Below, piece after piece: positions 1 through 64,000 of a DNA stretch of 64,000 nt. Source of the stretch: Marinomonas hwangdonensis (GTDB taxonomy: Bacteria > Pseudomonadota > Gammaproteobacteria > Pseudomonadales > Marinomonadaceae); NCBI RefSeq assembly GCF_003721245.1, contig NZ_RIZG01000001.1, positions 496,001 through 560,000 of the forward strand. Direction: 5' to 3'. The notes under the pieces were generated by a model. It was not told the origin of the DNA. It worked only from the letters and a program-made list of their open reading frames with translations, and did no database searches. The position numbers were made by a program, and so were the translations under genes. Each line of letters opens with the position of its first letter. Within the stretch, counting starts at the first letter, position 1.

Positions 1-2
1 CT

Positions 3-266
3 ACGTTAGAGCAAATAGTGCAGGCGGGTATTGCTCGTGAATTTGCCTTGTCGCTGCAAACAGAGTTCTTGCTTAGAATCAAAGAGCAGCGTAAAAATGT
101 GAGAACGTGGAACAGTGAATTTTTTAAATACGTAAAACGCCAGTGGCAATACAAACAATCGGATCGGTCTTCATATGAAGGAACCACAAGCAGTTCAAAA
201 TTTAGTAGAACCTCTAAAGAACAAGTTAGCGATGCCCTCAGCAACATCCACGACACAGACTGGTGA
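3..266 (+). CDS. DnaT-like primosomal protein, C-terminal part (5' truncated by window edge)
   Basis: The frame is open from the window edge and ends at a TGA at 264-266, so only the last 87 residues are visible. The pattern of a Gly-Ile/Glu-Phe helix, a basic stretch and WNSEFFKYVKRQWQY resembles the DnaT ssDNA-binding domain, in which a conserved Trp/aromatic face binds single-stranded DNA during helicase loading. A Ser/Thr-rich linker follows, then a short conserved tail ending NIHDTDW. The reading frame overlaps the downstream lambda P-like gene, so the two are likely translated together. The tail is almost repeated at the end of the prophage replication protein at 20078-20950. Assignment rests on family pattern; the N-terminal domain cannot be seen. 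Confidence 0.6.
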   Translation, partial: TLEQIVQAGIAREFALSLQTEFLLRIKEQRKNVRTWNSEFFKYVKRQWQYKQSDRSSYEGTTSSSKFSRTSKEQVSDALSNIHDTDW

Positions 267-981
267 GTACCACCAAGAGCGTGATGCTGGCCCGACTCAG
301 GCAGAACAACAAACGCGTATCTTGGTCAACATGTTGTTTGCGCGTTTCAAGGCGATTTATACTCACAAGTTTGCGTCGGCTTACAGTACCTCGGACGAAG
401 TTAAACTGGCTAAGCGTGAGTGGGCGATTGCGCTAAAAGGGTTTCAAGAGCCTTTATTGGCTTATGCGGTTGAGCGTACGAAAGAAGTGCACGCTTGGCC
501 GCCGACTATTTCGGAATTTTTAAAGTTAATCAACACCGCTTACAAAGCTTACGGCCTGCCTGATCCTCGCACGGCCTACCTCGAAGCGTGTGCCTGTCGA
601 ACCGATCCTTTGACATATAAATGGCATCATCCGGCCGTGTTCTTCGCCGCCTCTCAGGTGGGTTGGTATAAGCTTAAATCTGAAGAAGAGCGTATCACCT
701 GGCCCCTGTTTGAACGCAGTTTTATTGACGTGGTAGACAGGGTGATCGCGGGTGAGCGTTTGGTGATCCCAAAAGTGGTGATGATTGAAAACAAACAAAC
801 CTTGAGTGTCTCGGCGTTGGCGACGCATATTGCAAAGGTCGTGTCCCTTGAGGAAGCGCAAATCATGCCGCTTTTGTATTACACTCAAAAAACAACGGGT
901 ACAGGCGTGCGAGCTCGGTACCGAGAAATTAGTCAAAAAAAATTAGCGGAATTAGGTTATCACGAAAAGTTACCAGAATAA
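232..981 (+). CDS. replication protein P-like helicase loader (chromosomal)
   Basis: The protein has about 249 residues from this start. Its centre (LFARFKAIYTHKF, then a KLAKREWAIAL helix and WPPTISEFLKL) has the look of the phage replication P family, which delivers DnaB helicase to an initiator. It lies in host sequence directly after and overlapping the DnaT-like gene, not in the prophage, so it probably serves chromosomal primosome or restart functions like E. coli DnaC. An in-frame ATG at 175 would lengthen it by 19 residues, but with a 92-bp overlap; I prefer 232, which still overlaps by 35 bp. Neither start has a strong ribosome site. It could instead be a domesticated phage gene. Confidence 0.6.
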   Translation: MPSATSTTQTGEYHQERDAGPTQAEQQTRILVNMLFARFKAIYTHKFASAYSTSDEVKLAKREWAIALKGFQEPLLAYAVERTKEVHAWPPTISEFLKLINTAYKAYGLPDPRTAYLEACACRTDPLTYKWHHPAVFFAASQVGWYKLKSEEERITWPLFERSFIDVVDRVIAGERLVIPKVVMIENKQTLSVSALATHIAKVVSLEEAQIMPLLYYTQKTTGTGVRARYREISQKKLAELGYHEKLPE

Positions 982-1099
982 TCGTGGTTTTTTGTGCTCT
1001 GTTGGGTAACATGAATGTCATTAGGCAGGAGGCCGAAAGCGAGATTCCTTTCGCCACTTAAGGAATCGATACGATGTAGAAAAGATTGTTGGGGCTGTT

Positions 1100-1741
1100 A
1101 TGTTAAAGGTATTGATTGTAGACGACCACGATGTGGTGAGTTACGGGATTAGTCGCGTACTACAGGATGTAGAAGGGGTTGAGGTTGTGGGGGTGGTGCA
1201 TTGTGGTGAAGAAGCCATACTGCAGTCTAAGAAGCTTCAACCTGATATTGTTTTAATGGATGTGCACATGCCAGGTATTGGTGGCCTTGGTGCCACGAAA
1301 GAAATTAAACGTCTTTTACCCAGAATCAAAATCATTGCTCTTTCAGCGTTAGACGATAACCTATATCCGGTTAAGCTTTTAGAAGCTGGCGCTTCTGGGT
1401 ATTTGACCAAGGGCACCACCGCATCTGAACTGTTAGAAGCTATTCAAGTTGTCTCAAAAGGCGAGCATTACATATCCAAAAGTATTGCTCAAAAAATGGC
1501 GCTTTCAAAGTTTATTATTGATGGTGATGGTTCTCCGTTAGGCCAGTTGTCTGATAGGGAGTTGCAGGTGGCGCAAATGATCGTTGACTGCAAAAAATCC
1601 ACAGAAATCGCTGAGCATTTAAATGTTAGCCCTAAAACTGTCAGCACTTACCGTACTCGTATCTTTTCCAAACTCAATATTGACAGTGATGTAGAGCTTA
1701 TTCGCTTAGCTGTGCGTTACAATGTGCTTGGTATGGGTTGA
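1100..1741 (+). CDS. gacA: GacA/UvrY two-component response regulator
   Basis: A 213-residue NarL/FixJ-type regulator, the usual length for GacA/UvrY. The receiver domain (1-120) has acidic residues D8-D9, phosphoacceptor D54 in VLMDVHMPG, and Lys in LTKGTT. A C-terminal LuxR-type helix-turn-helix (about 145-205) contains LSDRELQVAQMIVDCKKSTEIA-type sequence, here split by the turn. GacA is phosphorylated by the BarA/GacS kinase and activates small RNAs that sequester CsrA. The gene lies 19 bp upstream of uvrC, the conserved gammaproteobacterial gacA-uvrC-pgsA order. The prophage carries its own CsrA, so host and phage touch the same regulatory circuit. Confidence 0.93.
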   Translation: MLKVLIVDDHDVVSYGISRVLQDVEGVEVVGVVHCGEEAILQSKKLQPDIVLMDVHMPGIGGLGATKEIKRLLPRIKIIALSALDDNLYPVKLLEAGASGYLTKGTTASELLEAIQVVSKGEHYISKSIAQKMALSKFIIDGDGSPLGQLSDRELQVAQMIVDCKKSTEIAEHLNVSPKTVSTYRTRIFSKLNIDSDVELIRLAVRYNVLGMG

Positions 1742-1760
1742 GTAGAAAAACGAGGTACGA

Positions 1761-3584
1761 TTGAGTCATTTAGAGTTTGATCCCAAGCATTTTGTTAGCA
1801 ACCTTACGTCCCGTCCTGGCGTGTACCGTATGTACGACGTTAAGGGGGAGTTACTGTATGTGGGGAAAGCCAAAAATTTAAAAAATCGTGTGGCGAGTTA
1901 TTTTCGTACTACAGGATTAACCACAAAGACCATGGCGTTGGTGAGTCGCATCCAGTCGATTGAAATTGCCGTGACGAAAAGTGAAACCGAAGCCTTGCTG
2001 CTTGAGCAAACTCTGATTAAGCAGCATCGGCCACCGTACAATATTCTGCTAAGAGACGATAAGTCTTACCCTTACATACTCTTGTCTAACCATCATCATC
2101 CCGCTTTGTTATTTCGTCGCGGTGGTAAAACAGACAAAGGCACTTTATATGGCCCTTTTCCGAGCGGATCGGCGGTAAAAGACAGCTTAATTACCATGCA
2201 AAAAGTGTTTAAAGTGCGTCAGTGCGAAGACAGTACTTACAGCAATCGTTCTAGACCCTGTTTGCAGTATCAAATTAAACGCTGCTCTGGGCCATGTGTT
2301 GGCCTGATTAGTGATGCGTCTTACGAACTGGATGTGCGTCACGCGCGAATGTTTTTGCAAGGTAAAAATCAAGAGTTAACCGAAGAAATTGCCACACAAA
2401 TGACCGCCGCTGCCAAAGACATGGAATTTGAGCGTGCCGCCGAATTGCGCGACCAGATAGTGCAGCTTAAGCATATTCAAGAACAGCAGCATGTGTATGG
2501 TCAAACGGGCGAAGCCGATGTGTTGGCGGCCATTATTCAGCCAGGCGGTTTGTGCATTCATGTGATGATGGTGCGCCACGGCAAAATAGTGGGCAGCAAG
2601 AGTCACTATCCGAAAATGCCCATTGAACTGTCGGAAGGCGAATTACTGTCGACGTTTATTGCGCAATTTTACTTTGGAGGTATTCAAGAGCTACCGAAGG
2701 CGATTATCATAAGCCACGAATTAGACGATGCGGATGCTTTAGTTGATGCTATTTTAACAACCACACAGAAAAAGGTAGAAGTGCTGAGTCGTGTCCGAGG
2801 GCAAAGGGCGCGTTGGTTGGATTTAGCCAAGTTAAACGCAGAGCAGGGCTTGCAAGCTCGGCTAATGGATAAGCGCAATCATTTTAGCCGTGTGACGGCT
2901 CTGCAGAAGCTATTAGGGTTTGCGAATCCGCCGTCGCACATGGAATGTTTTGATATCAGTCATTCCAGTGGGGAAGCTACAGTGGCGTCTTGTGTCGTTT
3001 TTGGACCGGATGGGCCGGATAAAAAACGCTATCGTTCTTTTAATATTGAGGGCGTGGAAGCGGGCGATGATTACGGTGCAATGAAGCAAGCCATTACTCG
3101 CCGTTACAAACGGGTGAAAAGCGGTGAGCTTGATGCCCCTGACGTATTACTGATTGATGGTGGCAAAGGACAGTTAACGCAAGCCGAGGCTGTGCTCAAA
3201 GAGCTGGGGTTAGTGAACATCTTTTTATTGGGGGTCGCCAAAGGCGATACGCGAAAACCGGGGCTTGAAACTCTATACATAGGCTCTAAAGAAGACGAAG
3301 TGGTTTTGCCGCCCGATTCTGCTGCGCTGCACTTGATTCAACATATTCGTGATGAAGCACATAGGTTTGCGATAAAAAGCCATCGTCGCAGACGGGATAA
3401 AAAGCGTCGTCACTCTGTATTGGAAGACATTCCAGGGATTGGTCCAAGTCGTCGCAAAGAGCTGCTGACGGCGTTTGGTGGTTATCAGGAGCTGTTATCC
3501 GCCAGCCAAGAAAACATCGCAAAAGTGAAAGGCATTAGTGCCAAAAAAGCCGAAGAAATTTATCTTCACCTTCATAAAAGTTAA
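1761..3584 (+). CDS. uvrC: UvrABC system excinuclease subunit C
   Basis: A 607-residue full-length UvrC, which makes both incisions around bulky DNA lesions with UvrB. Visible modules are an N-terminal GIY-YIG nuclease (RPGVYRMYD ... LLYVGKAKNLKNRV, about 18-95), a UVR motif for UvrB contact (FERAAELRDQI, about 215-235), a RNase H-like endonuclease core with DISHSSGE and LLIDGGKGQL, and C-terminal helix-hairpin-helix motifs (DIPGIGPSRRKELL, VKGISAKKAEEI). The start is TTG, chosen because cGAGG lies 9 bp upstream and the next Met would remove part of the GIY-YIG domain. pgsA follows after 21 bp, so the two are probably co-transcribed. Confidence 0.96.
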   Translation: MSHLEFDPKHFVSNLTSRPGVYRMYDVKGELLYVGKAKNLKNRVASYFRTTGLTTKTMALVSRIQSIEIAVTKSETEALLLEQTLIKQHRPPYNILLRDDKSYPYILLSNHHHPALLFRRGGKTDKGTLYGPFPSGSAVKDSLITMQKVFKVRQCEDSTYSNRSRPCLQYQIKRCSGPCVGLISDASYELDVRHARMFLQGKNQELTEEIATQMTAAAKDMEFERAAELRDQIVQLKHIQEQQHVYGQTGEADVLAAIIQPGGLCIHVMMVRHGKIVGSKSHYPKMPIELSEGELLSTFIAQFYFGGIQELPKAIIISHELDDADALVDAILTTTQKKVEVLSRVRGQRARWLDLAKLNAEQGLQARLMDKRNHFSRVTALQKLLGFANPPSHMECFDISHSSGEATVASCVVFGPDGPDKKRYRSFNIEGVEAGDDYGAMKQAITRRYKRVKSGELDAPDVLLIDGGKGQLTQAEAVLKELGLVNIFLLGVAKGDTRKPGLETLYIGSKEDEVVLPPDSAALHLIQHIRDEAHRFAIKSHRRRRDKKRRHSVLEDIPGIGPSRRKELLTAFGGYQELLSASQENIAKVKGISAKKAEEIYLHLHKS

Positions 3585-3605
3585 TCAAACGTCATTGGGA
3601 ATAGA

Positions 3606-4163
3606 ATGAACATACCAAACCTATTAACTTCCGTACGAATCTTTATGATTCCCATACTGGTAGTTATTTATTATTTGCCTTGGGAAGGGCGCTTTTATAC
3701 CTGTGCGATTATTTTTGCTTTGGCGGCGATTACCGATTGGCTGGACGGCTTCTTGGCCAGAAAATTAAATCAAATGACGGCGTTTGGGGCTTTTTTTGAC
3801 CCAGTAGCGGACAAGCTGATGGTGTCTATTGCTTTGGTCTTGCTAGTGGCAAGTTACTCTAACCCTCTGCTCACTTTGGCCAGTGCAGTGATTGTGGGAC
3901 GCGAGATCGTGATTTCTGCGTTACGTGAGTGGATGGCTGAAATGGGCAAGCGAGCCAGTGTGGCGGTGTCTTATATTGGTAAATTAAAAACCACGATGCA
4001 GATGTTGGCGATTTTTATTCTACTGGGCAGTCGCCCCGGCACGCTGGAAGCGCACATTGGTGAGGCGGTATTGATTGCCGCTGCGCTGTTGACGCTTTGG
4101 TCCATGTACATTTACTTGAAAGCCGCGTGGCCTGAATTGACGGCAAAACAATCGAATGAATAA
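3606..4163 (+). CDS. pgsA: CDP-diacylglycerol--glycerol-3-phosphate 3-phosphatidyltransferase
   Basis: A 185-residue polytopic inner-membrane enzyme that makes phosphatidylglycerol-phosphate from CDP-diacylglycerol and glycerol-3-phosphate, the committed step to phosphatidylglycerol and cardiolipin. The CDP-alcohol phosphatidyltransferase motif is complete: D-G-x2-A-R-x8-G-x3-D-x3-D is read in DGFLARKLNQMTAFGAFFD followed by PVAD. Several hydrophobic segments surround it. It is last in the gacA-uvrC-pgsA cluster and is followed by the tRNA operon, a common arrangement in gammaproteobacteria. Confidence 0.96.
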   Translation: MNIPNLLTSVRIFMIPILVVIYYLPWEGRFYTCAIIFALAAITDWLDGFLARKLNQMTAFGAFFDPVADKLMVSIALVLLVASYSNPLLTLASAVIVGREIVISALREWMAEMGKRASVAVSYIGKLKTTMQMLAIFILLGSRPGTLEAHIGEAVLIAAALLTLWSMYIYLKAAWPELTAKQSNE

Positions 4164-4231
4164 AGAATTGTACAAAAACCCAACAGAATGAAAAAAAATG
4201 CCTAAGTTAGTTATTTATTTGGTTTTTTTCC

Positions 4232-4259
4232 TTGACGTGAAAGCTCAAATACATAGAAT
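4232..4259 (+). promoter_or_regulatory. putative sigma70 promoter of the tRNA operon
   Basis: TTGACG (4232-4237), a 16-bp spacer and TAGAAT (4254-4259) lie 20 bp before the first tRNA, after a T-rich stretch. This fits a strong stable-RNA promoter. Inferred from sequence match only. Confidence 0.55.
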
Positions 4260-4278
4260 AGGCACCGTCTTTTGAGAC

Positions 4279-4353
4279 GCGGGAATAGCTCAGTGGTAGA
4301 GCACAACCTTGCCAAGGTTGGGGTCGCGAGTTCGAGCCTCGTTTCCCGCTCCA
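4279..4353 (+). tRNA. tRNA-Gly (GCC anticodon)
   Basis: Acceptor stem GCGGGAA pairs with TTCCCGC. D-loop AGCTCAGTGGTAGAGC, anticodon arm with loop TTGCCAA giving GCC, and T-loop GTTCGAGCC are all present, and CCA is encoded. It is first of three tandem tRNAs. Confidence 0.97.
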
Positions 4354-4387
4354 TCCAAAAGATGTACTAAATATCTGATGACGTTTA

Positions 4388-4461
4388 GGCCGGATGGCAG
4401 AGTGGTCATGCAGCGGACTGCAACTCCGTGTACGCCGGTTCGATTCCGACTCCGGCCTCCA
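4388..4461 (+). tRNA. tRNA-Cys (GCA anticodon)
   Basis: Acceptor GGCCGGA pairs with TCCGGCC. The anticodon loop CTGCAAC gives GCA, and T-loop GGTTCGATTCC and an encoded CCA are present. The D-loop has the compact form usual for bacterial tRNA-Cys. Second in the Gly-Cys-Leu cluster. Confidence 0.96.
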
Positions 4462-4470
4462 GTCAGATAT

Positions 4471-4557
4471 GCCCGGGTGGTGAAATTGGTAGACACACAA
4501 GACTTAAAATCTTGCGCTTTAACGAGCGTACCGGTTCGATTCCGGTCCCGGGCACCA
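4471..4557 (+). tRNA. tRNA-Leu (TAA anticodon), prophage integration target
   Basis: An 87-nt class II tRNA. Acceptor GCCCGGG pairs with CCCGGGC, the anticodon stem CAAGA/TCTTG holds loop CTTAAAA (anticodon TAA), the variable arm is long, and the T-loop is GGTTCGATTCC with encoded CCA. The last 20 nt belong to the prophage attachment repeat, so the phage restored the 3' end on integration and the tRNA remains intact. Confidence 0.97.
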
Positions 4558-4589
4558 TTTATGGTGCCTTTTTTTATGCCCAAACTTTC
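4538..4589 (+). repeat. attL, 52-bp attachment repeat
   Basis: Identical over 52 bp to 59030-59081. It covers the T-arm and acceptor 3' end of tRNA-Leu, the CCA, the terminator hairpin and 14 bp beyond the T-tract. The integrase gene begins 143 bp downstream, the usual layout for tRNA-targeting tyrosine recombinases. Confidence 0.95.
4551..4575 (+). terminator. intrinsic terminator of the tRNA operon sharing bases with the tRNA-Leu 3' end
   Basis: GGCACCAT pairs with ATGGTGCC across a 2-nt gap, followed by seven T. The left arm of the stem is the tRNA acceptor end plus CCA, so tRNA folding and terminator folding use the same bases. The element lies inside the attachment repeat and is copied at 59043-59067. 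Confidence 0.85.
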
Positions 4590-4690
4590 CTATCTTGCTC
4601 AAACCCTCTAGATATCTAGCTTACAGCCTTTTCCTTGCCTTACCTCAAATTGTGAACTTTTTCTGTTCTGTGCTATCTTTTCCGAAATTC

Positions 4691-4720
4691 TGCACCGAAA
4701 CTGCACCGTACATTGCACCG
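4691..4720 (+). promoter_or_regulatory. three phased TGCACCG repeats, candidate integrase arm-type or regulatory sites
   Basis: TGCACCG occurs at 4691, 4702 and 4714, spaced 11-12 bp so all face one side of the helix, between attL and the integrase start. A TGCACC also lies at 58976-58981 just inside attR. The position suits arm-type recombinase binding, or autoregulation of int. Inference only. Confidence 0.45.
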
Positions 4721-4731
4721 GAGAATATTCA

Positions 4732-5751
4732 GTGGCGTCTATTTTTAAAACAGATGATGGTTCATGGCGCGCTCAAGTGAGTGTGAAAGGTAAGCGTAAG
4801 ACGAAGCGTGGTTTTTCTACAAAGCGTGAAGCTCAAGCGTGGGCGTCTGATCTAGAGCGCGAAGCAAAAGAAAGCACTTCCTCTGATATTCCAGATCGTC
4901 CTTTCAGTGAAGCACTAGAACGCTACCGTGATACCGTCAGTGTGACCAAACGTGGCCAGAAATTCGAAATCCGAAGAATTGAGCGTTGGTTGGGCAAAAG
5001 TGCTGACGAACCAGCAGACCCACTTTGTTTTATTTCCCTCCAAGACCTCCAATCTAAACACTTTGCCGAATGGCGAGACCGACGCCTACAAAAAGTGGCT
5101 GTTGGCACTGTGCTGCGTGAGTGGACCGTTCTTTCCGCTATTTGTAGCCAGTGTGCGAAGGAATGGGGATGGTTAAGAGAAAACCCAATGACTAGGGTTA
5201 AGCGCCCTAAAGAGCCTGAGGCAAGGACGAGAAGGCTACAGCCAGGTGAATTTGAACAACTAATGATCGCCACGCAATACAACATAGACGTACCGCCAGA
5301 GTCAAAAAGCGAGCGAATTGGTGCGGCCATAGTCTTTGCTATTGAAACCGCTATGCGAGCTGGTGAGATTTGCGGCATTACTTGGGAAGACGTGAACTTT
5401 GAAAGGCGTACAGTTCACTTACCTAAAACAAAAAACGGTAACCCTCGAACTGTCCCGTTATCTACCACAGCGGTGAAGGTGTTGGAAAAACTCAAGACAC
5501 TGGATGATTGCAAGCAAAAAGCCTTTAACCTAAAGTCAGATTCCCTTGATGTGAATTTCAGGAAGATTCGTAACAAGTGCCTAATAGACGATCTACACTT
5601 TCACGACCTAAGACGTGAAGCACTAACGCGACTAGCCGCCAAAGTTGACGTGCTCAATTTGGCCAAGATATCAGGTCATACAGACCTAAGAATCTTACAA
5701 AGGGTGTACTATGCACCAGATATGGGTGATATAGCGTTAATGTTAGACTGA
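4732..5751 (+). CDS. int: tyrosine-type phage integrase
   Basis: A 339-residue site-specific recombinase that integrates the phage at tRNA-Leu and, with an excisionase, excises it. It has an N-terminal arm-binding segment (about 1-45), a SAM-like core-binding domain (about 55-150) and a catalytic domain. Catalytic residues visible are R209 (TAMRAGE), the beta-hairpin Lys (K232 or K234), H291 and R294 (HDLRRE), H316 (GHTD), and Tyr326 or Tyr327. The start is GTG, with GGAG about 9 bp upstream. Alone in its transcript, with a weak hairpin after it. Candidate excisionase: the AlpA-like gene at 9134-9424. Confidence 0.95.
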   Translation: MASIFKTDDGSWRAQVSVKGKRKTKRGFSTKREAQAWASDLEREAKESTSSDIPDRPFSEALERYRDTVSVTKRGQKFEIRRIERWLGKSADEPADPLCFISLQDLQSKHFAEWRDRRLQKVAVGTVLREWTVLSAICSQCAKEWGWLRENPMTRVKRPKEPEARTRRLQPGEFEQLMIATQYNIDVPPESKSERIGAAIVFAIETAMRAGEICGITWEDVNFERRTVHLPKTKNGNPRTVPLSTTAVKVLEKLKTLDDCKQKAFNLKSDSLDVNFRKIRNKCLIDDLHFHDLRREALTRLAAKVDVLNLAKISGHTDLRILQRVYYAPDMGDIALMLD

Positions 5752-5952
5752 TGTGTTTTTCCATATAAACAGTAATAAAGACAATGACTAAGAGTTCTTT
5801 AAGCTCTCAGAATAGGTCAAATAGCTTCTTTAAATGTTAGTTTTTCTTTCCCAATGTGACGGTTAAGGGTAAACTGATTTCATTCGAAGTTTGTCTTTGT
5901 TTGTCTTGGCAGATTAGACTTCAATCAATAATATAATCGTTTTATGAGATCA

Positions 5953-5979
5953 AAATAGCCGCCTTAGAGCGGTTGTTTT
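5953..5979 (+). terminator. possible weak terminator after int
   Basis: CCGC-CTTAGA-GCGG stem with A-rich 5' flank and TTGTTTT 3' flank. The stem is short; it sits in the 290-bp gap after int, in which I see no gene. Confidence 0.4.
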
Positions 5980-6000
5980 CGTTAATAAAGGTACTAAAAA

Positions 6001-6045
6001 TACTATATGTAGTGTTTTTTCAAAGCGCTGGCACTATATGTAGTG
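6001..6045 (+). promoter_or_regulatory. twin palindromic operator-like sites
   Basis: TACTATATGTAGTG at 6001-6014 and CACTATATGTAGTG at 6032-6045, centres 31 bp apart (three helical turns). Each is a dyad with CACTA/TAGTG-type arms. They immediately precede the membrane protein gene and suggest a cooperatively bound repressor. No cognate regulator is obvious. Confidence 0.55.
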
Positions 6046-6060
6046 GTAGGGAAGCGAGCA

Positions 6061-6603
6061 GTGGTTAAAAAAACCTTTAAATTAGTTCATTGGTTTTGGA
6101 CTATTTTTACATTAGTTATTGCCGGTTTTTGGTTCATTCATCATGGTGGTGCCAATTGGGTACCAGTACCTATTTCCGTTGTTAGCAAAGCAATTGCTGA
6201 GACGGTTGATGAAAAAGGGATTGAGATTATGACATCCTCGCCAATAGCGACACATGTGCATGCTGATGCTGTGAGCATAGCAGCGCAGCTAGGTAGAATG
6301 GATATGGCGTCGTTAGCAATGACAGCTATTAGTGTTGTATTTGCAATATTAGGTATTTTTGGTTTTATGCACTTAAAAGATAGGGCTGAATATATTGCGA
6401 AAAAAACGACCGAAGAGTGCTTTGAAAGTTACAAAGAAGGGTTAACATCAAAACTGGATGGTCAGGTCGCATCGTATATGGAAGCTTCTGTTCCTGTATT
6501 GTTTGATGATTATGCAGAACTTTTTCAACATAGTTTGCAAGCTGCAAATGACGATGAAGATGATGATGATGATATTGCACCCGGGCCGGGTGAGGGAGTT
6601 TAG
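6061..6603 (+). CDS. two-transmembrane protein of unknown function
   Basis: About 180 residues. One hydrophobic span lies near the N-terminus (HWFWTIFTLVIAGFWFI) and another in the middle (MTAISVVFAILGIFGFMHL), with a roughly 65-residue segment between them. A C-terminal tail (about 80 residues) ends in an acidic Asp/Glu run. I prefer the GTG at 6061, preceded by AGGGA, because the in-frame GTG at 6043 lies inside an operator-like palindrome. It stops 9 bp before the ImmA/IrrE gene, so the two probably form an operon. Family not recognised. Its position in the integrase arm and its base composition suggest a lysogenic accessory (moron) gene. Confidence 0.6.
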   Translation: MVKKTFKLVHWFWTIFTLVIAGFWFIHHGGANWVPVPISVVSKAIAETVDEKGIEIMTSSPIATHVHADAVSIAAQLGRMDMASLAMTAISVVFAILGIFGFMHLKDRAEYIAKKTTEECFESYKEGLTSKLDGQVASYMEASVPVLFDDYAELFQHSLQAANDDEDDDDDIAPGPGEGV

Positions 6604-6612
6604 GAGGGCATT

Positions 6613-7113
6613 ATGAAAAATAGCTTTGAGATCGTGAATGAGGCAATGCTTAGCCAACCTGTAGACTTAGATCAATTATGTTCTGATTTAGGTATAAAGC
6701 TATCTAGAAAACGATTGCCAGAAAACATGTCTGGTAAGATAGAGCGAAAAGAAGAGAACAAATTTGAGATAACTGTAAATAAAAAACATGGAGAGTACCG
6801 CCAGCGTTTTACTATTGCGCATGAGATAGGACACTTTATTTTACATCGTCATCTTATGGGAACAGGAATTACAGATAGTATTGCGTATCGTACTTCAGAT
6901 TGTGAAAATAAAAATAGTAATATCAAAGATTCACATGAAGTTGAAGCTAATCGTTTTGCAGCAGCTTTATTGCTGCCTAAAGATCAAGTTATAGAGAAAT
7001 ATAACAATTTAACCGGGAGCGTGAGTTATAAAATCTCTGAGCTAGCAAGTTATTTTGAAGTTTCTACAACTGCTATGAATATTCGCTTGAAGACTTTTCG
7101 TCTTATTAATTAG
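6613..7113 (+). CDS. ImmA/IrrE family metallo-endopeptidase
   Basis: A 166-residue predicted zinc peptidase. The HEIGH motif at 70-74 (FTIAHEIGHFILH) and the downstream HEVEANRFAAALLLP segment (108-122, Glu109/Glu111) form the canonical gluzincin-like site of this family. Members cleave repressors (ImmA on ICEBs1, IrrE/DdrO) or act in toxin-antitoxin pairs, usually beside an Xre-type HTH protein. No HTH gene is adjacent here; its partner is the upstream membrane protein. TAGGAGGG precedes the ATG. Possible roles are control of the prophage repressor or a defence/TA module; the substrate cannot be told from sequence. Confidence 0.85.
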   Translation: MKNSFEIVNEAMLSQPVDLDQLCSDLGIKLSRKRLPENMSGKIERKEENKFEITVNKKHGEYRQRFTIAHEIGHFILHRHLMGTGITDSIAYRTSDCENKNSNIKDSHEVEANRFAAALLLPKDQVIEKYNNLTGSVSYKISELASYFEVSTTAMNIRLKTFRLIN

Positions 7114-7166
7114 TTTTAATATAACTAAATAAAATTTCTTATTATTTAAATTAAATGGAGTTTGCA

Positions 7167-7391
7167 ATGGATGCTGATAAAAACTTTAATAATCTAGATT
7201 TACAAACTAAATCAAACATCCTGCCTTTATTTGGTGATAGTTCGAGTGCTAATATTAGTGCATCTTCAGAGTTTACCAGATATGAAAAAAATCAAAATAA
7301 TGTTGTAAATTTCAGATTTTATTCAATAAAAAATGAAAATGAAAAGGCTATAGCTCAATTATTGAACTCGGCTCAGAAGTTGACTTGGTAA
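7167..7391 (+). CDS. small hypothetical protein upstream of AvcD
   Basis: About 74 residues, AT-rich, polar, without recognised motif. The ATG at 7167 is chosen because GGAG lies 7 bp before it; an ATG at 7155 is possible. It is followed by a strong intrinsic terminator at 7415-7442 and then avcD. In characterised AvcID systems the inhibitory AvcI RNA occupies this position and can contain a short ORF, so the transcript rather than the peptide may be the functional product. Confidence 0.45.
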   Translation: MDADKNFNNLDLQTKSNILPLFGDSSSANISASSEFTRYEKNQNNVVNFRFYSIKNENEKAIAQLLNSAQKLTW

Positions 7392-7414
7392 CGCCCATCT
7401 ATATGTAATCTTAT

Positions 7415-7442
7415 AAACGCCACTTCTCATGTGGCGTTTTTT
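7415..7442 (+). terminator. intrinsic terminator between the small ORF and avcD
   Basis: AAACGCCAC pairs with GTGGCGTTT around a 7-nt loop, with a run of T continuing to 7442. It would end a transcript covering the small ORF and partly insulate avcD. Confidence 0.85.
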
Positions 7443-7497
7443 GTCATGTCTAATATGATTTAAATTTTTTGATATAACCTTAATGGAGTGATGGCTA

Positions 7498-9039
7498 ATG
7501 TCTCTACCTGCCGAAAAAATATCTTTAGCTTTTAAAGAAAATGAATCTACATTTGAGTCAATATCTAAAAGGCAGTCTCAAGAGTTAGTAATCGGTTTAT
7601 GTGGTACGGTTGGAGCGGGTTTAAAAGCTATTAATAGTAAACTTAAGGAAACTCTAGAAGCATATGAGTATGAAGTTGTTGAAATCGGTCTAAGTGATGT
7701 TATTCGTGAGTATTATAAGTTAGGGTTGTTATCAGGAGTTCAAAGGTATACTGAGCTTCAGGACAAAGGCAATGAAATGCGTCGGGAATTTGGTTCTGAC
7801 ATATTAGCTCGTATTGCAATTTCGAAGATAAGCAAATCAAGAGTTGTTAGTGGAAATGTTGAAAAAGACACAATTAAAACAGGGACTCGCAGAGCTTATA
7901 TAATTAATCAGCTTAAAAATGACCAAGAGGTTAAGTATTTAAAACAAGCTTATGGAAATATTTTTTATCTTGTAGGTGTTTTGAAAGGTGAAAAACAAAG
8001 AATAAAAGAACTTACTCGTGAACAATTAAATCTTCCGGATATTGTTGCATTATTAGAAAGAGATAGAAAAGAGAGTGCTTCAACAGGTCAGCAACTAGAG
8101 AAAACAATTCAAAAATCTGATTATTTCATTAATAACTCTAGTGAAGCAAATATGATTGAGTTAAGTGTTAAGCGCTTTTTAAAGTTAGTGCATGGATCTA
8201 ATGTAATCACACCGACAGTTGATGAGAAAGGAATGTATGCTGCCTATTCTGCATCTTTAGAATCAGCTTGTATGTCACGTCAAGTTGGAGCTGCAATTTT
8301 AGATGATGAAGGTGGGATTGTTTCTACTGGTAGAAATGATGTGCCTAAAGCTCATGGTGGTTTATATTCTGATGGTAATAAGGATCTACGCTGCTATAAT
8401 TATGAAGAAAAAAGATGTAGTAATGATTTTCATAAATCTGTTCTAGAAAGTGAAATTAGAAAGATTGTAGAAACCTCCTTGCGAAGTGAAATTGATAAAG
8501 ATGTTCAAGAATTATCTGAATTAATCTCTAATAAGATCATGAAAGAAAGCAAAGCTAAATCACTTATTGAATACTCTAGGGCTGTACATGCTGAAATGGA
8601 TGCAATAACAAGCTTAGCTCGGAACTCTTCATTAAGTTCTGTTGATAAAATTCTTTATACTACTACTTATCCGTGCCATGTTTGTGCGAGACATATTGTT
8701 GCTGCAGGTATAAAAAGGGTTGTTTATATCGAACCATATGAAAAAAGCTTAGCCCTTGATTTGCATTCTGATGCTATTGAACACAAAGAACCTAAATTGG
8801 ATGATAATTCATCAATAGCTTCTAAGGGTAATAAAGTTTTTTTCGAAAATTTTACAGGTGTTTCTCCTTTTAGATACTCAAAGTTTTTTTCTGCTGGTAA
8901 GCGTAAAAACAATGACGGAGAATTAATCGCCAGTGATGCTAGAGGGAGTGGCCATGTTGACTCTCAGCTTATGGATGGTTACTTTCATTATGAGCTCAAA
9001 ACGATATATGATCTAAATGAAACTTTCCAACAGTTATAA
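7498..9039 (+). CDS. avcD: AvcD-type anti-phage deoxycytidylate deaminase
   Basis: A 513-residue two-domain protein. The N-terminal part (about 28-220) is P-loop kinase-like with a glycine-rich loop at 33-43 (GLCGTVGAGLK). The C-terminal part carries the zinc cytidine-deaminase signature, HAE at about 364-366 and P392-C393-x-x-C396 (YPCHVCARHI). This architecture is that of AvcD/anti-phage dCTP deaminases, which on infection convert dCTP/dCMP to uracil forms and starve phage replication. AvcD is normally restrained by the upstream AvcI RNA. GGAG precedes the ATG. Low GC compared with the phage core marks it as cargo. An ordinary dCMP deaminase would be much shorter. Confidence 0.85.
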   Translation: MSLPAEKISLAFKENESTFESISKRQSQELVIGLCGTVGAGLKAINSKLKETLEAYEYEVVEIGLSDVIREYYKLGLLSGVQRYTELQDKGNEMRREFGSDILARIAISKISKSRVVSGNVEKDTIKTGTRRAYIINQLKNDQEVKYLKQAYGNIFYLVGVLKGEKQRIKELTREQLNLPDIVALLERDRKESASTGQQLEKTIQKSDYFINNSSEANMIELSVKRFLKLVHGSNVITPTVDEKGMYAAYSASLESACMSRQVGAAILDDEGGIVSTGRNDVPKAHGGLYSDGNKDLRCYNYEEKRCSNDFHKSVLESEIRKIVETSLRSEIDKDVQELSELISNKIMKESKAKSLIEYSRAVHAEMDAITSLARNSSLSSVDKILYTTTYPCHVCARHIVAAGIKRVVYIEPYEKSLALDLHSDAIEHKEPKLDDNSSIASKGNKVFFENFTGVSPFRYSKFFSAGKRKNNDGELIASDARGSGHVDSQLMDGYFHYELKTIYDLNETFQQL

Positions 9040-9078
9040 GCTTTAAATATTTAAGATAAAACTGTCTCATAGAAGTGG

Positions 9079-9117
9079 CCGCCAATAGTTGAACAATTCA
9101 ATTGCTGGCGGTTTTTT
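9079..9117 (+). terminator. terminator after avcD
   Basis: CCGCCA (9079-9084) pairs with TGGCGG (9106-9111), with further pairing of GTTGAA/TTCAAT inside and six T after. It separates avcD from the converging leftward operon. Confidence 0.8.
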
Positions 9118-9133
9118 GTGGCTGCTGATTACT

Positions 9134-9424
9134 TCAATGCTTGGTGGTGATTTTTTGAGCCAGTGCCCAGGACATTACGTCGCTGGCGACCCAACGCCAG
9201 TTGGTGCGGTTCTCTGAGCCACCTACGTTTCTTGCTTGTGGGAAGGTACGCTTGCAGGCAACGTCACCCATGAATTTTTTCTTTGATAACCCAAGGTAAG
9301 CAGCGCATTCGTCGGCCCCCCATAGGGTTTTGTTGTCTGCTACTTTGGGTTTGCTTAGGGTTTGTATTAGCAGCTCGATCTTTTCAGCAAGAGAAGCTTC
9401 AATTTTATTAATATCTGAATTCAT
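9134..9424 (-). CDS. AlpA/excisionase-like helix-turn-helix protein
   Basis: A 96-residue protein. Residues about 35-90 (WGADECAAYLGLSKKKF ... ARNVGGSENRTNWRW) match the winged-helix pattern of AlpA/MerR-like excisionases and small phage regulators. It is the last gene of the leftward early operon, closest to the integrase side, where lambdoid phages often place xis. It may act as recombination directionality factor or as a regulator of int. Family fold is fairly clear, function inferred. Confidence 0.65.
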   Translation of the reverse strand: MNSDINKIEASLAEKIELLIQTLSKPKVADNKTLWGADECAAYLGLSKKKFMGDVACKRTFPQARNVGGSENRTNWRWVASDVMSWALAQKITTKH

Positions 9425-9441
9425 CTTATTCTCCTATGGCT

Positions 9442-11055
9442 TTATGCTGCTTTGGTTTGTTTTGTGGTTTGTGCTGTGTGTGTGTTTGCTTTAACTAGCG
9501 CAGCGGCAAGTAGTGGGCAAACAGAGTTCCCGCACATTCGCACTTGGGCAGCTTTAGAAAGCTTTGTACCATCGCTTAACTGGTCAATAATGTACGAATC
9601 TGGAAAGCCTTGGGCGCGGTAAAGCTCTCTTGGTGACAACATACGCATTCCAATATCAACGATCTGGTAGTCTTCACCGTGAATCGTGACAAGGCCGAAA
9701 CGGTCTTTTGTTGTTACTGTGTGCAATGGTTCATCAAGGGAGCAACCTTCGCCCGTACCATAATACTTAACAAGAAATGCGCGAACCTCGCCAATATGGT
9801 TGCCGCCAGCCGTTATTGTTGGTACCGGATCAGAAACGGGCGATCCGTAATTGTTGTTGCGCATTTTAATTAAATGACTTGTTACAAGTGCATGATGATC
9901 GACGGTTGTAACTGTGTCTGTCGGTGAATGCATATTGATTCCTGATCCTGTGTAATTGCCGCCATAGTGCTTGGCTAAAAACGCAGTAACGACTTGTGAA
10001 TGATTTTGTGTAGTGATCGTGTTAAGTGGAACGTTTGCAGATTTTGGCTTTCCTGCATATTCTGGTCCGCCAGCACCAACAATAAATGGAGATAACTTTG
10101 CATGAACTAAAGCAAAATGACCGCCTTTTACTTGGGCGCAAATAGTGCGCACCGGCTCGTCTATTGGCATGTTGCGCTGATTACTGGCGTTGGCATGCTC
10201 TGTAATAAATGACGGCACCACGAATGGCTTGTCAGATTCAATCACAAAGCGCTGCAAGCCCTTGGCGATGCGCTTTAATGTGTTCTCAGCAAGAGGGCGC
10301 TTGCGGTCAAAAATACTAGGACATGGCAGTGACCAATCGATAATGTCTGCAGCAGTCATCCAAGGCTTCAACTTGCCATTTAACTTTCCAGCTTGCACTT
10401 TTAATGATTTCGGGTCGCCGTGTGTTGGTGTTATCCATGCGATTGGCTGGCCATCACAACGGGCAATTAGAAAGAAACGCTTCCTAGTTGTCGGTACGCC
10501 ATAATCACTTGCGCGTAGCTCGTTCCATTCAACTTTGTAACCAAGCTTAATTAATTCCCTGACAAAATTTTTAAAGGTCTTGCCTTTTTGGCTTTCTCCT
10601 TTTTGATTTAACAGAGGTTCACCGTCTTTTACTGGTCCCCACGTTTTAAATTCTTCGACGTTTTCTAGCATGATGATTTTAGGTCTAACAGTTGCCGCCC
10701 ACCGAACAGCAACCCATGCCAAGCCACGAATGTTTTTATCAACCGGCTTGCCGCCTTTCGCTTTTGAAAAGTGTTTACAGTCAGGGCTAAACCAAGCGAC
10801 CGCGACAGGGCGACCTTTGCACACTTTTGCAGGGTTAATATCCCAAACAGATTCACAATAATGAATCGTGTCCGGATGGTTTTCCGCGTGTGTCTTGATC
10901 GCAATTTCATCATGGTTGATTGCGATATCAACAGGGCGGCCTAATGCCATTTCTAGGCCAGTAGAAGCACCGCCACCGCCTGCGAAATTGTCTACGATAA
11001 GCTCTTGAGGTAGGTGTAAATCTAATTGGCCGTGTTGGGCGTTGAAAAAATGCAT
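9442..11055 (-). CDS. phage C5-cytosine DNA methyltransferase
   Basis: A 537-residue modification enzyme transferring methyl from SAM to cytosine C5. Motif I is DNFAGGGGASTG (22-33), catalytic motif IV is SPDCKHFSKAKGG with Cys93, motif VI is ENVEEF (131-136), and the C-terminal SPRELYRAQGFP and GNSV motifs IX-X are present. The target-recognition region contains several imperfect repeats of a P-x-x-T-I-T/T-V-T-T plus LVxAFL unit. No restriction partner is next to it, so it likely protects phage DNA from host restriction. Ends 3 bp before the adjoining ASCH-like gene in the leftward operon. Confidence 0.93.
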   Translation of the reverse strand: MHFFNAQHGQLDLHLPQELIVDNFAGGGGASTGLEMALGRPVDIAINHDEIAIKTHAENHPDTIHYCESVWDINPAKVCKGRPVAVAWFSPDCKHFSKAKGGKPVDKNIRGLAWVAVRWAATVRPKIIMLENVEEFKTWGPVKDGEPLLNQKGESQKGKTFKNFVRELIKLGYKVEWNELRASDYGVPTTRKRFFLIARCDGQPIAWITPTHGDPKSLKVQAGKLNGKLKPWMTAADIIDWSLPCPSIFDRKRPLAENTLKRIAKGLQRFVIESDKPFVVPSFITEHANASNQRNMPIDEPVRTICAQVKGGHFALVHAKLSPFIVGAGGPEYAGKPKSANVPLNTITTQNHSQVVTAFLAKHYGGNYTGSGINMHSPTDTVTTVDHHALVTSHLIKMRNNNYGSPVSDPVPTITAGGNHIGEVRAFLVKYYGTGEGCSLDEPLHTVTTKDRFGLVTIHGEDYQIVDIGMRMLSPRELYRAQGFPDSYIIDQLSDGTKLSKAAQVRMCGNSVCPLLAAALVKANTHTAQTTKQTKAA

Positions 11056-11057
11056 GA

Positions 11058-11696
11058 TTATTCTCCCTGTTTGGCTGTCTTCAGTTCAGCAATTTTGAAT
11101 TCAATTACCCATACCCAAGGGTTGGCTATAACGCTTTTTTCTTCGCTTTCTGCGTAAATCGAATCCCACAAATTCATGAATTCGCTATAGCCTGACTGCC
11201 CTCCAGTAACGTCATCGTCGTACCCTTCGCAACCTTCTGCCCAGGCGTCTTCTTCAGTTATATCTTGGACTCGCTCAATGCGTATATTGGTGACTTCCAG
11301 AAATAAGCGGCAAGTCCAGTGAGGCATTTTATGTGGCTCGATCCACTGCATTGGGAGCTCGTTTCCATTGCAGTCATAGCAGCTTGGTATTCTTGGATCT
11401 GTTGCTTTGTATACAACGGATTCATGAGGGGTGCCGCCAACATTTCGTATGTGTTTCCCGAAAGCTTCACGTACCCATAATCGGTCGCCTGGCTTTCCAA
11501 AAGGGCAGCATTTGCTTAAGTATTTTTCTATTGTTTCTGTGAAAGTTGTTTCTTTACCGAACAACTTTCCATCCCAAGACACATTTCTTCCATCAACTTT
11601 AGGTTGTAGTTTTATAGGTCGACGCGTCTGGGTTTTGCGGCCATCTAGGATGGCTTTCACCATGTCGGTGTTGAATAGAATAGGGAGCTCTTTCAT
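11058..11696 (-). CDS. ASCH-like phage protein
   Basis: A 212-residue protein beginning PILFNTDMVKAILDGRKTQT, followed by an RRP triplet, a start shared by many phage accessory proteins with an ASCH/PUA-like RNA- or nucleotide-binding fold. Downstream are GDRLWVREAFG and a W-rich C-terminus (NPWVWVIEF), also typical. Function in phages is not established. Its TGA/ATG overlap with the downstream methyltransferase region and with the 87-residue gene upstream indicates one operon. Confidence 0.6.
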   Translation of the reverse strand: MKELPILFNTDMVKAILDGRKTQTRRPIKLQPKVDGRNVSWDGKLFGKETTFTETIEKYLSKCCPFGKPGDRLWVREAFGKHIRNVGGTPHESVVYKATDPRIPSCYDCNGNELPMQWIEPHKMPHWTCRLFLEVTNIRIERVQDITEEDAWAEGCEGYDDDVTGGQSGYSEFMNLWDSIYAESEEKSVIANPWVWVIEFKIAELKTAKQGE

Positions 11697-11956
11697 GCTG
11701 CTTGCTCCAATGCTGTACGGTATGAGTAACGACTACCTTGGCTCATAAGTCGCTTGATAGTTTCATTCGCACGAATACTATCTTCTTGGCTCATGCCGTT
11801 TTCTATTGCTGCATAAATAAGCTTTATTTCGGCTTCTACAGCATCACCGTATACGTCATGAAAGTTTTTGCTTTCTGGTGTGTAATTCGACAAACGAAAG
11901 GCGGCATTAAGCGCCTCATTTGCTAGTTTAAGAGTCATTTTGTTTACCTTTGGCAA
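11693..11956 (-). CDS. small hypothetical phage protein
   Basis: 87 residues, helical and polar, overlapping the ASCH-like gene by 4 bp. The text YGDAVEAEIKLIYAAIENGM suggests a helical bundle. No family recognised; kept because of tight operon packing. Confidence 0.5.
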   Translation of the reverse strand: MPKVNKMTLKLANEALNAAFRLSNYTPESKNFHDVYGDAVEAEIKLIYAAIENGMSQEDSIRANETIKRLMSQGSRYSYRTALEQAA

Positions 11957-11986
11957 GTTGGTTTGAGAAATGAAGAGGGCGCTAAT

Positions 11987-12097
11987 GGGCGCTTTGAATT
12001 GCAGCCAAACCCAAGCTACTTATGGGCGCTGTGCCAAGCTAGGTGTGGCACCACCTACTGGCTGCAAATCAAAGAGCCCACCGGTGTGTTGGTGGGC
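11987..12097 (-). other. strongly structured intergenic element in the leftward early operon
   Basis: A 21-bp imperfect inverted repeat (11987-12007 against 12059-12079, 19 of 21 positions pairing) encloses a 51-nt loop. Inside the loop is a perfect GTGCCA/TGGCAC hairpin. A third stem, GCCCACC (12076-12082) with GGTGGGC (12091-12097), shares bases with the outer arm and would compete with it. The gap between the TerB-like gene and the 87-residue gene holds no ORF. This could be a regulatory RNA, attenuator or processing site; orientation is assumed from the operon. Confidence 0.5.
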
Positions 12098-12107
12098 TAG
12101 AGGTTAT

Positions 12108-12539
12108 TTAGATATAGCTGTCTGGGTTGAGACCAAACTGTTTGCCTATTTCTTTTAATACAGCAATTTCTTTCTCATCAATCTCACCATCTGCATCAGC
12201 AATTTCAATGGCGATAATGAATGCTTCGATTTTCTGTTCTTCGTCGGCCGATACATCGGCAAGCTCTTTCATTAACTTCATTTTGGCAATGCGTTTGCCG
12301 CTTTCGTACATAGCGCTGTATTTGTCGATAGTTGAGCCAATGTCAGAGCCGAAGTGTTTCAGGTTGTCGTTACTCTCGATAATGTCCTGAAGTTTTAAGA
12401 GTTCGTCGGGAGAGCAATCTCCATCGGCATAAGCAACTAGAATCGCACCTGCAACAATAGCTTCCATCAGGTCGCGGTTTTCTACCTTGTGAAGCGTTAC
12501 TTTTGCGGCAGCAGTTTTTTTCTTGAAAAATTTAAGCAT
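12108..12539 (-). CDS. TerB-like (tellurite-resistance family) protein
   Basis: A 143-residue protein. Paired acidic helices AYADGDCSPDELLKL and ADADGEIDEKEIAVLKEI match the TerB fold, an all-helical domain with conserved acidic residues thought to bind metal. TerB domains are linked to stress and phage-response systems. Here it is a single-domain copy inside the phage early operon with no other ter genes. Role unknown. Confidence 0.75.
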   Translation of the reverse strand: MLKFFKKKTAAAKVTLHKVENRDLMEAIVAGAILVAYADGDCSPDELLKLQDIIESNDNLKHFGSDIGSTIDKYSAMYESGKRIAKMKLMKELADVSADEEQKIEAFIIAIEIADADGEIDEKEIAVLKEIGKQFGLNPDSYI

Positions 12540-12562
12540 GATATTTTCCTTTAAGGTTTTGG

Positions 12563-12781
12563 TTAATTAACTCGGTAGACTTCGGAAGGTATCCAGTTAT
12601 CGTTGTGCTTGATTAGGCACCCACCACGTATGGTGTACTTGGATTCGATTGTGCTATCAGCCCACTTTGCGTAGCAGCTGTAGCGGTTTTGCACGTAGTT
12701 AGTCGCTTTAAAAGCGAAAAAGACGAGCAAAAAAATGATTAGGGCTATTGCCCAAACCGGCATTTTTTTAAGGAGTTTCAT
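12563..12781 (-). CDS. small single-pass membrane protein
   Basis: About 72 residues from the ATG at 12781, chosen because AAGGAT lies just upstream; a longer in-frame start at 12874 has no such site. One hydrophobic helix (VWAIALIIFLLVFFAF) near the N-terminus is followed by a short extramembrane domain with two cysteines. Function not recognised. Confidence 0.55.
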   Translation of the reverse strand: MKLLKKMPVWAIALIIFLLVFFAFKATNYVQNRYSCYAKWADSTIESKYTIRGGCLIKHNDNWIPSEVYRVN

Positions 12782-12987
12782 TTTTATCCTTGGCTGCTTT
12801 GGGTTAAGGGTTCGCACTGACGTAGCGGGCACGGCTTTGCCTGCGGGGTAGGGTTTATTGAGGCACCTCCGCATCTAAGCTGCTAAATAGATATTGGTCG
12901 TTCTGTGTGGCGCGTCTATGGCTAGCTGCACTCGCGCCTGGCTGTGTTTAGATGGTGAGTTGTTTAACGACGGTCACGCTGGCCGTC

Positions 12988-13650
12988 TTAGTTAAAAGGT
13001 ATGTCGTCGTCAAAGTCGTCGAAGTTGGGCGCCTGCTGTGGGCGCTGCTGCTGTGGCGCGGCCTGACGTTGATTGCTGGCTTGGGGTTGGCCTTGTGGCT
13101 GATTGAATCCACCTTGTTGTGCACCGCCTTGAGCATTGGCATAACCATTGTTCGGCTGGTTCCCCCATGAGCCGTAGCTTTGCGGCTGAGCCTGCTGGTT
13201 ATTTTGTTGCTGTGGTCGCTGTTGGTTCTGACCATAGCCGCCTTGCTGTGGCGCTTGACCATAACCGCCTTGTTGCTGATTCCCGCCTTGAGTCCCGCCA
13301 TCACTACGACTATCAAGCAACTGCATTTCATTTGCTATAATCTCGGTCGTGTAGCGCTTAATGCCGTCTTTTTCCCACTCTCGAGTACGCAAAGAGCCTT
13401 CAACATAGACCTTGGTACCTTTCTTGATGAAGTCACCTGCAATCTGACCAAGACGGAAATTACCGCGATCCATGAAAGCGATACGGTGCCATTCCGTTCG
13501 TTCTTGCATTTCACCGCTTTGCTTGTCGCGCCAACTTTCTGTTGTTGCTATGTTAACGGTTGCCACGGCTGCGCCTGATGGCATGTAACGAACTTCGGCA
13601 TCGTTGCCAGCGTTGCCAATCAAGATGACTTTATTCACCCCCCTTGCCAT
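12988..13650 (-). CDS. ssb: single-stranded DNA-binding protein
   Basis: A 220-residue SSB. The OB-fold domain covers about 1-112 ([20 protein letters not shown] ... [11 protein letters not shown]), then a long Gln/Gly/Asn-rich linker and the acidic tail [13 protein letters not shown] coats ssDNA in replication and recombination and recruits partners through its C-terminal tail. Unusually, an Asn follows the normally terminal Phe. It belongs with the RecE-like nuclease and annealing protein in the leftward operon. The start overlaps the stop of the 68-residue gene by one base. Confidence 0.95.
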
Positions 13651-13856
13651 TAGTGCACCTCACTCTTGTTTGGTTTTTGCTTTAAGCGATTGCCTAGTTT
13701 GCCGTTAATCGTAAAGCCTCCATGTTTGGCTTGTTGATCACGACCGTGCTGTATTTCATTGCGCTTAATCTTTCCGCCAGCCTTCAAAAAAGCCGCTGTT
13801 TGAGCGGCTATCATTTTTTGAAGTTCACGTAATTTGGTGGTTGACCTGTGGTTCAT
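13650..13856 (-). CDS. small basic hypothetical protein
   Basis: 68 residues, rich in Lys/Arg/Gln, between csrA and ssb, overlapping both neighbours by 1-4 bp. The overlap argues for translation as part of the operon. A nucleic-acid-binding role would fit the charge, but no motif is recognised. Confidence 0.5.
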
Positions 13857-14050
13857 GCTGCACCCCCATGTAACCCCTGTTTTTCTTGCTGAATGCGGTT
13901 GTAAATCTCTTCGCGATGAACCGCCACTTCTTTGGGTGCGTTTACGCCAATCCGAACCTGGTTGCCTTTAACGCCTAAAATGGTGACTTCAATTTCTCGG
14001 TTGTCACCAAAAACCAATGTCTCTCCAAGTCTTCTCGATAAAATCAACAT
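13853..14050 (-). CDS. csrA: phage-encoded CsrA/RsmA translational regulator
   Basis: A 65-residue CsrA homologue ([37 protein letters not shown]). The first strand LILSRR and the VHREEI segment with the RNA-contacting Arg (about residue 44) are intact, so it should bind GGA motifs in mRNA leaders. Host CsrA is controlled by the Gac system, whose regulator gene lies just left of this prophage. The phage copy could repress host or phage mRNAs or titrate Gac-controlled small RNAs. It is translationally coupled (ATGA-type overlap) to the 68-residue gene. Confidence 0.95.
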
Positions 14051-14087
14051 AGCTAAATTCCTTCTTTAAAATGTGTGGGTTGTGGGT

Positions 14088-15272
14088 TTAGAACTGGTTC
14101 CAGACGTAAACGCGACCAGAAGCGCCATCGGCAATGGCCACGCGCCCTTGATTTTTTGTCCAAATATCAACGAGGGTACCTTGATTGGCACTGGCAGAAA
14201 GAGCCGCCTGAAAAGCTTCCTCTCTCGATGTATGAACTCGATTTAACATTTCCATTGAGCCGTTTGGTGTGAATATCACGTCCACCTGTTCGGCTTGGTG
14301 CTGCACTGGCGCTGGTTGCTGCATCGCTCTTAGCTGATGTTCCATTTCACTGATTTTGCGCTGTTCTTCGCTATGATTGCCTTCTGCATAAGGTAGGGCT
14401 TCTTTCGCTTGCTTGAGTCGTACCTCTAGCTGCTCTTGCTGTGTTGGTGGTGCGAATCTTTGCGGCACTGGCTCGGCCTGCTGTACGGGTTCTGGCGCGG
14501 CTTCTTGTTGTGTCCTTTGTTGTTCTTCTGCCACCTGGCGACGTGTCGCTTCTTCGGTTGCGGCTTGGCGTTTTAGCTCTGAAGTCATCATGTGAGCGAG
14601 CTTTCCAGCATAGGATGCTTCAGCATCAAACAAGAAACTTTCAACGTGCTCGCGTGTAAGTGGTGCTTTTAAACCCTCTTTGTAGGATTGGTTTTCAAGT
14701 AATAAAAGGCGCTTTTCCGTTTGGTCCTGCAAGCGACGGTTGTTGTCGATTAGTGATTGAAGATCGCGCAAGGTGGCGGCTGTTAGATTGTCCTTATCTG
14801 TTAATGCGGTTAGCTTAACTAGCTTATCGATAGGTGCATTGCGGAACTCTTCTTGCACTTCGAGCTGGTCCCAAAGCTCTAGGCGTTTTTCTTCAATAGC
14901 ATTACGCACAACCACCTTGCGCTCGTCTTCAAACTTTTTGATCTGAGCGGTTAGCTTTTCGCGTGACTCTAAAATCTCGGTTACTATGTCAGCTACCTCT
15001 AAGCCAAGGTCGTCAACCGGCTTAGTAACCAGGGCAGCGGCTTCTTTGAATCGATCTTTGAGCGACTTCGCTTGACCATTCAAATCAGCGGCCAATGCTT
15101 TGGCGTCTTTCACTGTGTCTACGGTAACAACGAGGTCGTATTTCTTCAGCTCGTTGCGAATGTTTTGGCGGAATTCCTGCAAGTTGAACTGGATTTTTGC
15201 AGGGACGGAAGAAAGCAAAACCAACTCAGTAGTTGGCGCTTGGGTTTCGGTTTGTAGTGCTGCGTTAGACAT
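14088..15272 (-). CDS. DUF1351-like coiled-coil phage protein
   Basis: A 394-residue protein. The first ~230 residues (FNLQEFRQNIRNELKKYDLV, then a long helix with SREKLTAQIKKFEDER) look like DUF1351, commonly found in phages beside RecT/YqaJ-type recombination genes. A Gln/Glu-rich linker and a C-terminal segment ending SGRVYVWNQF follow. It probably assists the recombination module; biochemical role is unknown. It lies between the annealing-protein candidate and csrA. Confidence 0.6.
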   Translation of the reverse strand: MSNAALQTETQAPTTELVLLSSVPAKIQFNLQEFRQNIRNELKKYDLVVTVDTVKDAKALAADLNGQAKSLKDRFKEAAALVTKPVDDLGLEVADIVTEILESREKLTAQIKKFEDERKVVVRNAIEEKRLELWDQLEVQEEFRNAPIDKLVKLTALTDKDNLTAATLRDLQSLIDNNRRLQDQTEKRLLLLENQSYKEGLKAPLTREHVESFLFDAEASYAGKLAHMMTSELKRQAATEEATRRQVAEEQQRTQQEAAPEPVQQAEPVPQRFAPPTQQEQLEVRLKQAKEALPYAEGNHSEEQRKISEMEHQLRAMQQPAPVQHQAEQVDVIFTPNGSMEMLNRVHTSREEAFQAALSASANQGTLVDIWTKNQGRVAIADGASGRVYVWNQF

Positions 15273-15291
15273 GGCGTGTGCTCCTGATTTT

Positions 15292-16158
15292 CTAATTGGT
15301 TTTCAAGCTGCTTTTAAGGCTTGTACTTTTCGTCTGGCTTTCTTCTTTGCCGCCAAAGTAGTCGCTGACTCTGGCGCCTTGTTTGATGGCGTTGAATACG
15401 CCAAAGAGTTCTGTTAAGTCATCAACACTACAGTCATCGACGTTGTGCCCAATGTATGCGGTGATCTGATCGGGGCGGATGCCAAGCTCACCAAATTCCA
15501 CAATCATCTGACTTATTTTTGAGCTCATGGACTCTGTGTTGTTACCGGCTAGCGTTTTTCTGCATTCGGCCAAACCCATTTCAACGAACGTCTTGGGTAC
15601 GATCGCCAGAATTCGTCCACGCATTTGCTTGCTCGCTACGTTAGCAATGCGGTTATCAATATCCGCTTGATCGCGCAATGGCTTAGGGCCAGTCTTGGTG
15701 TCACGAATGTGCTCGACTGTGATTTGCCGCTTGCTGACATTGTTTTTCTCTTTGTCCCAAGCAAACACCTCAATCTCTGATTTCCCTTTGCTGCGCGACA
15801 GTTCACGGTGTCCGTATTCAAAGTTGCCGTAACAGCGAGCTACTTCTTCAGCAAAACGGATAGAGGGGCCACTGCCACGATTAGGAACTGAGTAGAAAGC
15901 GGATTTTGCAAAGTCCCAATTTTTGCAGGCTTCAACTAATTCGCTTAACGCTTCACTGTTTGAGCGGGGAAACATCTTGGCTAGTTGAATTTGACCACGG
16001 GCCTCAGCAATAGCGCGTTGCTGTTCAATGGCAATCGAACCAGTGTTGGCGCTTTCGTTTTGAGTTTGAGGTGGTGCTTGGTTGAAGGGGTTGGAATGGT
16101 TTTGCTGTGCTGTGTTTTGCGGATAGCGACTTTGATCTTGATATATTCCATTACTCAT
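15292..16158 (-). CDS. putative single-strand annealing / recombination protein
   Basis: A 288-residue protein with a disordered Asn/Gln-rich N-terminus (about 1-45) and a folded core (AKMFPRSNSEALSEL, then ADIDNRIANVASKQMRGRIL). Proteins of this type sit in phage early operons between a PD-(D/E)XK nuclease and an SSB, exactly as here, which supports a RecT/Bet-like annealing role. The family signature itself is not one I can name with certainty. It is 7 bp from the nuclease gene. Confidence 0.5.
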   Translation of the reverse strand: MSNGIYQDQSRYPQNTAQQNHSNPFNQAPPQTQNESANTGSIAIEQQRAIAEARGQIQLAKMFPRSNSEALSELVEACKNWDFAKSAFYSVPNRGSGPSIRFAEEVARCYGNFEYGHRELSRSKGKSEIEVFAWDKEKNNVSKRQITVEHIRDTKTGPKPLRDQADIDNRIANVASKQMRGRILAIVPKTFVEMGLAECRKTLAGNNTESMSSKISQMIVEFGELGIRPDQITAYIGHNVDDCSVDDLTELFGVFNAIKQGARVSDYFGGKEESQTKSTSLKSSLKTN

Positions 16159-16165
16159 AATCTTC

Positions 16166-17125
16166 TCACTTCGCCCAACGTGGGCGCTCTAATGTTCGTA
16201 CATGCAGCCAATCGTCGTTACGTCGGCAGTGGGAGTAGGTTTCGAGGTTTTCACGGTATTTTTCGTGCCCAATCTCTTTCCATTCGTCGGGAAGCTGCAC
16301 CACTTCAACCTCATATTTTCCTGCGCCTACTGTGTCGCTGACACAGAGAAACCAGAATTCAGGCTTCACACCAAAGTGCTGCTCGTAACCGTCGCAATAC
16401 ATAGCGTCTTGAACGTAGTAGCGGAACTCCTCAGCGTGTTTTTCAAACCGATCCAATCCCGCTACCTTTTTAACGTCGACGATAATAGGGCGACCGTTGA
16501 AATCTATTACTCGGTCTGGGCGCACTCGGCAGCGCTCGCCAGTGCCTTTGTCTTGCCAGAATATCGACGCCTCGTTATAGCCATCTGCCTCGAAAATCAT
16601 TCTTGCAACGGGGTGGGCAAACACAGATTCACGCATAATTTGAAGCTTTCGGTTTTCATCAAAAGTCATGATGGTGCGATCGGCATTTTCCTCTTTGAAT
16701 TGTGCCCATATTGCCTTGTCTGCGTTGGTGCGTAGGTTTAACTCTGGCGCGATAACAAATTGCTCGTTGAACTTTTCCGGCTCTAAAAGCAGGGTGTGAA
16801 CAGCAGTGCCAAAATCGAGCGGCTTTTCTTTCTCAACATCGCGAGGTGCATTCTTTGACCAAATCAACTGACTTGGGTTTTCGTCGATCAAATCCAAGCC
16901 GGACTTTGAAATGCTGTCATCGCGGTGGTAATCGCGATTGCTGAGGTCGTAGTAAATGCCTGGTGCAATGGCTGACGTAGTTCGAGGTTCAACGTACAGT
17001 GTGTCTTCATCTTCGAAGTCATCAAACTGTGGCGCCTGAAAATGTGTAGCTTGCGAAAGAGGTAATTCGGTTTGCGTATGAGCGTCACCGAATAAGTCAA
17101 ACGGGTTTTGTTGTATTGCGTTCAT
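16166..17125 (-). CDS. RecE-like PD-(D/E)XK exonuclease
   Basis: A 319-residue nuclease related to the C-terminal domain of exonuclease VIII. An unstructured N-terminus (1-50) precedes the core. Visible elements are GTAVHTLLLEP with His110, Glu185, Asp204 in RPDRVID, and Asp217-Val-Lys219 in IIVDVKK, followed by FRYYVQDAMYCDGY. Such enzymes resect dsDNA ends to give 3' overhangs for annealing proteins. It forms a recombination set with the downstream annealing candidate and SSB, useful for phage DNA repair or concatemer formation. Confidence 0.85.
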   Translation of the reverse strand: MNAIQQNPFDLFGDAHTQTELPLSQATHFQAPQFDDFEDEDTLYVEPRTTSAIAPGIYYDLSNRDYHRDDSISKSGLDLIDENPSQLIWSKNAPRDVEKEKPLDFGTAVHTLLLEPEKFNEQFVIAPELNLRTNADKAIWAQFKEENADRTIMTFDENRKLQIMRESVFAHPVARMIFEADGYNEASIFWQDKGTGERCRVRPDRVIDFNGRPIIVDVKKVAGLDRFEKHAEEFRYYVQDAMYCDGYEQHFGVKPEFWFLCVSDTVGAGKYEVEVVQLPDEWKEIGHEKYRENLETYSHCRRNDDWLHVRTLERPRWAK

Positions 17126-17160
17126 AAGATTGGCTCCTTCCGTCCCTTTAAGCAGGAAAG

Positions 17161-17319
17161 TTAAAATTCATCGAGTAGCGGTTGAATCGCTTCTCTTACA
17201 TTGCGTTTCTGATAAACCGCCATTGCTGCCGTACCGACAACCATGAACAGCCAGCCAAAAACAAGCACTAGGCAAAGTCCTAAGACAAAGCCGCCCAGGT
17301 AAAAAATATCGGTTAGCAT
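17161..17319 (-). CDS. 52-residue membrane peptide, first gene of the leftward operon
   Basis: GGAGATC precedes the ATG at 17319. The product (MLTDIFYLGGFVLGLCLVLV at its N-terminus) has one long hydrophobic segment and a charged C-terminus ending LLDEF. It is the first ORF after the pL-like promoter. Not recognised; small membrane proteins in this place are often lysis-timing or exclusion factors, which is only a guess. Confidence 0.55.
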   Translation of the reverse strand: MLTDIFYLGGFVLGLCLVLVFGWLFMVVGTAAMAVYQKRNVREAIQPLLDEF

Positions 17320-17510
17320 AATGATCTCCTGTGATTTTCTGGCTGCGCACTCATGGAATGCGTACTCAGAAAAACATGGTTAAACATGCCCATCACACCT
17401 ATCCCCATATTCAGAGGGGGATTCGGTCACAGCTCGCACCTATGGTTTATCGCCTTTCCTGGCAACTTGGTGGTCTTTGCTGGAGCGGTTCGCCGCTTCG
17501 ATGGAAATAA
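17320..17510 (-). other. untranslated leader of the leftward early transcript
   Basis: No convincing ORF lies between the pL-like promoter and the first gene, leaving a leader of about 190 nt. It contains several short G/C-rich inverted repeats (for example GCGG near CCGC and CCCC near GGGG). It may hold an antitermination (nut- or put-like) signal. I cannot identify a definite box. Confidence 0.35.
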
Positions 17511-17555
17511 TTGTGTACCATAGATACACAATTGTAAAGTACCAAAAGTACCCTT
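17511..17555 (-). promoter_or_regulatory. leftward early promoter (pL-like) with two CI-type operators
   Basis: Read on the minus strand, TTGGTA (complement of 17540-17545), a 17-bp spacer and TATGGT (complement of 17517-17522) form a sigma70 promoter. It is overlapped by two dyads: TTGTGTA...TACACAA (17511-17531) and GTACCAAAAGTAC (17539-17551). The second core also appears at the rightward promoter, so both are probably bound by the CI repressor. Confidence 0.65.
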
Positions 17556-17602
17556 ATCTGCTGTTTTTTTAGAAGCGTATGTATATCAAAAGGTTACAGG
17601 CG

Positions 17603-17630
17603 AAAAAAAACCGCCTCGATGGGCGGTTTC
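17603..17630 (-). terminator. terminator of the cI-lipoprotein transcript
   Basis: On the minus strand AAACCGCCC...GGGCGGTT-type pairing (17609-17615 with 17622-17628) is followed by eight T (17603-17610 complement). It separates the lysogenic transcript from the pL region. Confidence 0.75.
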
Positions 17631-17659
17631 TTATGATGATGTGTTTGTACTGTTTTGGC

Positions 17660-17941
17660 TTACAGAGGGTTAACGCATTTGAACTCTAGGGTGGCGCTAG
17701 CTGATTGCATAAGGCCTGAATCTCGCATTTCTAAGCTACTAGTTTCTACTGATTTGTTTTGTTTGGAACAAAATTCGTTCGCTTCTTGATATGCATCTGC
17801 CTTTTCTTCTGCTGCCGAAACAAAGCCAATCTTAGCGCTTTTCACAGATACCATGTATTTATCGGAATCCATCTTAACAACGCCAGTACTTCCGCACGAT
17901 GCAACTAATAAGCCTGATATCGCAACTAAAAGTAATCGCAT
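17660..17941 (-). CDS. predicted lipoprotein downstream of cI
   Basis: 93 residues. The N-terminus MRLLLVAISGLLVASCGS is a lipoprotein signal with lipobox LVAS-C and Gly at +2, so it should be lipidated and, lacking Asp at +2, sorted to the outer membrane. The mature part has a conserved-looking Cys near the middle and another near the end. It follows the repressor by 35 bp on the same strand and shares its terminator, so it is probably expressed in the lysogen. Superinfection exclusion or surface change is a reasonable guess; family not recognised. Confidence 0.7.
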   Translation of the reverse strand: MRLLLVAISGLLVASCGSTGVVKMDSDKYMVSVKSAKIGFVSAAEEKADAYQEANEFCSKQNKSVETSSLEMRDSGLMQSASATLEFKCVNPL

Positions 17942-17976
17942 TTTTACACTCCTATTTTAATTAAATGTATTTGTAT

Positions 17977-18717
17977 TTATAAAACAACCGAGTACCAAAA
18001 AACTCTACCAATAATCCTTATGTCTTTCGCTGCCTCCCCGCTGACTTCTTCATCTTGGTAGTCTGTATTGGCTGAGCGTATTCGCAAACCATTAAAAGGC
18101 ATTCGGTACAAATACTTTACACGCAACATGCCGCCATGATTGATAGCGTACATCTTGCCATCTTTTATCACTGTATCGGCCGTGTCTAAACCAACCGTGG
18201 AGCCATCGGGTAATACAGGTTCCATACTGTCACCGCTTACTTTGCAGCAGGCTGCTTTTGATGGTGCGACGCCTGCACTTGATAGCGTAGAAAGATTAAA
18301 TCTCATTTGTTGTGTTGCTATTTCGGACACACTGTTAAATCCATTTCCTGCCGATAATTCCACTTCTGTAAAAAACGGCACTTCTACCTCATTTGGGTGT
18401 AGTGGATCGAGACTTTCGTATACATCCACATGCCCTAAATCAGTTGAATGCATACTAAGTGAATCATATGCCTGGTTTAGGGGCTTACGTTCTTCGCCAT
18501 ACTCTAGCCAGCTTGTATTTACATTAAAAAATTGAGCTATTTTTCTAATGTGATCCGCCTTCGGTGCATTTTCACCATTTAGCCATTTATTAGCCGCTTT
18601 GCGCGTAACCCCAGTTATTTCGCTCAAGCGGGTACCTAAGCCTCTACGCTCAATGTCTCTCTTGATTCTAAGTTCTTCTATGCGCCTGGCTATTGCTTCT
18701 GCATGTTCTGACGACAT
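17977..18717 (-). CDS. cI: CI-like repressor with S24 autopeptidase domain
   Basis: 246 residues from the ATG at 18717; an upstream in-frame TTG would add ten residues across an operator and is rejected. The N-terminal helix-turn-helix spans about 27-65 (LSEITGVTRKAANKWLNGEN). The C-terminal LexA/S24 domain has the cleavage site Ala123-Gly124 (LSAGNG), catalytic Ser164 (SGDSMEP) and Lys201 (MLRVKYL). It should maintain lysogeny by binding the GTACC-type operators at both early promoters and self-cleave with RecA after DNA damage. Divergent from cro. Confidence 0.92.
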   Translation of the reverse strand: MSSEHAEAIARRIEELRIKRDIERRGLGTRLSEITGVTRKAANKWLNGENAPKADHIRKIAQFFNVNTSWLEYGEERKPLNQAYDSLSMHSTDLGHVDVYESLDPLHPNEVEVPFFTEVELSAGNGFNSVSEIATQQMRFNLSTLSSAGVAPSKAACCKVSGDSMEPVLPDGSTVGLDTADTVIKDGKMYAINHGGMLRVKYLYRMPFNGLRIRSANTDYQDEEVSGEAAKDIRIIGRVFWYSVVL

Positions 18718-18736
18718 AAAAAATTCCCCAAAAATT

Positions 18737-18811
18737 ATGTGTACCAAATGTTTATTGTTTAACAGGCTTGAGGAAAAGTCAGTCCCCAGTTATTATGGGT
18801 ACAAAAGGTAC
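18737..18811 (+). promoter_or_regulatory. rightward early promoter (pR-like) and CI/Cro operators
   Basis: TTGAGG (18768-18773), a 17-bp spacer and TATTAT (18791-18796) form a good sigma70 promoter for cro. Operator-like sites flank it: GTACAAAAGGTAC at 18799-18811 and a half-matching TGTGTACCAAATG at 18739-18751 near the repressor start. Both share the GTACC core seen at pL. Confidence 0.7.
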
Positions 18812-18828
18812 ACATATAAGGTTTTACG

Positions 18829-19059
18829 ATGACTAGAAGTATCCATGATCAGCTGACCAGTGTTCGTGTAGCGCGAGTCGCAGAAATATGCGGCATCACT
18901 CGTAAGGCCGTATACGGCTGGATTGCAAGGGGGCGATTGCCACGCACGGAATACACAAAAGAAACCAACTATGCCGAGAAAATCGAGAAGGCAACAAATG
19001 GTTTAGTTACTGCAAAAGAATTATTAAAACCAGCAAAAACGCCCACAGAGGCGGCTTAA
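18829..19059 (+). CDS. cro: Cro-like helix-turn-helix repressor
   Basis: 76 residues. The segment VARVAEICGITRKAVYGWIA is a textbook helix-turn-helix, followed by a short basic arm and a Pro/Thr-rich tail. It is the first gene right of the divergent cI promoter, the place of Cro/YdaS proteins that switch the phage toward lytic growth by competing for CI operators. Directly downstream of the pR-like promoter and its GTACC sites. Confidence 0.85.
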   Translation: MTRSIHDQLTSVRVARVAEICGITRKAVYGWIARGRLPRTEYTKETNYAEKIEKATNGLVTAKELLKPAKTPTEAA

Positions 19060-19078
19060 CCCAAAACAGGAGCTACTT

Positions 19079-19306
19079 ATGCCAGCACCAAAACCGCTAG
19101 ACCAACAACACATTCACGACTACCGCCCACGCTTCACAGAAGAAGTGCATGGGCAAATCTTACAGCTTACAGCTGAGCTAACTCGGTTAAATGGCAATGA
19201 GCCGGTACCCAAGAACGTCGTGTTAAGAGCGTTGGCCGAGCGTCAAATTAGCCGCTTACGCCCAAGCGACCTAAACGAAATCTTAACTGCGATCCATTGC
19301 GACTAG
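19079..19306 (+). CDS. hypothetical early phage protein (CII position)
   Basis: 75 residues, helical; RFTEEVHGQILQLTAELTRL and LRALAERQISRL look amphipathic. It lies 19 bp after cro with AGGAGCTACTT upstream. Its position matches that of CII-type activators, but no helix-turn-helix can be claimed with confidence. Confidence 0.55.
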   Translation: MPAPKPLDQQHIHDYRPRFTEEVHGQILQLTAELTRLNGNEPVPKNVVLRALAERQISRLRPSDLNEILTAIHCD

Positions 19307-19316
19307 AAGGGACCTA

Positions 19317-19547
19317 ATGGGAATTATGAAAAGCCAAACGCAGCCCTGTGTAATTCAGGTAAGTGAAGAATATGCGGAGGTGTTGGATTCGTATGCTGGT
19401 GCGACGGATCAGACGCCAACGGAAGCAATGCAGCTGCTTGTTACTGATGGCTTGGATGAAGCTCTACGAGATCAGGGTTTCTTGCTCGATCTCTTGAGTG
19501 ACTGCCAGGAATTAATGGGTAAAAAAGAGCCAGTCATTCTTCATTAG
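19317..19547 (+). CDS. hypothetical early phage protein
   Basis: 76 residues, acidic. IQVSEEYAEVLDSYAGATDQ and TPTEAMQLLVTDGLDEAL suggest a small ribbon-helix-helix-like or helical fold. AAGGGACC precedes the ATG, 10 bp after the previous stop. No known family recognised. Confidence 0.5.
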   Translation: MGIMKSQTQPCVIQVSEEYAEVLDSYAGATDQTPTEAMQLLVTDGLDEALRDQGFLLDLLSDCQELMGKKEPVILH

Positions 19548-19579
19548 AGGGACTGGGGGAAAAAGTGAAGCCAATAAAA

Positions 19580-19604
19580 AAGCCCAGATTCGTGGTCTGG
19601 GCTT
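19580..19604. terminator. hairpin with T-rich flanks, possible bidirectional terminator
   Basis: AAGCCCAGA pairs with TCTGGGCTT around a 7-nt loop. The T-run is better on the minus side (TTTTTTATT) than on the plus side (CTTTC). It could attenuate rightward early transcription ahead of the replication genes. Confidence 0.5.
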
Positions 19605-19651
19605 CTTTCGGCTTTGTATGCAAATAAAACCGTTTTACTAAGGAATTTAGT

Positions 19652-19801
19652 ATGCAAATTAAACAGATGTTTTTCAAGCTAATTCGTAAAGTGTCAGCAT
19701 TTTTAATGTTTTGGGCGCCATGTTCTTTGGCGTTTAAGGCGCATTTTTGGGCGTGTAAAAAACTGGATCGTCAGCAAGTGACTAAGGCGGTGGTGTTATG
19801 A
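19652..19801 (+). CDS. 49-residue basic/hydrophobic peptide coupled to the next gene
   Basis: AAGGAATTTAGT precedes the ATG. The product starts MQIKQMFFKLIRKV, contains an aromatic hydrophobic middle with two Cys, and ends in a basic stretch. Its TGA overlaps the ATG of the 91-residue gene (ATGA), which supports real translation. No family recognised; too short for most gene callers. Confidence 0.5.
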   Translation: MQIKQMFFKLIRKVSAFLMFWAPCSLAFKAHFWACKKLDRQQVTKAVVL

Positions 19802-20073
19802 ATTCTAACCTTATCAGCTCAGTCATGAGCTCTCCTTTTGATAACACTGAACACAAGATGGTTCTTGCTCAGATGGCATTTGAAGCCGATGAGCAAGGGT
19901 TGTGCTATGCAGTGATAGAAAAATTAGGTCCAGTTTGCGGATTAAGTCTAACCAAGACTTTTAAAATAATTGAAGAGCTAAAAGAAAGCGGTTGCTTAGA
20001 TTTTCAGCATCACGCCAATAAAGTCGTATTTAAGTTGAATGCCGCCCGTATCACAGAAAAAAAGGCTCATTAG
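19798..20073 (+). CDS. small winged-helix-like phage protein
   Basis: 91 residues. SSPFDNTEHKMVLAQMAFEA followed by LGPVCGLSLTKTFKIIEELK and a DFQHH/VVFKLN strand pair looks like a winged helix that resembles the helix-turn-helix modules of phage replication regulators. It ends 4 bp before the O-like gene start, so a role in replication control is plausible. Not assigned to a family. Confidence 0.55.
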   Translation: MNSNLISSVMSSPFDNTEHKMVLAQMAFEADEQGLCYAVIEKLGPVCGLSLTKTFKIIEELKESGCLDFQHHANKVVFKLNAARITEKKAH

Positions 20074-20077
20074 CTTT

Positions 20078-20950
20078 ATGCAGTTCTCTATTTACCTTAA
20101 CCAGCCAAGAGCACAGGAGTGGGGTTTAAACCTCGCTCAAGCTGTGTTTTTCTCCTACTTGTATGAGGCTCAAAGTTGGTGTGATAGCGAGATCATAAAT
20201 GATCAGGTGTATTACTGGATCAGCAAAGAAAAGGTGATTCAAGAGTTACCAATTCTGTCGGATAAACCAGACACCATTAAGCGCTATTTGAACACATTAG
20301 AAACGGCTGGATTGATACTTAGGAAAGTCATCAGTAATCGTATTTTTGTGGCAATAACAGAGAAGGGAAAGCTTTGGAATCGCACCGATAAAACCCCAAA
20401 AACCACACAAAAAGAGATCAAACCAAGTAGGGAAAAAAATCCCCCCCTTGGTCCTCAGGTGGGGAAAAATATCCCTACTAAGGGGGGAAATAAATCCCCA
20501 CTAGGTAGGGAAAAATTTCCCCCATATCAATATACCAATGATCAGCCTACCAATAATCAAATAGATAAAAGTAAACCAAAAGGTTCGGCTAAGCCTTCGG
20601 TATTGGAAAAACTCAGCGCTCAATATCCAACGATTGAACATGAATCTATCCAGTTTGCCCTAGACCATCGAGCAGCAAAAAAAGCAGCGATGACCGACCG
20701 AGGTTCGAAGCTGTTTTTCGACGAGGTTTTGAATTGTTCGTATGAACTGGGTATCTCGCCAGAGCGGGTTATCGATATCGTGATTAACCGAGATTGGAAG
20801 GGGATAAACACCGAGTGGGTGCGCAAGCACTTGATCGACAACGCGCCACCGGCTCAGCAGCAACTAGCGATAGCGCCAAATAACTTAGCGCCAAACAACC
20901 GTCAAGGCGTTAACGATGCCCTTGGCAACATCAGCGACACGAATTGGTGA
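20078..20950 (+). CDS. O-like phage replication initiator with DnaT-like C-terminal tail
   Basis: 290 residues from the ATG at 20078, just after the preceding stop; a longer in-frame start overlaps that gene. The N-terminal winged-helix region (AVFFSYLYEAQSW ... DTIKRYLNTLETAGLILRKV) should bind the origin. A Lys/Pro/Gly-rich linker (about 115-185) follows, encoded by A/G-rich sequence with repeated GGGAAAAA-type units that could include the origin itself, as in lambda O. A helical C-domain and a tail ending GNISDTNW follow. The tail matches the host DnaT-like tail at 9 of 13 residues. No P-like loader is present in the phage. Confidence 0.7.
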   Translation: MQFSIYLNQPRAQEWGLNLAQAVFFSYLYEAQSWCDSEIINDQVYYWISKEKVIQELPILSDKPDTIKRYLNTLETAGLILRKVISNRIFVAITEKGKLWNRTDKTPKTTQKEIKPSREKNPPLGPQVGKNIPTKGGNKSPLGREKFPPYQYTNDQPTNNQIDKSKPKGSAKPSVLEKLSAQYPTIEHESIQFALDHRAAKKAAMTDRGSKLFFDEVLNCSYELGISPERVIDIVINRDWKGINTEWVRKHLIDNAPPAQQQLAIAPNNLAPNNRQGVNDALGNISDTNW

Positions 20951-20964
20951 GGTGTTAAATGGGT

Positions 20965-21288
20965 TTACGGTTTGGAAACGGCTTCGTCAAAGGCATCGCT
21001 AAATTCTTTATCTTGAATGTAATTAGGGTTGAGAAGATGAAGATCAGATAAAAGCTCAGCGTTTTTAGATTTGAGTGTTTTTAATTCAGTTTTATAAGAG
21101 TGGAGAGAGAAAAATGACCGTACTAGAACTGCTGTTATTCCTGTTATTAACCAAAACAATTGTAGATAACTCAACTCACCTAATAGACGGGCCCCAAGAT
21201 CTTGAAGAAGATACGAAACTGCCCCCCAAATCAGGACGCCACATAACGTTCGGATATGTTTCTCGGTTTGTATTAATAAATGCTTCAT
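20965..21288 (-). CDS. membrane protein with coiled-coil segment, antisense within the rightward early region
   Basis: About 107 residues from the ATG at 21288. Two hydrophobic helices (LCGVLIWGAVSYLLQDL, LQLFWLITGITAVLVRSFF) are followed by a charged helix (TELKTLKSKNAELLSDL) and an acidic C-terminus. It faces the replication gene tail to tail. A plus-strand ORF over the same bases (ATG at 21114, good ribosome site) is an alternative; the minus frame has more protein-like composition. Function unknown, possibly a lysogenic exclusion factor. Confidence 0.5.
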   Translation of the reverse strand: MKHLLIQTEKHIRTLCGVLIWGAVSYLLQDLGARLLGELSYLQLFWLITGITAVLVRSFFSLHSYKTELKTLKSKNAELLSDLHLLNPNYIQDKEFSDAFDEAVSKP

Positions 21289-21466
21289 CGGCAACAATAT
21301 CCTATTCAGTTGTTAAGTTAGGGATGTCTTTAGCTCTAATGCTTGGGATACAGCCGGCCTAGGTTATCGCATATTTATTGATCAAAAAAGTATTTTAAGG
21401 GACTCAGGGCAAGGGGCGTAGTGTCCCGAAAAACACGGACATTACGATTTGAATTGCGGGTGAAGT

Positions 21467-21922
21467 ATGAAAGCAGCAAAAGCGGATATCACAATAGAAA
21501 TCATAGGCGAGTCAGATAAAGCCACCAAGATGACGCAGGCTTGGGAGTTGGTTTGTAAGGCAGTGAAGGCAAACGAATCTTTGGGTCCTGTCATCCTCAA
21601 GTTAGGTCGAAAAAAGAGAAATAACGGTCAGAACGCAAGACTGTGGGCAACGCTCACAGACGTGGCTACACAGTTAGATTGGTATGGCGAGAAGTTATCA
21701 CAAGAGGATTGGAAACACGTTTTTACCGCTGCACTGAAAAAGCAAAAGGCGGTACCGGGTATCGATGGCGGTTTTGTGGTTCTGGCCACACACACAAGCA
21801 GTATGAATAAAACCGAGTTTAGCGAATTACTCGAGTTAATTTATGCGTTTGGTTCAGAGCGTGGAGTGCGTTGGAGTGACCCAGTTATGAAGTATTACGA
21901 AGAGTTGGGGCTAGTCGCGTGA
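21467..21922 (+). CDS. ninB: NinB-like recombination protein
   Basis: A 151-residue protein of the lambda NinB (Orf) family. KRNNGQNARLWATLTDVA, the DWYGEKLSQEDWKHVF region and the RGVRWSDPVMKYYEE ending are typical. Lambda Orf binds SSB and ssDNA and replaces RecFOR functions in phage recombination. It overlaps the next gene by 4 bp and opens a nin-like cluster (NinB, YbcO-like nuclease, RusA-like resolvase). Confidence 0.9.
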   Translation: MKAAKADITIEIIGESDKATKMTQAWELVCKAVKANESLGPVILKLGRKKRNNGQNARLWATLTDVATQLDWYGEKLSQEDWKHVFTAALKKQKAVPGIDGGFVVLATHTSSMNKTEFSELLELIYAFGSERGVRWSDPVMKYYEELGLVA

Positions 21923-22227
21923 AAGTACGATCGGAAGCAATACGCAAAAGTGCGCGGGGCCAAGATTGCGCACTCAGAATACCAGGTCATTGTAATTTCG
22001 ATCCAGAGACGACGGTACTGGCCCATGTTGGCAAAAACATTGGCATGTCGATGAAGTGCGATGACAGCTTTGCTGTTTATGCATGCTCAGGGTGTCATGA
22101 TGCAATCGATGGTCGAACTACCGTGCTCGATAGAGGGACTCAAGCCTTATACATTCTTGATGCGCTCGAACAAACACAAAACCACCTGATTCAAGCCGGT
22201 TTAATTTCGGTTAAGGGGCAAAAATGA
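21919..22227 (+). CDS. YbcO-like (DUF1364) HNH-type nuclease
   Basis: 102 residues. RSEAIRKSARGQDCALRIPG, H-C pairs (GHCNFDPETTVLAH) and the CSGCHDAIDGR segment are characteristic of the DUF1364/YbcO small nucleases found in lambdoid nin regions. Cysteines and histidines form the likely zinc site and the His in LAHV the catalytic residue. Coupled by 4-bp overlaps to ninB and to the RusA-like gene. Confidence 0.8.
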   Translation: MKVRSEAIRKSARGQDCALRIPGHCNFDPETTVLAHVGKNIGMSMKCDDSFAVYACSGCHDAIDGRTTVLDRGTQALYILDALEQTQNHLIQAGLISVKGQK

Positions 22228-22634
22228 AATACGGTCGTGAAGTGACGTTTAGCATTCCTGAAGCATCGATTCTGCTCAATGTGTGGCAGCGGATGCACTG
22301 GGCCAAGCGCAAGGCGTATCACGAGTCGCTATGCTGGAGCGTGCGAGCCGCGCTAGAAAGCGAGGGTTACCAGCGCCTAAGTCCCTTTAAGCGGTGCAAG
22401 ATTGAGATAGATCGCTATTCGTCACAGCTTGGTGACTGGGATGGCGTAATGGGGGGGCTTAAACCTTTATTTGATACGTTAGTCGTCTGCACTAAAACAA
22501 ACCCCCTTGGCCTTGGCGTCATCGAGGACGACAACCCTGGTTGCATCATCGAATGCCCTGTTATCAGACAGCACAAATCAACACATAAAGCGGCTGCAAC
22601 AGTCGTGACAATCACAGAAGTATTGGAGGCCTAA
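22224..22634 (+). CDS. rusA: RusA-like Holliday junction resolvase
   Basis: 136 residues, near the normal RusA length. The metal-binding acidic residues are recognisable in GDWDGVMGGLKPLFDTLV and GVIEDDNP, matching the Asp pattern of RusA-type dimeric resolvases that cleave four-way junctions. Its place after NinB and YbcO, where lambda has Rap and relatives have RusA, agrees. Likely resolves recombination intermediates during concatemer formation. Confidence 0.82.
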   Translation: MKYGREVTFSIPEASILLNVWQRMHWAKRKAYHESLCWSVRAALESEGYQRLSPFKRCKIEIDRYSSQLGDWDGVMGGLKPLFDTLVVCTKTNPLGLGVIEDDNPGCIIECPVIRQHKSTHKAAATVVTITEVLEA

Positions 22635-23533
22635 TGCAGTATTTATCAGCTCGCCAAATGTGGCACGACGCTTTTTATTCTCGCAGTGCAAATGACCAGC
22701 TACTAGAGATCAATCGATCTAATGCAAACTTACTTAGACGGAAACAGGTAATGAACGAGACACAGACACGTGGGCCAGCGGATAACTCGTCAAGAGTCAT
22801 GCACATGGCAAAAGCAGGGCGTGTACAGTCCGAGATCGCGAAGCTGCCAGAACACTTGCAGGCGTTCGGCATGTATTGCTGGGCGCCTAAAGAACAGGAC
22901 TCTTTACCAACGTACAAACATCACAACGAAATCGCCAACGCTCTTGCTCAAGAAGTAAAAGAGAAGTTCCCCCGCGAATACGCTTACTACACAAGTCGCG
23001 TGAGTATCGTTGTCCTGAACGTACTCAAATACGAGTTTGAGCGCGACAAGGGCCGTAAGCCCCAAAACATCGATATTACCTTAGCCGGTGCCATGGCAAT
23101 GCCAAAAGACAAAGTAAGGGCGCAATGGGGACACATTGTTAAACACATTCGCGGCTGTATTCGGGATATGCAGTTAGCGACCGATTCAGATAAAAACCTA
23201 TCAATTGGCATATTGCATTTATTAAAAGTGTGGCAAACAAAGACAGGTGCTGAAGCAACAGAAAAACACTCAGTTATTGCAAGCCTTGCTTTGAAGTCAT
23301 TCGCTCACACCGATCAGTCCTATCTATTCTCGGCAAGTGAAGAGAGAGAACCTGTGACACACACTAAACCACTGTACACGCAAGAATACCTAAGCTGGCG
23401 CGTAGGTGTAGCGCAATCGAACTGGAAACGCGATGGCTGGCAAGATGTGTTTGAACAAATGACAGGTGTATTGAATGAGTGGGCGGAAAGTGCGCTTGCA
23501 ACAATATTAAATGTGAAAGGTCTACCAACCTAA
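22634..23533 (+). CDS. unrecognised protein in the late-regulator (Q) position
   Basis: 299 residues, overlapping the RusA-like gene by one base. The N-terminus is basic; the middle (EYAYYTSRVSIVVLNVLKYE, NIDITLAGAMAMPKDKVRAQ) is helical, and the C-terminus is Trp-rich (YLSWRVGVAQSNWKRDGWQD). It has no recognised zinc or helix-turn-helix motif. As last gene of the early rightward operon before lysis, it could be a Q-like antiterminator or late activator. That role is suggested only by position and by the many terminators in the late operon. Confidence 0.5.
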   Translation: MQYLSARQMWHDAFYSRSANDQLLEINRSNANLLRRKQVMNETQTRGPADNSSRVMHMAKAGRVQSEIAKLPEHLQAFGMYCWAPKEQDSLPTYKHHNEIANALAQEVKEKFPREYAYYTSRVSIVVLNVLKYEFERDKGRKPQNIDITLAGAMAMPKDKVRAQWGHIVKHIRGCIRDMQLATDSDKNLSIGILHLLKVWQTKTGAEATEKHSVIASLALKSFAHTDQSYLFSASEEREPVTHTKPLYTQEYLSWRVGVAQSNWKRDGWQDVFEQMTGVLNEWAESALATILNVKGLPT

Positions 23534-23573
23534 CTAGCTATAAATTTTGTATCTAATCAGGTTGATGATGGGG

Positions 23574-24053
23574 TTAGTAGTTAAGAGGAATGCCCTGTAA
23601 GGCATGGGCATTTAAGGATTTTTCAATGGGGGAGCTAGATGTAACCGTTACAACCCTGTGACCCTGCGAAGAAAAGCTTTCAGCATGGCTATTATTGGAT
23701 AGAGCAACTTTAGACCACGCGTTAATTACATCAGGTGTTAAGTTTTTTAACTCTGACATAGGAATTGTTTCAAAAGAGAATCTAGAAATATATGTGCCGC
23801 GATATTTGAAGGCTAGATTCTGATGTGCCAGAATTCGTACGGGTCGTCCGTCTATGCTCGTCATAATTATCGATGCAATGCTTCCCACTGGTATCACTTC
23901 CAAACTTGTGTATGTTTGATTACCATTTTTCAGGAAATCATCAATTATTTTGTTAGCATCAGATGGGGAGATATCTGCAAACGATAGTGATGATGTGAAC
24001 GCTAGAGCTGAGGTAAGTGCAAAGCGGCTAATAGCTATTTTTAAACTTGTCAT
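23574..24053 (-). CDS. secreted protein of unknown function
   Basis: 159 residues with a Sec signal peptide (SRFALTSALAFTSSLSFA, cleavage likely after ALSFA-type site near residue 26). The mature part is soluble with ISPSDANKIIDDFLKNGN at its start. It is antisense to the phage early operon and faces it tail to tail. An independent accessory gene, probably expressed in the lysogen. No family recognised. Confidence 0.6.
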   Translation of the reverse strand: MTSLKIAISRFALTSALAFTSSLSFADISPSDANKIIDDFLKNGNQTYTSLEVIPVGSIASIIMTSIDGRPVRILAHQNLAFKYRGTYISRFSFETIPMSELKNLTPDVINAWSKVALSNNSHAESFSSQGHRVVTVTSSSPIEKSLNAHALQGIPLNY

Positions 24054-24123
24054 TAGATTGAGACCCGTATTTTTTTTGAGCTTTATAGATTACAGTTATG
24101 ATTAGTCGTTAACAAATTTTTTC

Positions 24124-24166
24124 TGTACGCACTTCCTGTACGCAGTACGCAGGTGCGCACTGCGTA
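24124..24166 (-). repeat. cluster of TACGCA repeats with a perfect dyad
   Basis: TACGCA or its complement occurs five times in 43 bp; TACGCAGT (24139-24146) pairs with ACTGCGTA (24159-24166). There is no T-run on either side, so it does not look like a terminator. It touches the stop codon of the two-TM gene and lies upstream of the secreted-protein gene, where it could be an operator. Confidence 0.5.
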
Positions 24167-24823
24167 TTAGTTTTCATCGTCCCACTCACCGTCTAGTAAA
24201 TATGGAATTAACTTCATATGAAATTTTTTGGCTTTTTCGGAAAAGAGTGCAGATCCCATTAGTACATCACACCCTCGAATTAAAATGTTGCCGCTGTGAT
24301 ATCTTTTGTCTAATTTTTCTAAGTGCTTCTGAAGTTCTTTTACTTTTGGTCCTAATGTAATGTCTTTTTTCAGTAGAGACCTTAAAGTATTCAAGCTACC
24401 TTCGACTGTGTTTATAGCTTTTGTGACCTCCGATGTAGAAAGTCCCTTATGATTTGTAAAAGAATGAAGCCCAGAGTTTCTGTCTAGAAATTCGATTTTG
24501 ACTATATTTTCAAAATAATTAGATGCTTTTATTAGTTCGTCAGATGCCTCAATGATTATATTAAGGCGCTTCTCTGACTTAATTTGATTTACCCACACAC
24601 TACCCTTAATCCAACCAAAAACCAGCAGGCCAACTGTACCGAATCCGGCAAGAAGAGAGCCAATAGATGCTGCAATATCCCAACCACTTTTCTCTGTCTC
24701 AAGCTTAGCTTTGAAACCTATGTCCCAGTCGATAGCAATACCAAGGCCAAAGAGTAGGCCTAATGTAAGAAGAAAGTATGGATATGCTTGTTTATGTATG
24801 GGGAGTCGTTCCTTGATGGTCAT
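24167..24823 (-). CDS. two-TM membrane protein with helical cytoplasmic domain
   Basis: 218 residues. TM1 (AYPYFLLTLGLLFGLGIAI) and TM2 (ASIGSLLAGFGTVGLLVFGW) lie in the first 75 residues. The remaining ~140 form a charged helical region (SEKRLNIIIEASDELIKASN, KVKELQKHLEKLDKRYHSGN). The layout, membrane anchor plus cytosolic helical sensor, is common in accessory defence proteins but not diagnostic. It stands between the early genes and the RES module, antisense to the phage operons and AT-rich. Confidence 0.6.
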   Translation of the reverse strand: MTIKERLPIHKQAYPYFLLTLGLLFGLGIAIDWDIGFKAKLETEKSGWDIAASIGSLLAGFGTVGLLVFGWIKGSVWVNQIKSEKRLNIIIEASDELIKASNYFENIVKIEFLDRNSGLHSFTNHKGLSTSEVTKAINTVEGSLNTLRSLLKKDITLGPKVKELQKHLEKLDKRYHSGNILIRGCDVLMGSALFSEKAKKFHMKLIPYLLDGEWDDEN

Positions 24824-24923
24824 TCCGATCCTTAGTTAGGTAACAGTTTGTTTAGATGTCTTGAACTTTATCACGCAGTGCGGCTAAACTGGTAACTCAA
24901 AGTGTTAGTTCAAGGAGGAACAC

Positions 24924-25085
24924 ATGGAACAACTCAAGCAATTGCTCGACAACTTAGAGCTCATTTCATTTCAAGACATCTCAGAGATCCCCGAAGACAA
25001 GCAGCATGAAGTGGCCGATGCTATTGAGCATTTGCAGGACTTATCAAGATCGTTATTAAGGAAAGGGGAAGAAAATGAAAAGTGA
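24924..25085 (+). CDS. 53-residue acidic protein overlapping the RES-domain gene, candidate antitoxin
   Basis: A strong AAGGAGGAACAC site precedes the ATG. The product (MEQLKQLLDNLELISFQDIS, then a helical acidic C-terminal half with DAIEHLQDLS) is small and acidic. Its stop lies 11 bp inside the next gene, the overlap typical of two-gene toxin-antitoxin operons. It has no Xre helix-turn-helix, unlike usual RES partners. Confidence 0.55.
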   Translation: MEQLKQLLDNLELISFQDISEIPEDKQHEVADAIEHLQDLSRSLLRKGEENEK

Positions 25086-25854
25086 ATCTTTTTCAGTACA
25101 ATTTAAAAAAAGGTACGAGATTTTTTCCCAGGAAGTCTGTGAGGAAAGGCGTCATTTTTTTTCTGATGAAACGAAATCTTTTTTAGGCGATTTATACAAA
25201 TATTTAGCGCAATACGTTGAGGTGATTGAGGAGGGTTCTGAATATTTTAGAGCTCGTGTGCATGATTTTGATGTTTTGAGTTCAACTTATATAAAAACGG
25301 CTCACCCAAGGTCTGGCATGAAGCCAGTAGGTAACATAAGATCTCTTGGAAGGATGAACTCATATAATGTTAACGTATTATATTTAGCCGAGACTCCTGA
25401 AATAGCTATTTCTGAAAGTCGAGCACCGACTGATGCCGCTATAAGTGTAGGCACTTTTAAAACCACTCGCTCTCTTAGAGTGATAAACCTGTCCAAAGAA
25501 ATGAATGCTTATCACTATTTCTTTGCACCATTAGAAGAAAATCCACTATTCACTTTGAGTGATCTTTTATCAAAACCATTAGATAATGAGCAACACAAAG
25601 GAAGAGAGTATATCCCCACTCAAGTGATATCAGAATTTCTTCACAGGGAATGTGAACTAGATGGAGTTATTTATAAAAGCCAGTTCTCGGCTTATGATTA
25701 CAATAAAGTAAATGCAGAAGCAGTTATATCGCTAGATTCGCTAGGTCTAAGTGGTAGAAATATTTGCCTATTTGATGTTGATAGTGCTGAATGTGGTGAA
25801 ATTAATATATGGAAACTGGTACGAAGAATAAACCTCTGTCAAAAACAAGCTTGA
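25075..25854 (+). CDS. RES-domain protein (predicted NAD+-targeting toxin or defence effector)
   Basis: 259 residues. The RES fold is visible as YFRARVHD (Arg59/Arg61), GRMNSYNVNVLYLAETPEIA with Arg93 and Tyr103, Glu114 (AISESR) and YKS with Ser182. These correspond to the Arg-Glu-Ser residues that give the domain its name. RES toxins in Xre-RES systems degrade NAD+ by phosphorolysis or hydrolysis and stop growth. About 50 extra N-terminal residues precede the domain. The partner upstream is a 53-residue acidic protein, not an Xre. Two strong terminators follow. Likely a lysogen-expressed TA or abortive-infection module. Confidence 0.75.
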   Translation: MKSESFSVQFKKRYEIFSQEVCEERRHFFSDETKSFLGDLYKYLAQYVEVIEEGSEYFRARVHDFDVLSSTYIKTAHPRSGMKPVGNIRSLGRMNSYNVNVLYLAETPEIAISESRAPTDAAISVGTFKTTRSLRVINLSKEMNAYHYFFAPLEENPLFTLSDLLSKPLDNEQHKGREYIPTQVISEFLHRECELDGVIYKSQFSAYDYNKVNAEAVISLDSLGLSGRNICLFDVDSAECGEINIWKLVRRINLCQKQA

Positions 25855-25903
25855 CACCGTGATAAGAAAAAACTAACCTTTTTCCCATAGTCCAAAACTC
25901 TGT

Positions 25904-25930
25904 AAAAACCTCGCTTCGGCGGGGTTTTTG
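25904..25930 (+). terminator. terminator after the RES gene
   Basis: AAAACCTCGC-TTCG-GCGGGGTTTTT, a stable UUCG-type tetraloop hairpin with a T run. Confidence 0.85.
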
Positions 25931-25979
25931 CGTTTCTGGCCCTCCATTTTTGAATCTGACTGGCATAGTCAGCTCCATT

Positions 25980-26013
25980 GCCGCCCACGTTTTTAGCGTG
26001 AGGCGGCTTTTTT
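25980..26013 (+). terminator. terminator upstream of the lysis cassette
   Basis: GCCGCC-CACG ... CGTG-A-GGCGGC followed by seven T; the next gene starts 17 bp later. Together with the previous hairpin it isolates the lysis and late genes from the accessory block. Confidence 0.8.
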
Positions 26014-26029
26014 ATTTCTAGGAATACTC

Positions 26030-26362
26030 ATGAGCTCAAACGATCCCCTATTACATGCGTTACATCAGCAGCGTGAGGAATCGCGCGAGCAGTTTACTGA
26101 ATTGCGTGCTGCAACAGCAGAGCTTACTAAATCTGTGTCGAGCTTTGGTGCATTGGTTGCTAGGTCTGAGGAACGTCATTTGCGACAAGACGATGGTTTA
26201 AAGCGAATGGGCAAGCAGCTGGACGACCATGAGTTACGTTTGAGGGTTGTTGAAAGCAGTTCGTCAACTCAAAAAGCCTATGTCTCAGGCGGCTGGAAAG
26301 TGGCCACCGTTGTTGCGGCTTTAGTCTCGTTTGCCGTCGCTATTGGAGATAAGTTTCTATGA
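26030..26362 (+). CDS. putative holin (coiled-coil with C-terminal TM)
   Basis: 110 residues. An N-terminal coiled coil (about 10-80, heptad-like, LHQQREESREQFTELRAATA) is followed by a single C-terminal hydrophobic helix (VATVVAALVSFAVAIGDKFL). The topology resembles XhlA/hemolysin-type holin accessories. It overlaps the endolysin by 4 bp, which supports a lysis role. Confidence 0.55.
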   Translation: MSSNDPLLHALHQQREESREQFTELRAATAELTKSVSSFGALVARSEERHLRQDDGLKRMGKQLDDHELRLRVVESSSSTQKAYVSGGWKVATVVAALVSFAVAIGDKFL

Positions 26363-26790
26363 CAGAAATACCGTTCTTCTCGAAAACAGAGCTTGAGTGC
26401 AAAGGCTCGGGCGTGGTCAAGCTTGATCCACATTTTGCCATCATGCTCCCCGCGCTTCGATTGCTGTGGGGCCATCCACTGTCACCAAGTAGTGTTTGTC
26501 GCACACCAGAGCACAACGCAAAAGTGGGCGGCCATCCGCGAAGCCTCCATTTGACAGAAAACCCAACGCACAACACAAAAGGCTGTGCCGCTGCTGACAT
26601 ACGCTGGCGCAACTGGGATGACGAGAGAAAGCTAGCGTTTGCGCGACTTGCGTACAGCTTGGGCTTTTCAGTGGGCCTCCATGATGGCTTTTGCCACGTA
26701 GACTGGCGGCAATCAGCGAACTTGGAACAATCTTGCTTCTTGTATGGGGCTTGGTCCGGCAGTTTTTACACAAACGAGGTGACATCATGA
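26359..26790 (+). CDS. endolysin, M15-type L,D/D,D-peptidase
   Basis: 143 residues. The Zn-peptidase M15 layout is seen in CRTPEHNAKVGGHPRSLHL, then KGCAAADIRW and GLHDGFCHVDWR: a His/Asp metal pair plus a C-terminal His-x-Asp. Such phage enzymes cut peptidoglycan stem peptides. No signal peptide, so it needs the upstream holin to reach the cell wall. Confidence 0.85.
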   Translation: MTEIPFFSKTELECKGSGVVKLDPHFAIMLPALRLLWGHPLSPSSVCRTPEHNAKVGGHPRSLHLTENPTHNTKGCAAADIRWRNWDDERKLAFARLAYSLGFSVGLHDGFCHVDWRQSANLEQSCFLYGAWSGSFYTNEVTS

Positions 26791-27035
26791 AAGTAACAAT
26801 TATCAGAGCTATATTGTATTGGTTTGGCGATTTGCTATTGAAAGCAGCGCTTGACGCAGCAAGCAAGCGAGCGCTTAAAAATGCCGTCGACGTTGCGGAA
26901 AAATCAGGCGGGAAAGGTCAGCAAAAAATGGTAGTAGCGCTGGACTATCTGAGAAAGCAAGGCACCGAATCGCTCCGGAGCGCGACCGAATCAAAGTTGC
27001 GAACGCTCATTGAAGAGCAGCTAGATAGGATTTAG
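26787..27035 (+). CDS. small membrane-proximal lysis-cassette protein
   Basis: About 82 residues from the ATG at 26787 (GAGGTGACATC upstream, ATGA overlap with the endolysin). An N-terminal hydrophobic/amphipathic helix (TIIRAILYWFGDLLLKAAL) precedes charged helices. It could be a second holin or a regulator of lysis. No spanin motif is seen. Confidence 0.5.
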   Translation: MKVTIIRAILYWFGDLLLKAALDAASKRALKNAVDVAEKSGGKGQQKMVVALDYLRKQGTESLRSATESKLRTLIEEQLDRI

Positions 27036-27078
27036 AGCCAGTCGATCTGTTTAAAAAGTAAAAGAGTCTATAAGTCTG

Positions 27079-27109
27079 CGCCTCAGTCACTAAGTGACTG
27101 GGGCGTTTT
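27079..27109 (+). terminator. terminator between lysis and terminase genes
   Basis: CGCCTCAGTCAC pairs with GTGACTGGGGCG around a 3-nt loop, then TTTTC. The stem is long and the T-run short. Confidence 0.7.
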
Positions 27110-27144
27110 CTTATGGGGTTTGACAAAAAAGGCATTAATCACAA

Positions 27145-27711
27145 ATGGCTAAGTACGATCTAGACGCAATCGAAGCGGATTACCGCGCTGATTTACTGAG
27201 TAACCGTGCGATCTCGACAAAGCACGGCTGCTCGGAAGCGTCTATTCGCAAGTGGGCGTTAAAGTTCGGCTGGCAGAAGGATTTAAGCGGAAAAGTTAAG
27301 CAGGCAACAAAGGCCAAGTTGACTAAAACCGTGGCTGAGACTAGCCCAAAAGCCAAAGAGCGCGAGCCAAACACGCCACTGTCTGATGAAGAGATCGTTG
27401 AAGAGGCGAGTAATGTCGCGGTTGACGTGATCACAAAGCATCGAACACGCGCAGCGGAATACCAAGACATTGTTGGAATGTACTCTAAAGAGCTACGCAA
27501 GCAGCTAACAAGCGGAAAGCTGACTGTTCAGGCACCCAATGGCGACCCTATTGAGATCGACATTCCGCTCGAATACGTGGGCAAGTGCTTGAACTCGGCA
27601 ACTCAATCGTTTGAACGTCTCGTTAAGTTAGAGCGACAAGCTTACAACTTGGACGATCAGCAAGACTCCAGTTACGAGGATGATTTAGAAGCATTGTCCG
27701 AAGGTTTGTAA
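27145..27711 (+). CDS. terS: terminase small subunit
   Basis: 188 residues. The N-terminal helix-turn-helix (DLLSNRAISTKHGCSEASIR, KWALKFGW) binds packaging sites; a Lys/Thr-rich linker and central helical oligomerisation region (TKHRTRAAEYQDIVGMYSKE) follow. It is 3 bp upstream of the large subunit. It selects phage DNA for packaging. Confidence 0.85.
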   Translation: MAKYDLDAIEADYRADLLSNRAISTKHGCSEASIRKWALKFGWQKDLSGKVKQATKAKLTKTVAETSPKAKEREPNTPLSDEEIVEEASNVAVDVITKHRTRAAEYQDIVGMYSKELRKQLTSGKLTVQAPNGDPIEIDIPLEYVGKCLNSATQSFERLVKLERQAYNLDDQQDSSYEDDLEALSEGL

Positions 27712-27714
27712 GTC

Positions 27715-29358
27715 ATGGCAATGGATCGGGCGGAAAGGCGGAGGCTCATAAAAGAGCTACGCAAAGACTATAAGGTTTTCGCCAAGCGCTGCTTAAAGAT
27801 CAAGATCAAGGCGGGTGAGATCTCGCCTTTTGAGTTTAATGCCGCACAAGATCACATACACAGCGAGATCGAGGACCAACTTAAACGCATTGGTAAAGTG
27901 CGTAAAGTCTTACTCAAGGGTAGGCAGCAAGGTGGCTCCACTTATGTCGCTGGCCGTTACTACAAGAAGGTAACGGAAACTAAAGGTTTCAGCGCATTCA
28001 TTCTTTCGCACGAGACAAAGACAACAGGCCGCCTGTTTGAAATGATCCAGCGGTACCACAAACACTGCAATCCATTACTCAGGCCGCGAGCTGGTCGAGA
28101 CTCAGCACAGGGAATGAATTTTCCTAAGTTGGATAGTGGTTTCGAGCTGGCAACGGCAGGTAACAAAGAGACAGGGCGTGGTTTTACTTCTCAGTTATTC
28201 CACGGCTCGGAAGTAGCTTTCTGGCCCAACGCAGATGCCATCCTTGCGGGTATCTTGCAAACATTGCCCGATGTGCCTGGCTCCGAGGTCGTTTTAGAGT
28301 CCACGGCCAACGGGGCTGGCGGGATATTTTACGAATACGTGCAAGATGCGTTAGCGGGTAACGGTGAATATGAGTTGATTTTCGTGCCTTGGTATTGGCA
28401 ACCGGAATACCGAGCGAACGCACCAAAAGACTTTGAGCGCACGGAAGAAGAAGATCATCTAGTCAAGCTATGCCGCAACCATCCAGACGGCCCCAAGTAC
28501 AGCCATACCCTGACAAACGATCAGCTAATGTGGCGTCGCAACAAGGTCTACGAGTTAAAAAGCCGCGACAAATTCAAGCAAGAGTATCCGTGTTACATAA
28601 AAGAGGCATTTCTCTTCTCAGGTCGTCCGGTATTTGACCCGAACCACACAGAAGCCGCTTTCGCTGACTGCAAAATACCGATAGCGAGATACAGAGTCAC
28701 CCCCGAAACAGGGCGGATGAGCCTGAATGCCGAGGGTGAGTTTACAGTCTGGGAGCGAGCACAGGCTGGAAAGCATTACGCAATTGGGGCCGACGTTGCC
28801 GAAGGTTTAGAGAATGGCGACTACTCAAGCGCTGACGTGCTAAACGAACATGGTGAGCAGGTAGCCCACTGGCGCGGTCACATTGACCCAGACAAATACG
28901 GCGAACTGCTTTACCACATTGGCAAACGCTACAACGACGCTTACTTAGGTGTTGAGCGCAATAATCACGGCCTTACAACGCTTACGTCGCTACAAAAAAG
29001 CGAGTATCCGAACCTTCACATTGAAGAAGACGTTCAGCGACAAGGCGGTGAAAAGAGCATGAAGCGCATAGGTTGGCTGACAACAAGCAAGACCAAGCCG
29101 CTCATCATCGACAATCTAGCCGCCGAACTCAGGGACCACACAAGCGGAATACGCAATAAGGCCACGGTTGACGAGTGCCAAAGCTACGTCATTCACGAAA
29201 ATGGCAGCTATGGCGCGCAATCCGGCAAGTTTGACGACCGAGTTATGAGTTACGCAATCGCAAAAGAAATGGTCAAACGTATGCCTCGAATCACGATACC
29301 GGACAGCACAGTACAAGACATTTACCACACCACACCCGACCAAACCGCAGGCTATTAA
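27715..29358 (+). CDS. terL: terminase large subunit (packaging ATPase/nuclease)
   Basis: 547 residues. The Walker A-like loop is KGRQQGGST (68-76), the Walker B acidic site lies near HGSEVAF (Glu166), and the C-terminal RNase H-like nuclease has Asp360 in IGADVAEG and further Asp in KFDDRVMSYA. It powers DNA translocation into the prohead and cuts concatemers. It overlaps the portal gene by one base. Confidence 0.93.
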   Translation: MAMDRAERRRLIKELRKDYKVFAKRCLKIKIKAGEISPFEFNAAQDHIHSEIEDQLKRIGKVRKVLLKGRQQGGSTYVAGRYYKKVTETKGFSAFILSHETKTTGRLFEMIQRYHKHCNPLLRPRAGRDSAQGMNFPKLDSGFELATAGNKETGRGFTSQLFHGSEVAFWPNADAILAGILQTLPDVPGSEVVLESTANGAGGIFYEYVQDALAGNGEYELIFVPWYWQPEYRANAPKDFERTEEEDHLVKLCRNHPDGPKYSHTLTNDQLMWRRNKVYELKSRDKFKQEYPCYIKEAFLFSGRPVFDPNHTEAAFADCKIPIARYRVTPETGRMSLNAEGEFTVWERAQAGKHYAIGADVAEGLENGDYSSADVLNEHGEQVAHWRGHIDPDKYGELLYHIGKRYNDAYLGVERNNHGLTTLTSLQKSEYPNLHIEEDVQRQGGEKSMKRIGWLTTSKTKPLIIDNLAAELRDHTSGIRNKATVDECQSYVIHENGSYGAQSGKFDDRVMSYAIAKEMVKRMPRITIPDSTVQDIYHTTPDQTAGY

Positions 29359-31250
29359 TGAGCAATCCAACCGATTTTGACGCAGCAGAAACAAATGAAG
29401 CGCTAAGCGACGCCTTGGGAACGAAAGTGCGCGGCATGTTTGCGACAGCAGAACGCGAGCGACGCGACTATGAGGACCAGTGGCTTAAAGACTTGCGACA
29501 ATTCAAGGGCGTTTATGACGATGCTGTTGTTAAGAATATTGCCGACGGTCGAAGCAAAACCTTCATTCGTTTAACACGATCCAAGGTTAAAGCGATGGAT
29601 TCGCGTTTGATGGACATTCAATTCCCAGCGGGGAGCCAGAAAAACTACCGATTGATGGCGACACCAGTACCAGACATTGACCCAACGCTACGTGAAGAGG
29701 TCATAAACGAGTGGATGGCACAGAATGAGGGCCAGACACCGACACCCGAGCAAATAGAAGACGTGGTAAACGACGCAGCAGAAGAGCGTGTGGAAGCCAT
29801 GATGACTGAAATCGACGACCAGCTAAGCGAACTGAAATACCGCGAAGTCTGCAAAGACGTGATTCACAGCGGCAACTTGTTCGGCACTGGCGTGTTAAAA
29901 GGGCCACTGTTTGAGACGCGATTAAAAAAACGCTGGATCAATACAGCAGAAGGCGCGCGCTTGGTAGAACATGAAGAATTAAAGCCCTATTTCGAATTTG
30001 TGCCAGTGTGGGACATTTACCCCGACATGAACGCTATGACACTCGAAGACTGCGAGTACATAATTCAGCGACACACCATGTTAGCCAGTGATTTACGCCA
30101 GCTTGCGCGACGTGGTGACTTTGATCGACACAAGATATCTGACTACATTGCCGCTAACCGACACGGTGACATGGGCCAGACAAAGAACCATGAGCAGGAA
30201 TTGCGATGGATTAATGGTAATAAAGACTCTGTATCGACGACCAACAACAAGCAGTATGAAGTATTGGAGTTTTGGGGCTATGTAGACGGCCAAGACCTCA
30301 TTGATATGGGCGTCGAAGGGATCAGCGACGAAGAAATAGACGAAGAATTTGAAGCAAACGTGTGGGTTTTGGGTAACACAGTCATCAAAGTAGAGCTAAA
30401 TCAAACGGCCCATGGCACGCGACCATATCATTTTTACTACTTTGAAAAAGACGAAACGGGGATATTTGGCGTCGGTTTGCCATCCATCTTGGCTGACACA
30501 CAAAGTATGTTTAACGCTGCAATTCGCATGAGCCTTGACAATGCGGCTATTTCAGCAGGCGCACAGTTTGAATTAGATTTGACTGTGCTGGACCTCGCAC
30601 GAAACCCTGAACCAACTAAAATATTTCCTAATCGCGTATGGCTCCGAACGAAAGCCGCAGCCGATAACAGAAAAGCGCTCACAGTCCACACCATCCCCAA
30701 CAACACCAATCAATTGCTTAGCCTGGCACAACTCGCCAAAGAGTTAGGCGACGAAACAAGCACCATGCCCAGTTTCATGGGCGGTAACGATCAAAACATT
30801 GGTGGTGCAGGCGATACGGCCAGCGGCCTGTCCATGTTAATGGGTGCCGCAGGTATCACAGTAAAAGACGTGGCCCTGAACTTTGATATGGGTGTCACGC
30901 AGCCAGCCATGACAGCGCTGTACAACTGGAACATGCAGTTTAACCCCAACCCCGAAATCAAGGGCGATATGGACGTTAAAGCACTCGGTGCCGTGTCACT
31001 GGTCGCTAAAGAAATCAAAAGCAGACAATTAACCGAGTTTGCTGTGTCAACTAGCAATCCGATGGATGCGCCATTTGTGGACCGCCAAAAACTACTAGGC
31101 GAGCGGGTAAAAGCGCTCGATCTGCCCGAAGACATTCTTTACCCAAAAGAAGATGTCGATCACATACAAATGCTAGAGCAGCAAAACATGCAGCTCACGC
31201 AGCAACTACAAGAAATTCAGAAGCAGCTAGGTGTCCCAAATGCCTACTGA
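29358..31250 (+). CDS. portal (head-tail connector) protein
   Basis: 630 residues, in the size class of podovirus portals. The N-terminal part is acidic and helical, with FIRLTRSKVKAMDSRLMDIQ. The central body has FEFVPVWDIYPDMNAMTLED and the crown region AAISAGAQFELDLTVLDLAR. The C-terminus is a Gln-rich coiled coil (MLEQQNMQLTQQLQEIQKQL). It forms the dodecameric ring at the packaging vertex. Directly after terL. Confidence 0.88.
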   Translation: MSNPTDFDAAETNEALSDALGTKVRGMFATAERERRDYEDQWLKDLRQFKGVYDDAVVKNIADGRSKTFIRLTRSKVKAMDSRLMDIQFPAGSQKNYRLMATPVPDIDPTLREEVINEWMAQNEGQTPTPEQIEDVVNDAAEERVEAMMTEIDDQLSELKYREVCKDVIHSGNLFGTGVLKGPLFETRLKKRWINTAEGARLVEHEELKPYFEFVPVWDIYPDMNAMTLEDCEYIIQRHTMLASDLRQLARRGDFDRHKISDYIAANRHGDMGQTKNHEQELRWINGNKDSVSTTNNKQYEVLEFWGYVDGQDLIDMGVEGISDEEIDEEFEANVWVLGNTVIKVELNQTAHGTRPYHFYYFEKDETGIFGVGLPSILADTQSMFNAAIRMSLDNAAISAGAQFELDLTVLDLARNPEPTKIFPNRVWLRTKAAADNRKALTVHTIPNNTNQLLSLAQLAKELGDETSTMPSFMGGNDQNIGGAGDTASGLSMLMGAAGITVKDVALNFDMGVTQPAMTALYNWNMQFNPNPEIKGDMDVKALGAVSLVAKEIKSRQLTEFAVSTSNPMDAPFVDRQKLLGERVKALDLPEDILYPKEDVDHIQMLEQQNMQLTQQLQEIQKQLGVPNAY

Positions 31251-31476
31251 TGCTTTAGACGACGCACTTAAAAAGCTTGATGCGTCGGAAAACGCGAAAC
31301 GACTCACCATTGATCTGTTAAAAGCCTCCGTCGAACGGTGGAAAGAAGAAAGCATTGGTGCGTCACAGATTGAAGTGGATCGATACCATGGCGCGATTAT
31401 TCACACGCGCAACACAATCGAACTGCTCGAACAGAATGTAAAAGGCTTTGAGTTGCAAAACCAAGCCTACACCTGA
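31240..31476 (+). CDS. small hypothetical head protein
   Basis: About 78 residues from the ATG at 31240 (AGGTG upstream), overlapping the portal end. Helical and charged (DALKKLDASENAKRLTIDLL). Followed by a terminator. Role unknown. Confidence 0.6.
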   Translation: MPTDALDDALKKLDASENAKRLTIDLLKASVERWKEESIGASQIEVDRYHGAIIHTRNTIELLEQNVKGFELQNQAYT

Positions 31477-31501
31477 TTGCCCCTCACCAGAGGACAGCAA
31501 G

Positions 31502-31524
31502 CCCCACTATATGTGGGTTTTTTT
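31502..31524 (+). terminator. terminator between portal and scaffold genes
   Basis: CCCCAC-TATAT-GTGGG with seven T. Confidence 0.75.
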
Positions 31525-31561
31525 GTATCTGGATACTACTAACTAGCCCGGAGAAACAGCA

Positions 31562-32353
31562 ATGCCGCAAGAAAATGACGAACTACTGACCGCTGAACAG
31601 GAATTTGATAGCGCATGGAGCGATGGCGACGATCACACAGACTACGACGATGAAAGCGAAGGCGATACTTCCGACGAAGCCGCAAGCGACGACATCGAAG
31701 ACGACGACAGTGTGGCCGAAGAAGCGAATACCGACGATTCAGACGATAGCACTGACGATAAAAGCGACCCCAGCAACAAGGACGAACAGCGTTACAAGTC
31801 TTGGGAAGGACGACTGAAAGCGGATGAAGCCCGTTTGAAGAAAGAGCGCGAAGAGTGGGAAGCGCAGCGTAATGCACCGCCAGCCGAGGAAAACCAAAAC
31901 GAAGACGAACAGGATACCGAAGACGGCCCTGACGAGTTCGAAGACGAGTTTCCAGAAGTAGCGGATTATCTGAAAAAGAAGATAGCGCCAATTCATCAAC
32001 AATTAACGCAGAGTCAGCAAGAGCAGCAGAGAAAAGCGACCGAGGCGCACTTTAGCCGAATTACGGCCTCGCACCCCGACGCAATAGATGTAGCAAACAG
32101 CGAAGACTTTAAAGCGTGGATTGAAGAACAGCCTTACAAAAAAGCAACTGAGTACGTCAAAGTGCAACAAAGCGGCACAGCAGAGCAAGTTATTGCCATG
32201 CTCGACGATTTTAAACAAACCTCCAAAAACCATTCTGCTAACTCCCAAAAAATGCCGTCAGGTGTCGTAAAAACCCGACGAACAGCGAAGCCAAGAGGCC
32301 GTGTATCGGTGGATGACTTTGATGGCGCATGGGACGAGGCTATTCAGAAATAA
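31562..32353 (+). CDS. acidic scaffolding-like protein
   Basis: 263 residues. The first ~75 are very rich in Asp/Glu, followed by a charged coiled coil (KSWEGRLKADEARLKKEREE), a Pro/Glu linker, a helical region, and a basic C-terminus (KTRRTAKPRGRVSVDDFDGA). Placement between portal and capsid, coiled-coil content and a basic tail are the usual marks of capsid scaffolds. Confidence 0.75.
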   Translation: MPQENDELLTAEQEFDSAWSDGDDHTDYDDESEGDTSDEAASDDIEDDDSVAEEANTDDSDDSTDDKSDPSNKDEQRYKSWEGRLKADEARLKKEREEWEAQRNAPPAEENQNEDEQDTEDGPDEFEDEFPEVADYLKKKIAPIHQQLTQSQQEQQRKATEAHFSRITASHPDAIDVANSEDFKAWIEEQPYKKATEYVKVQQSGTAEQVIAMLDDFKQTSKNHSANSQKMPSGVVKTRRTAKPRGRVSVDDFDGAWDEAIQK

Positions 32354-32365
32354 TAGGAACCCATT

Positions 32366-33349
32366 ATGAAATACGGTGATATTTCCCCACGTACTGCAGC
32401 GCATGTATCTAAAGACCTTTTAGAGCGCGGCATACCTTACATGTGCCTTGAGAACTTTGGCCAAAGCAAGCCTTTGGCTGCGAACTCTACGCAGTCCATG
32501 ACTTTCCGACGCTATGAAGCGCTTGACCCAACGCCAAAAGTGCTTGCAGAAGGTGTCACGCCAACGGGCAACACGCTAACAAAGACTGACGTGACCGTTC
32601 AAACTCAGCAGTTTGGTGATTGGATTGAGCTAACCGACGTGATCGAAGATACGCACGAAGACCCTATTTTGTCAGAGTCAACGGAAATCTTGGGCGAGCA
32701 AGCTGCCGAAATGATGGAGCTAATTCGTTATGGCGCACTAAAAGCAGGCTCGACTGTGTTTTATGCGGGTACAGGCGTAACCGCACGCGCAAACGTGGCA
32801 TCTGCAATTAGTCGTGATCTGCAGCGTAAAGTGACCCGATTCTTGAAAGCTCAAAAGGCCAAGAAGATCACTAAGCGCGTGGCGGCATCACCAAACTATG
32901 GCACCTCGCCCGTTGCACCAGCGTATGTCGCTATCTGTCACACAGACTTAGAAGGCGATATTCGCGATATGGACGGCTTCGTTGCGGTCGAAGAATACGG
33001 CTCAGGCATGACTCCGTTTGAAGGTGAAATTGGTAAAGTAGAAGACGTGCGCTACATTGCATCGCCTATTTTTGCGGCATTTGCTGATGCTGGTGCCACG
33101 TCTAGCACCATGCTGTCTACCACGGGTACCAATGCAGACGTTTACCCGATTTTGTTCTTGGGTGCCAACGCTTACGGCATGATCCCGTTCAAGGGCAAAC
33201 ATGCGGTAACGCCAATGGTTGTAAATCCTAAGCCAGCGAATGGCGACCCATTGGGCCAGCGTGGTTCCGTTGGTTGGAAGACTCGCACCGCCACTGTCAT
33301 CTTGAATGACTTATGGATGGCTCGCGTAGAAGTAACCGCAAGCGTATAA
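32366..33349 (+). CDS. major capsid protein, N4-gp56 type
   Basis: 327 residues. FRRYEALDPTPKVLAEGVTP, GNTLTKTDVTVQTQQFGDWI and the later AYGMIPFKGKHAVTPM match the N4-gp56 capsid family with HK97 fold. It is 12 bp after the scaffold and followed by a terminator, as expected for a highly expressed gene. Confidence 0.93.
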   Translation: MKYGDISPRTAAHVSKDLLERGIPYMCLENFGQSKPLAANSTQSMTFRRYEALDPTPKVLAEGVTPTGNTLTKTDVTVQTQQFGDWIELTDVIEDTHEDPILSESTEILGEQAAEMMELIRYGALKAGSTVFYAGTGVTARANVASAISRDLQRKVTRFLKAQKAKKITKRVAASPNYGTSPVAPAYVAICHTDLEGDIRDMDGFVAVEEYGSGMTPFEGEIGKVEDVRYIASPIFAAFADAGATSSTMLSTTGTNADVYPILFLGANAYGMIPFKGKHAVTPMVVNPKPANGDPLGQRGSVGWKTRTATVILNDLWMARVEVTASV

Positions 33350-33370
33350 CGCAGAAAAGCAAATAAATAA

Positions 33371-33398
33371 GGCTCACCGATTGGTGGGCCTTTTTTTT
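33371..33398 (+). terminator. terminator after the major capsid gene
   Basis: GGCTCACC-GATT-GGTGGGCC followed by eight T. Confidence 0.9.
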
Positions 33399-33430
33399 CG
33401 ACTCTTTTTATTAGGTAAAGGTAAACGACC

Positions 33431-33874
33431 ATGGCACACACTAAGACCTCACTAAAATCGCTTACAGAAGCAGAGCTAGTTCAGCTTGGCGCGGACGAAT
33501 ACAACTTGGAGCTTGATACGTCCATGCTAAAAGACGACATCGTAAACGAAATCTGGGACACGATTAAAGCCGCGAAAGATGCGCACAAAGACGCTACAAA
33601 AGACTTTGAAGCCGCACCCAGTGAAGACAAAACCAAGGTGACTATCGTTGTCGCCAAGGGCGCAGAAGATGAGCCAGACTATGTGGTCCCTGCAATTAAT
33701 GGCCGAGTCTGGCAGATTAAGCGCGGTGAAAAAGTAGAAGTGCCTCGCTTTGTGGCCCGACACCTTCAATCATTAACAAAGACCATCTATAAGCCCGTCA
33801 CCGATGCGAGCGGTAAAGTAGTTGGTAAGCGTGAAGAAGAAGTATCGCGCTACAACGTGCAGGTAGAAATCTAA
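33431..33874 (+). CDS. hypothetical virion-associated protein
   Basis: 147 residues. The N-terminal helical part (LKSLTEAELVQLGADEYNLE) resembles a HeH/LEM-like three-helix segment, and the C-terminal half is beta-rich (GRVWQIKRGEKVEVPRFVAR). Proteins with this ending are frequent behind podovirus capsid genes. May decorate the head. Overlaps the next gene by one base. Confidence 0.55.
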   Translation: MAHTKTSLKSLTEAELVQLGADEYNLELDTSMLKDDIVNEIWDTIKAAKDAHKDATKDFEAAPSEDKTKVTIVVAKGAEDEPDYVVPAINGRVWQIKRGEKVEVPRFVARHLQSLTKTIYKPVTDASGKVVGKREEEVSRYNVQVEI

Positions 33875-34236
33875 TGGCATCGCTGAGTGAGTTCCGCATA
33901 GATATTGCGCCAGATGTGCAGCAGTGTCCAAGCCCTTTTATCGATCGTCAGTTAATTCACGTCGCTATTGAGTTTTGCCGAGATACGAAGATCGCGGAAC
34001 CGCCAGCACTTAACACCACAGAACTGCCCGATGCGCTAATCGAATACATTGAAGGTATCGCCCACGGTGTGAAATCACGATTGTTTGCCATGCCTGATAA
34101 GCCGTGGACCGAGCTAAGTATGGTCGACTATCACAAATTACGCTTCGACGAAGCCAAAGCAGACGCGAAAGCGGCTTACATCATTGGCGAGCAATCCAAC
34201 CCACTAACCATTGAATCTAAGCCGTTCGGCTTCTAG
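33874..34236 (+). CDS. putative head-tail adaptor-like protein
   Basis: 120 residues, mostly helical (QLIHVAIEFCRDTKIAEPPA, LRFDEAKADAKAAYIIGEQS). Size and position between capsid and the DUF6682-like adaptor suggest a head completion protein. No exact family named. Confidence 0.5.
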   Translation: MASLSEFRIDIAPDVQQCPSPFIDRQLIHVAIEFCRDTKIAEPPALNTTELPDALIEYIEGIAHGVKSRLFAMPDKPWTELSMVDYHKLRFDEAKADAKAAYIIGEQSNPLTIESKPFGF

Positions 34237-34248
34237 GCAGGAAACACC

Positions 34249-34920
34249 ATGGCAACCACTAAAGTTGTAAGCATCATCAAGCGGGTGCAAACCGCTGTAA
34301 ATGACGCAACAGGCATCGTGTGGACGGAAAAAGAGCTATTAGAGCACTTTAACGATGCGATCAGAGATATTGTTTTGCACAGACCCGACGCAAGCGCCAT
34401 AAACACGGTTTTTAGCTGTAAGGGCAACTCTAGCAAGCAATCTCTGCCTAGCGAAGCGTTAAGGCTTATTGAGATTATTCGCAATGATCAAGGACGTGTC
34501 ATAACAGAAATTGACCGTTCAACATTAGATGCTACACGCCCAGACTGGCACCAGAGTGAACCAAGCGCATCGATTGAGCATTTTGTGTATGACGAGCGAG
34601 ACCCAAAGCACTTCTATCTTTATCCGCGACCCGGTGGAGACGTGGCAAATCCGCACATAATTGAGTTGATTTACTCAAGCTGTCCGGAAGAAATAGTGAT
34701 ACCCGAGCAAAGCATTAAAGACGGATCAGATACAACAACGATACCGCTCGACGACACCTACGCTAATGCAATTATCGATTTCATGTTGTCACGCGCATAC
34801 AGCAAGGACCTTGGCAGCGCAGCAAACGCAAACAGAGCCTCAACCCACTACCAAAAGTACGGCAACGCGCTAGGCGTAAAGCTGCAAGCTGACGCAATGA
34901 TGATGAAAGAGGGGAAATAA
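34249..34920 (+). CDS. phage adaptor protein (DUF6682-like)
   Basis: 223 residues. IKRVQTAVNDATGIVWTEKE, LLEHFNDAIRDIVLHRPDA and LPSEALRLIEIIRNDQGRVI are characteristic of the adaptor family that follows N4-gp56 capsids in podoviruses. It likely links portal and nozzle, like T7 gp11. Adjacent to the fibre gene. Confidence 0.7.
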   Translation: MATTKVVSIIKRVQTAVNDATGIVWTEKELLEHFNDAIRDIVLHRPDASAINTVFSCKGNSSKQSLPSEALRLIEIIRNDQGRVITEIDRSTLDATRPDWHQSEPSASIEHFVYDERDPKHFYLYPRPGGDVANPHIIELIYSSCPEEIVIPEQSIKDGSDTTTIPLDDTYANAIIDFMLSRAYSKDLGSAANANRASTHYQKYGNALGVKLQADAMMMKEGK

Positions 34921-34923
34921 GCG

Positions 34924-37900
34924 ATGAGTTGGCCAACATTTACCGTTGATGTAACGCAAAACAGCAATCAAATTAAGATTTATGGACCTGTTCCAGCAAG
35001 CGAGATCCCGGCAGGGTTTGAGGTGATCATAGGCAATGTCAGTAACTTAGAAGTAAGTTATGGCACCGCTATCATGTATGACGGCAGCAACAATCCCTAT
35101 TCACATCTTTATCTAGTTCGGCCGTATACCGGAACAACAGCGACCAATTTAGAAATGGTGGTCAAACCTACCGGATCGCAATTCAATGATGTGGTTGGCA
35201 TTTTTCAGAACGGATCGAATCTGCTAAACAACACCATGGAAGGCTACCGACAGTTTGTGGAGGGCACTACCCCTGTTACTTTCCAGCCGTTAGATGAAAA
35301 CGCTGCCCCCATATCGATTAAGCCGCTTCAGCAAATGAACCAAGAGGCCCAAGCAACGATTGATAGTCAGACTTCTGACTTTAATGCTCTGATGTCTAGT
35401 ACAACAGAGCGAATTGATGAAGCTCTTGCATCTGCACAGAACTACGCAAACGATACGATCAGCACTCTTAATACGGAAACGTCAGCAGCTATTACCGCTA
35501 TGGGTAACAGCGTAGAGACTGCGATTGGCACGTTTATGAACGGAGTTGGCAGCTCTTACTATTCAGATACACAGTCTGGCTACGTAACAAAGCCAGAAGA
35601 GTTCATTGAAACCAACACGCCAAATACCATAATTGATCCGAATACAGCACCGATTATGGTGGATGGTCGATTGGTTGAAGTTACTGACCAGAATATTGTT
35701 TTACCTAGCGCACCATTTGCTTCTGACACTTCGCGTACTGAAACATCATTAGTTACTACTGGTGCGGTTGATAAGGGCGATTTTGTTGTAGTTGATCAGG
35801 AATTGGTAACTAACGGTACTTTTGATACTGACACAAGCGGTTGGGGTGGAAGTGCAACATTATCAACTCAAGCTGGTAAGCTTAGTGCTGAGATAACAGC
35901 ACAATATCAAAACTTTACTCAGAGTCTTGATAGCATAGTTTCAGGTGCTAAATATGTATTGAGCTTTGATTTAATCTCAAATAACGTGAATATTTATATC
36001 GGTTTAGGATCTGCCGCATCCTATCCAAGAATTCAACCTCCTAAAAATTTAACGACTGGAAATTATCGTTTCGTATTTACAGCAGCAAGTAATCTTTTGC
36101 AATTCATCTCCGATTCATCGATAGGTTTAATCGAGATTGATAACATATCAGTAAAACCCTACCACGACACCTACCAAGCAATTGAGGACGTGCCAACAGC
36201 TACCAGCCTTGCAAACACAACGTACTTCCAACCAATCGAAGACGGTATTTCCCGTCAAGACATTGCAGTACATCGAGTCAATAAATCTACTCTTGCTTAC
36301 GACAAATACGCTTTCAAAGGTACTAAGAAATTCAGTGCAGAGGAAATGTCATTAAAGACACCTGTGATGGATTATTACTTTGGAGGAGCTGACAGCAACG
36401 GTTTATGGTCTGATGCTACATATTGGTATGTTCCTATTGCGGCTTTTACTCGTTTTAACGCAGGCGCTTACCATCCTTGGTTTAATGAGTTTGGGACTGC
36501 CGTCTATACAAACTCATTAAACGACAACAATACTAGCGCGCTATGGTATAACGGTCATGGATCTTCATTTCCAATCGTAAGTGTGCGTGACAATTTCTTA
36601 ACATCAAAAGTAAACCAAGCAGCTATATTTAAAGGGGCACTTCCGGGTACGGCAGCCAAGGCACGACCAGATGGAGTGCTTTACGACAAAGTTTACCTCA
36701 ACCAAACTTTAGACCTTCGACTGAAAGCATACGCTGAATCTAAGCAAGATTTGTTGAATGAAGTTTCTCAGCAGATTGAAAATGGCAGTTACGGGAATGG
36801 GATTGAGGGAGCAGTTAGTGGTTACGCTGTTATGGGAATACCTAGTGTAAAAGATCGGACGTATGGCGCAGTTTCATTGGGCGCTTTTTTAAAGAGCATG
36901 CTAATTCCAGCATACTCTTATAAAAGTAAAATGTTTGTAATTGGTAACAGCGGCCAGAATTACAAGGTAAACTCAATTAATGCGGATGGGCGCATATGGC
37001 TTAGTACCGAATACGGCTTCACCCCATTTGAGGATTTTATTATTGGGGCTTCTTATATATTTTATATAACTAAAGAGTCTAACAACTTATTCCGCAACAC
37101 AATGCCACACACTGATTTAATAGGAAATCCTGCTAATTATCCTCAGTCTTTAAAAGATCGATTGTCTGCTGGTAAGTCTGTTGTTGGTATGAATCCTTTG
37201 TTGGTTGGGCAAGATGGTACTGATTACTCAAGCATGGCATCACCTTTTACCATGACTTTTTCTAAAAAGTTAACCAAATTTCTTTCTACAATCTATTTCC
37301 CTAATGATCAAACAACATATGAAGCTAATATTGTTGTAGATGAAACAAATAAAGTAACAAACACTAATCCTATTTCTGGATTACAATATTTTATGATTTT
37401 TAACTACACAGCTAAAACCAACTCAGCTATAGAGCCTCAATCTGGTACTACGTTATCTGTATTGCCTAAAGTATTCTCCAGTAACAGCTATTCAATACAC
37501 CAAGGTGGTAATGCTGTTTATAGTGCTATTGGTAAAGTGCCAGTGAGCAATGCTGCTGATGGGTACGAGCAAAAGGCTTTGGAAAACACAGCATTCACTT
37601 GGGACGTTTTAGTAGGCACAAAAAATAAGGACACTATGATAGGTTCTTACCCAGTAGGGACTTTGTTTTACATACCAGACAGCAGCATTTCTGAAAGATC
37701 AGGTAGCGATAAACCTGTAGATGGGCATGTTTACAAATTAATTAACTACGAAGGCCAAGAAGTGAGCACGCTGGCGACAAGTGCATTTGGGTATTCTGTT
37801 AGGTTTGAAGATTTAGGAGCTGCTTTACTAAAAGCAACCCACTCACAAATATTGCTTAATGGTGCCGTATCACCAGCATCAAAACGCTTCTATGCTCTTA

Positions 37901-38091
37901 GTGAATTAGATAATGGCCTGGCGTGTCTTGATATGTACAGCCAAGAAATGATCAGCAATGCTGGGGTGTACGATGGCGATAGCGCACAATTCACTCAACT
38001 TAGTGACGGAACTTTGCTGGACGATAACGCCAATACGATTATCACCTCTGTACGCTCAATACCGCTTAACTCATTCGTAGGGAGCAAATAA
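34924..38091 (+). CDS. tail fibre / receptor-binding protein with carbohydrate-binding-like insert
   Basis: 1055 residues. The N-terminal ~145 (ending QFVEGTTPVTFQPLDE) resemble a T7 gp17-like virion attachment domain, then a helical stalk (to ~215). At about 297-415 there is a jelly-roll-like module beginning ELVTNGTFDTDTSGW and ending LIEIDNISVKP, as in CBM4/9-type carbohydrate binders. The rest (to 1055) is a large unassigned region, probably the receptor-binding or depolymerase part. Base composition turns AT-rich inside the gene, consistent with module exchange. The next gene overlaps the stop and may encode its chaperone. Confidence 0.75.
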   Translation: MSWPTFTVDVTQNSNQIKIYGPVPASEIPAGFEVIIGNVSNLEVSYGTAIMYDGSNNPYSHLYLVRPYTGTTATNLEMVVKPTGSQFNDVVGIFQNGSNLLNNTMEGYRQFVEGTTPVTFQPLDENAAPISIKPLQQMNQEAQATIDSQTSDFNALMSSTTERIDEALASAQNYANDTISTLNTETSAAITAMGNSVETAIGTFMNGVGSSYYSDTQSGYVTKPEEFIETNTPNTIIDPNTAPIMVDGRLVEVTDQNIVLPSAPFASDTSRTETSLVTTGAVDKGDFVVVDQELVTNGTFDTDTSGWGGSATLSTQAGKLSAEITAQYQNFTQSLDSIVSGAKYVLSFDLISNNVNIYIGLGSAASYPRIQPPKNLTTGNYRFVFTAASNLLQFISDSSIGLIEIDNISVKPYHDTYQAIEDVPTATSLANTTYFQPIEDGISRQDIAVHRVNKSTLAYDKYAFKGTKKFSAEEMSLKTPVMDYYFGGADSNGLWSDATYWYVPIAAFTRFNAGAYHPWFNEFGTAVYTNSLNDNNTSALWYNGHGSSFPIVSVRDNFLTSKVNQAAIFKGALPGTAAKARPDGVLYDKVYLNQTLDLRLKAYAESKQDLLNEVSQQIENGSYGNGIEGAVSGYAVMGIPSVKDRTYGAVSLGAFLKSMLIPAYSYKSKMFVIGNSGQNYKVNSINADGRIWLSTEYGFTPFEDFIIGASYIFYITKESNNLFRNTMPHTDLIGNPANYPQSLKDRLSAGKSVVGMNPLLVGQDGTDYSSMASPFTMTFSKKLTKFLSTIYFPNDQTTYEANIVVDETNKVTNTNPISGLQYFMIFNYTAKTNSAIEPQSGTTLSVLPKVFSSNSYSIHQGGNAVYSAIGKVPVSNAADGYEQKALENTAFTWDVLVGTKNKDTMIGSYPVGTLFYIPDSSISERSGSDKPVDGHVYKLINYEGQEVSTLATSAFGYSVRFEDLGAALLKATHSQILLNGAVSPASKRFYALSELDNGLACLDMYSQEMISNAGVYDGDSAQFTQLSDGTLLDDNANTIITSVRSIPLNSFVGSK

Positions 38092-38684
38092 TGAACGAGC
38101 AAATTGAAAGAATGATTGCCAAAGATAAACCATTAAGTGCTATTAAATTAGTGCTAAAACAGGCAATCGAAGAGGAGAATAAGGCTCAATTTAATTCTGA
38201 AATGCTTACTAAATACACTGCGCTATTCACTGTAACGGAATCGTATGTTGAAACGGAGATAAACGACATTGGTGAAGAGGTTGAAATCACCAAGGAGCGG
38301 GAAGTTATTCCGGAGGGTACGGTTTCTTTTACTGACTGGCTGAATGAAACGGTGATTGTCACGGAAGGCGTTGAAGAAGTGCGTGACGAAGACGGTATGA
38401 TGATCACGCCAGCCGTTGAGGAAGCTACTGAATTGGTTCGTCCTTATGTTCCACTGACTGCGGATGAGCTTGAGGCCAGAGCAACAAAGTACCTAGCCCC
38501 ATTTATTAACAAAAATAAAATCACTGAAGCAAAATCCTATCTGTCCAAAACGGATTGGATAATCGCTAAGATAGCTGAAGCAAATGTAACAGGTGGCGAT
38601 GTTACTCCATTAACACAACAGTATGCTGATGAGCTGGTTAAGCGCGAAGAGGCTCGCACGACGATCAACGAATTAGAAAGTTAA
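38091..38684 (+). CDS. tail fibre assembly-like protein
   Basis: 197 residues. The C-terminal part (AKSYLSKTDWIIAKIAEA, then QYADELVKREEARTTINELE) is the common ending of phage tail-fibre chaperones and fibre-linked proteins. The N-terminal half is acidic and helical. One-base overlap with the fibre stop. A terminator follows. Confidence 0.55.
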   Translation: MNEQIERMIAKDKPLSAIKLVLKQAIEEENKAQFNSEMLTKYTALFTVTESYVETEINDIGEEVEITKEREVIPEGTVSFTDWLNETVIVTEGVEEVRDEDGMMITPAVEEATELVRPYVPLTADELEARATKYLAPFINKNKITEAKSYLSKTDWIIAKIAEANVTGGDVTPLTQQYADELVKREEARTTINELES

Positions 38685-38714
38685 ACCATTGGAAATGTAA
38701 ATAAGAACTCACGG

Positions 38715-38733
38715 CCGCGAAAGCGGTTTTTTT
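38715..38733 (+). terminator. terminator after the fibre genes
   Basis: CCGC-GAAA-GCGG with seven T; GNRA tetraloop. Confidence 0.85.
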
Positions 38734-38761
38734 GTGCCTGAAATAAGCAGAGGAGGCCATT

Positions 38762-38932
38762 ATGTTTGGAATTGATTGGGTAGTATTGGGCGCTGCGGCC
38801 TTGGTGTCGTGGGGAGTTAATAACCTGCTCACACCAGAGCCTCCTCCTCAGAGGCCTATTTGTTATATCACAGAGCCGCACGGTACGGGTGAGTTAATCA
38901 CCCCCGTTTGGTGCGATGAATACGGTAAATAA
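38762..38932 (+). CDS. 56-residue small protein with hydrophobic N-terminus
   Basis: GAGGAGGCC gives a strong ribosome site. MFGIDWVVLGAAALVSWGVN could anchor the protein in the membrane; a Pro-rich segment (TPEPPPQRP) follows. It may be a small virion or lysis accessory protein. Too short for many gene callers. Unknown family. Confidence 0.6.
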   Translation: MFGIDWVVLGAAALVSWGVNNLLTPEPPPQRPICYITEPHGTGELITPVWCDEYGK

Positions 38933-38950
38933 ATAACGGAATCGATTTCT

Positions 38951-40546
38951 ATGACCCTACGAATCACGGATTTTACGGGCATAGCGCCCGTTGTTGCCCC
39001 GCACAAATTAGCCCCTTTGGCCCAAGTCGCTAAGAACGCACAGCTCGAAAGAGGCCAGCTTGAAGCAATGAAAGGCAATGCGTTTGTTGCTTCTACGCAG
39101 CTTAATAATGTTCAGTCTATTGCGCGTTATCAGCCAGGTGAAACGCCTTACTGGTTTGAGTTCAGCTCTCACGTCGATATGGTACCGTCTCAGATATTTG
39201 GTTCGGCACGAAGTGAAATGTATTGGACAGATGGTGTGAAACCAAAGCGCACCACGTCAAGCATTGCAACGGCAACCTCGCCATACCCTAGTGCTTCGTT
39301 TTCTTTGGGAGTACCAGCGCCAGACGGTCAAATTGTTGCGGGTGATATTACAGGGGATGCGCCAGAAACCGACTTTGAATTAGAAGACCGTGTTTATGTT
39401 GTGACCTTTGTTACAGAAGAAGGGTATGAAGGCGCACCGTCGCTACCAGTGAATATTGAGTTAGGCACAGAGCAGGGTTGTACCCTATCTAATTTGCCAA
39501 CGTCATACGACGGTAATTACAACATCACCCGCAAACGAATTTACCGTGGTACCGCTGCATCGAGTGATATTCATTTTCTTACCGAGTTGGACCTAGCAAC
39601 AAGCACTTATATTGATACTGCAGAAGCATTAACGCTTGGTGAAGCTCTATCAACTTACGACTATGACTTGCCGTCTGATGACCTAATAGGTCTAACGGTT
39701 ATGCCCAACGGTGTGCTGGCTGGCTTCAATGATAATCAGCTTTGCTTCTCAGAACCTTTCTTACCTTACGCTTGGCCAAAGATGTATCGGCTAACGACAG
39801 AAAACCCAATTGTTAGCATTGCGGCTATTGGTTCGGGCTTGCTAGTGACCACGACAGGTAAACCGTATTTGGCGTTGGGCACGACACCGGGCTCTATCTT
39901 GCTGCAACAAATGGATAGTAACCAATCGTGTGTTAGCAAGCGTAGTTTGGTCGATGTTGGTAATGCCGCAATTTATGCGTCTCCTGATGGCTTGGCTAAG
40001 GGCAGTGCTTCGGGCGTTCAGCTAATCGGAGATGATTTGTTTTCTCGTGATCAATGGCAAGCGCTAAAGCCTGAAAGTATTCATGCTTATTACCATGACG
40101 AGAAATACATATTCTTCTATGACAACGGAACCAAGCAGGGCGGCTATGTCTTAGACTCGTCAGCAAAGACGGGTGCGCTAACGGAGCTGGATTTTTACGT
40201 CGATTCTGGTTTCAACGATTTAGCAACGGACACACTTTATCTGCTCAAAGATGGCGATATTCTTTCTTTTCAACAGGGTGATCTTGTCAGCTATACATGG
40301 CGTTCAGCGCAATTTTTATTACCTAATCTGATGCCATACAGCGTTTGCCGTGTCGTTGCTGATCCCTATCCAGGTGAAATTTCCATTATTTTTGATGGTG
40401 TGGAGACGATTGTTACCTATCAAGACGATCAACCCTTTCGAATACATACAGGAAGGCGAGCAAGGTTTGTCGAAGTGGAATTACGGGGAACAAACACAGT
40501 AAAAGCCGTTTTAATTGGCAATGATATGGAGTCCGTGAATGGCTAA
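38951..40546 (+). CDS. nozzle/tail-tube-like virion protein
   Basis: 531 residues, beta-rich. Features such as ITDFTGIAPVVAPHKLAPLA, QSIARYQPGETPYWFEFSSH, FVTEEGYEGAPSLP and a GDILSFQQGD repeat-like segment resemble the nozzle protein (T7 gp12/P22 gp10-like beta-propeller) of podoviruses. It overlaps the J-like gene by 8 bp. Confidence 0.65.
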   Translation: MTLRITDFTGIAPVVAPHKLAPLAQVAKNAQLERGQLEAMKGNAFVASTQLNNVQSIARYQPGETPYWFEFSSHVDMVPSQIFGSARSEMYWTDGVKPKRTTSSIATATSPYPSASFSLGVPAPDGQIVAGDITGDAPETDFELEDRVYVVTFVTEEGYEGAPSLPVNIELGTEQGCTLSNLPTSYDGNYNITRKRIYRGTAASSDIHFLTELDLATSTYIDTAEALTLGEALSTYDYDLPSDDLIGLTVMPNGVLAGFNDNQLCFSEPFLPYAWPKMYRLTTENPIVSIAAIGSGLLVTTTGKPYLALGTTPGSILLQQMDSNQSCVSKRSLVDVGNAAIYASPDGLAKGSASGVQLIGDDLFSRDQWQALKPESIHAYYHDEKYIFFYDNGTKQGGYVLDSSAKTGALTELDFYVDSGFNDLATDTLYLLKDGDILSFQQGDLVSYTWRSAQFLLPNLMPYSVCRVVADPYPGEISIIFDGVETIVTYQDDQPFRIHTGRRARFVEVELRGTNTVKAVLIGNDMESVNG

Positions 40547-43220
40547 GGCAAAGCGACCACAAATAGAGCCAGCTCGCTTTACTGGCCAGCTATCAGGCAT
40601 CAACACATTGCTCAACGCCATCCGCGAACAAATCCAGATCGATCAAGGTGACCGTGGTGACCCGCTAGACAGAGCGGTAAAGATTCGAGATTTAACCGAT
40701 GCAGGTGTGGCCGAGTTTCTTTTATCGAAGCGTGGCAAGGGCCAATACGCGACCGTAGTTGCACCGTCTGGCAATCAATTGGTTACTGCGGCCCCGCCAA
40801 ATCCTAAAAACCTACAAGCTAACCCAACCACGGCCAATGTCTATTTGACGTGGAACGCACCAAACTACCCTTACCATGCTTACACAGAAGTATGGCGCAG
40901 CACAGAAAACAACCTTTCTACCGCTGTAGACTTAGGGGCCAGACCCGCTTATCGATACTATACGGATGCTGTTGACCCAGGCAGGACGTTTTATTACTGG
41001 ATTCGCTTTGTTACGCATGCTGGTAAAAAGTCTGACTACAACGCTGTGGATGGCGTTAGCGCGACAACCAATCTTGATCCATCAGTAGTTCTTGAAACGC
41101 TGAATGACAAAATTACATCGAGCCAGCTTGTTCAGGGCCTACGTGATGAAATAGTAAAAATACCCACCATTGAAAACGCAATTCAGTCCGAAATTGCAGA
41201 CAGAGTGCTTGCAGTATCAAACGAAGTTCAGAACCGCTCTGAAGCGATTGCGCAAGAAAAACAACAAAGAATTGAAGCGATAGGTCAAGAGGCAGAGCAG
41301 CGAGCCAATAGCATACTTACTGAATCGCAAGATCGAATTAAGTCATTTCAAGCGCTTCAATCTATTGAAAGTCTTGTTGGCAATGATGCGCGAGAATTAA
41401 AAGCACTCGCTCGTATTTCTAATGAAGAAGTGGCTCGGATACAGCAGTACCAAGAGCTCACCGCCTACTATCAGACGTTAAGAAGCACGTCGTCGGCTCA
41501 AGTAAATAGGCTTGATGAAGCGATCGCAAACGAAAGCTCAGCGCGAGCGTCATCGATTACGGCGTTAACGGCTAAATTCGAAAGTGACTTAGGGGTTGCA
41601 AGGGATTCAGCAGTTGAAGAGGCGATCAATGTAATAGCGACCGATGAAAGTGTTATTGCCGAGGTGCTTAATAAAATATCTGCGGCAGACACAACCGGAT
41701 GGGCAACAACAACCTATGTAAATAATAATGCAGTCACTCCATTAAATGCGTTATCAAGCAGAACCAGTACGCTTGAGAGTCAGTATCAATCCATCGACAG
41801 TACCTATTTGTCACAATCAAACTTTGCAGACTGGCAACAAACATACACGGCAGACCAAACAGCAACGGCAGAGCGCCTAGATTCACTTGAATCGTCAGTA
41901 ACGGACCCAACCACGGGACTATCAAGCAAAGCCAGTGTGAGCCAGCTAACACAAGCTAAAAACGATATTTATAACAGCTCTGTTTCGCAATTCGGGAGCA
42001 TTGATGCCAAGTTTCGGAGCCAGCAAAGTGACATTAATGCGCGTGCGACCCAAACGGAAGTGAACGATATAGCGGCTGGAATAGATGACGCCAGCATTAA
42101 ACGTCTATCTCAAGCCGTCGCAACTCTTAAACAAGCAAGCTTTGATGCTCAAGCACAACAACTCAAAAGCATTGATCAGTCTGTTAATGCCGATAGGGCG
42201 CAAATAAGCCGCCTTGATCGTATCGAGTCCGAATACAAGACAGGACTAAGCTCTGCCAGCGCATCCATAACTCAAGCACAAAGAACATTTGCTGATGAAT
42301 TATCTTCATTGGCCGAAGTGGTTGAGCAGTACGAAGCGGCATATGAAACAGATAAAGCAACGACTCTTGCAACTAAAACAGACGTTAATGAGATAGCAGC
42401 TTGGCTTGATGGTGCAAGCGTTAAGAGACTATCCCACGTTATCACTGTGCTAAAACAGTCAAATTTTGAAGCACAGACTCAAAATATTAAAAATATCGAG
42501 CAGTCCTCAAAAGCCGATCGTTCCCAAATAACACGATATGAACGGCTAGAGTCCGAATACAAATCAGGATTAAGTGCAACAAAAGCGTCTATTACCGAAC
42601 TGTCAGAGCTTGTAAGCACAGAGACAACGGCAAGAGCTACGGCGATAACCCAGATTGAAACAACCATAAATAATCAAACTGCAACAATTGAACAGCAAGC
42701 GAAAAGCATTGACGGTTTACGTGCAAACTGGACAGTAAAATTTCAGATAGACGACAACGGGGTAAGACGAGTCTCAGGTTTTGGCCTTATTGCTGATGGT
42801 CAAAGCACAGGCGCACACTTTGACGTTGATCAATTTAGCATATCAAAGCCTGGCGCTGATGCGCTGGACTTTTCCGTTGCCGATGTCCCTCAACCAGACG
42901 GCACAACAAAACGCATGGTGGTGATGGATGCGGCCAGCCTGGTGAACTTGGTGGTCACCAACGCAATGATTGAAAATATTTCTGCTGACAAGATAACGGC
43001 TGGAAAAATCAACTCCCTTCGAATTGATACGGACACGCTTACGGTCAGAAAAGTTCGGTCTTCTAATTACATTCCCAATCAGACAGGCGTTCGATTGGAT
43101 GATGACGGATCGTTTGAACTGAACTCAAGCACAAGCGATGGTCGGGTTCAGCAAGACGGTGACGGCATCAAAGTTTTCGACAGAAACGGCACTCTACGAG
43201 TAAAAATAGGAAGGTTATAA
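40539..43220 (+). CDS. tail tip protein with FN3 and long coiled coil, J/DUF1983-like C-terminus
   Basis: 893 residues. A fibronectin type III-like domain lies at about 85-175 (PKNLQANPTTANVYLTWNAP). A long alpha-helical coiled coil covers about 180-720 and includes a near-duplicate segment (about 503-575 and 613-685). The C-terminal part (VKFQIDDNGVRRVSGFGLIA, ENISADKITAGKINSL) matches the DUF1983/J C-terminal region of siphophage host-specificity proteins. Its presence in a podovirus-like set is a mosaic trait. It probably recognises the host surface. Confidence 0.75.
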   Translation: MAKAKRPQIEPARFTGQLSGINTLLNAIREQIQIDQGDRGDPLDRAVKIRDLTDAGVAEFLLSKRGKGQYATVVAPSGNQLVTAAPPNPKNLQANPTTANVYLTWNAPNYPYHAYTEVWRSTENNLSTAVDLGARPAYRYYTDAVDPGRTFYYWIRFVTHAGKKSDYNAVDGVSATTNLDPSVVLETLNDKITSSQLVQGLRDEIVKIPTIENAIQSEIADRVLAVSNEVQNRSEAIAQEKQQRIEAIGQEAEQRANSILTESQDRIKSFQALQSIESLVGNDARELKALARISNEEVARIQQYQELTAYYQTLRSTSSAQVNRLDEAIANESSARASSITALTAKFESDLGVARDSAVEEAINVIATDESVIAEVLNKISAADTTGWATTTYVNNNAVTPLNALSSRTSTLESQYQSIDSTYLSQSNFADWQQTYTADQTATAERLDSLESSVTDPTTGLSSKASVSQLTQAKNDIYNSSVSQFGSIDAKFRSQQSDINARATQTEVNDIAAGIDDASIKRLSQAVATLKQASFDAQAQQLKSIDQSVNADRAQISRLDRIESEYKTGLSSASASITQAQRTFADELSSLAEVVEQYEAAYETDKATTLATKTDVNEIAAWLDGASVKRLSHVITVLKQSNFEAQTQNIKNIEQSSKADRSQITRYERLESEYKSGLSATKASITELSELVSTETTARATAITQIETTINNQTATIEQQAKSIDGLRANWTVKFQIDDNGVRRVSGFGLIADGQSTGAHFDVDQFSISKPGADALDFSVADVPQPDGTTKRMVVMDAASLVNLVVTNAMIENISADKITAGKINSLRIDTDTLTVRKVRSSNYIPNQTGVRLDDDGSFELNSSTSDGRVQQDGDGIKVFDRNGTLRVKIGRL

Positions 43221-43558
43221 TGACTGAATACATTTACGACATTATCAAAGGTCAAAAAAAAGTTGTTCCGCTTACTTTTAGCGACAGCAATGGCGAAAAA
43301 CTAAACTTCGAATCTTGTGCGTTTTCTTTCGCTATTGATGTGCTTAACGAGAGCGGGGAAACCATAGAAACAATAGAAGAAAATAGTGTTCAAGCTGCGG
43401 ACGGTGAGCCAGGCAAGATCAATATTACTTTTACGCCAGAGTTCACCAGCACATTAAAAGAAGGGGTGCATAGGTTTAGGATCAAGACGAATTTCAGCTC
43501 TCCAAATGGGGATATGATAACCATCACAAACGATCCGATAAGAGTATTAAATGGCTGA
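43220..43558 (+). CDS. small beta-rich tail protein (BppU-like)
   Basis: 112 residues. DIIKGQKKVVPLTFSDSNGE, then a two-sheet pattern ending GDMITITNDPIRVLNG resembles the N-terminal domain of baseplate BppU-type proteins. It begins one base after the J-like gene and overlaps the next by 8 bp, so it is likely part of the host-recognition tip. Confidence 0.45.
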   Translation: MTEYIYDIIKGQKKVVPLTFSDSNGEKLNFESCAFSFAIDVLNESGETIETIEENSVQAADGEPGKINITFTPEFTSTLKEGVHRFRIKTNFSSPNGDMITITNDPIRVLNG

Positions 43559-43898
43559 GTATGGGTTTGTAACTTACACCGCTGGCGGGTCAGAAGGGTT
43601 TAAGTTAAGTACGCGAATCACCAAAAAAGTGCTTGATGTTGTTGTTGGCGCGAACGACTCGGGCACCTTGCGGTTCGACATACCGGACAACCTTCATGTT
43701 GCTATAACAGTTGTTCAGCTGGATGGCGATTCGAATATGAGACATTACCCGCATAAAGTTACGTTCGATGTGGGGGCGCGAGTTGTGTCTTATTCACCTA
43801 GTGTTACTTATGATTCAAATTTAGATCGTTTTCCAGAATGGTGTAAGCCAGCAAGAAGCCGATCAGCGATCATTATTTACGCATTTGTGCCGGGGTAA
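43551..43898 (+). CDS. small tail-tip protein, possible paralogue of the next gene's N-terminus
   Basis: 115 residues, beta-rich. MAEYGFVTYTAGGSEGFKLS has the same layout as the N-terminus of the 316-residue protein that follows (YGFEVTINNTQVKLDDQYRN). Both continue with KKV/KKS strands. They may be related receptor-binding units. No family recognised. Confidence 0.45.
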   Translation: MAEYGFVTYTAGGSEGFKLSTRITKKVLDVVVGANDSGTLRFDIPDNLHVAITVVQLDGDSNMRHYPHKVTFDVGARVVSYSPSVTYDSNLDRFPEWCKPARSRSAIIIYAFVPG

Positions 43899-43901
43899 AA
43901 A

Positions 43902-44852
43902 ATGACTTACGGCTTTGAAGTAACAATCAACAACACTCAGGTTAAATTAGATGACCAGTATAGAAACATTGTTCTTTTGGGTAAAAAGTCTGTTTGGCTG
44001 ACAACGGGATACCGTGAGGTATCATTTAGCGAGTTTGCGCACACAAATATGACGGTAGCCATTAGGCATTTAGGTTTTGGTATTTCTTTTCTAGGTTATA
44101 TTTTTAGCGGAGGGCGTAGGGTAGGCGTTAGGCTTTACGTGAGTGGATCGGGTACCGCCAACTTTGCTGTTTTGGTGCCATTCTATACGCTGCCGGAAGA
44201 AGGTTGTGGAATCATACTTTATGACGAAAATGGCACTCAGAAATTTCACTCAGACCATACTTACATGGACGTTAAAAACACGGGATATATTAGTAGTGGC
44301 GGAATGGCAACACAGCAGGATATGTACATTCTATGCAACCCTCAAAGCCCCAGCATTACGTTTTCATCGAGCGGGGGATCAACAACTTACCCAGTCACAG
44401 CTATGGTGCCTTATCAAGTATGTAATACGGCTTACAAGTATGAAACTGTTTGTAGCTACAAAAGCCCTACCTATCAATGCAGCTATGTTTTTGGGCAGGG
44501 CTATGTTTGTGGATTTTCAGGAGGCGGGTATAGCTGCGAAAGCAAGCTTGTGTCTTACCAAAGTTGTACCACGCTTTATAGGATGGAAATAGTGGGGTAC
44601 AGGACAGATAGCTGGGCAGAAGTAAGATGCACCAAAACACTCGGTTTAGTGTGGCAAGGAACGGACGGTTATCTAAGTCAAAGCTCAGTAACCCTCAACA
44701 ATAACCAAGTTGTTGACTCTTCTGTTGTGTACGGCAGCCACCTTTATTATCAGCAGTTAGGCTTCCCGCCCCCATACTATGCCGTGGTCAACACACCTGG
44801 AAACGCGACATCGTTTAGCGCGCCAATAATTACAACGAGAGCCATCGTTTAA
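43902..44852 (+). CDS. cysteine-rich putative receptor-binding protein
   Basis: 316 residues. The first ~135 are beta-rich. Residues about 145-245 contain seven cysteines in short C-x(9-12)-C spacing (CNTAYKYETVC, YQCSYVFGQGYVCGF, YSCESKLVSYQSC), with two more just before. Aromatic and Gly-rich. Disulfides suggest exposure outside the cell, as in a tail-tip adhesin. The last gene of the tail-tip group; the next gene is after a terminator. Unrecognised family. Confidence 0.5.
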   Translation: MTYGFEVTINNTQVKLDDQYRNIVLLGKKSVWLTTGYREVSFSEFAHTNMTVAIRHLGFGISFLGYIFSGGRRVGVRLYVSGSGTANFAVLVPFYTLPEEGCGIILYDENGTQKFHSDHTYMDVKNTGYISSGGMATQQDMYILCNPQSPSITFSSSGGSTTYPVTAMVPYQVCNTAYKYETVCSYKSPTYQCSYVFGQGYVCGFSGGGYSCESKLVSYQSCTTLYRMEIVGYRTDSWAEVRCTKTLGLVWQGTDGYLSQSSVTLNNNQVVDSSVVYGSHLYYQQLGFPPPYYAVVNTPGNATSFSAPIITTRAIV

Positions 44853-44945
44853 TTAGTGACCATATTGCTGACTTATGATAACGAATAAGCTATAGTTTTC
44901 CCATGCTGCCAAACGTGTAAGCAAACCAATTACCCTATCAAATAA

Positions 44946-44967
44946 CCGCCTTCTTGGCGGTTTTTTT
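44946..44967 (+). terminator. terminator after the tail-tip genes
   Basis: CCGCC-TTCTT-GGCGG with seven T. Confidence 0.9.
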
Positions 44968-44990
44968 GTGCCTAAAAAAAGGTATACGTC

Positions 44991-45494
44991 ATGAATACCC
45001 CTCAAGAAAATAAAGAGTTAATCCCATCAGAAGAGTTCATTAAGCAGGTTTTGGCGGGCAAGGTGAACGAGAAAATCGAAGAGCTAGAAGCGGAGCTGCT
45101 AACGCTTGAGCAAGTAGAAATGCCGGTGGAGCACCGATTTATAAACGGCATGTATGTTCGAGAAATAACAATCCCGAAAGGGACCATATTGACGGGTGCC
45201 GTGCATAAGTTCGATTACGTGGACATCATGTTAAGCGGTGACATAGCAGTGGCAACACCAGACGGAATAAAGCGTTTTCAGGGTGTGAATATTATGGATG
45301 GCAAGGCGGGAAGAAAACGCGCGGGTTATGCCTATGAAGATACTCACTGGGTAACAGTGCATAAAACCGATGAATCAAACCCTGAAAACATTGTGAAAGA
45401 GCTGACAGTTCGCACAATGAGTGAATACAAATCTTTGCCAGAATCGAACAAGCAGCCATCTATTGAAACCAAAGGGGGTCCGCTATGTCAGTAG
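44991..45494 (+). CDS. cupin-like hypothetical phage protein
   Basis: 167 residues. A helical N-terminus (EEFIKQVLAGKVNEKIEELE) precedes a beta-rich part with INGMYVREITIPKGTILTGA and HKFDYVDIMLSGDIAVATPD, resembling a single-domain cupin. Such proteins occur in podoviruses upstream of internal virion genes. Enzymatic role unknown. Overlaps the next gene by 10 bp. Confidence 0.55.
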   Translation: MNTPQENKELIPSEEFIKQVLAGKVNEKIEELEAELLTLEQVEMPVEHRFINGMYVREITIPKGTILTGAVHKFDYVDIMLSGDIAVATPDGIKRFQGVNIMDGKAGRKRAGYAYEDTHWVTVHKTDESNPENIVKELTVRTMSEYKSLPESNKQPSIETKGGPLCQ

Positions 45495-46207
45495 CCATCG
45501 CAGCAGTGGGTGTAACTGCCTTTTCTGCTTATAGCTCCAACAAAAACGCGAACAAATCCATGGACCAGCAAGGTGACGCGCTTGCATCTCAAAACGCTAT
45601 CGCTCAGCAGCAGCTTGATATGGCAAAGGAGCAGTACGATTACTATAAAACCACCTATCGACCACTAGAAGAAGAGGTTGTTGCTAACGCAGGGATTAGC
45701 AGTGCTGAGCAGCAAGAAATGGTCACGAAGGCGGGTTTAACAACGCAATCAGCCTTTGATAGTGCAGAAGCGTCTCGCAATCGAAACTTGCAGCGTATGG
45801 GGATTAACCCGAATTCTGGCGCCTACGCTGAGAACACTCGAAAGTCCGCGATATCCAAAGCCGTTGCTAAGGCCAATTCTCAAAACACGGCAAGAGCAAC
45901 CGCTGAGCAAATGGACTACAGCCAAAAAGTGGCGGCTGTGGGCCTTGGTAAAGGGCTGCCATCGTCGTCTGCTGGATTAATGAGTAGCGCGTCAAGCAAC
46001 TACGCTAACCAAGCCAGTGCCTATGGCACTCAAGCACAAATGTATGGACAGCAAACGTCGGGAGCAGTCCAAATGGGCATGGGTATAGCGGGGGCCGCTA
46101 TGGATTCTTATGGCTCATATGATGATCAGGGTAAGTGGAAAGGTTCTGCTGATGGTGAATTTAACCAAGGCAGGTTTGGCGCAGGTTTATTGGGGATTAA
46201 TCGATGA
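45485..46207 (+). CDS. internal virion / DNA ejection protein A
   Basis: 240 residues. A small-residue-rich N-terminus (AIAAVGVTAFSAYSS), a coiled region (QNAIAQQQLDMAKEQYDYYK) and a Gly/Ala/Ser-rich C-terminus (VQMGMGIAGAAMDSYGSY) fit podovirus internal proteins ejected with DNA. It overlaps the next gene by 4 bp and stands upstream of the giant protein, as in T7 gp14-15-16-like order. Confidence 0.6.
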   Translation: MSVAIAAVGVTAFSAYSSNKNANKSMDQQGDALASQNAIAQQQLDMAKEQYDYYKTTYRPLEEEVVANAGISSAEQQEMVTKAGLTTQSAFDSAEASRNRNLQRMGINPNSGAYAENTRKSAISKAVAKANSQNTARATAEQMDYSQKVAAVGLGKGLPSSSAGLMSSASSNYANQASAYGTQAQMYGQQTSGAVQMGMGIAGAAMDSYGSYDDQGKWKGSADGEFNQGRFGAGLLGINR

Positions 46208-47367
46208 GTTTTGGATTAGGATATTTAGCAGACGGCTTTCTAAAAGGCCAAGAGCGCAACAGAAACTGGGGACTACGCCAAAAGCAAGAAGAGCGAAGCC
46301 AAGCGGCAGATCAACGAGCTCAAGAGTCTCATGGTATCGGCATGCGAATTGGCGGTGTTAATGCTGCTATGGCTGAAGAAAAAATGACGCCAGAGGCAAT
46401 AACTCAAAGGCAAGAGATGGCAGGAATTGGCCTAGACGCAGCGAGGCAAAGCCTGACCAATGCGAAAGCACAAGGCATCGGCATTCAACAACAAAACACT
46501 GCTAGAGAGATTGAGCTGTCACCGGAGTATCAAAATTTTAAACAACAATCTCAAGAGCAAAGCATAAGGGCTGCGAAGTTGGACAATCAATACAAAGAAT
46601 ATCGCAACACCGAAGCAGGACAAAAAGTCAGCGAAGAAGCACTTGCCTGGGATAAGCGCATTTCTGACATTGTTAACCAAAAGGATGAGGCATTAGCGCA
46701 AGTTCAGCTCGCGGAGGCGCTGGACATGAAGCGTTACAGAATGATTCAGCTGATTAAGAGTGGCGACCCTATGGGGGCAGCCATGATGGTCAACATGTCA
46801 AAAGATAACAAGTTTGAAAACGTGGCCACTTTTGATATGACTAAAGATGGCGGGATTATTGGCTATGACACAAGCGGTAATGAAGTCGCCAGTATACCGG
46901 CTCAAGAAGTAAAAGGCGTGATTGAGCGCGTTAAGAGTCGTCAGCCAGCAGATAAAGAGTCGAAAATTACTATGGTACCTATTTATAACGATATGGGAGA
47001 TAAGATAGGTGAGCGTCCTGCTATTACTGAAACGGACTCAGCAACAGGCGAGCAATACATTAAGTACCTTGAAGAGCGAGACGAAGACCCCGATGTAATC
47101 AAACTCGCAAGACTCATGGTTGCGGCTGGAACGATGACAGTAGAAGAATTTGAAGAGGATTATGGCCCTTACGGCCAGTCAGGCCAGACGCAAGCCACTA
47201 ACCCTCAACGGCAAGCCGCACCAGACCCTTATTCAGTGGGCATACCACGACCAAAGCCAGCACCAACAACACCTACCCAGCCAGGCGGAATACTCCAGTC
47301 GTCCAGTGTGAATGAGCGATATTCGCGAAGCGTGCCATTAGATCCTAACGCCTCCCTGTATCGATAA
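46204..47367 (+). CDS. internal virion / DNA ejection protein B
   Basis: 387 residues, helical, Gln-rich (QKQEERSQAADQRAQESH, EYQNFKQQSQEQSIRAAKLD), with a Pro-rich C-terminus (PRPKPAPTTPTQPGGILQ). Such proteins form the core or channel of short-tailed phages. Position between protein A and the giant protein supports this. Followed by a terminator. Confidence 0.6.
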   Translation: MSFGLGYLADGFLKGQERNRNWGLRQKQEERSQAADQRAQESHGIGMRIGGVNAAMAEEKMTPEAITQRQEMAGIGLDAARQSLTNAKAQGIGIQQQNTAREIELSPEYQNFKQQSQEQSIRAAKLDNQYKEYRNTEAGQKVSEEALAWDKRISDIVNQKDEALAQVQLAEALDMKRYRMIQLIKSGDPMGAAMMVNMSKDNKFENVATFDMTKDGGIIGYDTSGNEVASIPAQEVKGVIERVKSRQPADKESKITMVPIYNDMGDKIGERPAITETDSATGEQYIKYLEERDEDPDVIKLARLMVAAGTMTVEEFEEDYGPYGQSGQTQATNPQRQAAPDPYSVGIPRPKPAPTTPTQPGGILQSSSVNERYSRSVPLDPNASLYR

Positions 47368-47398
47368 CACCTCATTGAATCAAACCAGTACATCACAA

Positions 47399-47423
47399 GC
47401 CGCCCAGAAGGGCGGCTTTTTTT
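47399..47423 (+). terminator. terminator just upstream of the giant gene
   Basis: GCCGCCC-AGAA-GGGCGGC with seven T, ending 12 bp before the start codon of the 3032-residue protein. Leaves no room for a promoter between, so read-through must feed the gene. Confidence 0.85.
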
Positions 47424-47435
47424 GTGGAGAACACC

Positions 47436-50400
47436 GTGGATAATCAGAAAAGACAAGAAATGGCGCGATTGGCCCAAATCCAAAAAAGAATTGAAAAAAG
47501 ATTAAGCGAAAAACGAGCGCTCAACGCACCAAAAGTAGAAAACGAACAAGGCTTTTTCGGTGACTCTGTTGATGCGCTGCAGCATGGTATTTTAAGTGGT
47601 GTTGCCGACCTAGCAGACGGTGCAAGATACCTAACCGGATCAGAGACGGCAGGTAAAGGTGCCGACTTGTTACGTAAGCAAGCAAACAACCAAATCGATC
47701 AAATGTCTGAAAGTGGCCGCGAGGCGTTCCAGAACTTTGGCGTGGAAGAAAACGACGGTAGTGTGCTGGGTTACGGCTTTAAAGAGGGTAGCAACGCAAA
47801 AGGTTTTGGCCTTAACTTTATCAGTGGATTGGGTAGCTTTGCGCCAACAATGGCCCCCGGATTTGGTGTTACTAAGGTCATCTCGGCGGCGGGCAAAGCA
47901 ACAGGAGTTGCAGGTAAAAGCGCTAAAGCGGCTACAGTGTTAGACAAAGGCGCTGATGTAGTAGGCTTTGGTGGTGTCGGTGCTGCGAGCATTGGCGGTT
48001 CTACAGGTAATCAAGCCTATGAAACCGTTGCTAATGCAGACTTTAATATCCTGAAAGACGCTGAAATTTTTCAGAATCGTTATTGGGAGTTACGAGACAC
48101 AAAAGAGCTGGACCATCCCGCAGCGTTAGAGCAGGCGCGTGAAAGCGTGGCGCGAGAGCTGGCAACCGAAGCGGCAAAAGATGGTGCCATTATGGGTGCG
48201 ATTACCCAGGGCGCACTTGGGCCAGTGATGGGTAAGCTATTCCGTGGTGAAGCTGGCGGTATTGGTAAAGCGGCCGCAACGGGTGCTATTACAGAAGGCT
48301 CACAAGAGTTTGTTGAAAGCGGTGGTCAAACAGCTATTTCTAACATGGCGGTTAATCCAGCGGTACCAACTAAAACAATGGATAATGTAATTGGCGATGC
48401 GCTGACAGGCGCCATTGTTGGTGGTCCAGTCGGTGGTGCTTTTGGTGCTTTTGGTGCCTCTGGCGCTTCTTTCAATCGTTTTCGTAAACCTAAAGACAAT
48501 ACAGATGATCAACTTAACCTCTCTGAGCAAGATCAAGGCTATCAAGCTGTAGAGCAACAGCTTGCCGAGATTGAAGGCTTGATGGTTGAAAATGGCGACA
48601 ACTTAACTGAATCTGAATTTGCAGAGCTTGAAGCAAAACGAAATGAGCTGCTTCAGCGACGAGCCGAACTGACTGGCGAGCAACCTATGGACTTTTCTGG
48701 CCCAGTAGAAAGCCAACAAACTCAACCAGAGCAGCTTGCTCTACCCAATCAAAATATCATCTATGGTGAGCGCCCAGAACCAAGCCAAGAGCAAATCCAG
48801 GCGCGTCAAAAGAACCAAGCAGCCTTTGAGGGGCAATTTGGTGAGCCACGGAATACAGGAAGAGAGGGTGAATACCTTGGTCAAGTCTTTCCTCAAGGCA
48901 CCGAGCAGCAGCAAGACGGCAATGTCTACGATGGCGAAGTGTTGCGCGATCCTTTGCCGCTTGAGGCTCCACAGAAGGTGGCTGATGTACTAGCGCTTGA
49001 AGACTCAGGAATCATTTATGGCGAAAAACCTGAAAGCAATGTTCGCCCCGCACGATCCGACGGTTTAACCGATCCATACACAGGGCCACAACCAAGCCGT
49101 AAAAATGACGATCCAGTTTATCAGGAAGTCAAACGTAAGCAGCAGTTGCTACAGCAGCAAGAACAGGAAGCAAAGCACTTACGTGATGATTTGAAAATAC
49201 GCCAGCAGGCAGAAAAACAGCAGTCTCAGCAGGTGCAGCTTGATGGCCTAGAAAGCAAGACTGAAATCAAGGCAGCGAAAGGCAACACCACAAAAGCCTA
49301 CACACCATCAAATCAGCCTGTAGATTTGCAATACCATATCGTTGACGCCAACGACTTGGTTACGAGCAATAACGAAGACCTGTCACCCAATCCAAGCTAC
49401 CCGCAAGCGCTACAGAACCGCGACCGAACAACAGACTCAAGCCGCGACCAAATCAATCGAATGGCAAACGGCCTGATCCCTGAAAAGCTAATTGAAAGCG
49501 CTGACGTATCGACGGGCGCGCCCATTGTTCGAAATGGTGTGGTTGAAAGCGGCAACGGTCGAACGCTAGCCATCCGAAAAGCGTACAGCGAAGGCAAGGC
49601 AGGGAATTACAAGAGCTACCTAGAGCAAAATGCAGAACGCTTTGGCATCAACCCTGATGAGTTGACTCAGTTTGAAAACCCCGTATTGGTTCGCCAGCGT
49701 CAAACAGAAATGACACCGGAGGAATTAACCGCTTATACCAAGGATGCCAACACGAGCGAAGGTCAAAGCTTGAAACCGTCGGAGCAAGCAAAATCCGATG
49801 CTCAGCGGATCCAAACTGAAGACTTGGATCTAGTGAACTTGCCTGAGTCGGGTGATGTAGCTGCACCTAGCAACAAAGCTTTTATCAGTAAATTTTTAGG
49901 GCGATTGAGCGACAATGAGCGAGCGGGGTTGGTTGGTAAAGATGGATCATTAACTCAGCAAGGCGCGACGCGCCTCCAAAATGCGATATTTGCTAAAGCC
50001 TATCAATCTAATGAGTTGATTGATGAAGCTACAGACTCTACGACAAGTGATGTGAAGGGCGTAACAAATGCCCTTGTAATCGCCGCACCTAATTACGCTA
50101 AGCTTAACGGTGATCTGCCAGAGCTAACAAAAACGATTGTGGATGCAGTTGCACTAATCAAGAAAAGCCGTCGGGACAATATTGCTCTTCAAGAATTAAC
50201 AAGTCAGTTTGATATTGAGAAGGGGGAGCCGGTTGATTCTGCGACATCTGATCTAGCCAATTTCTTGAATAACAACATTCGATCAGCAAAACGCATGGGC
50301 GATGGTCTATCATCATTAGCTATTCAGGCGAAATCAGCGCTCCAAAACTCCCAAAGTGAAGGCCTGTTCGGAACAGCGCCAGCACCTACAGCAAAAGGTT

Positions 50401-53400
50401 TAATCAATGCCAACGAACAAATTAGACAACAAAGACCAAGCACCATTCAAACTCAGCCCGAAACAGCTACGCAAAATGCTAGTAATAGCGACGGACGAGG
50501 TGAACAACAGCGGGAAACACCAGGACGAAGCACCGCTAGTGGTACCGGACGAGTGGAGACAGGAGATCAAGCGGGACAACCAGAACAACAAGAAGTAAAG
50601 CTAAGCAAATCCGGAAAACCGTTTAGCTCAGAAAAAACAGCGCGCCTTTCTCAGACATTCAAAACCACACCCAACGCCGAAGTGGTCCCCGTAGACAAAG
50701 GTTTTGGGGTGCGTGGAAAAGCCATACAAGAGCAATCTGACACGACCGCAGCGAATATTGAAAATAATGCCAGTGAGACAAATCTTAGTGGTAAACAAGT
50801 AGACGATCTTGGTAAACAAAATACCGATATTAGTGAAGAAAGTGCCGCAACTGGTAAAGAAGTCTCTGATATTACCATTACTGGTAAACCTAAAGAGGCT
50901 ACGCGAAAACTCTCAGAGTCGTTTAATGGGCCGTCCTACGCACATTTTAATGATGCTCGCTCACGCATGGATGATGGAAAGCCCGTTTCCATTGAAGAAT
51001 TACGAGATGGATTTGAGCGTTTAGCATCCGACCCTGAGTCTGCAAAAGCAGAGCTTAATAAGCTTAATAAAAAGCAGCTAATGGGATTTGTGACCCACGC
51101 ATACTCTGATACCAAGAAAGCCAAGTTGGTTGACATGGCTTATACCTCGGCATTGAAGGATTACCGTTTTATCGGCAATACGTCTGGCATGATTACGTCA
51201 CGTAGCTACGATGAAGCAGGAATTATTAAAGAAAGCCGTGAGCATCTTGCAACACTCACTCAACAGCAAGTAGACGACTACGCACAGTTCCGTCGCGACC
51301 AAATTGCAGAACGTACTAAACAAATCGAAGAGCGTAATAAGCGCATCCAAAATCCAGAAACGCTTGATGATTTCCGCGATGCTATTCGTGCAAAAGGCCG
51401 CGATAACTTAACCGACCAGCAGCTAGCCGAATATGATCGTCTTGTTGCTGAAAAGGATATGGCCGATAAGCCAGTAGTGAAAACAGGTTTAGATCAGGAA
51501 GAGGCTATTGAACTAGGTGAGCCAGAAGAATCTAAACACGGCAAAACTGGCGAAACCATTTTTAATGTAAAAGTGATCACTAAACTAGGAAAAGATAAAT
51601 TTAAGGAAGCAGCGGCCTTTGCTCGTTCTATGGGGGGTGGGTACTACCGCGGGAATTTTTATTTGAAAACCCGTGAGGATGCAGAGGTGTTTAGTGGTTG
51701 GGTGAATGGTGAAGATGTTGACCTTACTCAGAGCAAGCAGGAAGCAAAAGCAGCTAAGAAAACCAAATCAGCTGAGAAGCTAAAAGCCATGGCAGATCGT
51801 TTAGAACAACAAGCAAGCGGTGTGCTCAATGCCGATCGTAAAGAGAATACGTTTAAGCGAATGAACGAGGCAGATTCTGCGCGTAGTCGAGCAAACCAAG
51901 AGCTTAAAACAGCCGCAATGATGAAAGCGATCGCAGAAAATAATCAGTCTGTTTTAAAGGGCTTAACTCAAAAAACACAAATTGATTTATTGCAAAAACT
52001 TGTTCGCTCTCTTGAATACTACGCTCCATCTGACCTAAAACAAACTACTCGAAATGGCGACACTGTTTTCAAAGATAACGTGGCACCGGAGACAAAAGTT
52101 AAGTATGTAAAAATGCCACTAATCGATGCTCGTCCAGCTCTTCTTGATGATCTTGCCCAGCGGATGACTAAATCTAAAGGCTACGTTTTGGCAGGAAGGT
52201 CTATTCGTCGCAAAACCGCCAATGCCGATAACTCTAAAACTATTAACATGAATCAGCAGGAGCTTGATGCTCTACGTAAGTATGTAGATAACCACCAAGA
52301 GGAACTTAAATACAACTTCGCGAAAGACATGAACGCTGATCTTAAGCGCCTTGAACGCATGGGTATTAAAAATCGCAACTCTTTACGGGCTGCTTTGCTT
52401 GAGTTCATGCAAATTGAAAATGGTTTGTCGAATGTTAGTGAGGCACAGACTAAGCTAGGAATTATGGAGCGAGACCTACAGCGCACAGTTGTCGGTAATC
52501 GCAATGCTTTCAATGACTTCTTTCCAACCCCAAGAGAAACGGCTAGCGAGATAGTTGAGTTAGCCGATATTCAGGCTGGCATGAAAGTACTTGAGCCTTC
52601 TGCGGGCAATGGCTTACTGGCAGACGCAGCAAAAGAGGCCGGTGCAAAAGTCGATGCTGTTGAAATGGCTGGCCAGTTACGTGAAATACTAAGTGAAAAA
52701 GGTTACAAGCTTGTTGGTGATGATTTCCTTGAATACAGCGGTGGCATCGGCGAATACGATCGCATCGTTATGAATCCTCCGTTCAGCAGCGATCAAGACA
52801 TTCAGCATGTAGCGCATGCCTATGACAAATTAAAGCCAGGCGGTCGATTAGTTGCGATCGTGTCTAGCATGGCAGGCGAACGCCAAAACAAACGTAATAA
52901 GGCATTCAGTCAATGGCTTGATGATCTTGATGCCGAAACCCAAGCATTACCAGAAAACGCCTTTAAATCCTCGTTAAACCCGACAGCCGTGCGAACCAAG
53001 GCAATCATCATTGATAAGCCAGAAAATGGCGATATAAGTGTAACTGATGAGTTAAAGCCACCCAAAGAAGCGCTAATGTCACTTAACGCGAACGCAGCAA
53101 GCGGCATGAAGGCTGACGACATACGTAAAGCAGTAGAGCCGCTCATTAAGCAACTTCACGAAGAAAGCACCTTTCATGTAGTGCAGTCTGTTAACGATTT
53201 ACCTTTTGCTATTCGCCTCTTAGTTAAGAAGCAATTGTCTAAGTCTAAAGGCGAGAATGCTACGGTTCGCGGTGTGAATGCTGGCGCCAAAAACTATCTT
53301 ATCGCTGATGGTATCAGGGACGAAAAAGAAGCGGTTTCTATCTTCCTTCATGAAGTGGTGGGGCATAAAGCGGTGCTCGATATGCTTGGCAAAGACGGTG

Positions 53401-56400
53401 ATTCCATCATGGAGCGCATTGCTTACAGCTATGGACCTCAACAACTGCAGGACTTAATAAAAGCCTATGGTGCTGACTTCAAAACCAAAGAAGGACGCAT
53501 TCTTCTAGGCAAAGAAAAAGTGGCTCAGATGGCTGAGAAGAACGAAAAACCGTCTTTGCTCGGAAAGCTGGTAGCCAAATTAAAAGCATGGCTACGCAAT
53601 TACTTCCCCAATATCAAATGGTCTGACAATGACATTCTCAACATGCTGGTAACAGCAAGGGATAAAGTCGAGAGCCGTTACATGGTGAAAGTAGATCTAG
53701 ACGGAAAGGAAAGCGATTCAGACAGGGTAAATGACAGCATAAACCTGTCAATCAAGTCTGATATACCGGACGACATAGATAAAATCGTTCGTGATACGCA
53801 AGCCAAGCCAAAAGCTCAAGAGTCGATTTTGGAAAAAGCTAAGCGATATGCAAACAACGCCAAGGAAGTTGACTTAACAATTATCAAGCAAGGTCTAATC
53901 GACTCGTATGCCTCAATTGAATCCCTTGAAAAAGATATAAACATGGGGAAGTTGATGGACGGGCAAGAGTCCGCTTACAAAGCAGCATTACGAACCGCCA
54001 ACCTCGATTCCGTTATGGAAGTAATGATGCGCAAGGGCGCATTAGAGTACAAAGATGGCGCGTTCCAGATCAAGAAAGGCACAAAAGGTTTGCTTGAAAT
54101 ATTCCAGCCAATTGCAGATGCAGGAAAGATGGAACTATGGGAAACGTGGGCGGGAGCGCGACGTGCCAAACGCTTAATGGAAGAAGATGAAAGAGCGAAC
54201 AACCAAGGCTTTGCAGAAATAAAAGCAGCGCGAGCATTGATGGTTAAACTAAGAGCGACAGCGCCAGCGAAATACCCGGGCGGTATGGCAGGATGGCAAA
54301 GTGATATGAGAGAAGCCAAATCTATGCTCGATCAAGGTAAAGCCAAGGCGTCTCAAAAGCGCGAGCGCAATTATACAGGTGCTCAAATCCGTAAAATTTT
54401 AAGCTATGTTGATAAAAACGAGGATTTAAAAAAGCCATTTGAAACAGCGCAAAAAGAATGGGCAACCTTCAACAGAGCCGTTTTGGATATGACCGAACAG
54501 GCGGGACTGATTGATCCAGAAGCAAGAAAGCTATGGGAAAATGACGATTATGTTCCATTCCATCGAGTCAGTGAGGCACAAGAGGAAGAGGCCTTTAGCC
54601 TATTCAAGCGCAAGCGCGGCTTGAGTGGTCAAAAATCAGGCATAGAAAAATTAAGCGGAGGCGTAGAGAAACTAAATATTCTTGAATCCATGGTAAGAAA
54701 TACCTCCCACATGGTGGATGCGTCATTCAAAAACATTGCTATGCAGCGTATCGCTGACCTTGCTGAAGGCACGGCTATGGAAAAAATGCCGACCGCTAAA
54801 ATGGATATGGAAGACGTTAAGGTAATGCTGGAAACAATGGGGTACGAGCCAGCAAGTATGGACGAGGATACGCTGAAGATATGGCGCAACCAACTTGAGC
54901 GTTACCAAACAGCGGGTAAGGGGACGGTTTCAGTGACCAGAAATGGTAGAGTTGAGCGATATAACGTGACCGATCCAACACTGTTTAGAGCCATTACACA
55001 GTTAGGGCCCATGCGAGTAAGCGGGATCATGAAGATATTTCAGATTCCAAAGCGCATGCTAACCACGTTAGTGACTGCCGCCCCCGACTTCATGGCCGCA
55101 AACTTCTTGCGTGACACGCTAAGCACTTGGGTAACGGTGAATGCGAAAACAACGCCACTTTATGACGCCATTAAAGGCGCAGCGAAAGGCTTGCAGAGAT
55201 CGGAAACGCAATGGGCAATGATGGCAGCAGGCGCAGGTGGTGGCGGATATTATGACACGGCACCAGATAGTGTAAGGCAGCACTTATCAACGCTTAAAAA
55301 AGGCGGTGCGTTACACAAGCCTAAGCAGCTATGGGACGCGTGGATGCGAGTAGGGCAATCGCTTGAAAACGCCAACCGTATTGCGGTGTTTGAATCCGTC
55401 ATCAAAGATGGTGGAACCGTAGCTGAAGCAGCACACGAAGCGCAAGACGTTATCAATTTCTCTAAACGTGGCGATTGGGCAGCAACACAAATCCTGATCA
55501 CCATGGTGCCTTTCTTAAATGCTCGCATTCAAGGTTTGGACAGACTTTGGCGTGGGGCGAAAGACAACCCTAAATCTTTCTTCTTGAAAGGAGTCATTCT
55601 TATGGCCGCTGGCCTTGCTTTGCTTGCCACCAACTGGGACAACGAGGAATATTGGGACTTGCCAGAATGGGACCGTGACGCCAATTGGCACGCTTGGATC
55701 GGCGGCGAACACATCAGAATACCCAAGCCGTTTGAGGTGGGCGCTGTGTTTGGCACATTGCCTGAACGCGCCTTCGAACAGATGCGCGATGATGCTGATA
55801 ACAAACTGTTTGCTGATCGATTGCTTCACATGGTACTAAGCACCTTTGCTATGGACGCAACACCTCAACTATTCAAGCCGGCACTTGATATCGCGAGAAA
55901 TAAGAACAGCTTTACTGACAGCCCTATTTTGAGCATTGGAGATCAATACAGAACACCTGAAGGGCAATATAGCCCATGGACGTCTGAAACTATGAAGCAG
56001 ATAGCAGAGGCCATGCCTGATAAAGCACCCGAATGGATGCGCTCACCTAAACGCCTAGAATTTGCCTTTAAAGGCTATTTCGGTACATTGGGCGGTTATG
56101 CGTTATCACTTAGCGATCTCGCTACAGAATCGGTTGTCGGAGTGCCAACCAAACCAGAAGCAAACCTTGGCCAACTCCCAGTAATCAGAAGGTTCTACAA
56201 AGATGGTGTGCAGACTAGCAAGCACGTTGGCCGTTTTTACGACATGCTAAACGATGTCAGCAAGCTCAATGTAGAGATCAGAAGCCAGCTGAAAGAAGGG
56301 CAGAAAGCCAAGGCAGAAGAGCTAAAGATAAAAGGTATGGAAAAACTCAGAGTTCGCAAGAGCATTAACAAAACAGCCAGTAAGCTGTCAGATATCAACG

Positions 56401-56534
56401 CTAAAATCAAAGCGATTCACATCAACACAAATATGACCGCGAAAGAAAAGCGTGAAAAAATAGACGAGCTTTCAAAGCTAAGGAATGAGATAGCTTCAGA
56501 TGCATCATTGCGATACTACGAGCTGTTTAGATAG
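47436..56534 (+). CDS. giant polyvalent internal protein (ParB-like, methyltransferase-like, LPD38)
   Basis: About 3032 residues from the GTG at 47436, chosen because GGAGA lies 7 bp upstream; an in-frame GTG at 47424 adds four residues. Domains in order: a Gly/Ala-rich possibly membrane-active N-terminus (about 35-350); a DdrB/ParB-like nuclease fold (about 630-915, SGAPIV/VVESGNGRTLAI region); an LPD-type module (about 1305-1430); a SAM-dependent adenine methyltransferase-like domain (VLEPSAGNG near 1722, NPPF near 1784); an HEVVGH metal-site-like motif near 1975; and a C-terminal LPD38-type region (about 2530-2790). Proteins of this kind are packaged and injected with DNA to counter host defences and help DNA entry. 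Confidence 0.85.
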   Translation: MDNQKRQEMARLAQIQKRIEKRLSEKRALNAPKVENEQGFFGDSVDALQHGILSGVADLADGARYLTGSETAGKGADLLRKQANNQIDQMSESGREAFQNFGVEENDGSVLGYGFKEGSNAKGFGLNFISGLGSFAPTMAPGFGVTKVISAAGKATGVAGKSAKAATVLDKGADVVGFGGVGAASIGGSTGNQAYETVANADFNILKDAEIFQNRYWELRDTKELDHPAALEQARESVARELATEAAKDGAIMGAITQGALGPVMGKLFRGEAGGIGKAAATGAITEGSQEFVESGGQTAISNMAVNPAVPTKTMDNVIGDALTGAIVGGPVGGAFGAFGASGASFNRFRKPKDNTDDQLNLSEQDQGYQAVEQQLAEIEGLMVENGDNLTESEFAELEAKRNELLQRRAELTGEQPMDFSGPVESQQTQPEQLALPNQNIIYGERPEPSQEQIQARQKNQAAFEGQFGEPRNTGREGEYLGQVFPQGTEQQQDGNVYDGEVLRDPLPLEAPQKVADVLALEDSGIIYGEKPESNVRPARSDGLTDPYTGPQPSRKNDDPVYQEVKRKQQLLQQQEQEAKHLRDDLKIRQQAEKQQSQQVQLDGLESKTEIKAAKGNTTKAYTPSNQPVDLQYHIVDANDLVTSNNEDLSPNPSYPQALQNRDRTTDSSRDQINRMANGLIPEKLIESADVSTGAPIVRNGVVESGNGRTLAIRKAYSEGKAGNYKSYLEQNAERFGINPDELTQFENPVLVRQRQTEMTPEELTAYTKDANTSEGQSLKPSEQAKSDAQRIQTEDLDLVNLPESGDVAAPSNKAFISKFLGRLSDNERAGLVGKDGSLTQQGATRLQNAIFAKAYQSNELIDEATDSTTSDVKGVTNALVIAAPNYAKLNGDLPELTKTIVDAVALIKKSRRDNIALQELTSQFDIEKGEPVDSATSDLANFLNNNIRSAKRMGDGLSSLAIQAKSALQNSQSEGLFGTAPAPTAKGLINANEQIRQQRPSTIQTQPETATQNASNSDGRGEQQRETPGRSTASGTGRVETGDQAGQPEQQEVKLSKSGKPFSSEKTARLSQTFKTTPNAEVVPVDKGFGVRGKAIQEQSDTTAANIENNASETNLSGKQVDDLGKQNTDISEESAATGKEVSDITITGKPKEATRKLSESFNGPSYAHFNDARSRMDDGKPVSIEELRDGFERLASDPESAKAELNKLNKKQLMGFVTHAYSDTKKAKLVDMAYTSALKDYRFIGNTSGMITSRSYDEAGIIKESREHLATLTQQQVDDYAQFRRDQIAERTKQIEERNKRIQNPETLDDFRDAIRAKGRDNLTDQQLAEYDRLVAEKDMADKPVVKTGLDQEEAIELGEPEESKHGKTGETIFNVKVITKLGKDKFKEAAAFARSMGGGYYRGNFYLKTREDAEVFSGWVNGEDVDLTQSKQEAKAAKKTKSAEKLKAMADRLEQQASGVLNADRKENTFKRMNEADSARSRANQELKTAAMMKAIAENNQSVLKGLTQKTQIDLLQKLVRSLEYYAPSDLKQTTRNGDTVFKDNVAPETKVKYVKMPLIDARPALLDDLAQRMTKSKGYVLAGRSIRRKTANADNSKTINMNQQELDALRKYVDNHQEELKYNFAKDMNADLKRLERMGIKNRNSLRAALLEFMQIENGLSNVSEAQTKLGIMERDLQRTVVGNRNAFNDFFPTPRETASEIVELADIQAGMKVLEPSAGNGLLADAAKEAGAKVDAVEMAGQLREILSEKGYKLVGDDFLEYSGGIGEYDRIVMNPPFSSDQDIQHVAHAYDKLKPGGRLVAIVSSMAGERQNKRNKAFSQWLDDLDAETQALPENAFKSSLNPTAVRTKAIIIDKPENGDISVTDELKPPKEALMSLNANAASGMKADDIRKAVEPLIKQLHEESTFHVVQSVNDLPFAIRLLVKKQLSKSKGENATVRGVNAGAKNYLIADGIRDEKEAVSIFLHEVVGHKAVLDMLGKDGDSIMERIAYSYGPQQLQDLIKAYGADFKTKEGRILLGKEKVAQMAEKNEKPSLLGKLVAKLKAWLRNYFPNIKWSDNDILNMLVTARDKVESRYMVKVDLDGKESDSDRVNDSINLSIKSDIPDDIDKIVRDTQAKPKAQESILEKAKRYANNAKEVDLTIIKQGLIDSYASIESLEKDINMGKLMDGQESAYKAALRTANLDSVMEVMMRKGALEYKDGAFQIKKGTKGLLEIFQPIADAGKMELWETWAGARRAKRLMEEDERANNQGFAEIKAARALMVKLRATAPAKYPGGMAGWQSDMREAKSMLDQGKAKASQKRERNYTGAQIRKILSYVDKNEDLKKPFETAQKEWATFNRAVLDMTEQAGLIDPEARKLWENDDYVPFHRVSEAQEEEAFSLFKRKRGLSGQKSGIEKLSGGVEKLNILESMVRNTSHMVDASFKNIAMQRIADLAEGTAMEKMPTAKMDMEDVKVMLETMGYEPASMDEDTLKIWRNQLERYQTAGKGTVSVTRNGRVERYNVTDPTLFRAITQLGPMRVSGIMKIFQIPKRMLTTLVTAAPDFMAANFLRDTLSTWVTVNAKTTPLYDAIKGAAKGLQRSETQWAMMAAGAGGGGYYDTAPDSVRQHLSTLKKGGALHKPKQLWDAWMRVGQSLENANRIAVFESVIKDGGTVAEAAHEAQDVINFSKRGDWAATQILITMVPFLNARIQGLDRLWRGAKDNPKSFFLKGVILMAAGLALLATNWDNEEYWDLPEWDRDANWHAWIGGEHIRIPKPFEVGAVFGTLPERAFEQMRDDADNKLFADRLLHMVLSTFAMDATPQLFKPALDIARNKNSFTDSPILSIGDQYRTPEGQYSPWTSETMKQIAEAMPDKAPEWMRSPKRLEFAFKGYFGTLGGYALSLSDLATESVVGVPTKPEANLGQLPVIRRFYKDGVQTSKHVGRFYDMLNDVSKLNVEIRSQLKEGQKAKAEELKIKGMEKLRVRKSINKTASKLSDINAKIKAIHINTNMTAKEKREKIDELSKLRNEIASDASLRYYELFR

Positions 56535-56619
56535 CGATCTCAATCAATCCTTTAACGATCAGGATAACCATACTAACCAAGCCAATACAGCCAAGGAGAG
56601 CTTCTATACCGCGGTACAT
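56527..56619 (-). CDS. 30-residue hydrophobic peptide antisense to the giant gene's end
   Basis: An uninterrupted ATG-TAA frame gives MYRGIEALLGCIGLVSMVIL plus a short KGLIEIAI end. It is almost entirely a membrane helix with charged ends, as in type I toxins and other small membrane proteins. The upstream ribosome site is weak (TTGAGAA). Evidence is composition only. Confidence 0.3.
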   Translation of the reverse strand: MYRGIEALLGCIGLVSMVILIVKGLIEIAI

Positions 56620-56776
56620 AAATATTCTCAACTTCAGTGAATTATTGGCAAAACTTAGTTATGAATCCATGTGACGTGAAGGGACTGAATCGTGGTATTG
56701 TACCCTGAGACGATACGGTGGTTGCGGTAGATTTCTCAACCTGTAGTATTGCGTTAATAATTGAAGAGGCTTGAAA

Positions 56777-57310
56777 ATGGATTTTTTAAAGAGACCAGAT
56801 GATGTCGTTTACAGCTTATGTGATTATCACCCTTGGCGCGGGGGCTTCAACCCAAAAACAGATCGTAACTCAAGGCTAATTATGGATCTGAAAAGCAGCT
56901 CATATTCATATGCAAGTTCTCATTTTTCTAAGATTTTAAGTGAAAGACTAAAAAGCTATGAGTTTCCAGATGGTATCTTACAAGTTGCAATTGTCCCTAG
57001 TTCACAGTCTAACAAAGTAGGTTTAGGACTTGTTAAACTAGTATCAGAGTTAACGCATCCTGGTATTGTTTATAATAAAGATTTCTTGGTTAGATATAAG
57101 ACAGTTTCAAAATCTCATATTAGTGGCGATAGGTCTCTCGAAAAACATTTAGACTCTATAAACAATCAGGCATTTTTTAATTTGCACGCACCTTTTCTAA
57201 TAATTGATGATGTTGTCACATCTGAATCTTCTTTAAGGGCATGTCAGCAGATACTAAAAAGCGCAGGTGCAGAGCACGTGGTCATGCTTGCTATTGGATG
57301 TACAAAATGA
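56777..57310 (+). CDS. shosT: phosphoribosyltransferase-like toxin, ShosT type
   Basis: About 177 residues from the ATG at 56777, preceded by GAGG 9 bp upstream. The PRTase fold is shown by AIVPSS (71-76) and the PRPP-binding loop LIIDDVVTSESS (141-152, Asp144-Asp145). ComF-like enzymes share this but need an N-terminal zinc domain, absent here. The stop overlaps the ATG of a DprA-like gene. A PRTase toxin paired with a DprA-like antitoxin is the ShosTA anti-phage system. AT-rich, just inside attR. Confidence 0.75.
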   Translation: MDFLKRPDDVVYSLCDYHPWRGGFNPKTDRNSRLIMDLKSSSYSYASSHFSKILSERLKSYEFPDGILQVAIVPSSQSNKVGLGLVKLVSELTHPGIVYNKDFLVRYKTVSKSHISGDRSLEKHLDSINNQAFFNLHAPFLIIDDVVTSESSLRACQQILKSAGAEHVVMLAIGCTK

Positions 57311-58230
57311 GTGATTTATCTGCATTGCATGCATTAGCAATGGAAAAGTCAAAAGGTTTAAAAAAAGACACAGTTCGTGAAGTCGTAAAAAATACTCCTT
57401 ATGGATCTATTAGTGATCTAAAAGAGCTGAAGGAGTTTGCGCTTGCTTCGTTTGATGCGTCGTACTTTCCTAACGAAAAGGCCTGGAATGAATCTTTTCG
57501 AATACTTGAGTTGAGTGAAAAAGAATCAATTCACTGCATCTCAATCGAAAGCGCTCTTTACCCAAAATATTTAAAAGAGATAGATGATGCACCTACAATG
57601 CTTTATTTGAAAGGTGATCTAAAATGTTTGTCTAAATTGCCGGGTGTATCGGTGGTAGGGTCTAGGAAGGTTTCTAAGAACGGTGGAGTGATTGCAAATC
57701 GCATTGCAAATTTTGTTGCTGAACAAGGGTTAGTTGTAGTAAGTGGGCTTGCTCTAGGTGTTGATACCTTAGCTCACAAGGGGGCTTTAATGTCTGGAAG
57801 ACAGCACTCGACAATTGCTGTCCTTGCGCACGGATTAGAGGTCGCAAAACCTTTATCTAATGCGAAACTCGCTGAAGAAATAATAAACAATGGAGGTTTG
57901 TGGGTGTCTGAGCATCATATTGGTGTAGAGGCCAAGCCCTATCAGTTTGTTGCTAGGAATAGAATTCAACTAGGCCTTTCTGCTGGATCGATTATTATTG
58001 AGGCTGGACTGAGTAGTGGCACTGTGACACAGGCAAAATTTTGCGTTAAGCAAGGCCGGCCATTGTTTGCAGTCGTGCCTGAAGACGACACAAATAGATT
58101 AGGTTTATTTTGTGAGGGCACGCAAATGATGGTTAAAGATCTCAACGCATTTCCGTTAAAAAATAAAAAAGACTACCCTGAGATGATACGCATATTAAAT
58201 CGCCAAGTCGAGATGATGAAGTTGGTCTAG
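57307..58230 (+). CDS. shosA: DprA/Smf-like protein, ShosA-type antitoxin
   Basis: About 307 residues from the ATG at 57307 (ATGA overlap with the PRTase gene); a longer in-frame start lies inside that gene. The DprA core is clear: YP at 85-86, VVGSRKVSKNG with Gly118-Arg120, and SGLALGVDTLAHKGAL (146-161). Later AGLSSGTVTQAK is also conserved. It lacks the usual C-terminal winged helix. Housekeeping DprA acts in DNA uptake with RecA; here linkage to a PRTase gene and prophage position favour ShosA, which neutralises ShosT until phage infection. Confidence 0.8.
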   Translation: MSDLSALHALAMEKSKGLKKDTVREVVKNTPYGSISDLKELKEFALASFDASYFPNEKAWNESFRILELSEKESIHCISIESALYPKYLKEIDDAPTMLYLKGDLKCLSKLPGVSVVGSRKVSKNGGVIANRIANFVAEQGLVVVSGLALGVDTLAHKGALMSGRQHSTIAVLAHGLEVAKPLSNAKLAEEIINNGGLWVSEHHIGVEAKPYQFVARNRIQLGLSAGSIIIEAGLSSGTVTQAKFCVKQGRPLFAVVPEDDTNRLGLFCEGTQMMVKDLNAFPLKNKKDYPEMIRILNRQVEMMKLV

Positions 58231-58274
58231 ATAGGCCGATCACCAATACTTTATTCGGATATTAATATTAGGTC

Positions 58275-58946
58275 ATGATGAAAAAAAATACTTTAAAAGC
58301 GATTTTATTTTTTCTTATATTGTCTTTTTTGCCTCTAAATGCTGCCTCTATAATAAAAAAATCTAAATCAGATATCTGTCATGCACCAGACACTGAATAC
58401 TACAGCCGAACTAAGAACTTCACACTCTACGACACGTTAGACCAGTGTCTTGCCAGTGGTGGCCGATTACCCAAAGGTCAGAGCTACACTTCACAGCCAA
58501 AGCCTAAAGTAGCATCAGAAACATCAGGTAAATACAGTCGAGATGAATTTGGGAGAGGTTGGGCAGACGAAGACGGGGACTGTCAAAACACTCGCCAAGA
58601 GATTTTAATTTCTCTTTCTACTGCACCAGTACGTTTCACTAATGATCGTGAATGTAGAGTCACATTTGGTCGTTGGATTTCGATGTACTCGGGTGAAGTG
58701 ATTTTTGATGCTTCAAAGCTAGATATTGACCACATTGTTCCTTTAAAGTGGGCGTGGGATAACGGAGCAGATAAATGGAGCAAAGAGAAACGAGAGCGGT
58801 TTGCTAATGATCCCGCTAATCTAGTCGCTGTTGAGGCTTCTTTAAATCGCCAAAAAGGTGCGAAAGGGCCAGACGAGTGGCTACCACCTAGAAACCAAAC
58901 TCAGTACAAAGCAAGATTTGAGCGGGTTTGGAGGACATACCGGTAG
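58275..58946 (+). CDS. secreted HNH endonuclease-like protein
   Basis: 223 residues. A Sec signal peptide (LKAILFFLILSFLPLNAAS, cleavage near residue 24) precedes a domain with CQNTRQEILI and the HNH core LDIDHIVPLKWAW ... NDPANLVAVEASLNRQKGAK (DH, then N and N/K). Similar secreted or periplasmic nucleases of this GmrSD/DUF1524-like HNH type are known. It could degrade incoming DNA in the periplasm or act outside the cell. Two ATG codons in tandem open the gene; ribosome site weak. Ends 83 bp from attR. Confidence 0.75.
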   Translation: MMKKNTLKAILFFLILSFLPLNAASIIKKSKSDICHAPDTEYYSRTKNFTLYDTLDQCLASGGRLPKGQSYTSQPKPKVASETSGKYSRDEFGRGWADEDGDCQNTRQEILISLSTAPVRFTNDRECRVTFGRWISMYSGEVIFDASKLDIDHIVPLKWAWDNGADKWSKEKRERFANDPANLVAVEASLNRQKGAKGPDEWLPPRNQTQYKARFERVWRTYR

Positions 58947-59029
58947 TTTTTTTCACATAACAAACTGAAAGTTACTGCACCTTTTTAGCACCATTTTATT
59001 TATATGTTATTGATAAAAAACAATTAATT

Positions 59030-59081
59030 GATTCCGGTCCCGGGCACCATTTATGGTGCCTTTTTTTATGCCCAAACTTTC
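59030..59081 (+). repeat. attR, 52-bp attachment repeat
   Basis: Perfect copy of 4538-4589, containing the last 20 nt of tRNA-Leu and its terminator but no upstream tRNA. Beyond the repeat the two flanks still resemble each other (TATCTTGCTCAA in both, with an indel), so the phage attP side carries extra host-like sequence. Confidence 0.95.
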
Positions 59082-59260
59082 TAAAGAGCGCTTATCTTGC
59101 TCAATCCCTTTAAATATCTTCTCTCCATGATTTTCTTAGTTGCATGATTTTTGATCCACCGACGTTGCGTGGTTTTGAGAGTGTTCTTCTATACGCTACG
59201 TCGGCCATGATTTTCTTTTTTGCTTAAGTCGTACTGTTAGATCAAGTCGAGACTAATAAG
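59082..59260. other. host intergenic region downstream of acnA
   Basis: No gene seen. CCATGATTTTCTT occurs twice (59125 and 59205 areas) flanking an imperfect hairpin CCGACGTTGCG...CGCTACGTCGG. A 27-nt unit at 59231-59257 recurs with changes at 62418-62444. No clear terminator for acnA on the minus strand was identified. Confidence 0.4.
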
Positions 59261-62005
59261 TTACTTGAGCATCCCTCGTAATACGTACTGCAAAATACCG
59301 CCATGTTTATAGTAGTCCCACTCTTTGGGCGTATCTATTCGTATGTCAGCACTAAAGCTTACTTTTTTGCCTTCGCTATTGGTCGCCACCAGGGTTACGT
59401 CATCGCTTTTATCGTGCAAGCCATTGATATCAAATTGCTCTTGCCCTGTTAAACCAAGAGATTCACAACTGTCACCGTCTTTAAATTGCAGGGGTAAGAC
59501 GCCCATACCAATTAAATTTGAGCGGTGAATTCGCTCATAGCTTTCTGCAATTACAGCTTTTACACCCAGCAATAATGAGCCTTTAGCCGCCCAATCGCGC
59601 GATGAACCGGTGCCGTACTCTTTACCCGCTAAAATAATCAGTGGCGTATTGTTTTCTTGATACGCCACTGCTGCATCGTAAATACTGGCTAAGTTATTGT
59701 CAGGTTGAGTGCGAGTGATACCGCCTTCGGTACCCGGCGCAAGTAAGTTTTTCAGTCTTACGTTGGCAAAGGTTCCGCGAACCATCACTTCGTGATTGCC
59801 TCGACGAGAGCCATAAGAATTAAACTGCGCTTTTTCTACGCCATGTTCTTTCAGATATAAACCGGCTGGAGAGTCAGCCTTAATCGCACCAGCTGGAGAA
59901 ATATGGTCGGTGGTAACAGAGTCTCCCAGTTTGGCTAAACAGCGCGCGCCTTTGATGGTAGGAATACCCGGAGGGTTGATACTCATGTCATCAAAAAAGG
60001 TGGCTTTTTTAATGTAGGTAGACGCGTCGCTCCAGTCGTAAAGTTTGCCATCCGGTATTTGAATTTGCTGCCAGTGGCTATCTCCTTCGTATACGTTAGC
60101 GTAGCTTTTGGCGAACATTTCTTTGGTAACGGTTTCTTTAACCAGATCGCTGACTTCTTTTACACTTGGCCAAATGTCTTTAAGGTAAATGTCTTTGCCG
60201 TTCGCGTCTTGCGCTAGAGGCTCCTTGTAGACATCTATATCAGTACGACCTGCAATGGCGTAGGCGACAACGAGTGGAGGCGAGGCCAAAAAGTTCATTT
60301 TTACGTCTTGGTGAGTACGGCCTTCAAAGTTTCGGTTGCCTGATAAAATAGAGCTAACGATGAGTTTGTGTTTTTGGATGGCGTCGGATATTTCACTCGC
60401 TAATGGGCCGGAGTTACCAATACAAGTGGTGCAACCGTAGCCGACGAGGTTAAAGCCAAGGCTCTCTAGGTCATCCATTAATCCGGCTTTTTCTAAGTAG
60501 TCTGTCACGACTTTAGAGCCTGGCGCCAATGAGGTTTTCACCCAAGGTTTTACATCAATACCCAGTTGTTTTGCTTTTTTAGCGACCAAACCTGCGGCTA
60601 AAATAACACTTGGATTTGAAGTGTTGGTGCAACTGGTAATGGCGGCAATCACACAAGCTCCATCGTTTAATTCAAATTCTTGGTCTTTAAATTTTACGAT
60701 GGCAGCGCCCTTAATTTGCGCTTCATCAACGGACTCATCGGGGTTCGTTATTGGACCTTCATTGTCAATTCGTGCTTGTCCTTCATTACTTTTGTCGTGA
60801 CGAGCCATGCGTTCGTCTTGAAAGTCTTTTAGATGACGACGAATAACATCCCCCGCTTTATCAAGGGCGATTCTGTCTTGTGGGCGTTTAGGGCCAGCAA
60901 GGCTAGGCACAACATCATTCAATTTAAGTTCAAGTTTATCGGTGTAGTTGGCTTCATCGCCATCATTGCGCCATAGACCTTGGTGTTTTGCGTACTCTTC
61001 TATGAGGTTAAGCTGCTTTTCATCTCGGTTGGTTAAACGAAGATAATTAATGGTTTCATCATCAATAGGGAAGATACCGCATGTTGCGCCGTATTCTGGC
61101 GCCATATTGGCTATGGTGGCTCTGTCGGCAAGGGGTAAGTCAGCAAGGCCATCGCCGTAAAATTCGACAAATTTACCGACTACACCGTAATGACGCAGCA
61201 TTTCGGTGACGGTAAGAACGAGATCGGTGGCTGTGGTGCCTTCTGGTAGTCGGCCACTTAATTTCACACCGACGACCTGAGGGATTAGTAAGCTAATCGG
61301 TTGGCCAAGCATAGCGGCTTCGGCTTCAATCCCGCCAACGCCCCAACCAAGCACCCCTAAACCATTAATCATTGTGGTGTGTGAGTCCGTTCCCACTAGC
61401 GTGTCTGGGTAGGCAAATTTTTTGCCATTGCGCTCTTCGTTAAAAACAACTCGAGCTAAATATTCTAAATTTACTTGATGCACAATGCCGGTGGCGGGTG
61501 GCACGACTTTAAGGTTATCAAAGGCGGTTTGTCCCCAGCGCAAAAATTCGTAGCGTTCTTTATTTCTTTCGTATTCCAGTTTGGTATTTAAATCAAACGC
61601 TGCTGCATTGCCGTAACCATCGACTTGAACAGAGTGGTCAATAACCAGTTCGGCTGGTGATAGCGGGTTTATTTTTGCCGGATCGCCGCCCAGTTTTTCC
61701 ATGGCATCGCGCATTGCAGCTAAATCAACAATGGCTGGCACGCCGGTAAAGTCCTGCATGACAACACGTGCAGGCGTAAAAGCCACTTCGGAGGAGGGTT
61801 TGGCTTGAGGATCCCAATCTAATAACGCTTGGATGTCTTGCTGTTTAATATTAACGCTGTCTTCGTTACGAAGTAGATTTTCGAGTAATATTTTTAAAGA
61901 AAACGGCAGCCGCTTGGCTCTGTCACCAAGCCCTTTTAAGGAGTGAATATGAAATGGCTCGCCATTAACAGTGATCTGTTGTTGGGTGTCGAAACTATTG
62001 TTCAT
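59261..62005 (-). CDS. acnA: aconitate hydratase A
   Basis: 914 residues from the ATG at 62005, which has AAGGGGAAAA upstream; an in-frame TTG 18 bp earlier is rejected. The IRP1/AcnA-type enzyme interconverts citrate and isocitrate in the TCA cycle. [4Fe-4S] ligands are seen in TSCTNTSNPS and GCTTCIGNSG, the active-site region in GTDSHTTMINGLG, and the C-terminal swivelling domain in YGTGSSRDWAAKG. AcnA-type enzymes are often stress-induced. It reads toward attR and is not part of the prophage. Confidence 0.97.
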   Translation of the reverse strand: MNNSFDTQQQITVNGEPFHIHSLKGLGDRAKRLPFSLKILLENLLRNEDSVNIKQQDIQALLDWDPQAKPSSEVAFTPARVVMQDFTGVPAIVDLAAMRDAMEKLGGDPAKINPLSPAELVIDHSVQVDGYGNAAAFDLNTKLEYERNKERYEFLRWGQTAFDNLKVVPPATGIVHQVNLEYLARVVFNEERNGKKFAYPDTLVGTDSHTTMINGLGVLGWGVGGIEAEAAMLGQPISLLIPQVVGVKLSGRLPEGTTATDLVLTVTEMLRHYGVVGKFVEFYGDGLADLPLADRATIANMAPEYGATCGIFPIDDETINYLRLTNRDEKQLNLIEEYAKHQGLWRNDGDEANYTDKLELKLNDVVPSLAGPKRPQDRIALDKAGDVIRRHLKDFQDERMARHDKSNEGQARIDNEGPITNPDESVDEAQIKGAAIVKFKDQEFELNDGACVIAAITSCTNTSNPSVILAAGLVAKKAKQLGIDVKPWVKTSLAPGSKVVTDYLEKAGLMDDLESLGFNLVGYGCTTCIGNSGPLASEISDAIQKHKLIVSSILSGNRNFEGRTHQDVKMNFLASPPLVVAYAIAGRTDIDVYKEPLAQDANGKDIYLKDIWPSVKEVSDLVKETVTKEMFAKSYANVYEGDSHWQQIQIPDGKLYDWSDASTYIKKATFFDDMSINPPGIPTIKGARCLAKLGDSVTTDHISPAGAIKADSPAGLYLKEHGVEKAQFNSYGSRRGNHEVMVRGTFANVRLKNLLAPGTEGGITRTQPDNNLASIYDAAVAYQENNTPLIILAGKEYGTGSSRDWAAKGSLLLGVKAVIAESYERIHRSNLIGMGVLPLQFKDGDSCESLGLTGQEQFDINGLHDKSDDVTLVATNSEGKKVSFSADIRIDTPKEWDYYKHGGILQYVLRGMLK

Positions 62006-62024
62006 TTTTTTCCCCTTTGTCAAT

Positions 62025-62052
62025 TAGACAGATATCTTTAGACAGATATCTT
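62025..62052 (-). repeat. tandem 14-bp repeat in the acnA 5' region
   Basis: TTAGACAGATATCT (62025-62038) is followed at once by an identical copy (62039-62052). Each contains the palindrome AGATATCT. Located 20-50 bp upstream of the acnA start, so a candidate regulatory site. Factor unknown. Confidence 0.5.
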
Positions 62053-62517
62053 GAAAAAACCTCTACAGTGTGATGTGTGGATAAATGTTTTATTAGTAAG
62101 CAGTGTAGCAGTCCTGTTAGCTATTTAGTGGCATTAGGCAGTAGTCATTTAATTGGAAGATGAAAAAGAGGGTTGGACGGCTTGTCCAACATGTCTGTGT
62201 TGTGGCGGAAAAAGCCGTAGGCTGCGCAAAAAAGTGCGTTTTCTGTGTCTAAAATCGCTGAGCTTCTGATACATCCTATGATGTTGCAAATATGTGGGAT
62301 GTTACTCAGTTCGACAGTAAAATTAAGCAATCTTAATGCGTTTTTAATGGAGGGGTGGGCGGTATGCTGCAAAGAAAGTTGCCTTTATCAAAAAGGACAA
62401 CTCTCTTTTTTCAAGCAGTACTGTCAGATTAAATAGAGACTAATGCTGTTCAATATAACATTTTTCAAGAAACGCCCCGTTAGTTTGGGCTAAAGGCGTC
62501 GCCCTTAAGGATTTTAA
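62053..62517. other. acnA promoter region and non-coding host DNA
   Basis: No convincing gene. Contains an imperfect hairpin AGTTGCCTT...AAGGACAACT with trailing T-run (62377-62410), possibly a terminator for rightward transcripts, and a 27-nt element (62418-62444) resembling one at 59231-59257. Short ORFs on both strands have no ribosome sites or protein-like composition. Confidence 0.4.
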
Positions 62518-63054
62518 CTACTCGCTTTTACGTTCGCCTTTGCCTTCCTGTTTATGGTCTTTACGGTCAGATTTGTCGCCTTTACGCTCTGATTTATCGT
62601 TTGCGCATTCGTCCATATGATTTTTTTGTTGTTCGATAAATTGTGTTTTCTGTTCTGGCGTTAGAACGCTCAACATTTGATGTTGTTTGCTGAGCTTTTC
62701 TACCTGACGTTCTGTATGTGTATCTGACATTTGTTCTGCGAGTGCTTTGGCTTTTGTGGTGTCAAAGTTGTCGGCAAGCAGTAGTTCATTCAGTTGGTTG
62801 CGATGTGCTTCTTGCTGGGTTTGTTCCTTTCCGCCTCGTTTCATAGTGTCTTTGTTGGCCCGGCGAAGTTCCTTGAGTTGTGTTTTTTGATCGTCAGTCA
62901 AATTGAGGTCTTTCATCATGCTGCGGTCCATGCCACTGCGACAGTCATTGTGTGAGCCGCGATGATCTTTACCGCCATAGGCAAAGGCACTGCCAGCACT
63001 GATAGCGAGTGGAAGAACAAGGGATGCTAGGATGAGTTTTTTTGCCATTTTCAT
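62518..63054 (-). CDS. cpxP: Spy/CpxP-family periplasmic chaperone-like protein
   Basis: 178 residues. A signal peptide (1-25, cleavage after SAFA) leads to a helical domain with two LTxxQ motifs: NLTDDQ (51-56) and LTPEQ (131-135), the hallmark of CpxP/Spy. The C-terminus is highly charged (Lys/Asp/Glu/Gly/Arg-rich after 150), longer than in E. coli CpxP. CpxP restrains the CpxA sensor and binds misfolded proteins. Divergent from cpxR with CpxR boxes between, a classic autoregulated layout. Confidence 0.85.
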   Translation of the reverse strand: MKMAKKLILASLVLPLAISAGSAFAYGGKDHRGSHNDCRSGMDRSMMKDLNLTDDQKTQLKELRRANKDTMKRGGKEQTQQEAHRNQLNELLLADNFDTTKAKALAEQMSDTHTERQVEKLSKQHQMLSVLTPEQKTQFIEQQKNHMDECANDKSERKGDKSDRKDHKQEGKGERKSE

Positions 63055-63143
63055 AAAGACTTCCTTTAGTATGTTTTTTTACATGTCGGTATTGGATTGT
63101 GCTTCTGCGTTTTTGCGCATGTGGGTAGCTTAGAGGTTTCTAA

Positions 63144-63179
63144 GTAAAGTGGCGTCGTTGAAAGGTAAAGTAGGGTAAA
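63144..63179. promoter_or_regulatory. CpxR binding box(es) in the cpxP-cpxR intergenic region
   Basis: GTAAA-N5-GTAAA is perfect at 63165-63179. A third GTAAA at 63144-63148 belongs to a repeated GTAAAGTGGCGTC-like unit (63144 and 63175). The site lies between divergent genes of the Cpx stress system, as expected for phospho-CpxR. Confidence 0.75.
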
Positions 63180-63264
63180 GGTGGCGTCATCCTAGTGCTT
63201 TTTGCGTAAAATGAGCGTGTAGTCTTTATTCGGTTTATTTGTTTCGTTCATTTAGGAAGCGCCC

Positions 63265-63996
63265 ATGTCACAGGTTTTGATCATTGATGATGATGTTGAG
63301 TTAAGTGATCTATTAAAAGAAGTGCTGTCTTTTGAGCATTTTACAGTCAACGCGGCGTATGACGGGGTGGCGGGCTTGGCTGCGATGAATCATGAGGTGG
63401 ATCTGGTATTGTTGGATGTGATGATGCCAAAGTTGAACGGCTTTGAGACGTTAAAACAATTGCGTGAAAAATGGGACGTGCCGGTGTTGATGCTCACCGC
63501 GAAAGGGGAGGAAATAGATCGTGTGGTGGGTTTGGAGCTGGGCGCCGACGATTATTTGCCAAAGCCTTTTAGTGAGCGGGAGTTATTGGCCAGAATCCGC
63601 GCCATATTACGCAGAACCCAAGCGATTAAGTCGTTGGAACAAGTGGCATCGACTGATAAGGGGCCAGCGTCGGTGTCCTCTGCTGTCAGTGATGTGCTGG
63701 TTTATCATGATATTACGCTTTATCCTGGTAAGTTGGAGGCATTTTGCAATACCGATTTGTTGGATTTAACCAGTACGGAATTTGCTCTCCTGCAGTATTT
63801 TTTACGCCATCCGGGGCAGGTATTAACAAAAGAACTGCTCAGTCTTGATGTGTTGGGTAAGCGGCTTGCTATGTTTGACAGGGCGATTGATATGCATGTG
63901 TCTAACTTGCGCAAGAAGCTGCCAGATTGGCCCAATGGCAAAGCAAGGATAAAAACCTTACGCGGACGCGGCTATTTATTGGTTGAGGGCGACTAA
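63265..63996 (+). CDS. cpxR: CpxR-type OmpR-family response regulator
   Basis: 243 residues. The receiver domain (1-115) has D8-D9-D10, phospho-acceptor D51 (LLDVMMP), Thr78-like (MLTAKGEE) and Lys in DYLPKPFSERE. The C-terminal winged helix (about 145-240) ends KTLRGRGYLL, typical of OmpR/PhoB regulators. CpxR activates envelope-stress genes including the divergent cpxP. The sensor gene follows with a one-base overlap. Confidence 0.92.
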   Translation: MSQVLIIDDDVELSDLLKEVLSFEHFTVNAAYDGVAGLAAMNHEVDLVLLDVMMPKLNGFETLKQLREKWDVPVLMLTAKGEEIDRVVGLELGADDYLPKPFSERELLARIRAILRRTQAIKSLEQVASTDKGPASVSSAVSDVLVYHDITLYPGKLEAFCNTDLLDLTSTEFALLQYFLRHPGQVLTKELLSLDVLGKRLAMFDRAIDMHVSNLRKKLPDWPNGKARIKTLRGRGYLLVEGD

Positions 63997-64000
63997 TGCG
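63996..64000 (+). CDS. cpxA: cpxA sensor kinase, first codons only
   Basis: An ATG overlaps the cpxR stop (TAATG). Only Met-Arg can be read before the window ends. Assigned from the conserved cpxRA operon order. Confidence 0.5.

Follow-up and report, generated by a model that had tools for sequence, protein, structure and literature searches.

The phage O-like replication initiator P0001 and the host DnaT-domain protein encoded in this 64-kb stretch of Marinomonas DNA (the window) end in the same C-terminal tail. We propose, with a probability of roughly 0.74, that the tail acts as a short, portable peptide on which the host helicase loader docks, and that elements without a complete loader have captured it. 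The preliminary description had suggested that the tail recruits the host P-like loader. Its occurrence on unrelated protein bodies, its exclusion by an element's own P and an E. coli parallel support such a role, with the contact itself proposed from sequence comparison. The relevant features, all on the forward strand, are:

3-266, forward: C-terminal part of the host DnaT-domain protein (DopC-like; PF17948 DnaT, 26.7 bits, cut-off 25)
225-266, forward: host tail VSDALSNIHDTDW plus stop, overlapping the loader gene start, which is read in a different frame
232-981, forward: host P-like helicase loader (DopE-like, 249 aa; PF06992 Phage_lambda_P, 37.6 bits, cut-off 26)
19798-20073, forward: small HTH-like protein (91 aa) upstream of the initiator (phrog_4617, replication initiation, E 2.5e-7)
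20078-20950, forward: phage O-like replication initiator P0001 (290 aa; phrog_11527, E 1.1e-33)
20909-20950, forward: C-terminal tail VNDALGNISDTNW plus stop of P0001 (profile match of 46.3 bits, the same tail being one of the 11 rows that build the profile)

The phage and host tails are identical at 9 of 13 residues, and their DNA at 34 of 42 nt over the last 14 codons (stop counted). A degenerate tail pattern with up to three mismatches matched the 64 kb at 231-266 and 20915-20950 only, and in shuffled sequence the mean number of matches was 0.00 and the maximum 0. The shared tail and its DNA-level similarity, both claimed in the preliminary description, are thus confirmed, but the pair is not particular to the window phage, since many other initiators carry the tail. 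The evidence supports a broader form of the idea than was first stated, extending to other initiators, plasmids and E. coli. In a literature search for which subscription papers were mostly out of reach, nothing was found naming a tail common to both proteins.

The host frame is cut by the window edge; the gene begins before the window and is a 281-aa open frame in the genome. Its product (P0002) belongs to the PF17948 DnaT DNA-binding domain family, and the protein encoded downstream is a P-type loader by PF06992, phrog_109 and the lambda P fold. Lambda P was recovered by fold comparison, unlike in a sequence search of the PDB that started from the loader profile and returned no lambda P match up to E 1. 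From this similarity the host protein is a putative DnaB loader. The DnaT-like and P-like assignments made earlier stand as domain and loader type, but the pair is better called DopC/DopE-like. In Marinomonas the dopC-like gene is followed by the lambda-P-type loader gene (dopE-like), and the gene upstream of dopE ends in the tail at all 80 named loci examined. A host tail copy was found in 47 of 48 Marinomonas genomes. The exception, G031, is the sole genome of the 48 with no DnaT-like, tail or P-like match, and DciA was not found there either. In keeping with a DopC/DopE system, DciA (PF05258) was detected in 0 of 35 Marinomonas genomes (control genomes, 7 of 14 positive). Among 21 other genomes of the order, DciA was found in 8 (7 over the cut-off), all 8 without a DnaT-like match.

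The host tail DNA is dual-coding, because the P-like gene already begins, in another frame, within the tail codons, and it shows low variability at all three codon positions. This overlap, seen in the window (225-266) and at L219-L298, went unremarked in the preliminary description. In the predicted structure of the DnaT fragment pLDDT is below 50 at residues 58-69, 71-73, 75-77 and 83-87, and the tail is of low confidence, so that the model is uninformative on docking.

P0001 is of O type by sequence (phrog_678, replication initiation O-like, E 5.9e-17). No Pfam family scored above its cut-off, and PF17948 gave no match up to E 0.1. PF04492 (Phage_rep_O), which among the 48 genomes matches only G037:C32, was not found either; P0001 is therefore O-like in role and not a PF04492 member. 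By eye, a similar-looking 91-aa frame also precedes the initiator at L033. The claimed absence of a P-like gene from the phage was borne out. The only phrog_109 match in the whole source genome (G000) is the host copy, PHROG scans of 19 window proteins (host pair counted) named no loader except the host P-like one, and a local loader profile with a Walker-A scan revealed nothing within 9 kb of the initiator gene.

A 65% identical P0001 homologue in G018 keeps the tail (..VSDSITNIHDTDW), and a partial homologue in G039 has a damaged one (..INDIHDTSFY). The tail is absent from distant P0001 relatives in phages of Mannheimia, Psychrobacter, Pseudomonas (F116) and Pseudoalteromonas. Of these, Mannheimia phage 587AP2 encodes a P and Psychrobacter pOW20-A a helicase, and no loader is annotated in the stretch read for F116 or Pseudoalteromonas Y7. 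Conservation among homologues, on which the preliminary description had made its idea depend, holds for the host protein and the G018 phage, but not for these distant relatives.

A 20-position tail profile built from 11 tails was run over the 48 Marinomonas genomes. Beyond the host copies it gave 15 matches at E 5.2e-4 or better, all C-terminal, namely 14 phage-type initiators and one plasmid RctB-like protein. Out of 12 further matches at E 0.2-1 only G040:C31 (E 0.525) was taken in; it is a second tail-bearing RctB-like protein, on an 8.1-kb contig. The RctB-like label derives from an annotated relative at 24% identity, and both proteins lack a Pfam or PHROG match. In the genus two of three RctB-like proteins bear the tail, and in other genera none of three plasmid relatives does. 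The tail-bearing bodies in Marinomonas comprise HTH_36, phrog_270, Phage_rep_O plus Phg_2220_C, P0001-type and RctB-like proteins; 9 of the 14 phage initiators were scanned against the family libraries, and L109, L110, L112, L114 and L115 were placed by similarity.

The tail tracks the lack of a full-length P. In a body census of Marinomonas phage initiators (18 distinct proteins), it was present on 14 of 14 without a full-length P and on 0 of 4 with their own P (Fisher p 3.3e-4 if independent, which the proteins are not fully, and part of the census used tail-containing queries). Thirteen of the 14 tails keep the Trp and one is damaged (..DTSFY); the G047 protein is a fragment at a contig start. 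A census with a tail-less query recovered eight proteins, four with their own P and no tail, and four with the tail and a mini-P. The eight HTH_36 matches at E 3.1e-11 or better, less G047:C26:445, comprise six tail-bearing proteins (one damaged) and that of G015, which has no tail and its own P. L123 and L104 agree at 192 of their first 200 residues and are alike up to ..DEELPTIR, whereas L123, with its own full P, ends in SSRDWATEMVNEEERF, and L104, with only a mini-P, ends in VNDALSDIHDTDWM. Nearly identical bodies have thus exchanged tails in line with own-P status.

The mini-P (115-122 residues) lies within ~1 kb downstream at 9 of the 14 tail loci (L102-L107, L109, L114 and L115), so these phages are not entirely without loader parts. 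It is absent at the window phage, L108, L110, L112 and L113, and L125 has a full P plus a mini-P (8108-8464) and no tail. The mini-P lacks ~110 N-terminal residues of P; what remains is the region aligning with lambda P residues ~119-198 in DnaB complexes, only the helicase-binding half, with a D-L-F-x-[ED]-F-P motif near its start. Because the mini-P phages lack the N-terminal part of P, we would place the docking site there.

In the family of Marinobacterium sediminicola (G083), which we take to be Nitrincolaceae, 102 of 116 genomes had a tail match at E 0.001. The 16 extra places in genomes with two or three hits are 14 C-terminal tails, one host-type gene and one internal motif; the 14 tails had no P-like neighbor in the stretch read. 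The host-type gene is L333, a second one that has a loader of its own. In a 748-aa frame on a 7.9-kb contig (L338:952-3198) the motif MDIHDTSW is internal, some way before the end. Nine of the 14 proteins were scanned, and the other five grouped by eye. The scanned bodies include HTH_36 plus DnaT, O-like or DnaD-like and DnaT-domain initiators, Rep3 and phrog_2161; L324 and L329 matched no named family, and four (L325, L326, L335 and L336) have a DnaT domain before the tail.

At L328, L331, L332, L334, L337 and L322 a ~150-aa CPxCHSR protein of Mu-like-phage type ends in the host-type tail (phrog_2161 match for L328; the others alike by eye, L322 cut). To judge by eye, the frame that follows resembles GemA. 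Relatives of the phrog_2161 protein in SuMu, H71 and YPCBV-1 adjoin a GemA or Mu gp16-like gene and have no tail.

Compared with one consensus host tail for each group, 15 of 16 element tails per group more closely resembled their own host type, G040 being tied and L325 slightly nearer the other type. A Met seven residues before the Trp is present in all 16 tails of the Marinobacterium-family type (14 genomic, two from viral contigs) and in 0 of 16 Marinomonas elements. This apparent host tracking was set aside, because clade-specific profiles detect the other type poorly and the two viral contigs, L321 and L323, came from a Met-demanding pattern.

In lambda-type phages, O beside a full P ends in a TDW, TSW or DDW core in lambda (LTNTDWIYGVDL), D14E and MD8 (both STDWTDQVQL), PAJU2 (NDTSWAVGLEQDLF), AUS531phi (ILHDDDW) and SC_8 (DDTSWANDLGDL). 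The core is absent from O of phiARM81mr, Y8A, IFTN2, EBPR podovirus 1, PHB09 and Mannheimia 587AP2, i.e., 6 of 12 P-bearing phages (14 loci were read, and L206 and L214, without an O-like frame, were left out). It is also absent from P22 gp18, whose partner is DnaB-like. Halomonas phage QHHSV-1 (L206) shows the reverse arrangement, a P-like gene with no recognizable O frame just upstream. Viral contigs were searched with a mixed alignment of P proteins and with the P of one Marinomonas phage, in both cases without a match, and the best 80 of 461 matches to lambda P were near-identical lambda-type loci and were not used. No O tail is described in the accessible portions of two lambda articles (PMC6022878, PMC6391071).

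The lambda O end, beside P, would fit common descent, in which DopC and phage O come from one O-like ancestor and have kept the tail with no capture. DopC and DopE are reportedly derived from lambda O and P, and the DnaT domain before the tail of four Marinobacterium-family proteins points the same way. We consider descent without capture unlikely, as the window phage and the scanned phrog_270-type, RctB-like and Rep3 initiators show no DnaT domain and tails are swapped between near-identical bodies. Descent of the motif is nevertheless compatible with its later capture.

A parallel is found in enterobacteria. E. coli DnaT ends in ..PDSQIPPGFRG, and the replication proteins of mEp460 and SfV end in ..VDYSQIPAGFRG. 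SQIPPGFRG of DnaT and SQIPAGFRG of mEp460 agree at 8 of 9 residues, and the last 30 nt of the two genes (stop included) at 24 of 30; no loader is annotated within 3.5 kb. Relatives of the L103 initiator in viral contigs were then sorted by their ends (the best 80 of 428 plus three others, 83 in all). Neighbors were sought as DnaC-like and P-like genes in the stored stretch, up to ~2.5 kb on each side, some stretches ending at contig ends. Within this set, an IPxG(FRG)-type end was found in 54, none of which has a DnaC-like or P-like neighbor (one has a 169-aa Walker-A frame), and a DTxW tail in 6, three of them with a mini-P. By contrast, 22 of the 23 with neither end have a loader neighbor, 18 DnaC-like and 4 P-like, the latter presumed identical with the four Walker-A frames seen in the neighbor test. 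The 54 initiators (50 distinct DNA sequences) seem to belong to a single phage lineage and were therefore counted as one case. L354, L355 and 12 others are HTH_36-type initiators with their own DnaC-like gene and end mostly in ..DYGQSDCNW or similar, perhaps a tail matched to a DnaC-like loader.

The tail might instead bind another host partner (DopC itself, DnaB or SSB), e.g., to join the host restart complex. An acidic, Trp-ending tail could bind other proteins, and the adjacency of tail gene and loader gene in the host shows functional linkage only. We hold another partner to be distinctly improbable, given that on nearly identical bodies the choice of tail follows the presence of an own full-length P and that the E. 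coli-type end goes with the absence of a DnaC-like neighbor.

Two further explanations were weighed and judged weak. What is conserved could be the DNA of the loader gene's translation-start region, the phage tail being a relic of a lost P. The overlap of the host tail codons with the loader start, the well-conserved third codon positions and the 34 of 42 nt in the window would agree with this, but the window phage, RctB-like and Rep3 genes keep the frame and the Trp before the stop with no P-like gene detected behind them, and seven phage tails, the window's among them, match their closest counterpart among 30 host tails at 29-36 of 42 nt; a DNA relic is thus very improbable. Chance likeness of two C-termini is negligible, since even for 13 residues shuffling gave 0 matches and the 48 genomes hold 15 non-host matches, all C-terminal.

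Our preferred reading is thus a docking peptide, and its mechanism would be as follows. The host adaptor (DopC-like, with its DnaT domain) would present the tail to the P-type loader (DopE-like), which would hold DnaB. In phages and some plasmids that encode no complete loader, the initiator would carry this peptide at its C-terminus and, once bound at the element's origin, would attract the loader and helicase of the host in the manner of the adaptor. Since initiator tails occur mostly where no complete own loader was found, the tail is probably a plug for the host loader; it may contact the loader, probably at the N-terminal domain, and thereby deliver DnaB. Counting against the docking peptide are the missing core in half of the own-P phages, the mini-P at most tail loci, the RctB-like protein without a tail and the three tail-less plasmid relatives from other genera. 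In addition, neither the Marinomonas nor the E. coli counts are phylogenetically independent, and some census queries held the tail. We regard as evenly balanced the wider proposal of a class of C-terminal "loader-call" peptides, in which DnaT/DopC would bring DnaC/DopE, and temperate phages, Mu-like phages and plasmids would repeatedly capture the local version.

A docking tail would account for the start of replication in temperate phages and some plasmids that lack a complete loader, and for the independent recombination of initiator body and tail. Under the wider proposal, the DnaC/DnaB contact that is missing from the picture of the E. coli restart primosome would be formed by the final residues of DnaT. 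In the accessible part of a recent article, the exact recruitment of DnaB/DnaC by the E. coli preprimosome is stated to be unknown, and the DnaT N-terminal domain, not the tail, is favored as the contact (PMC13377028, 2026), a view that counts against the docking tail. The tail idea is directly testable in E. coli K-12, where phages that share the adaptor's last residues point to a deletable peptide of 9-13 residues.

The proposed arrangement can be compared with four known systems. In lambda, O and P load the helicase; in the window phage no P gene was detected, and the initiator carries a host-type tail. The DopC/DopE system, a domesticated lambda O/P, likewise consists of two host genes, one of them for a P-type loader, in hosts that lack DciA. 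The PriA-PriB-DnaT-DnaC restart primosome of E. coli, in which DnaT and DnaC are the counterparts of DopC and DopE, is alike in that the DnaT end recurs on phage initiators, and differs in tail sequence and loader type. In Staphylococcus aureus a phage protein likewise targets the host helicase loader, DnaI, but, as far as the accessible text goes (PMC4887207), it interferes with the loader, whereas the Marinomonas phage would use the loader via a copied host peptide.
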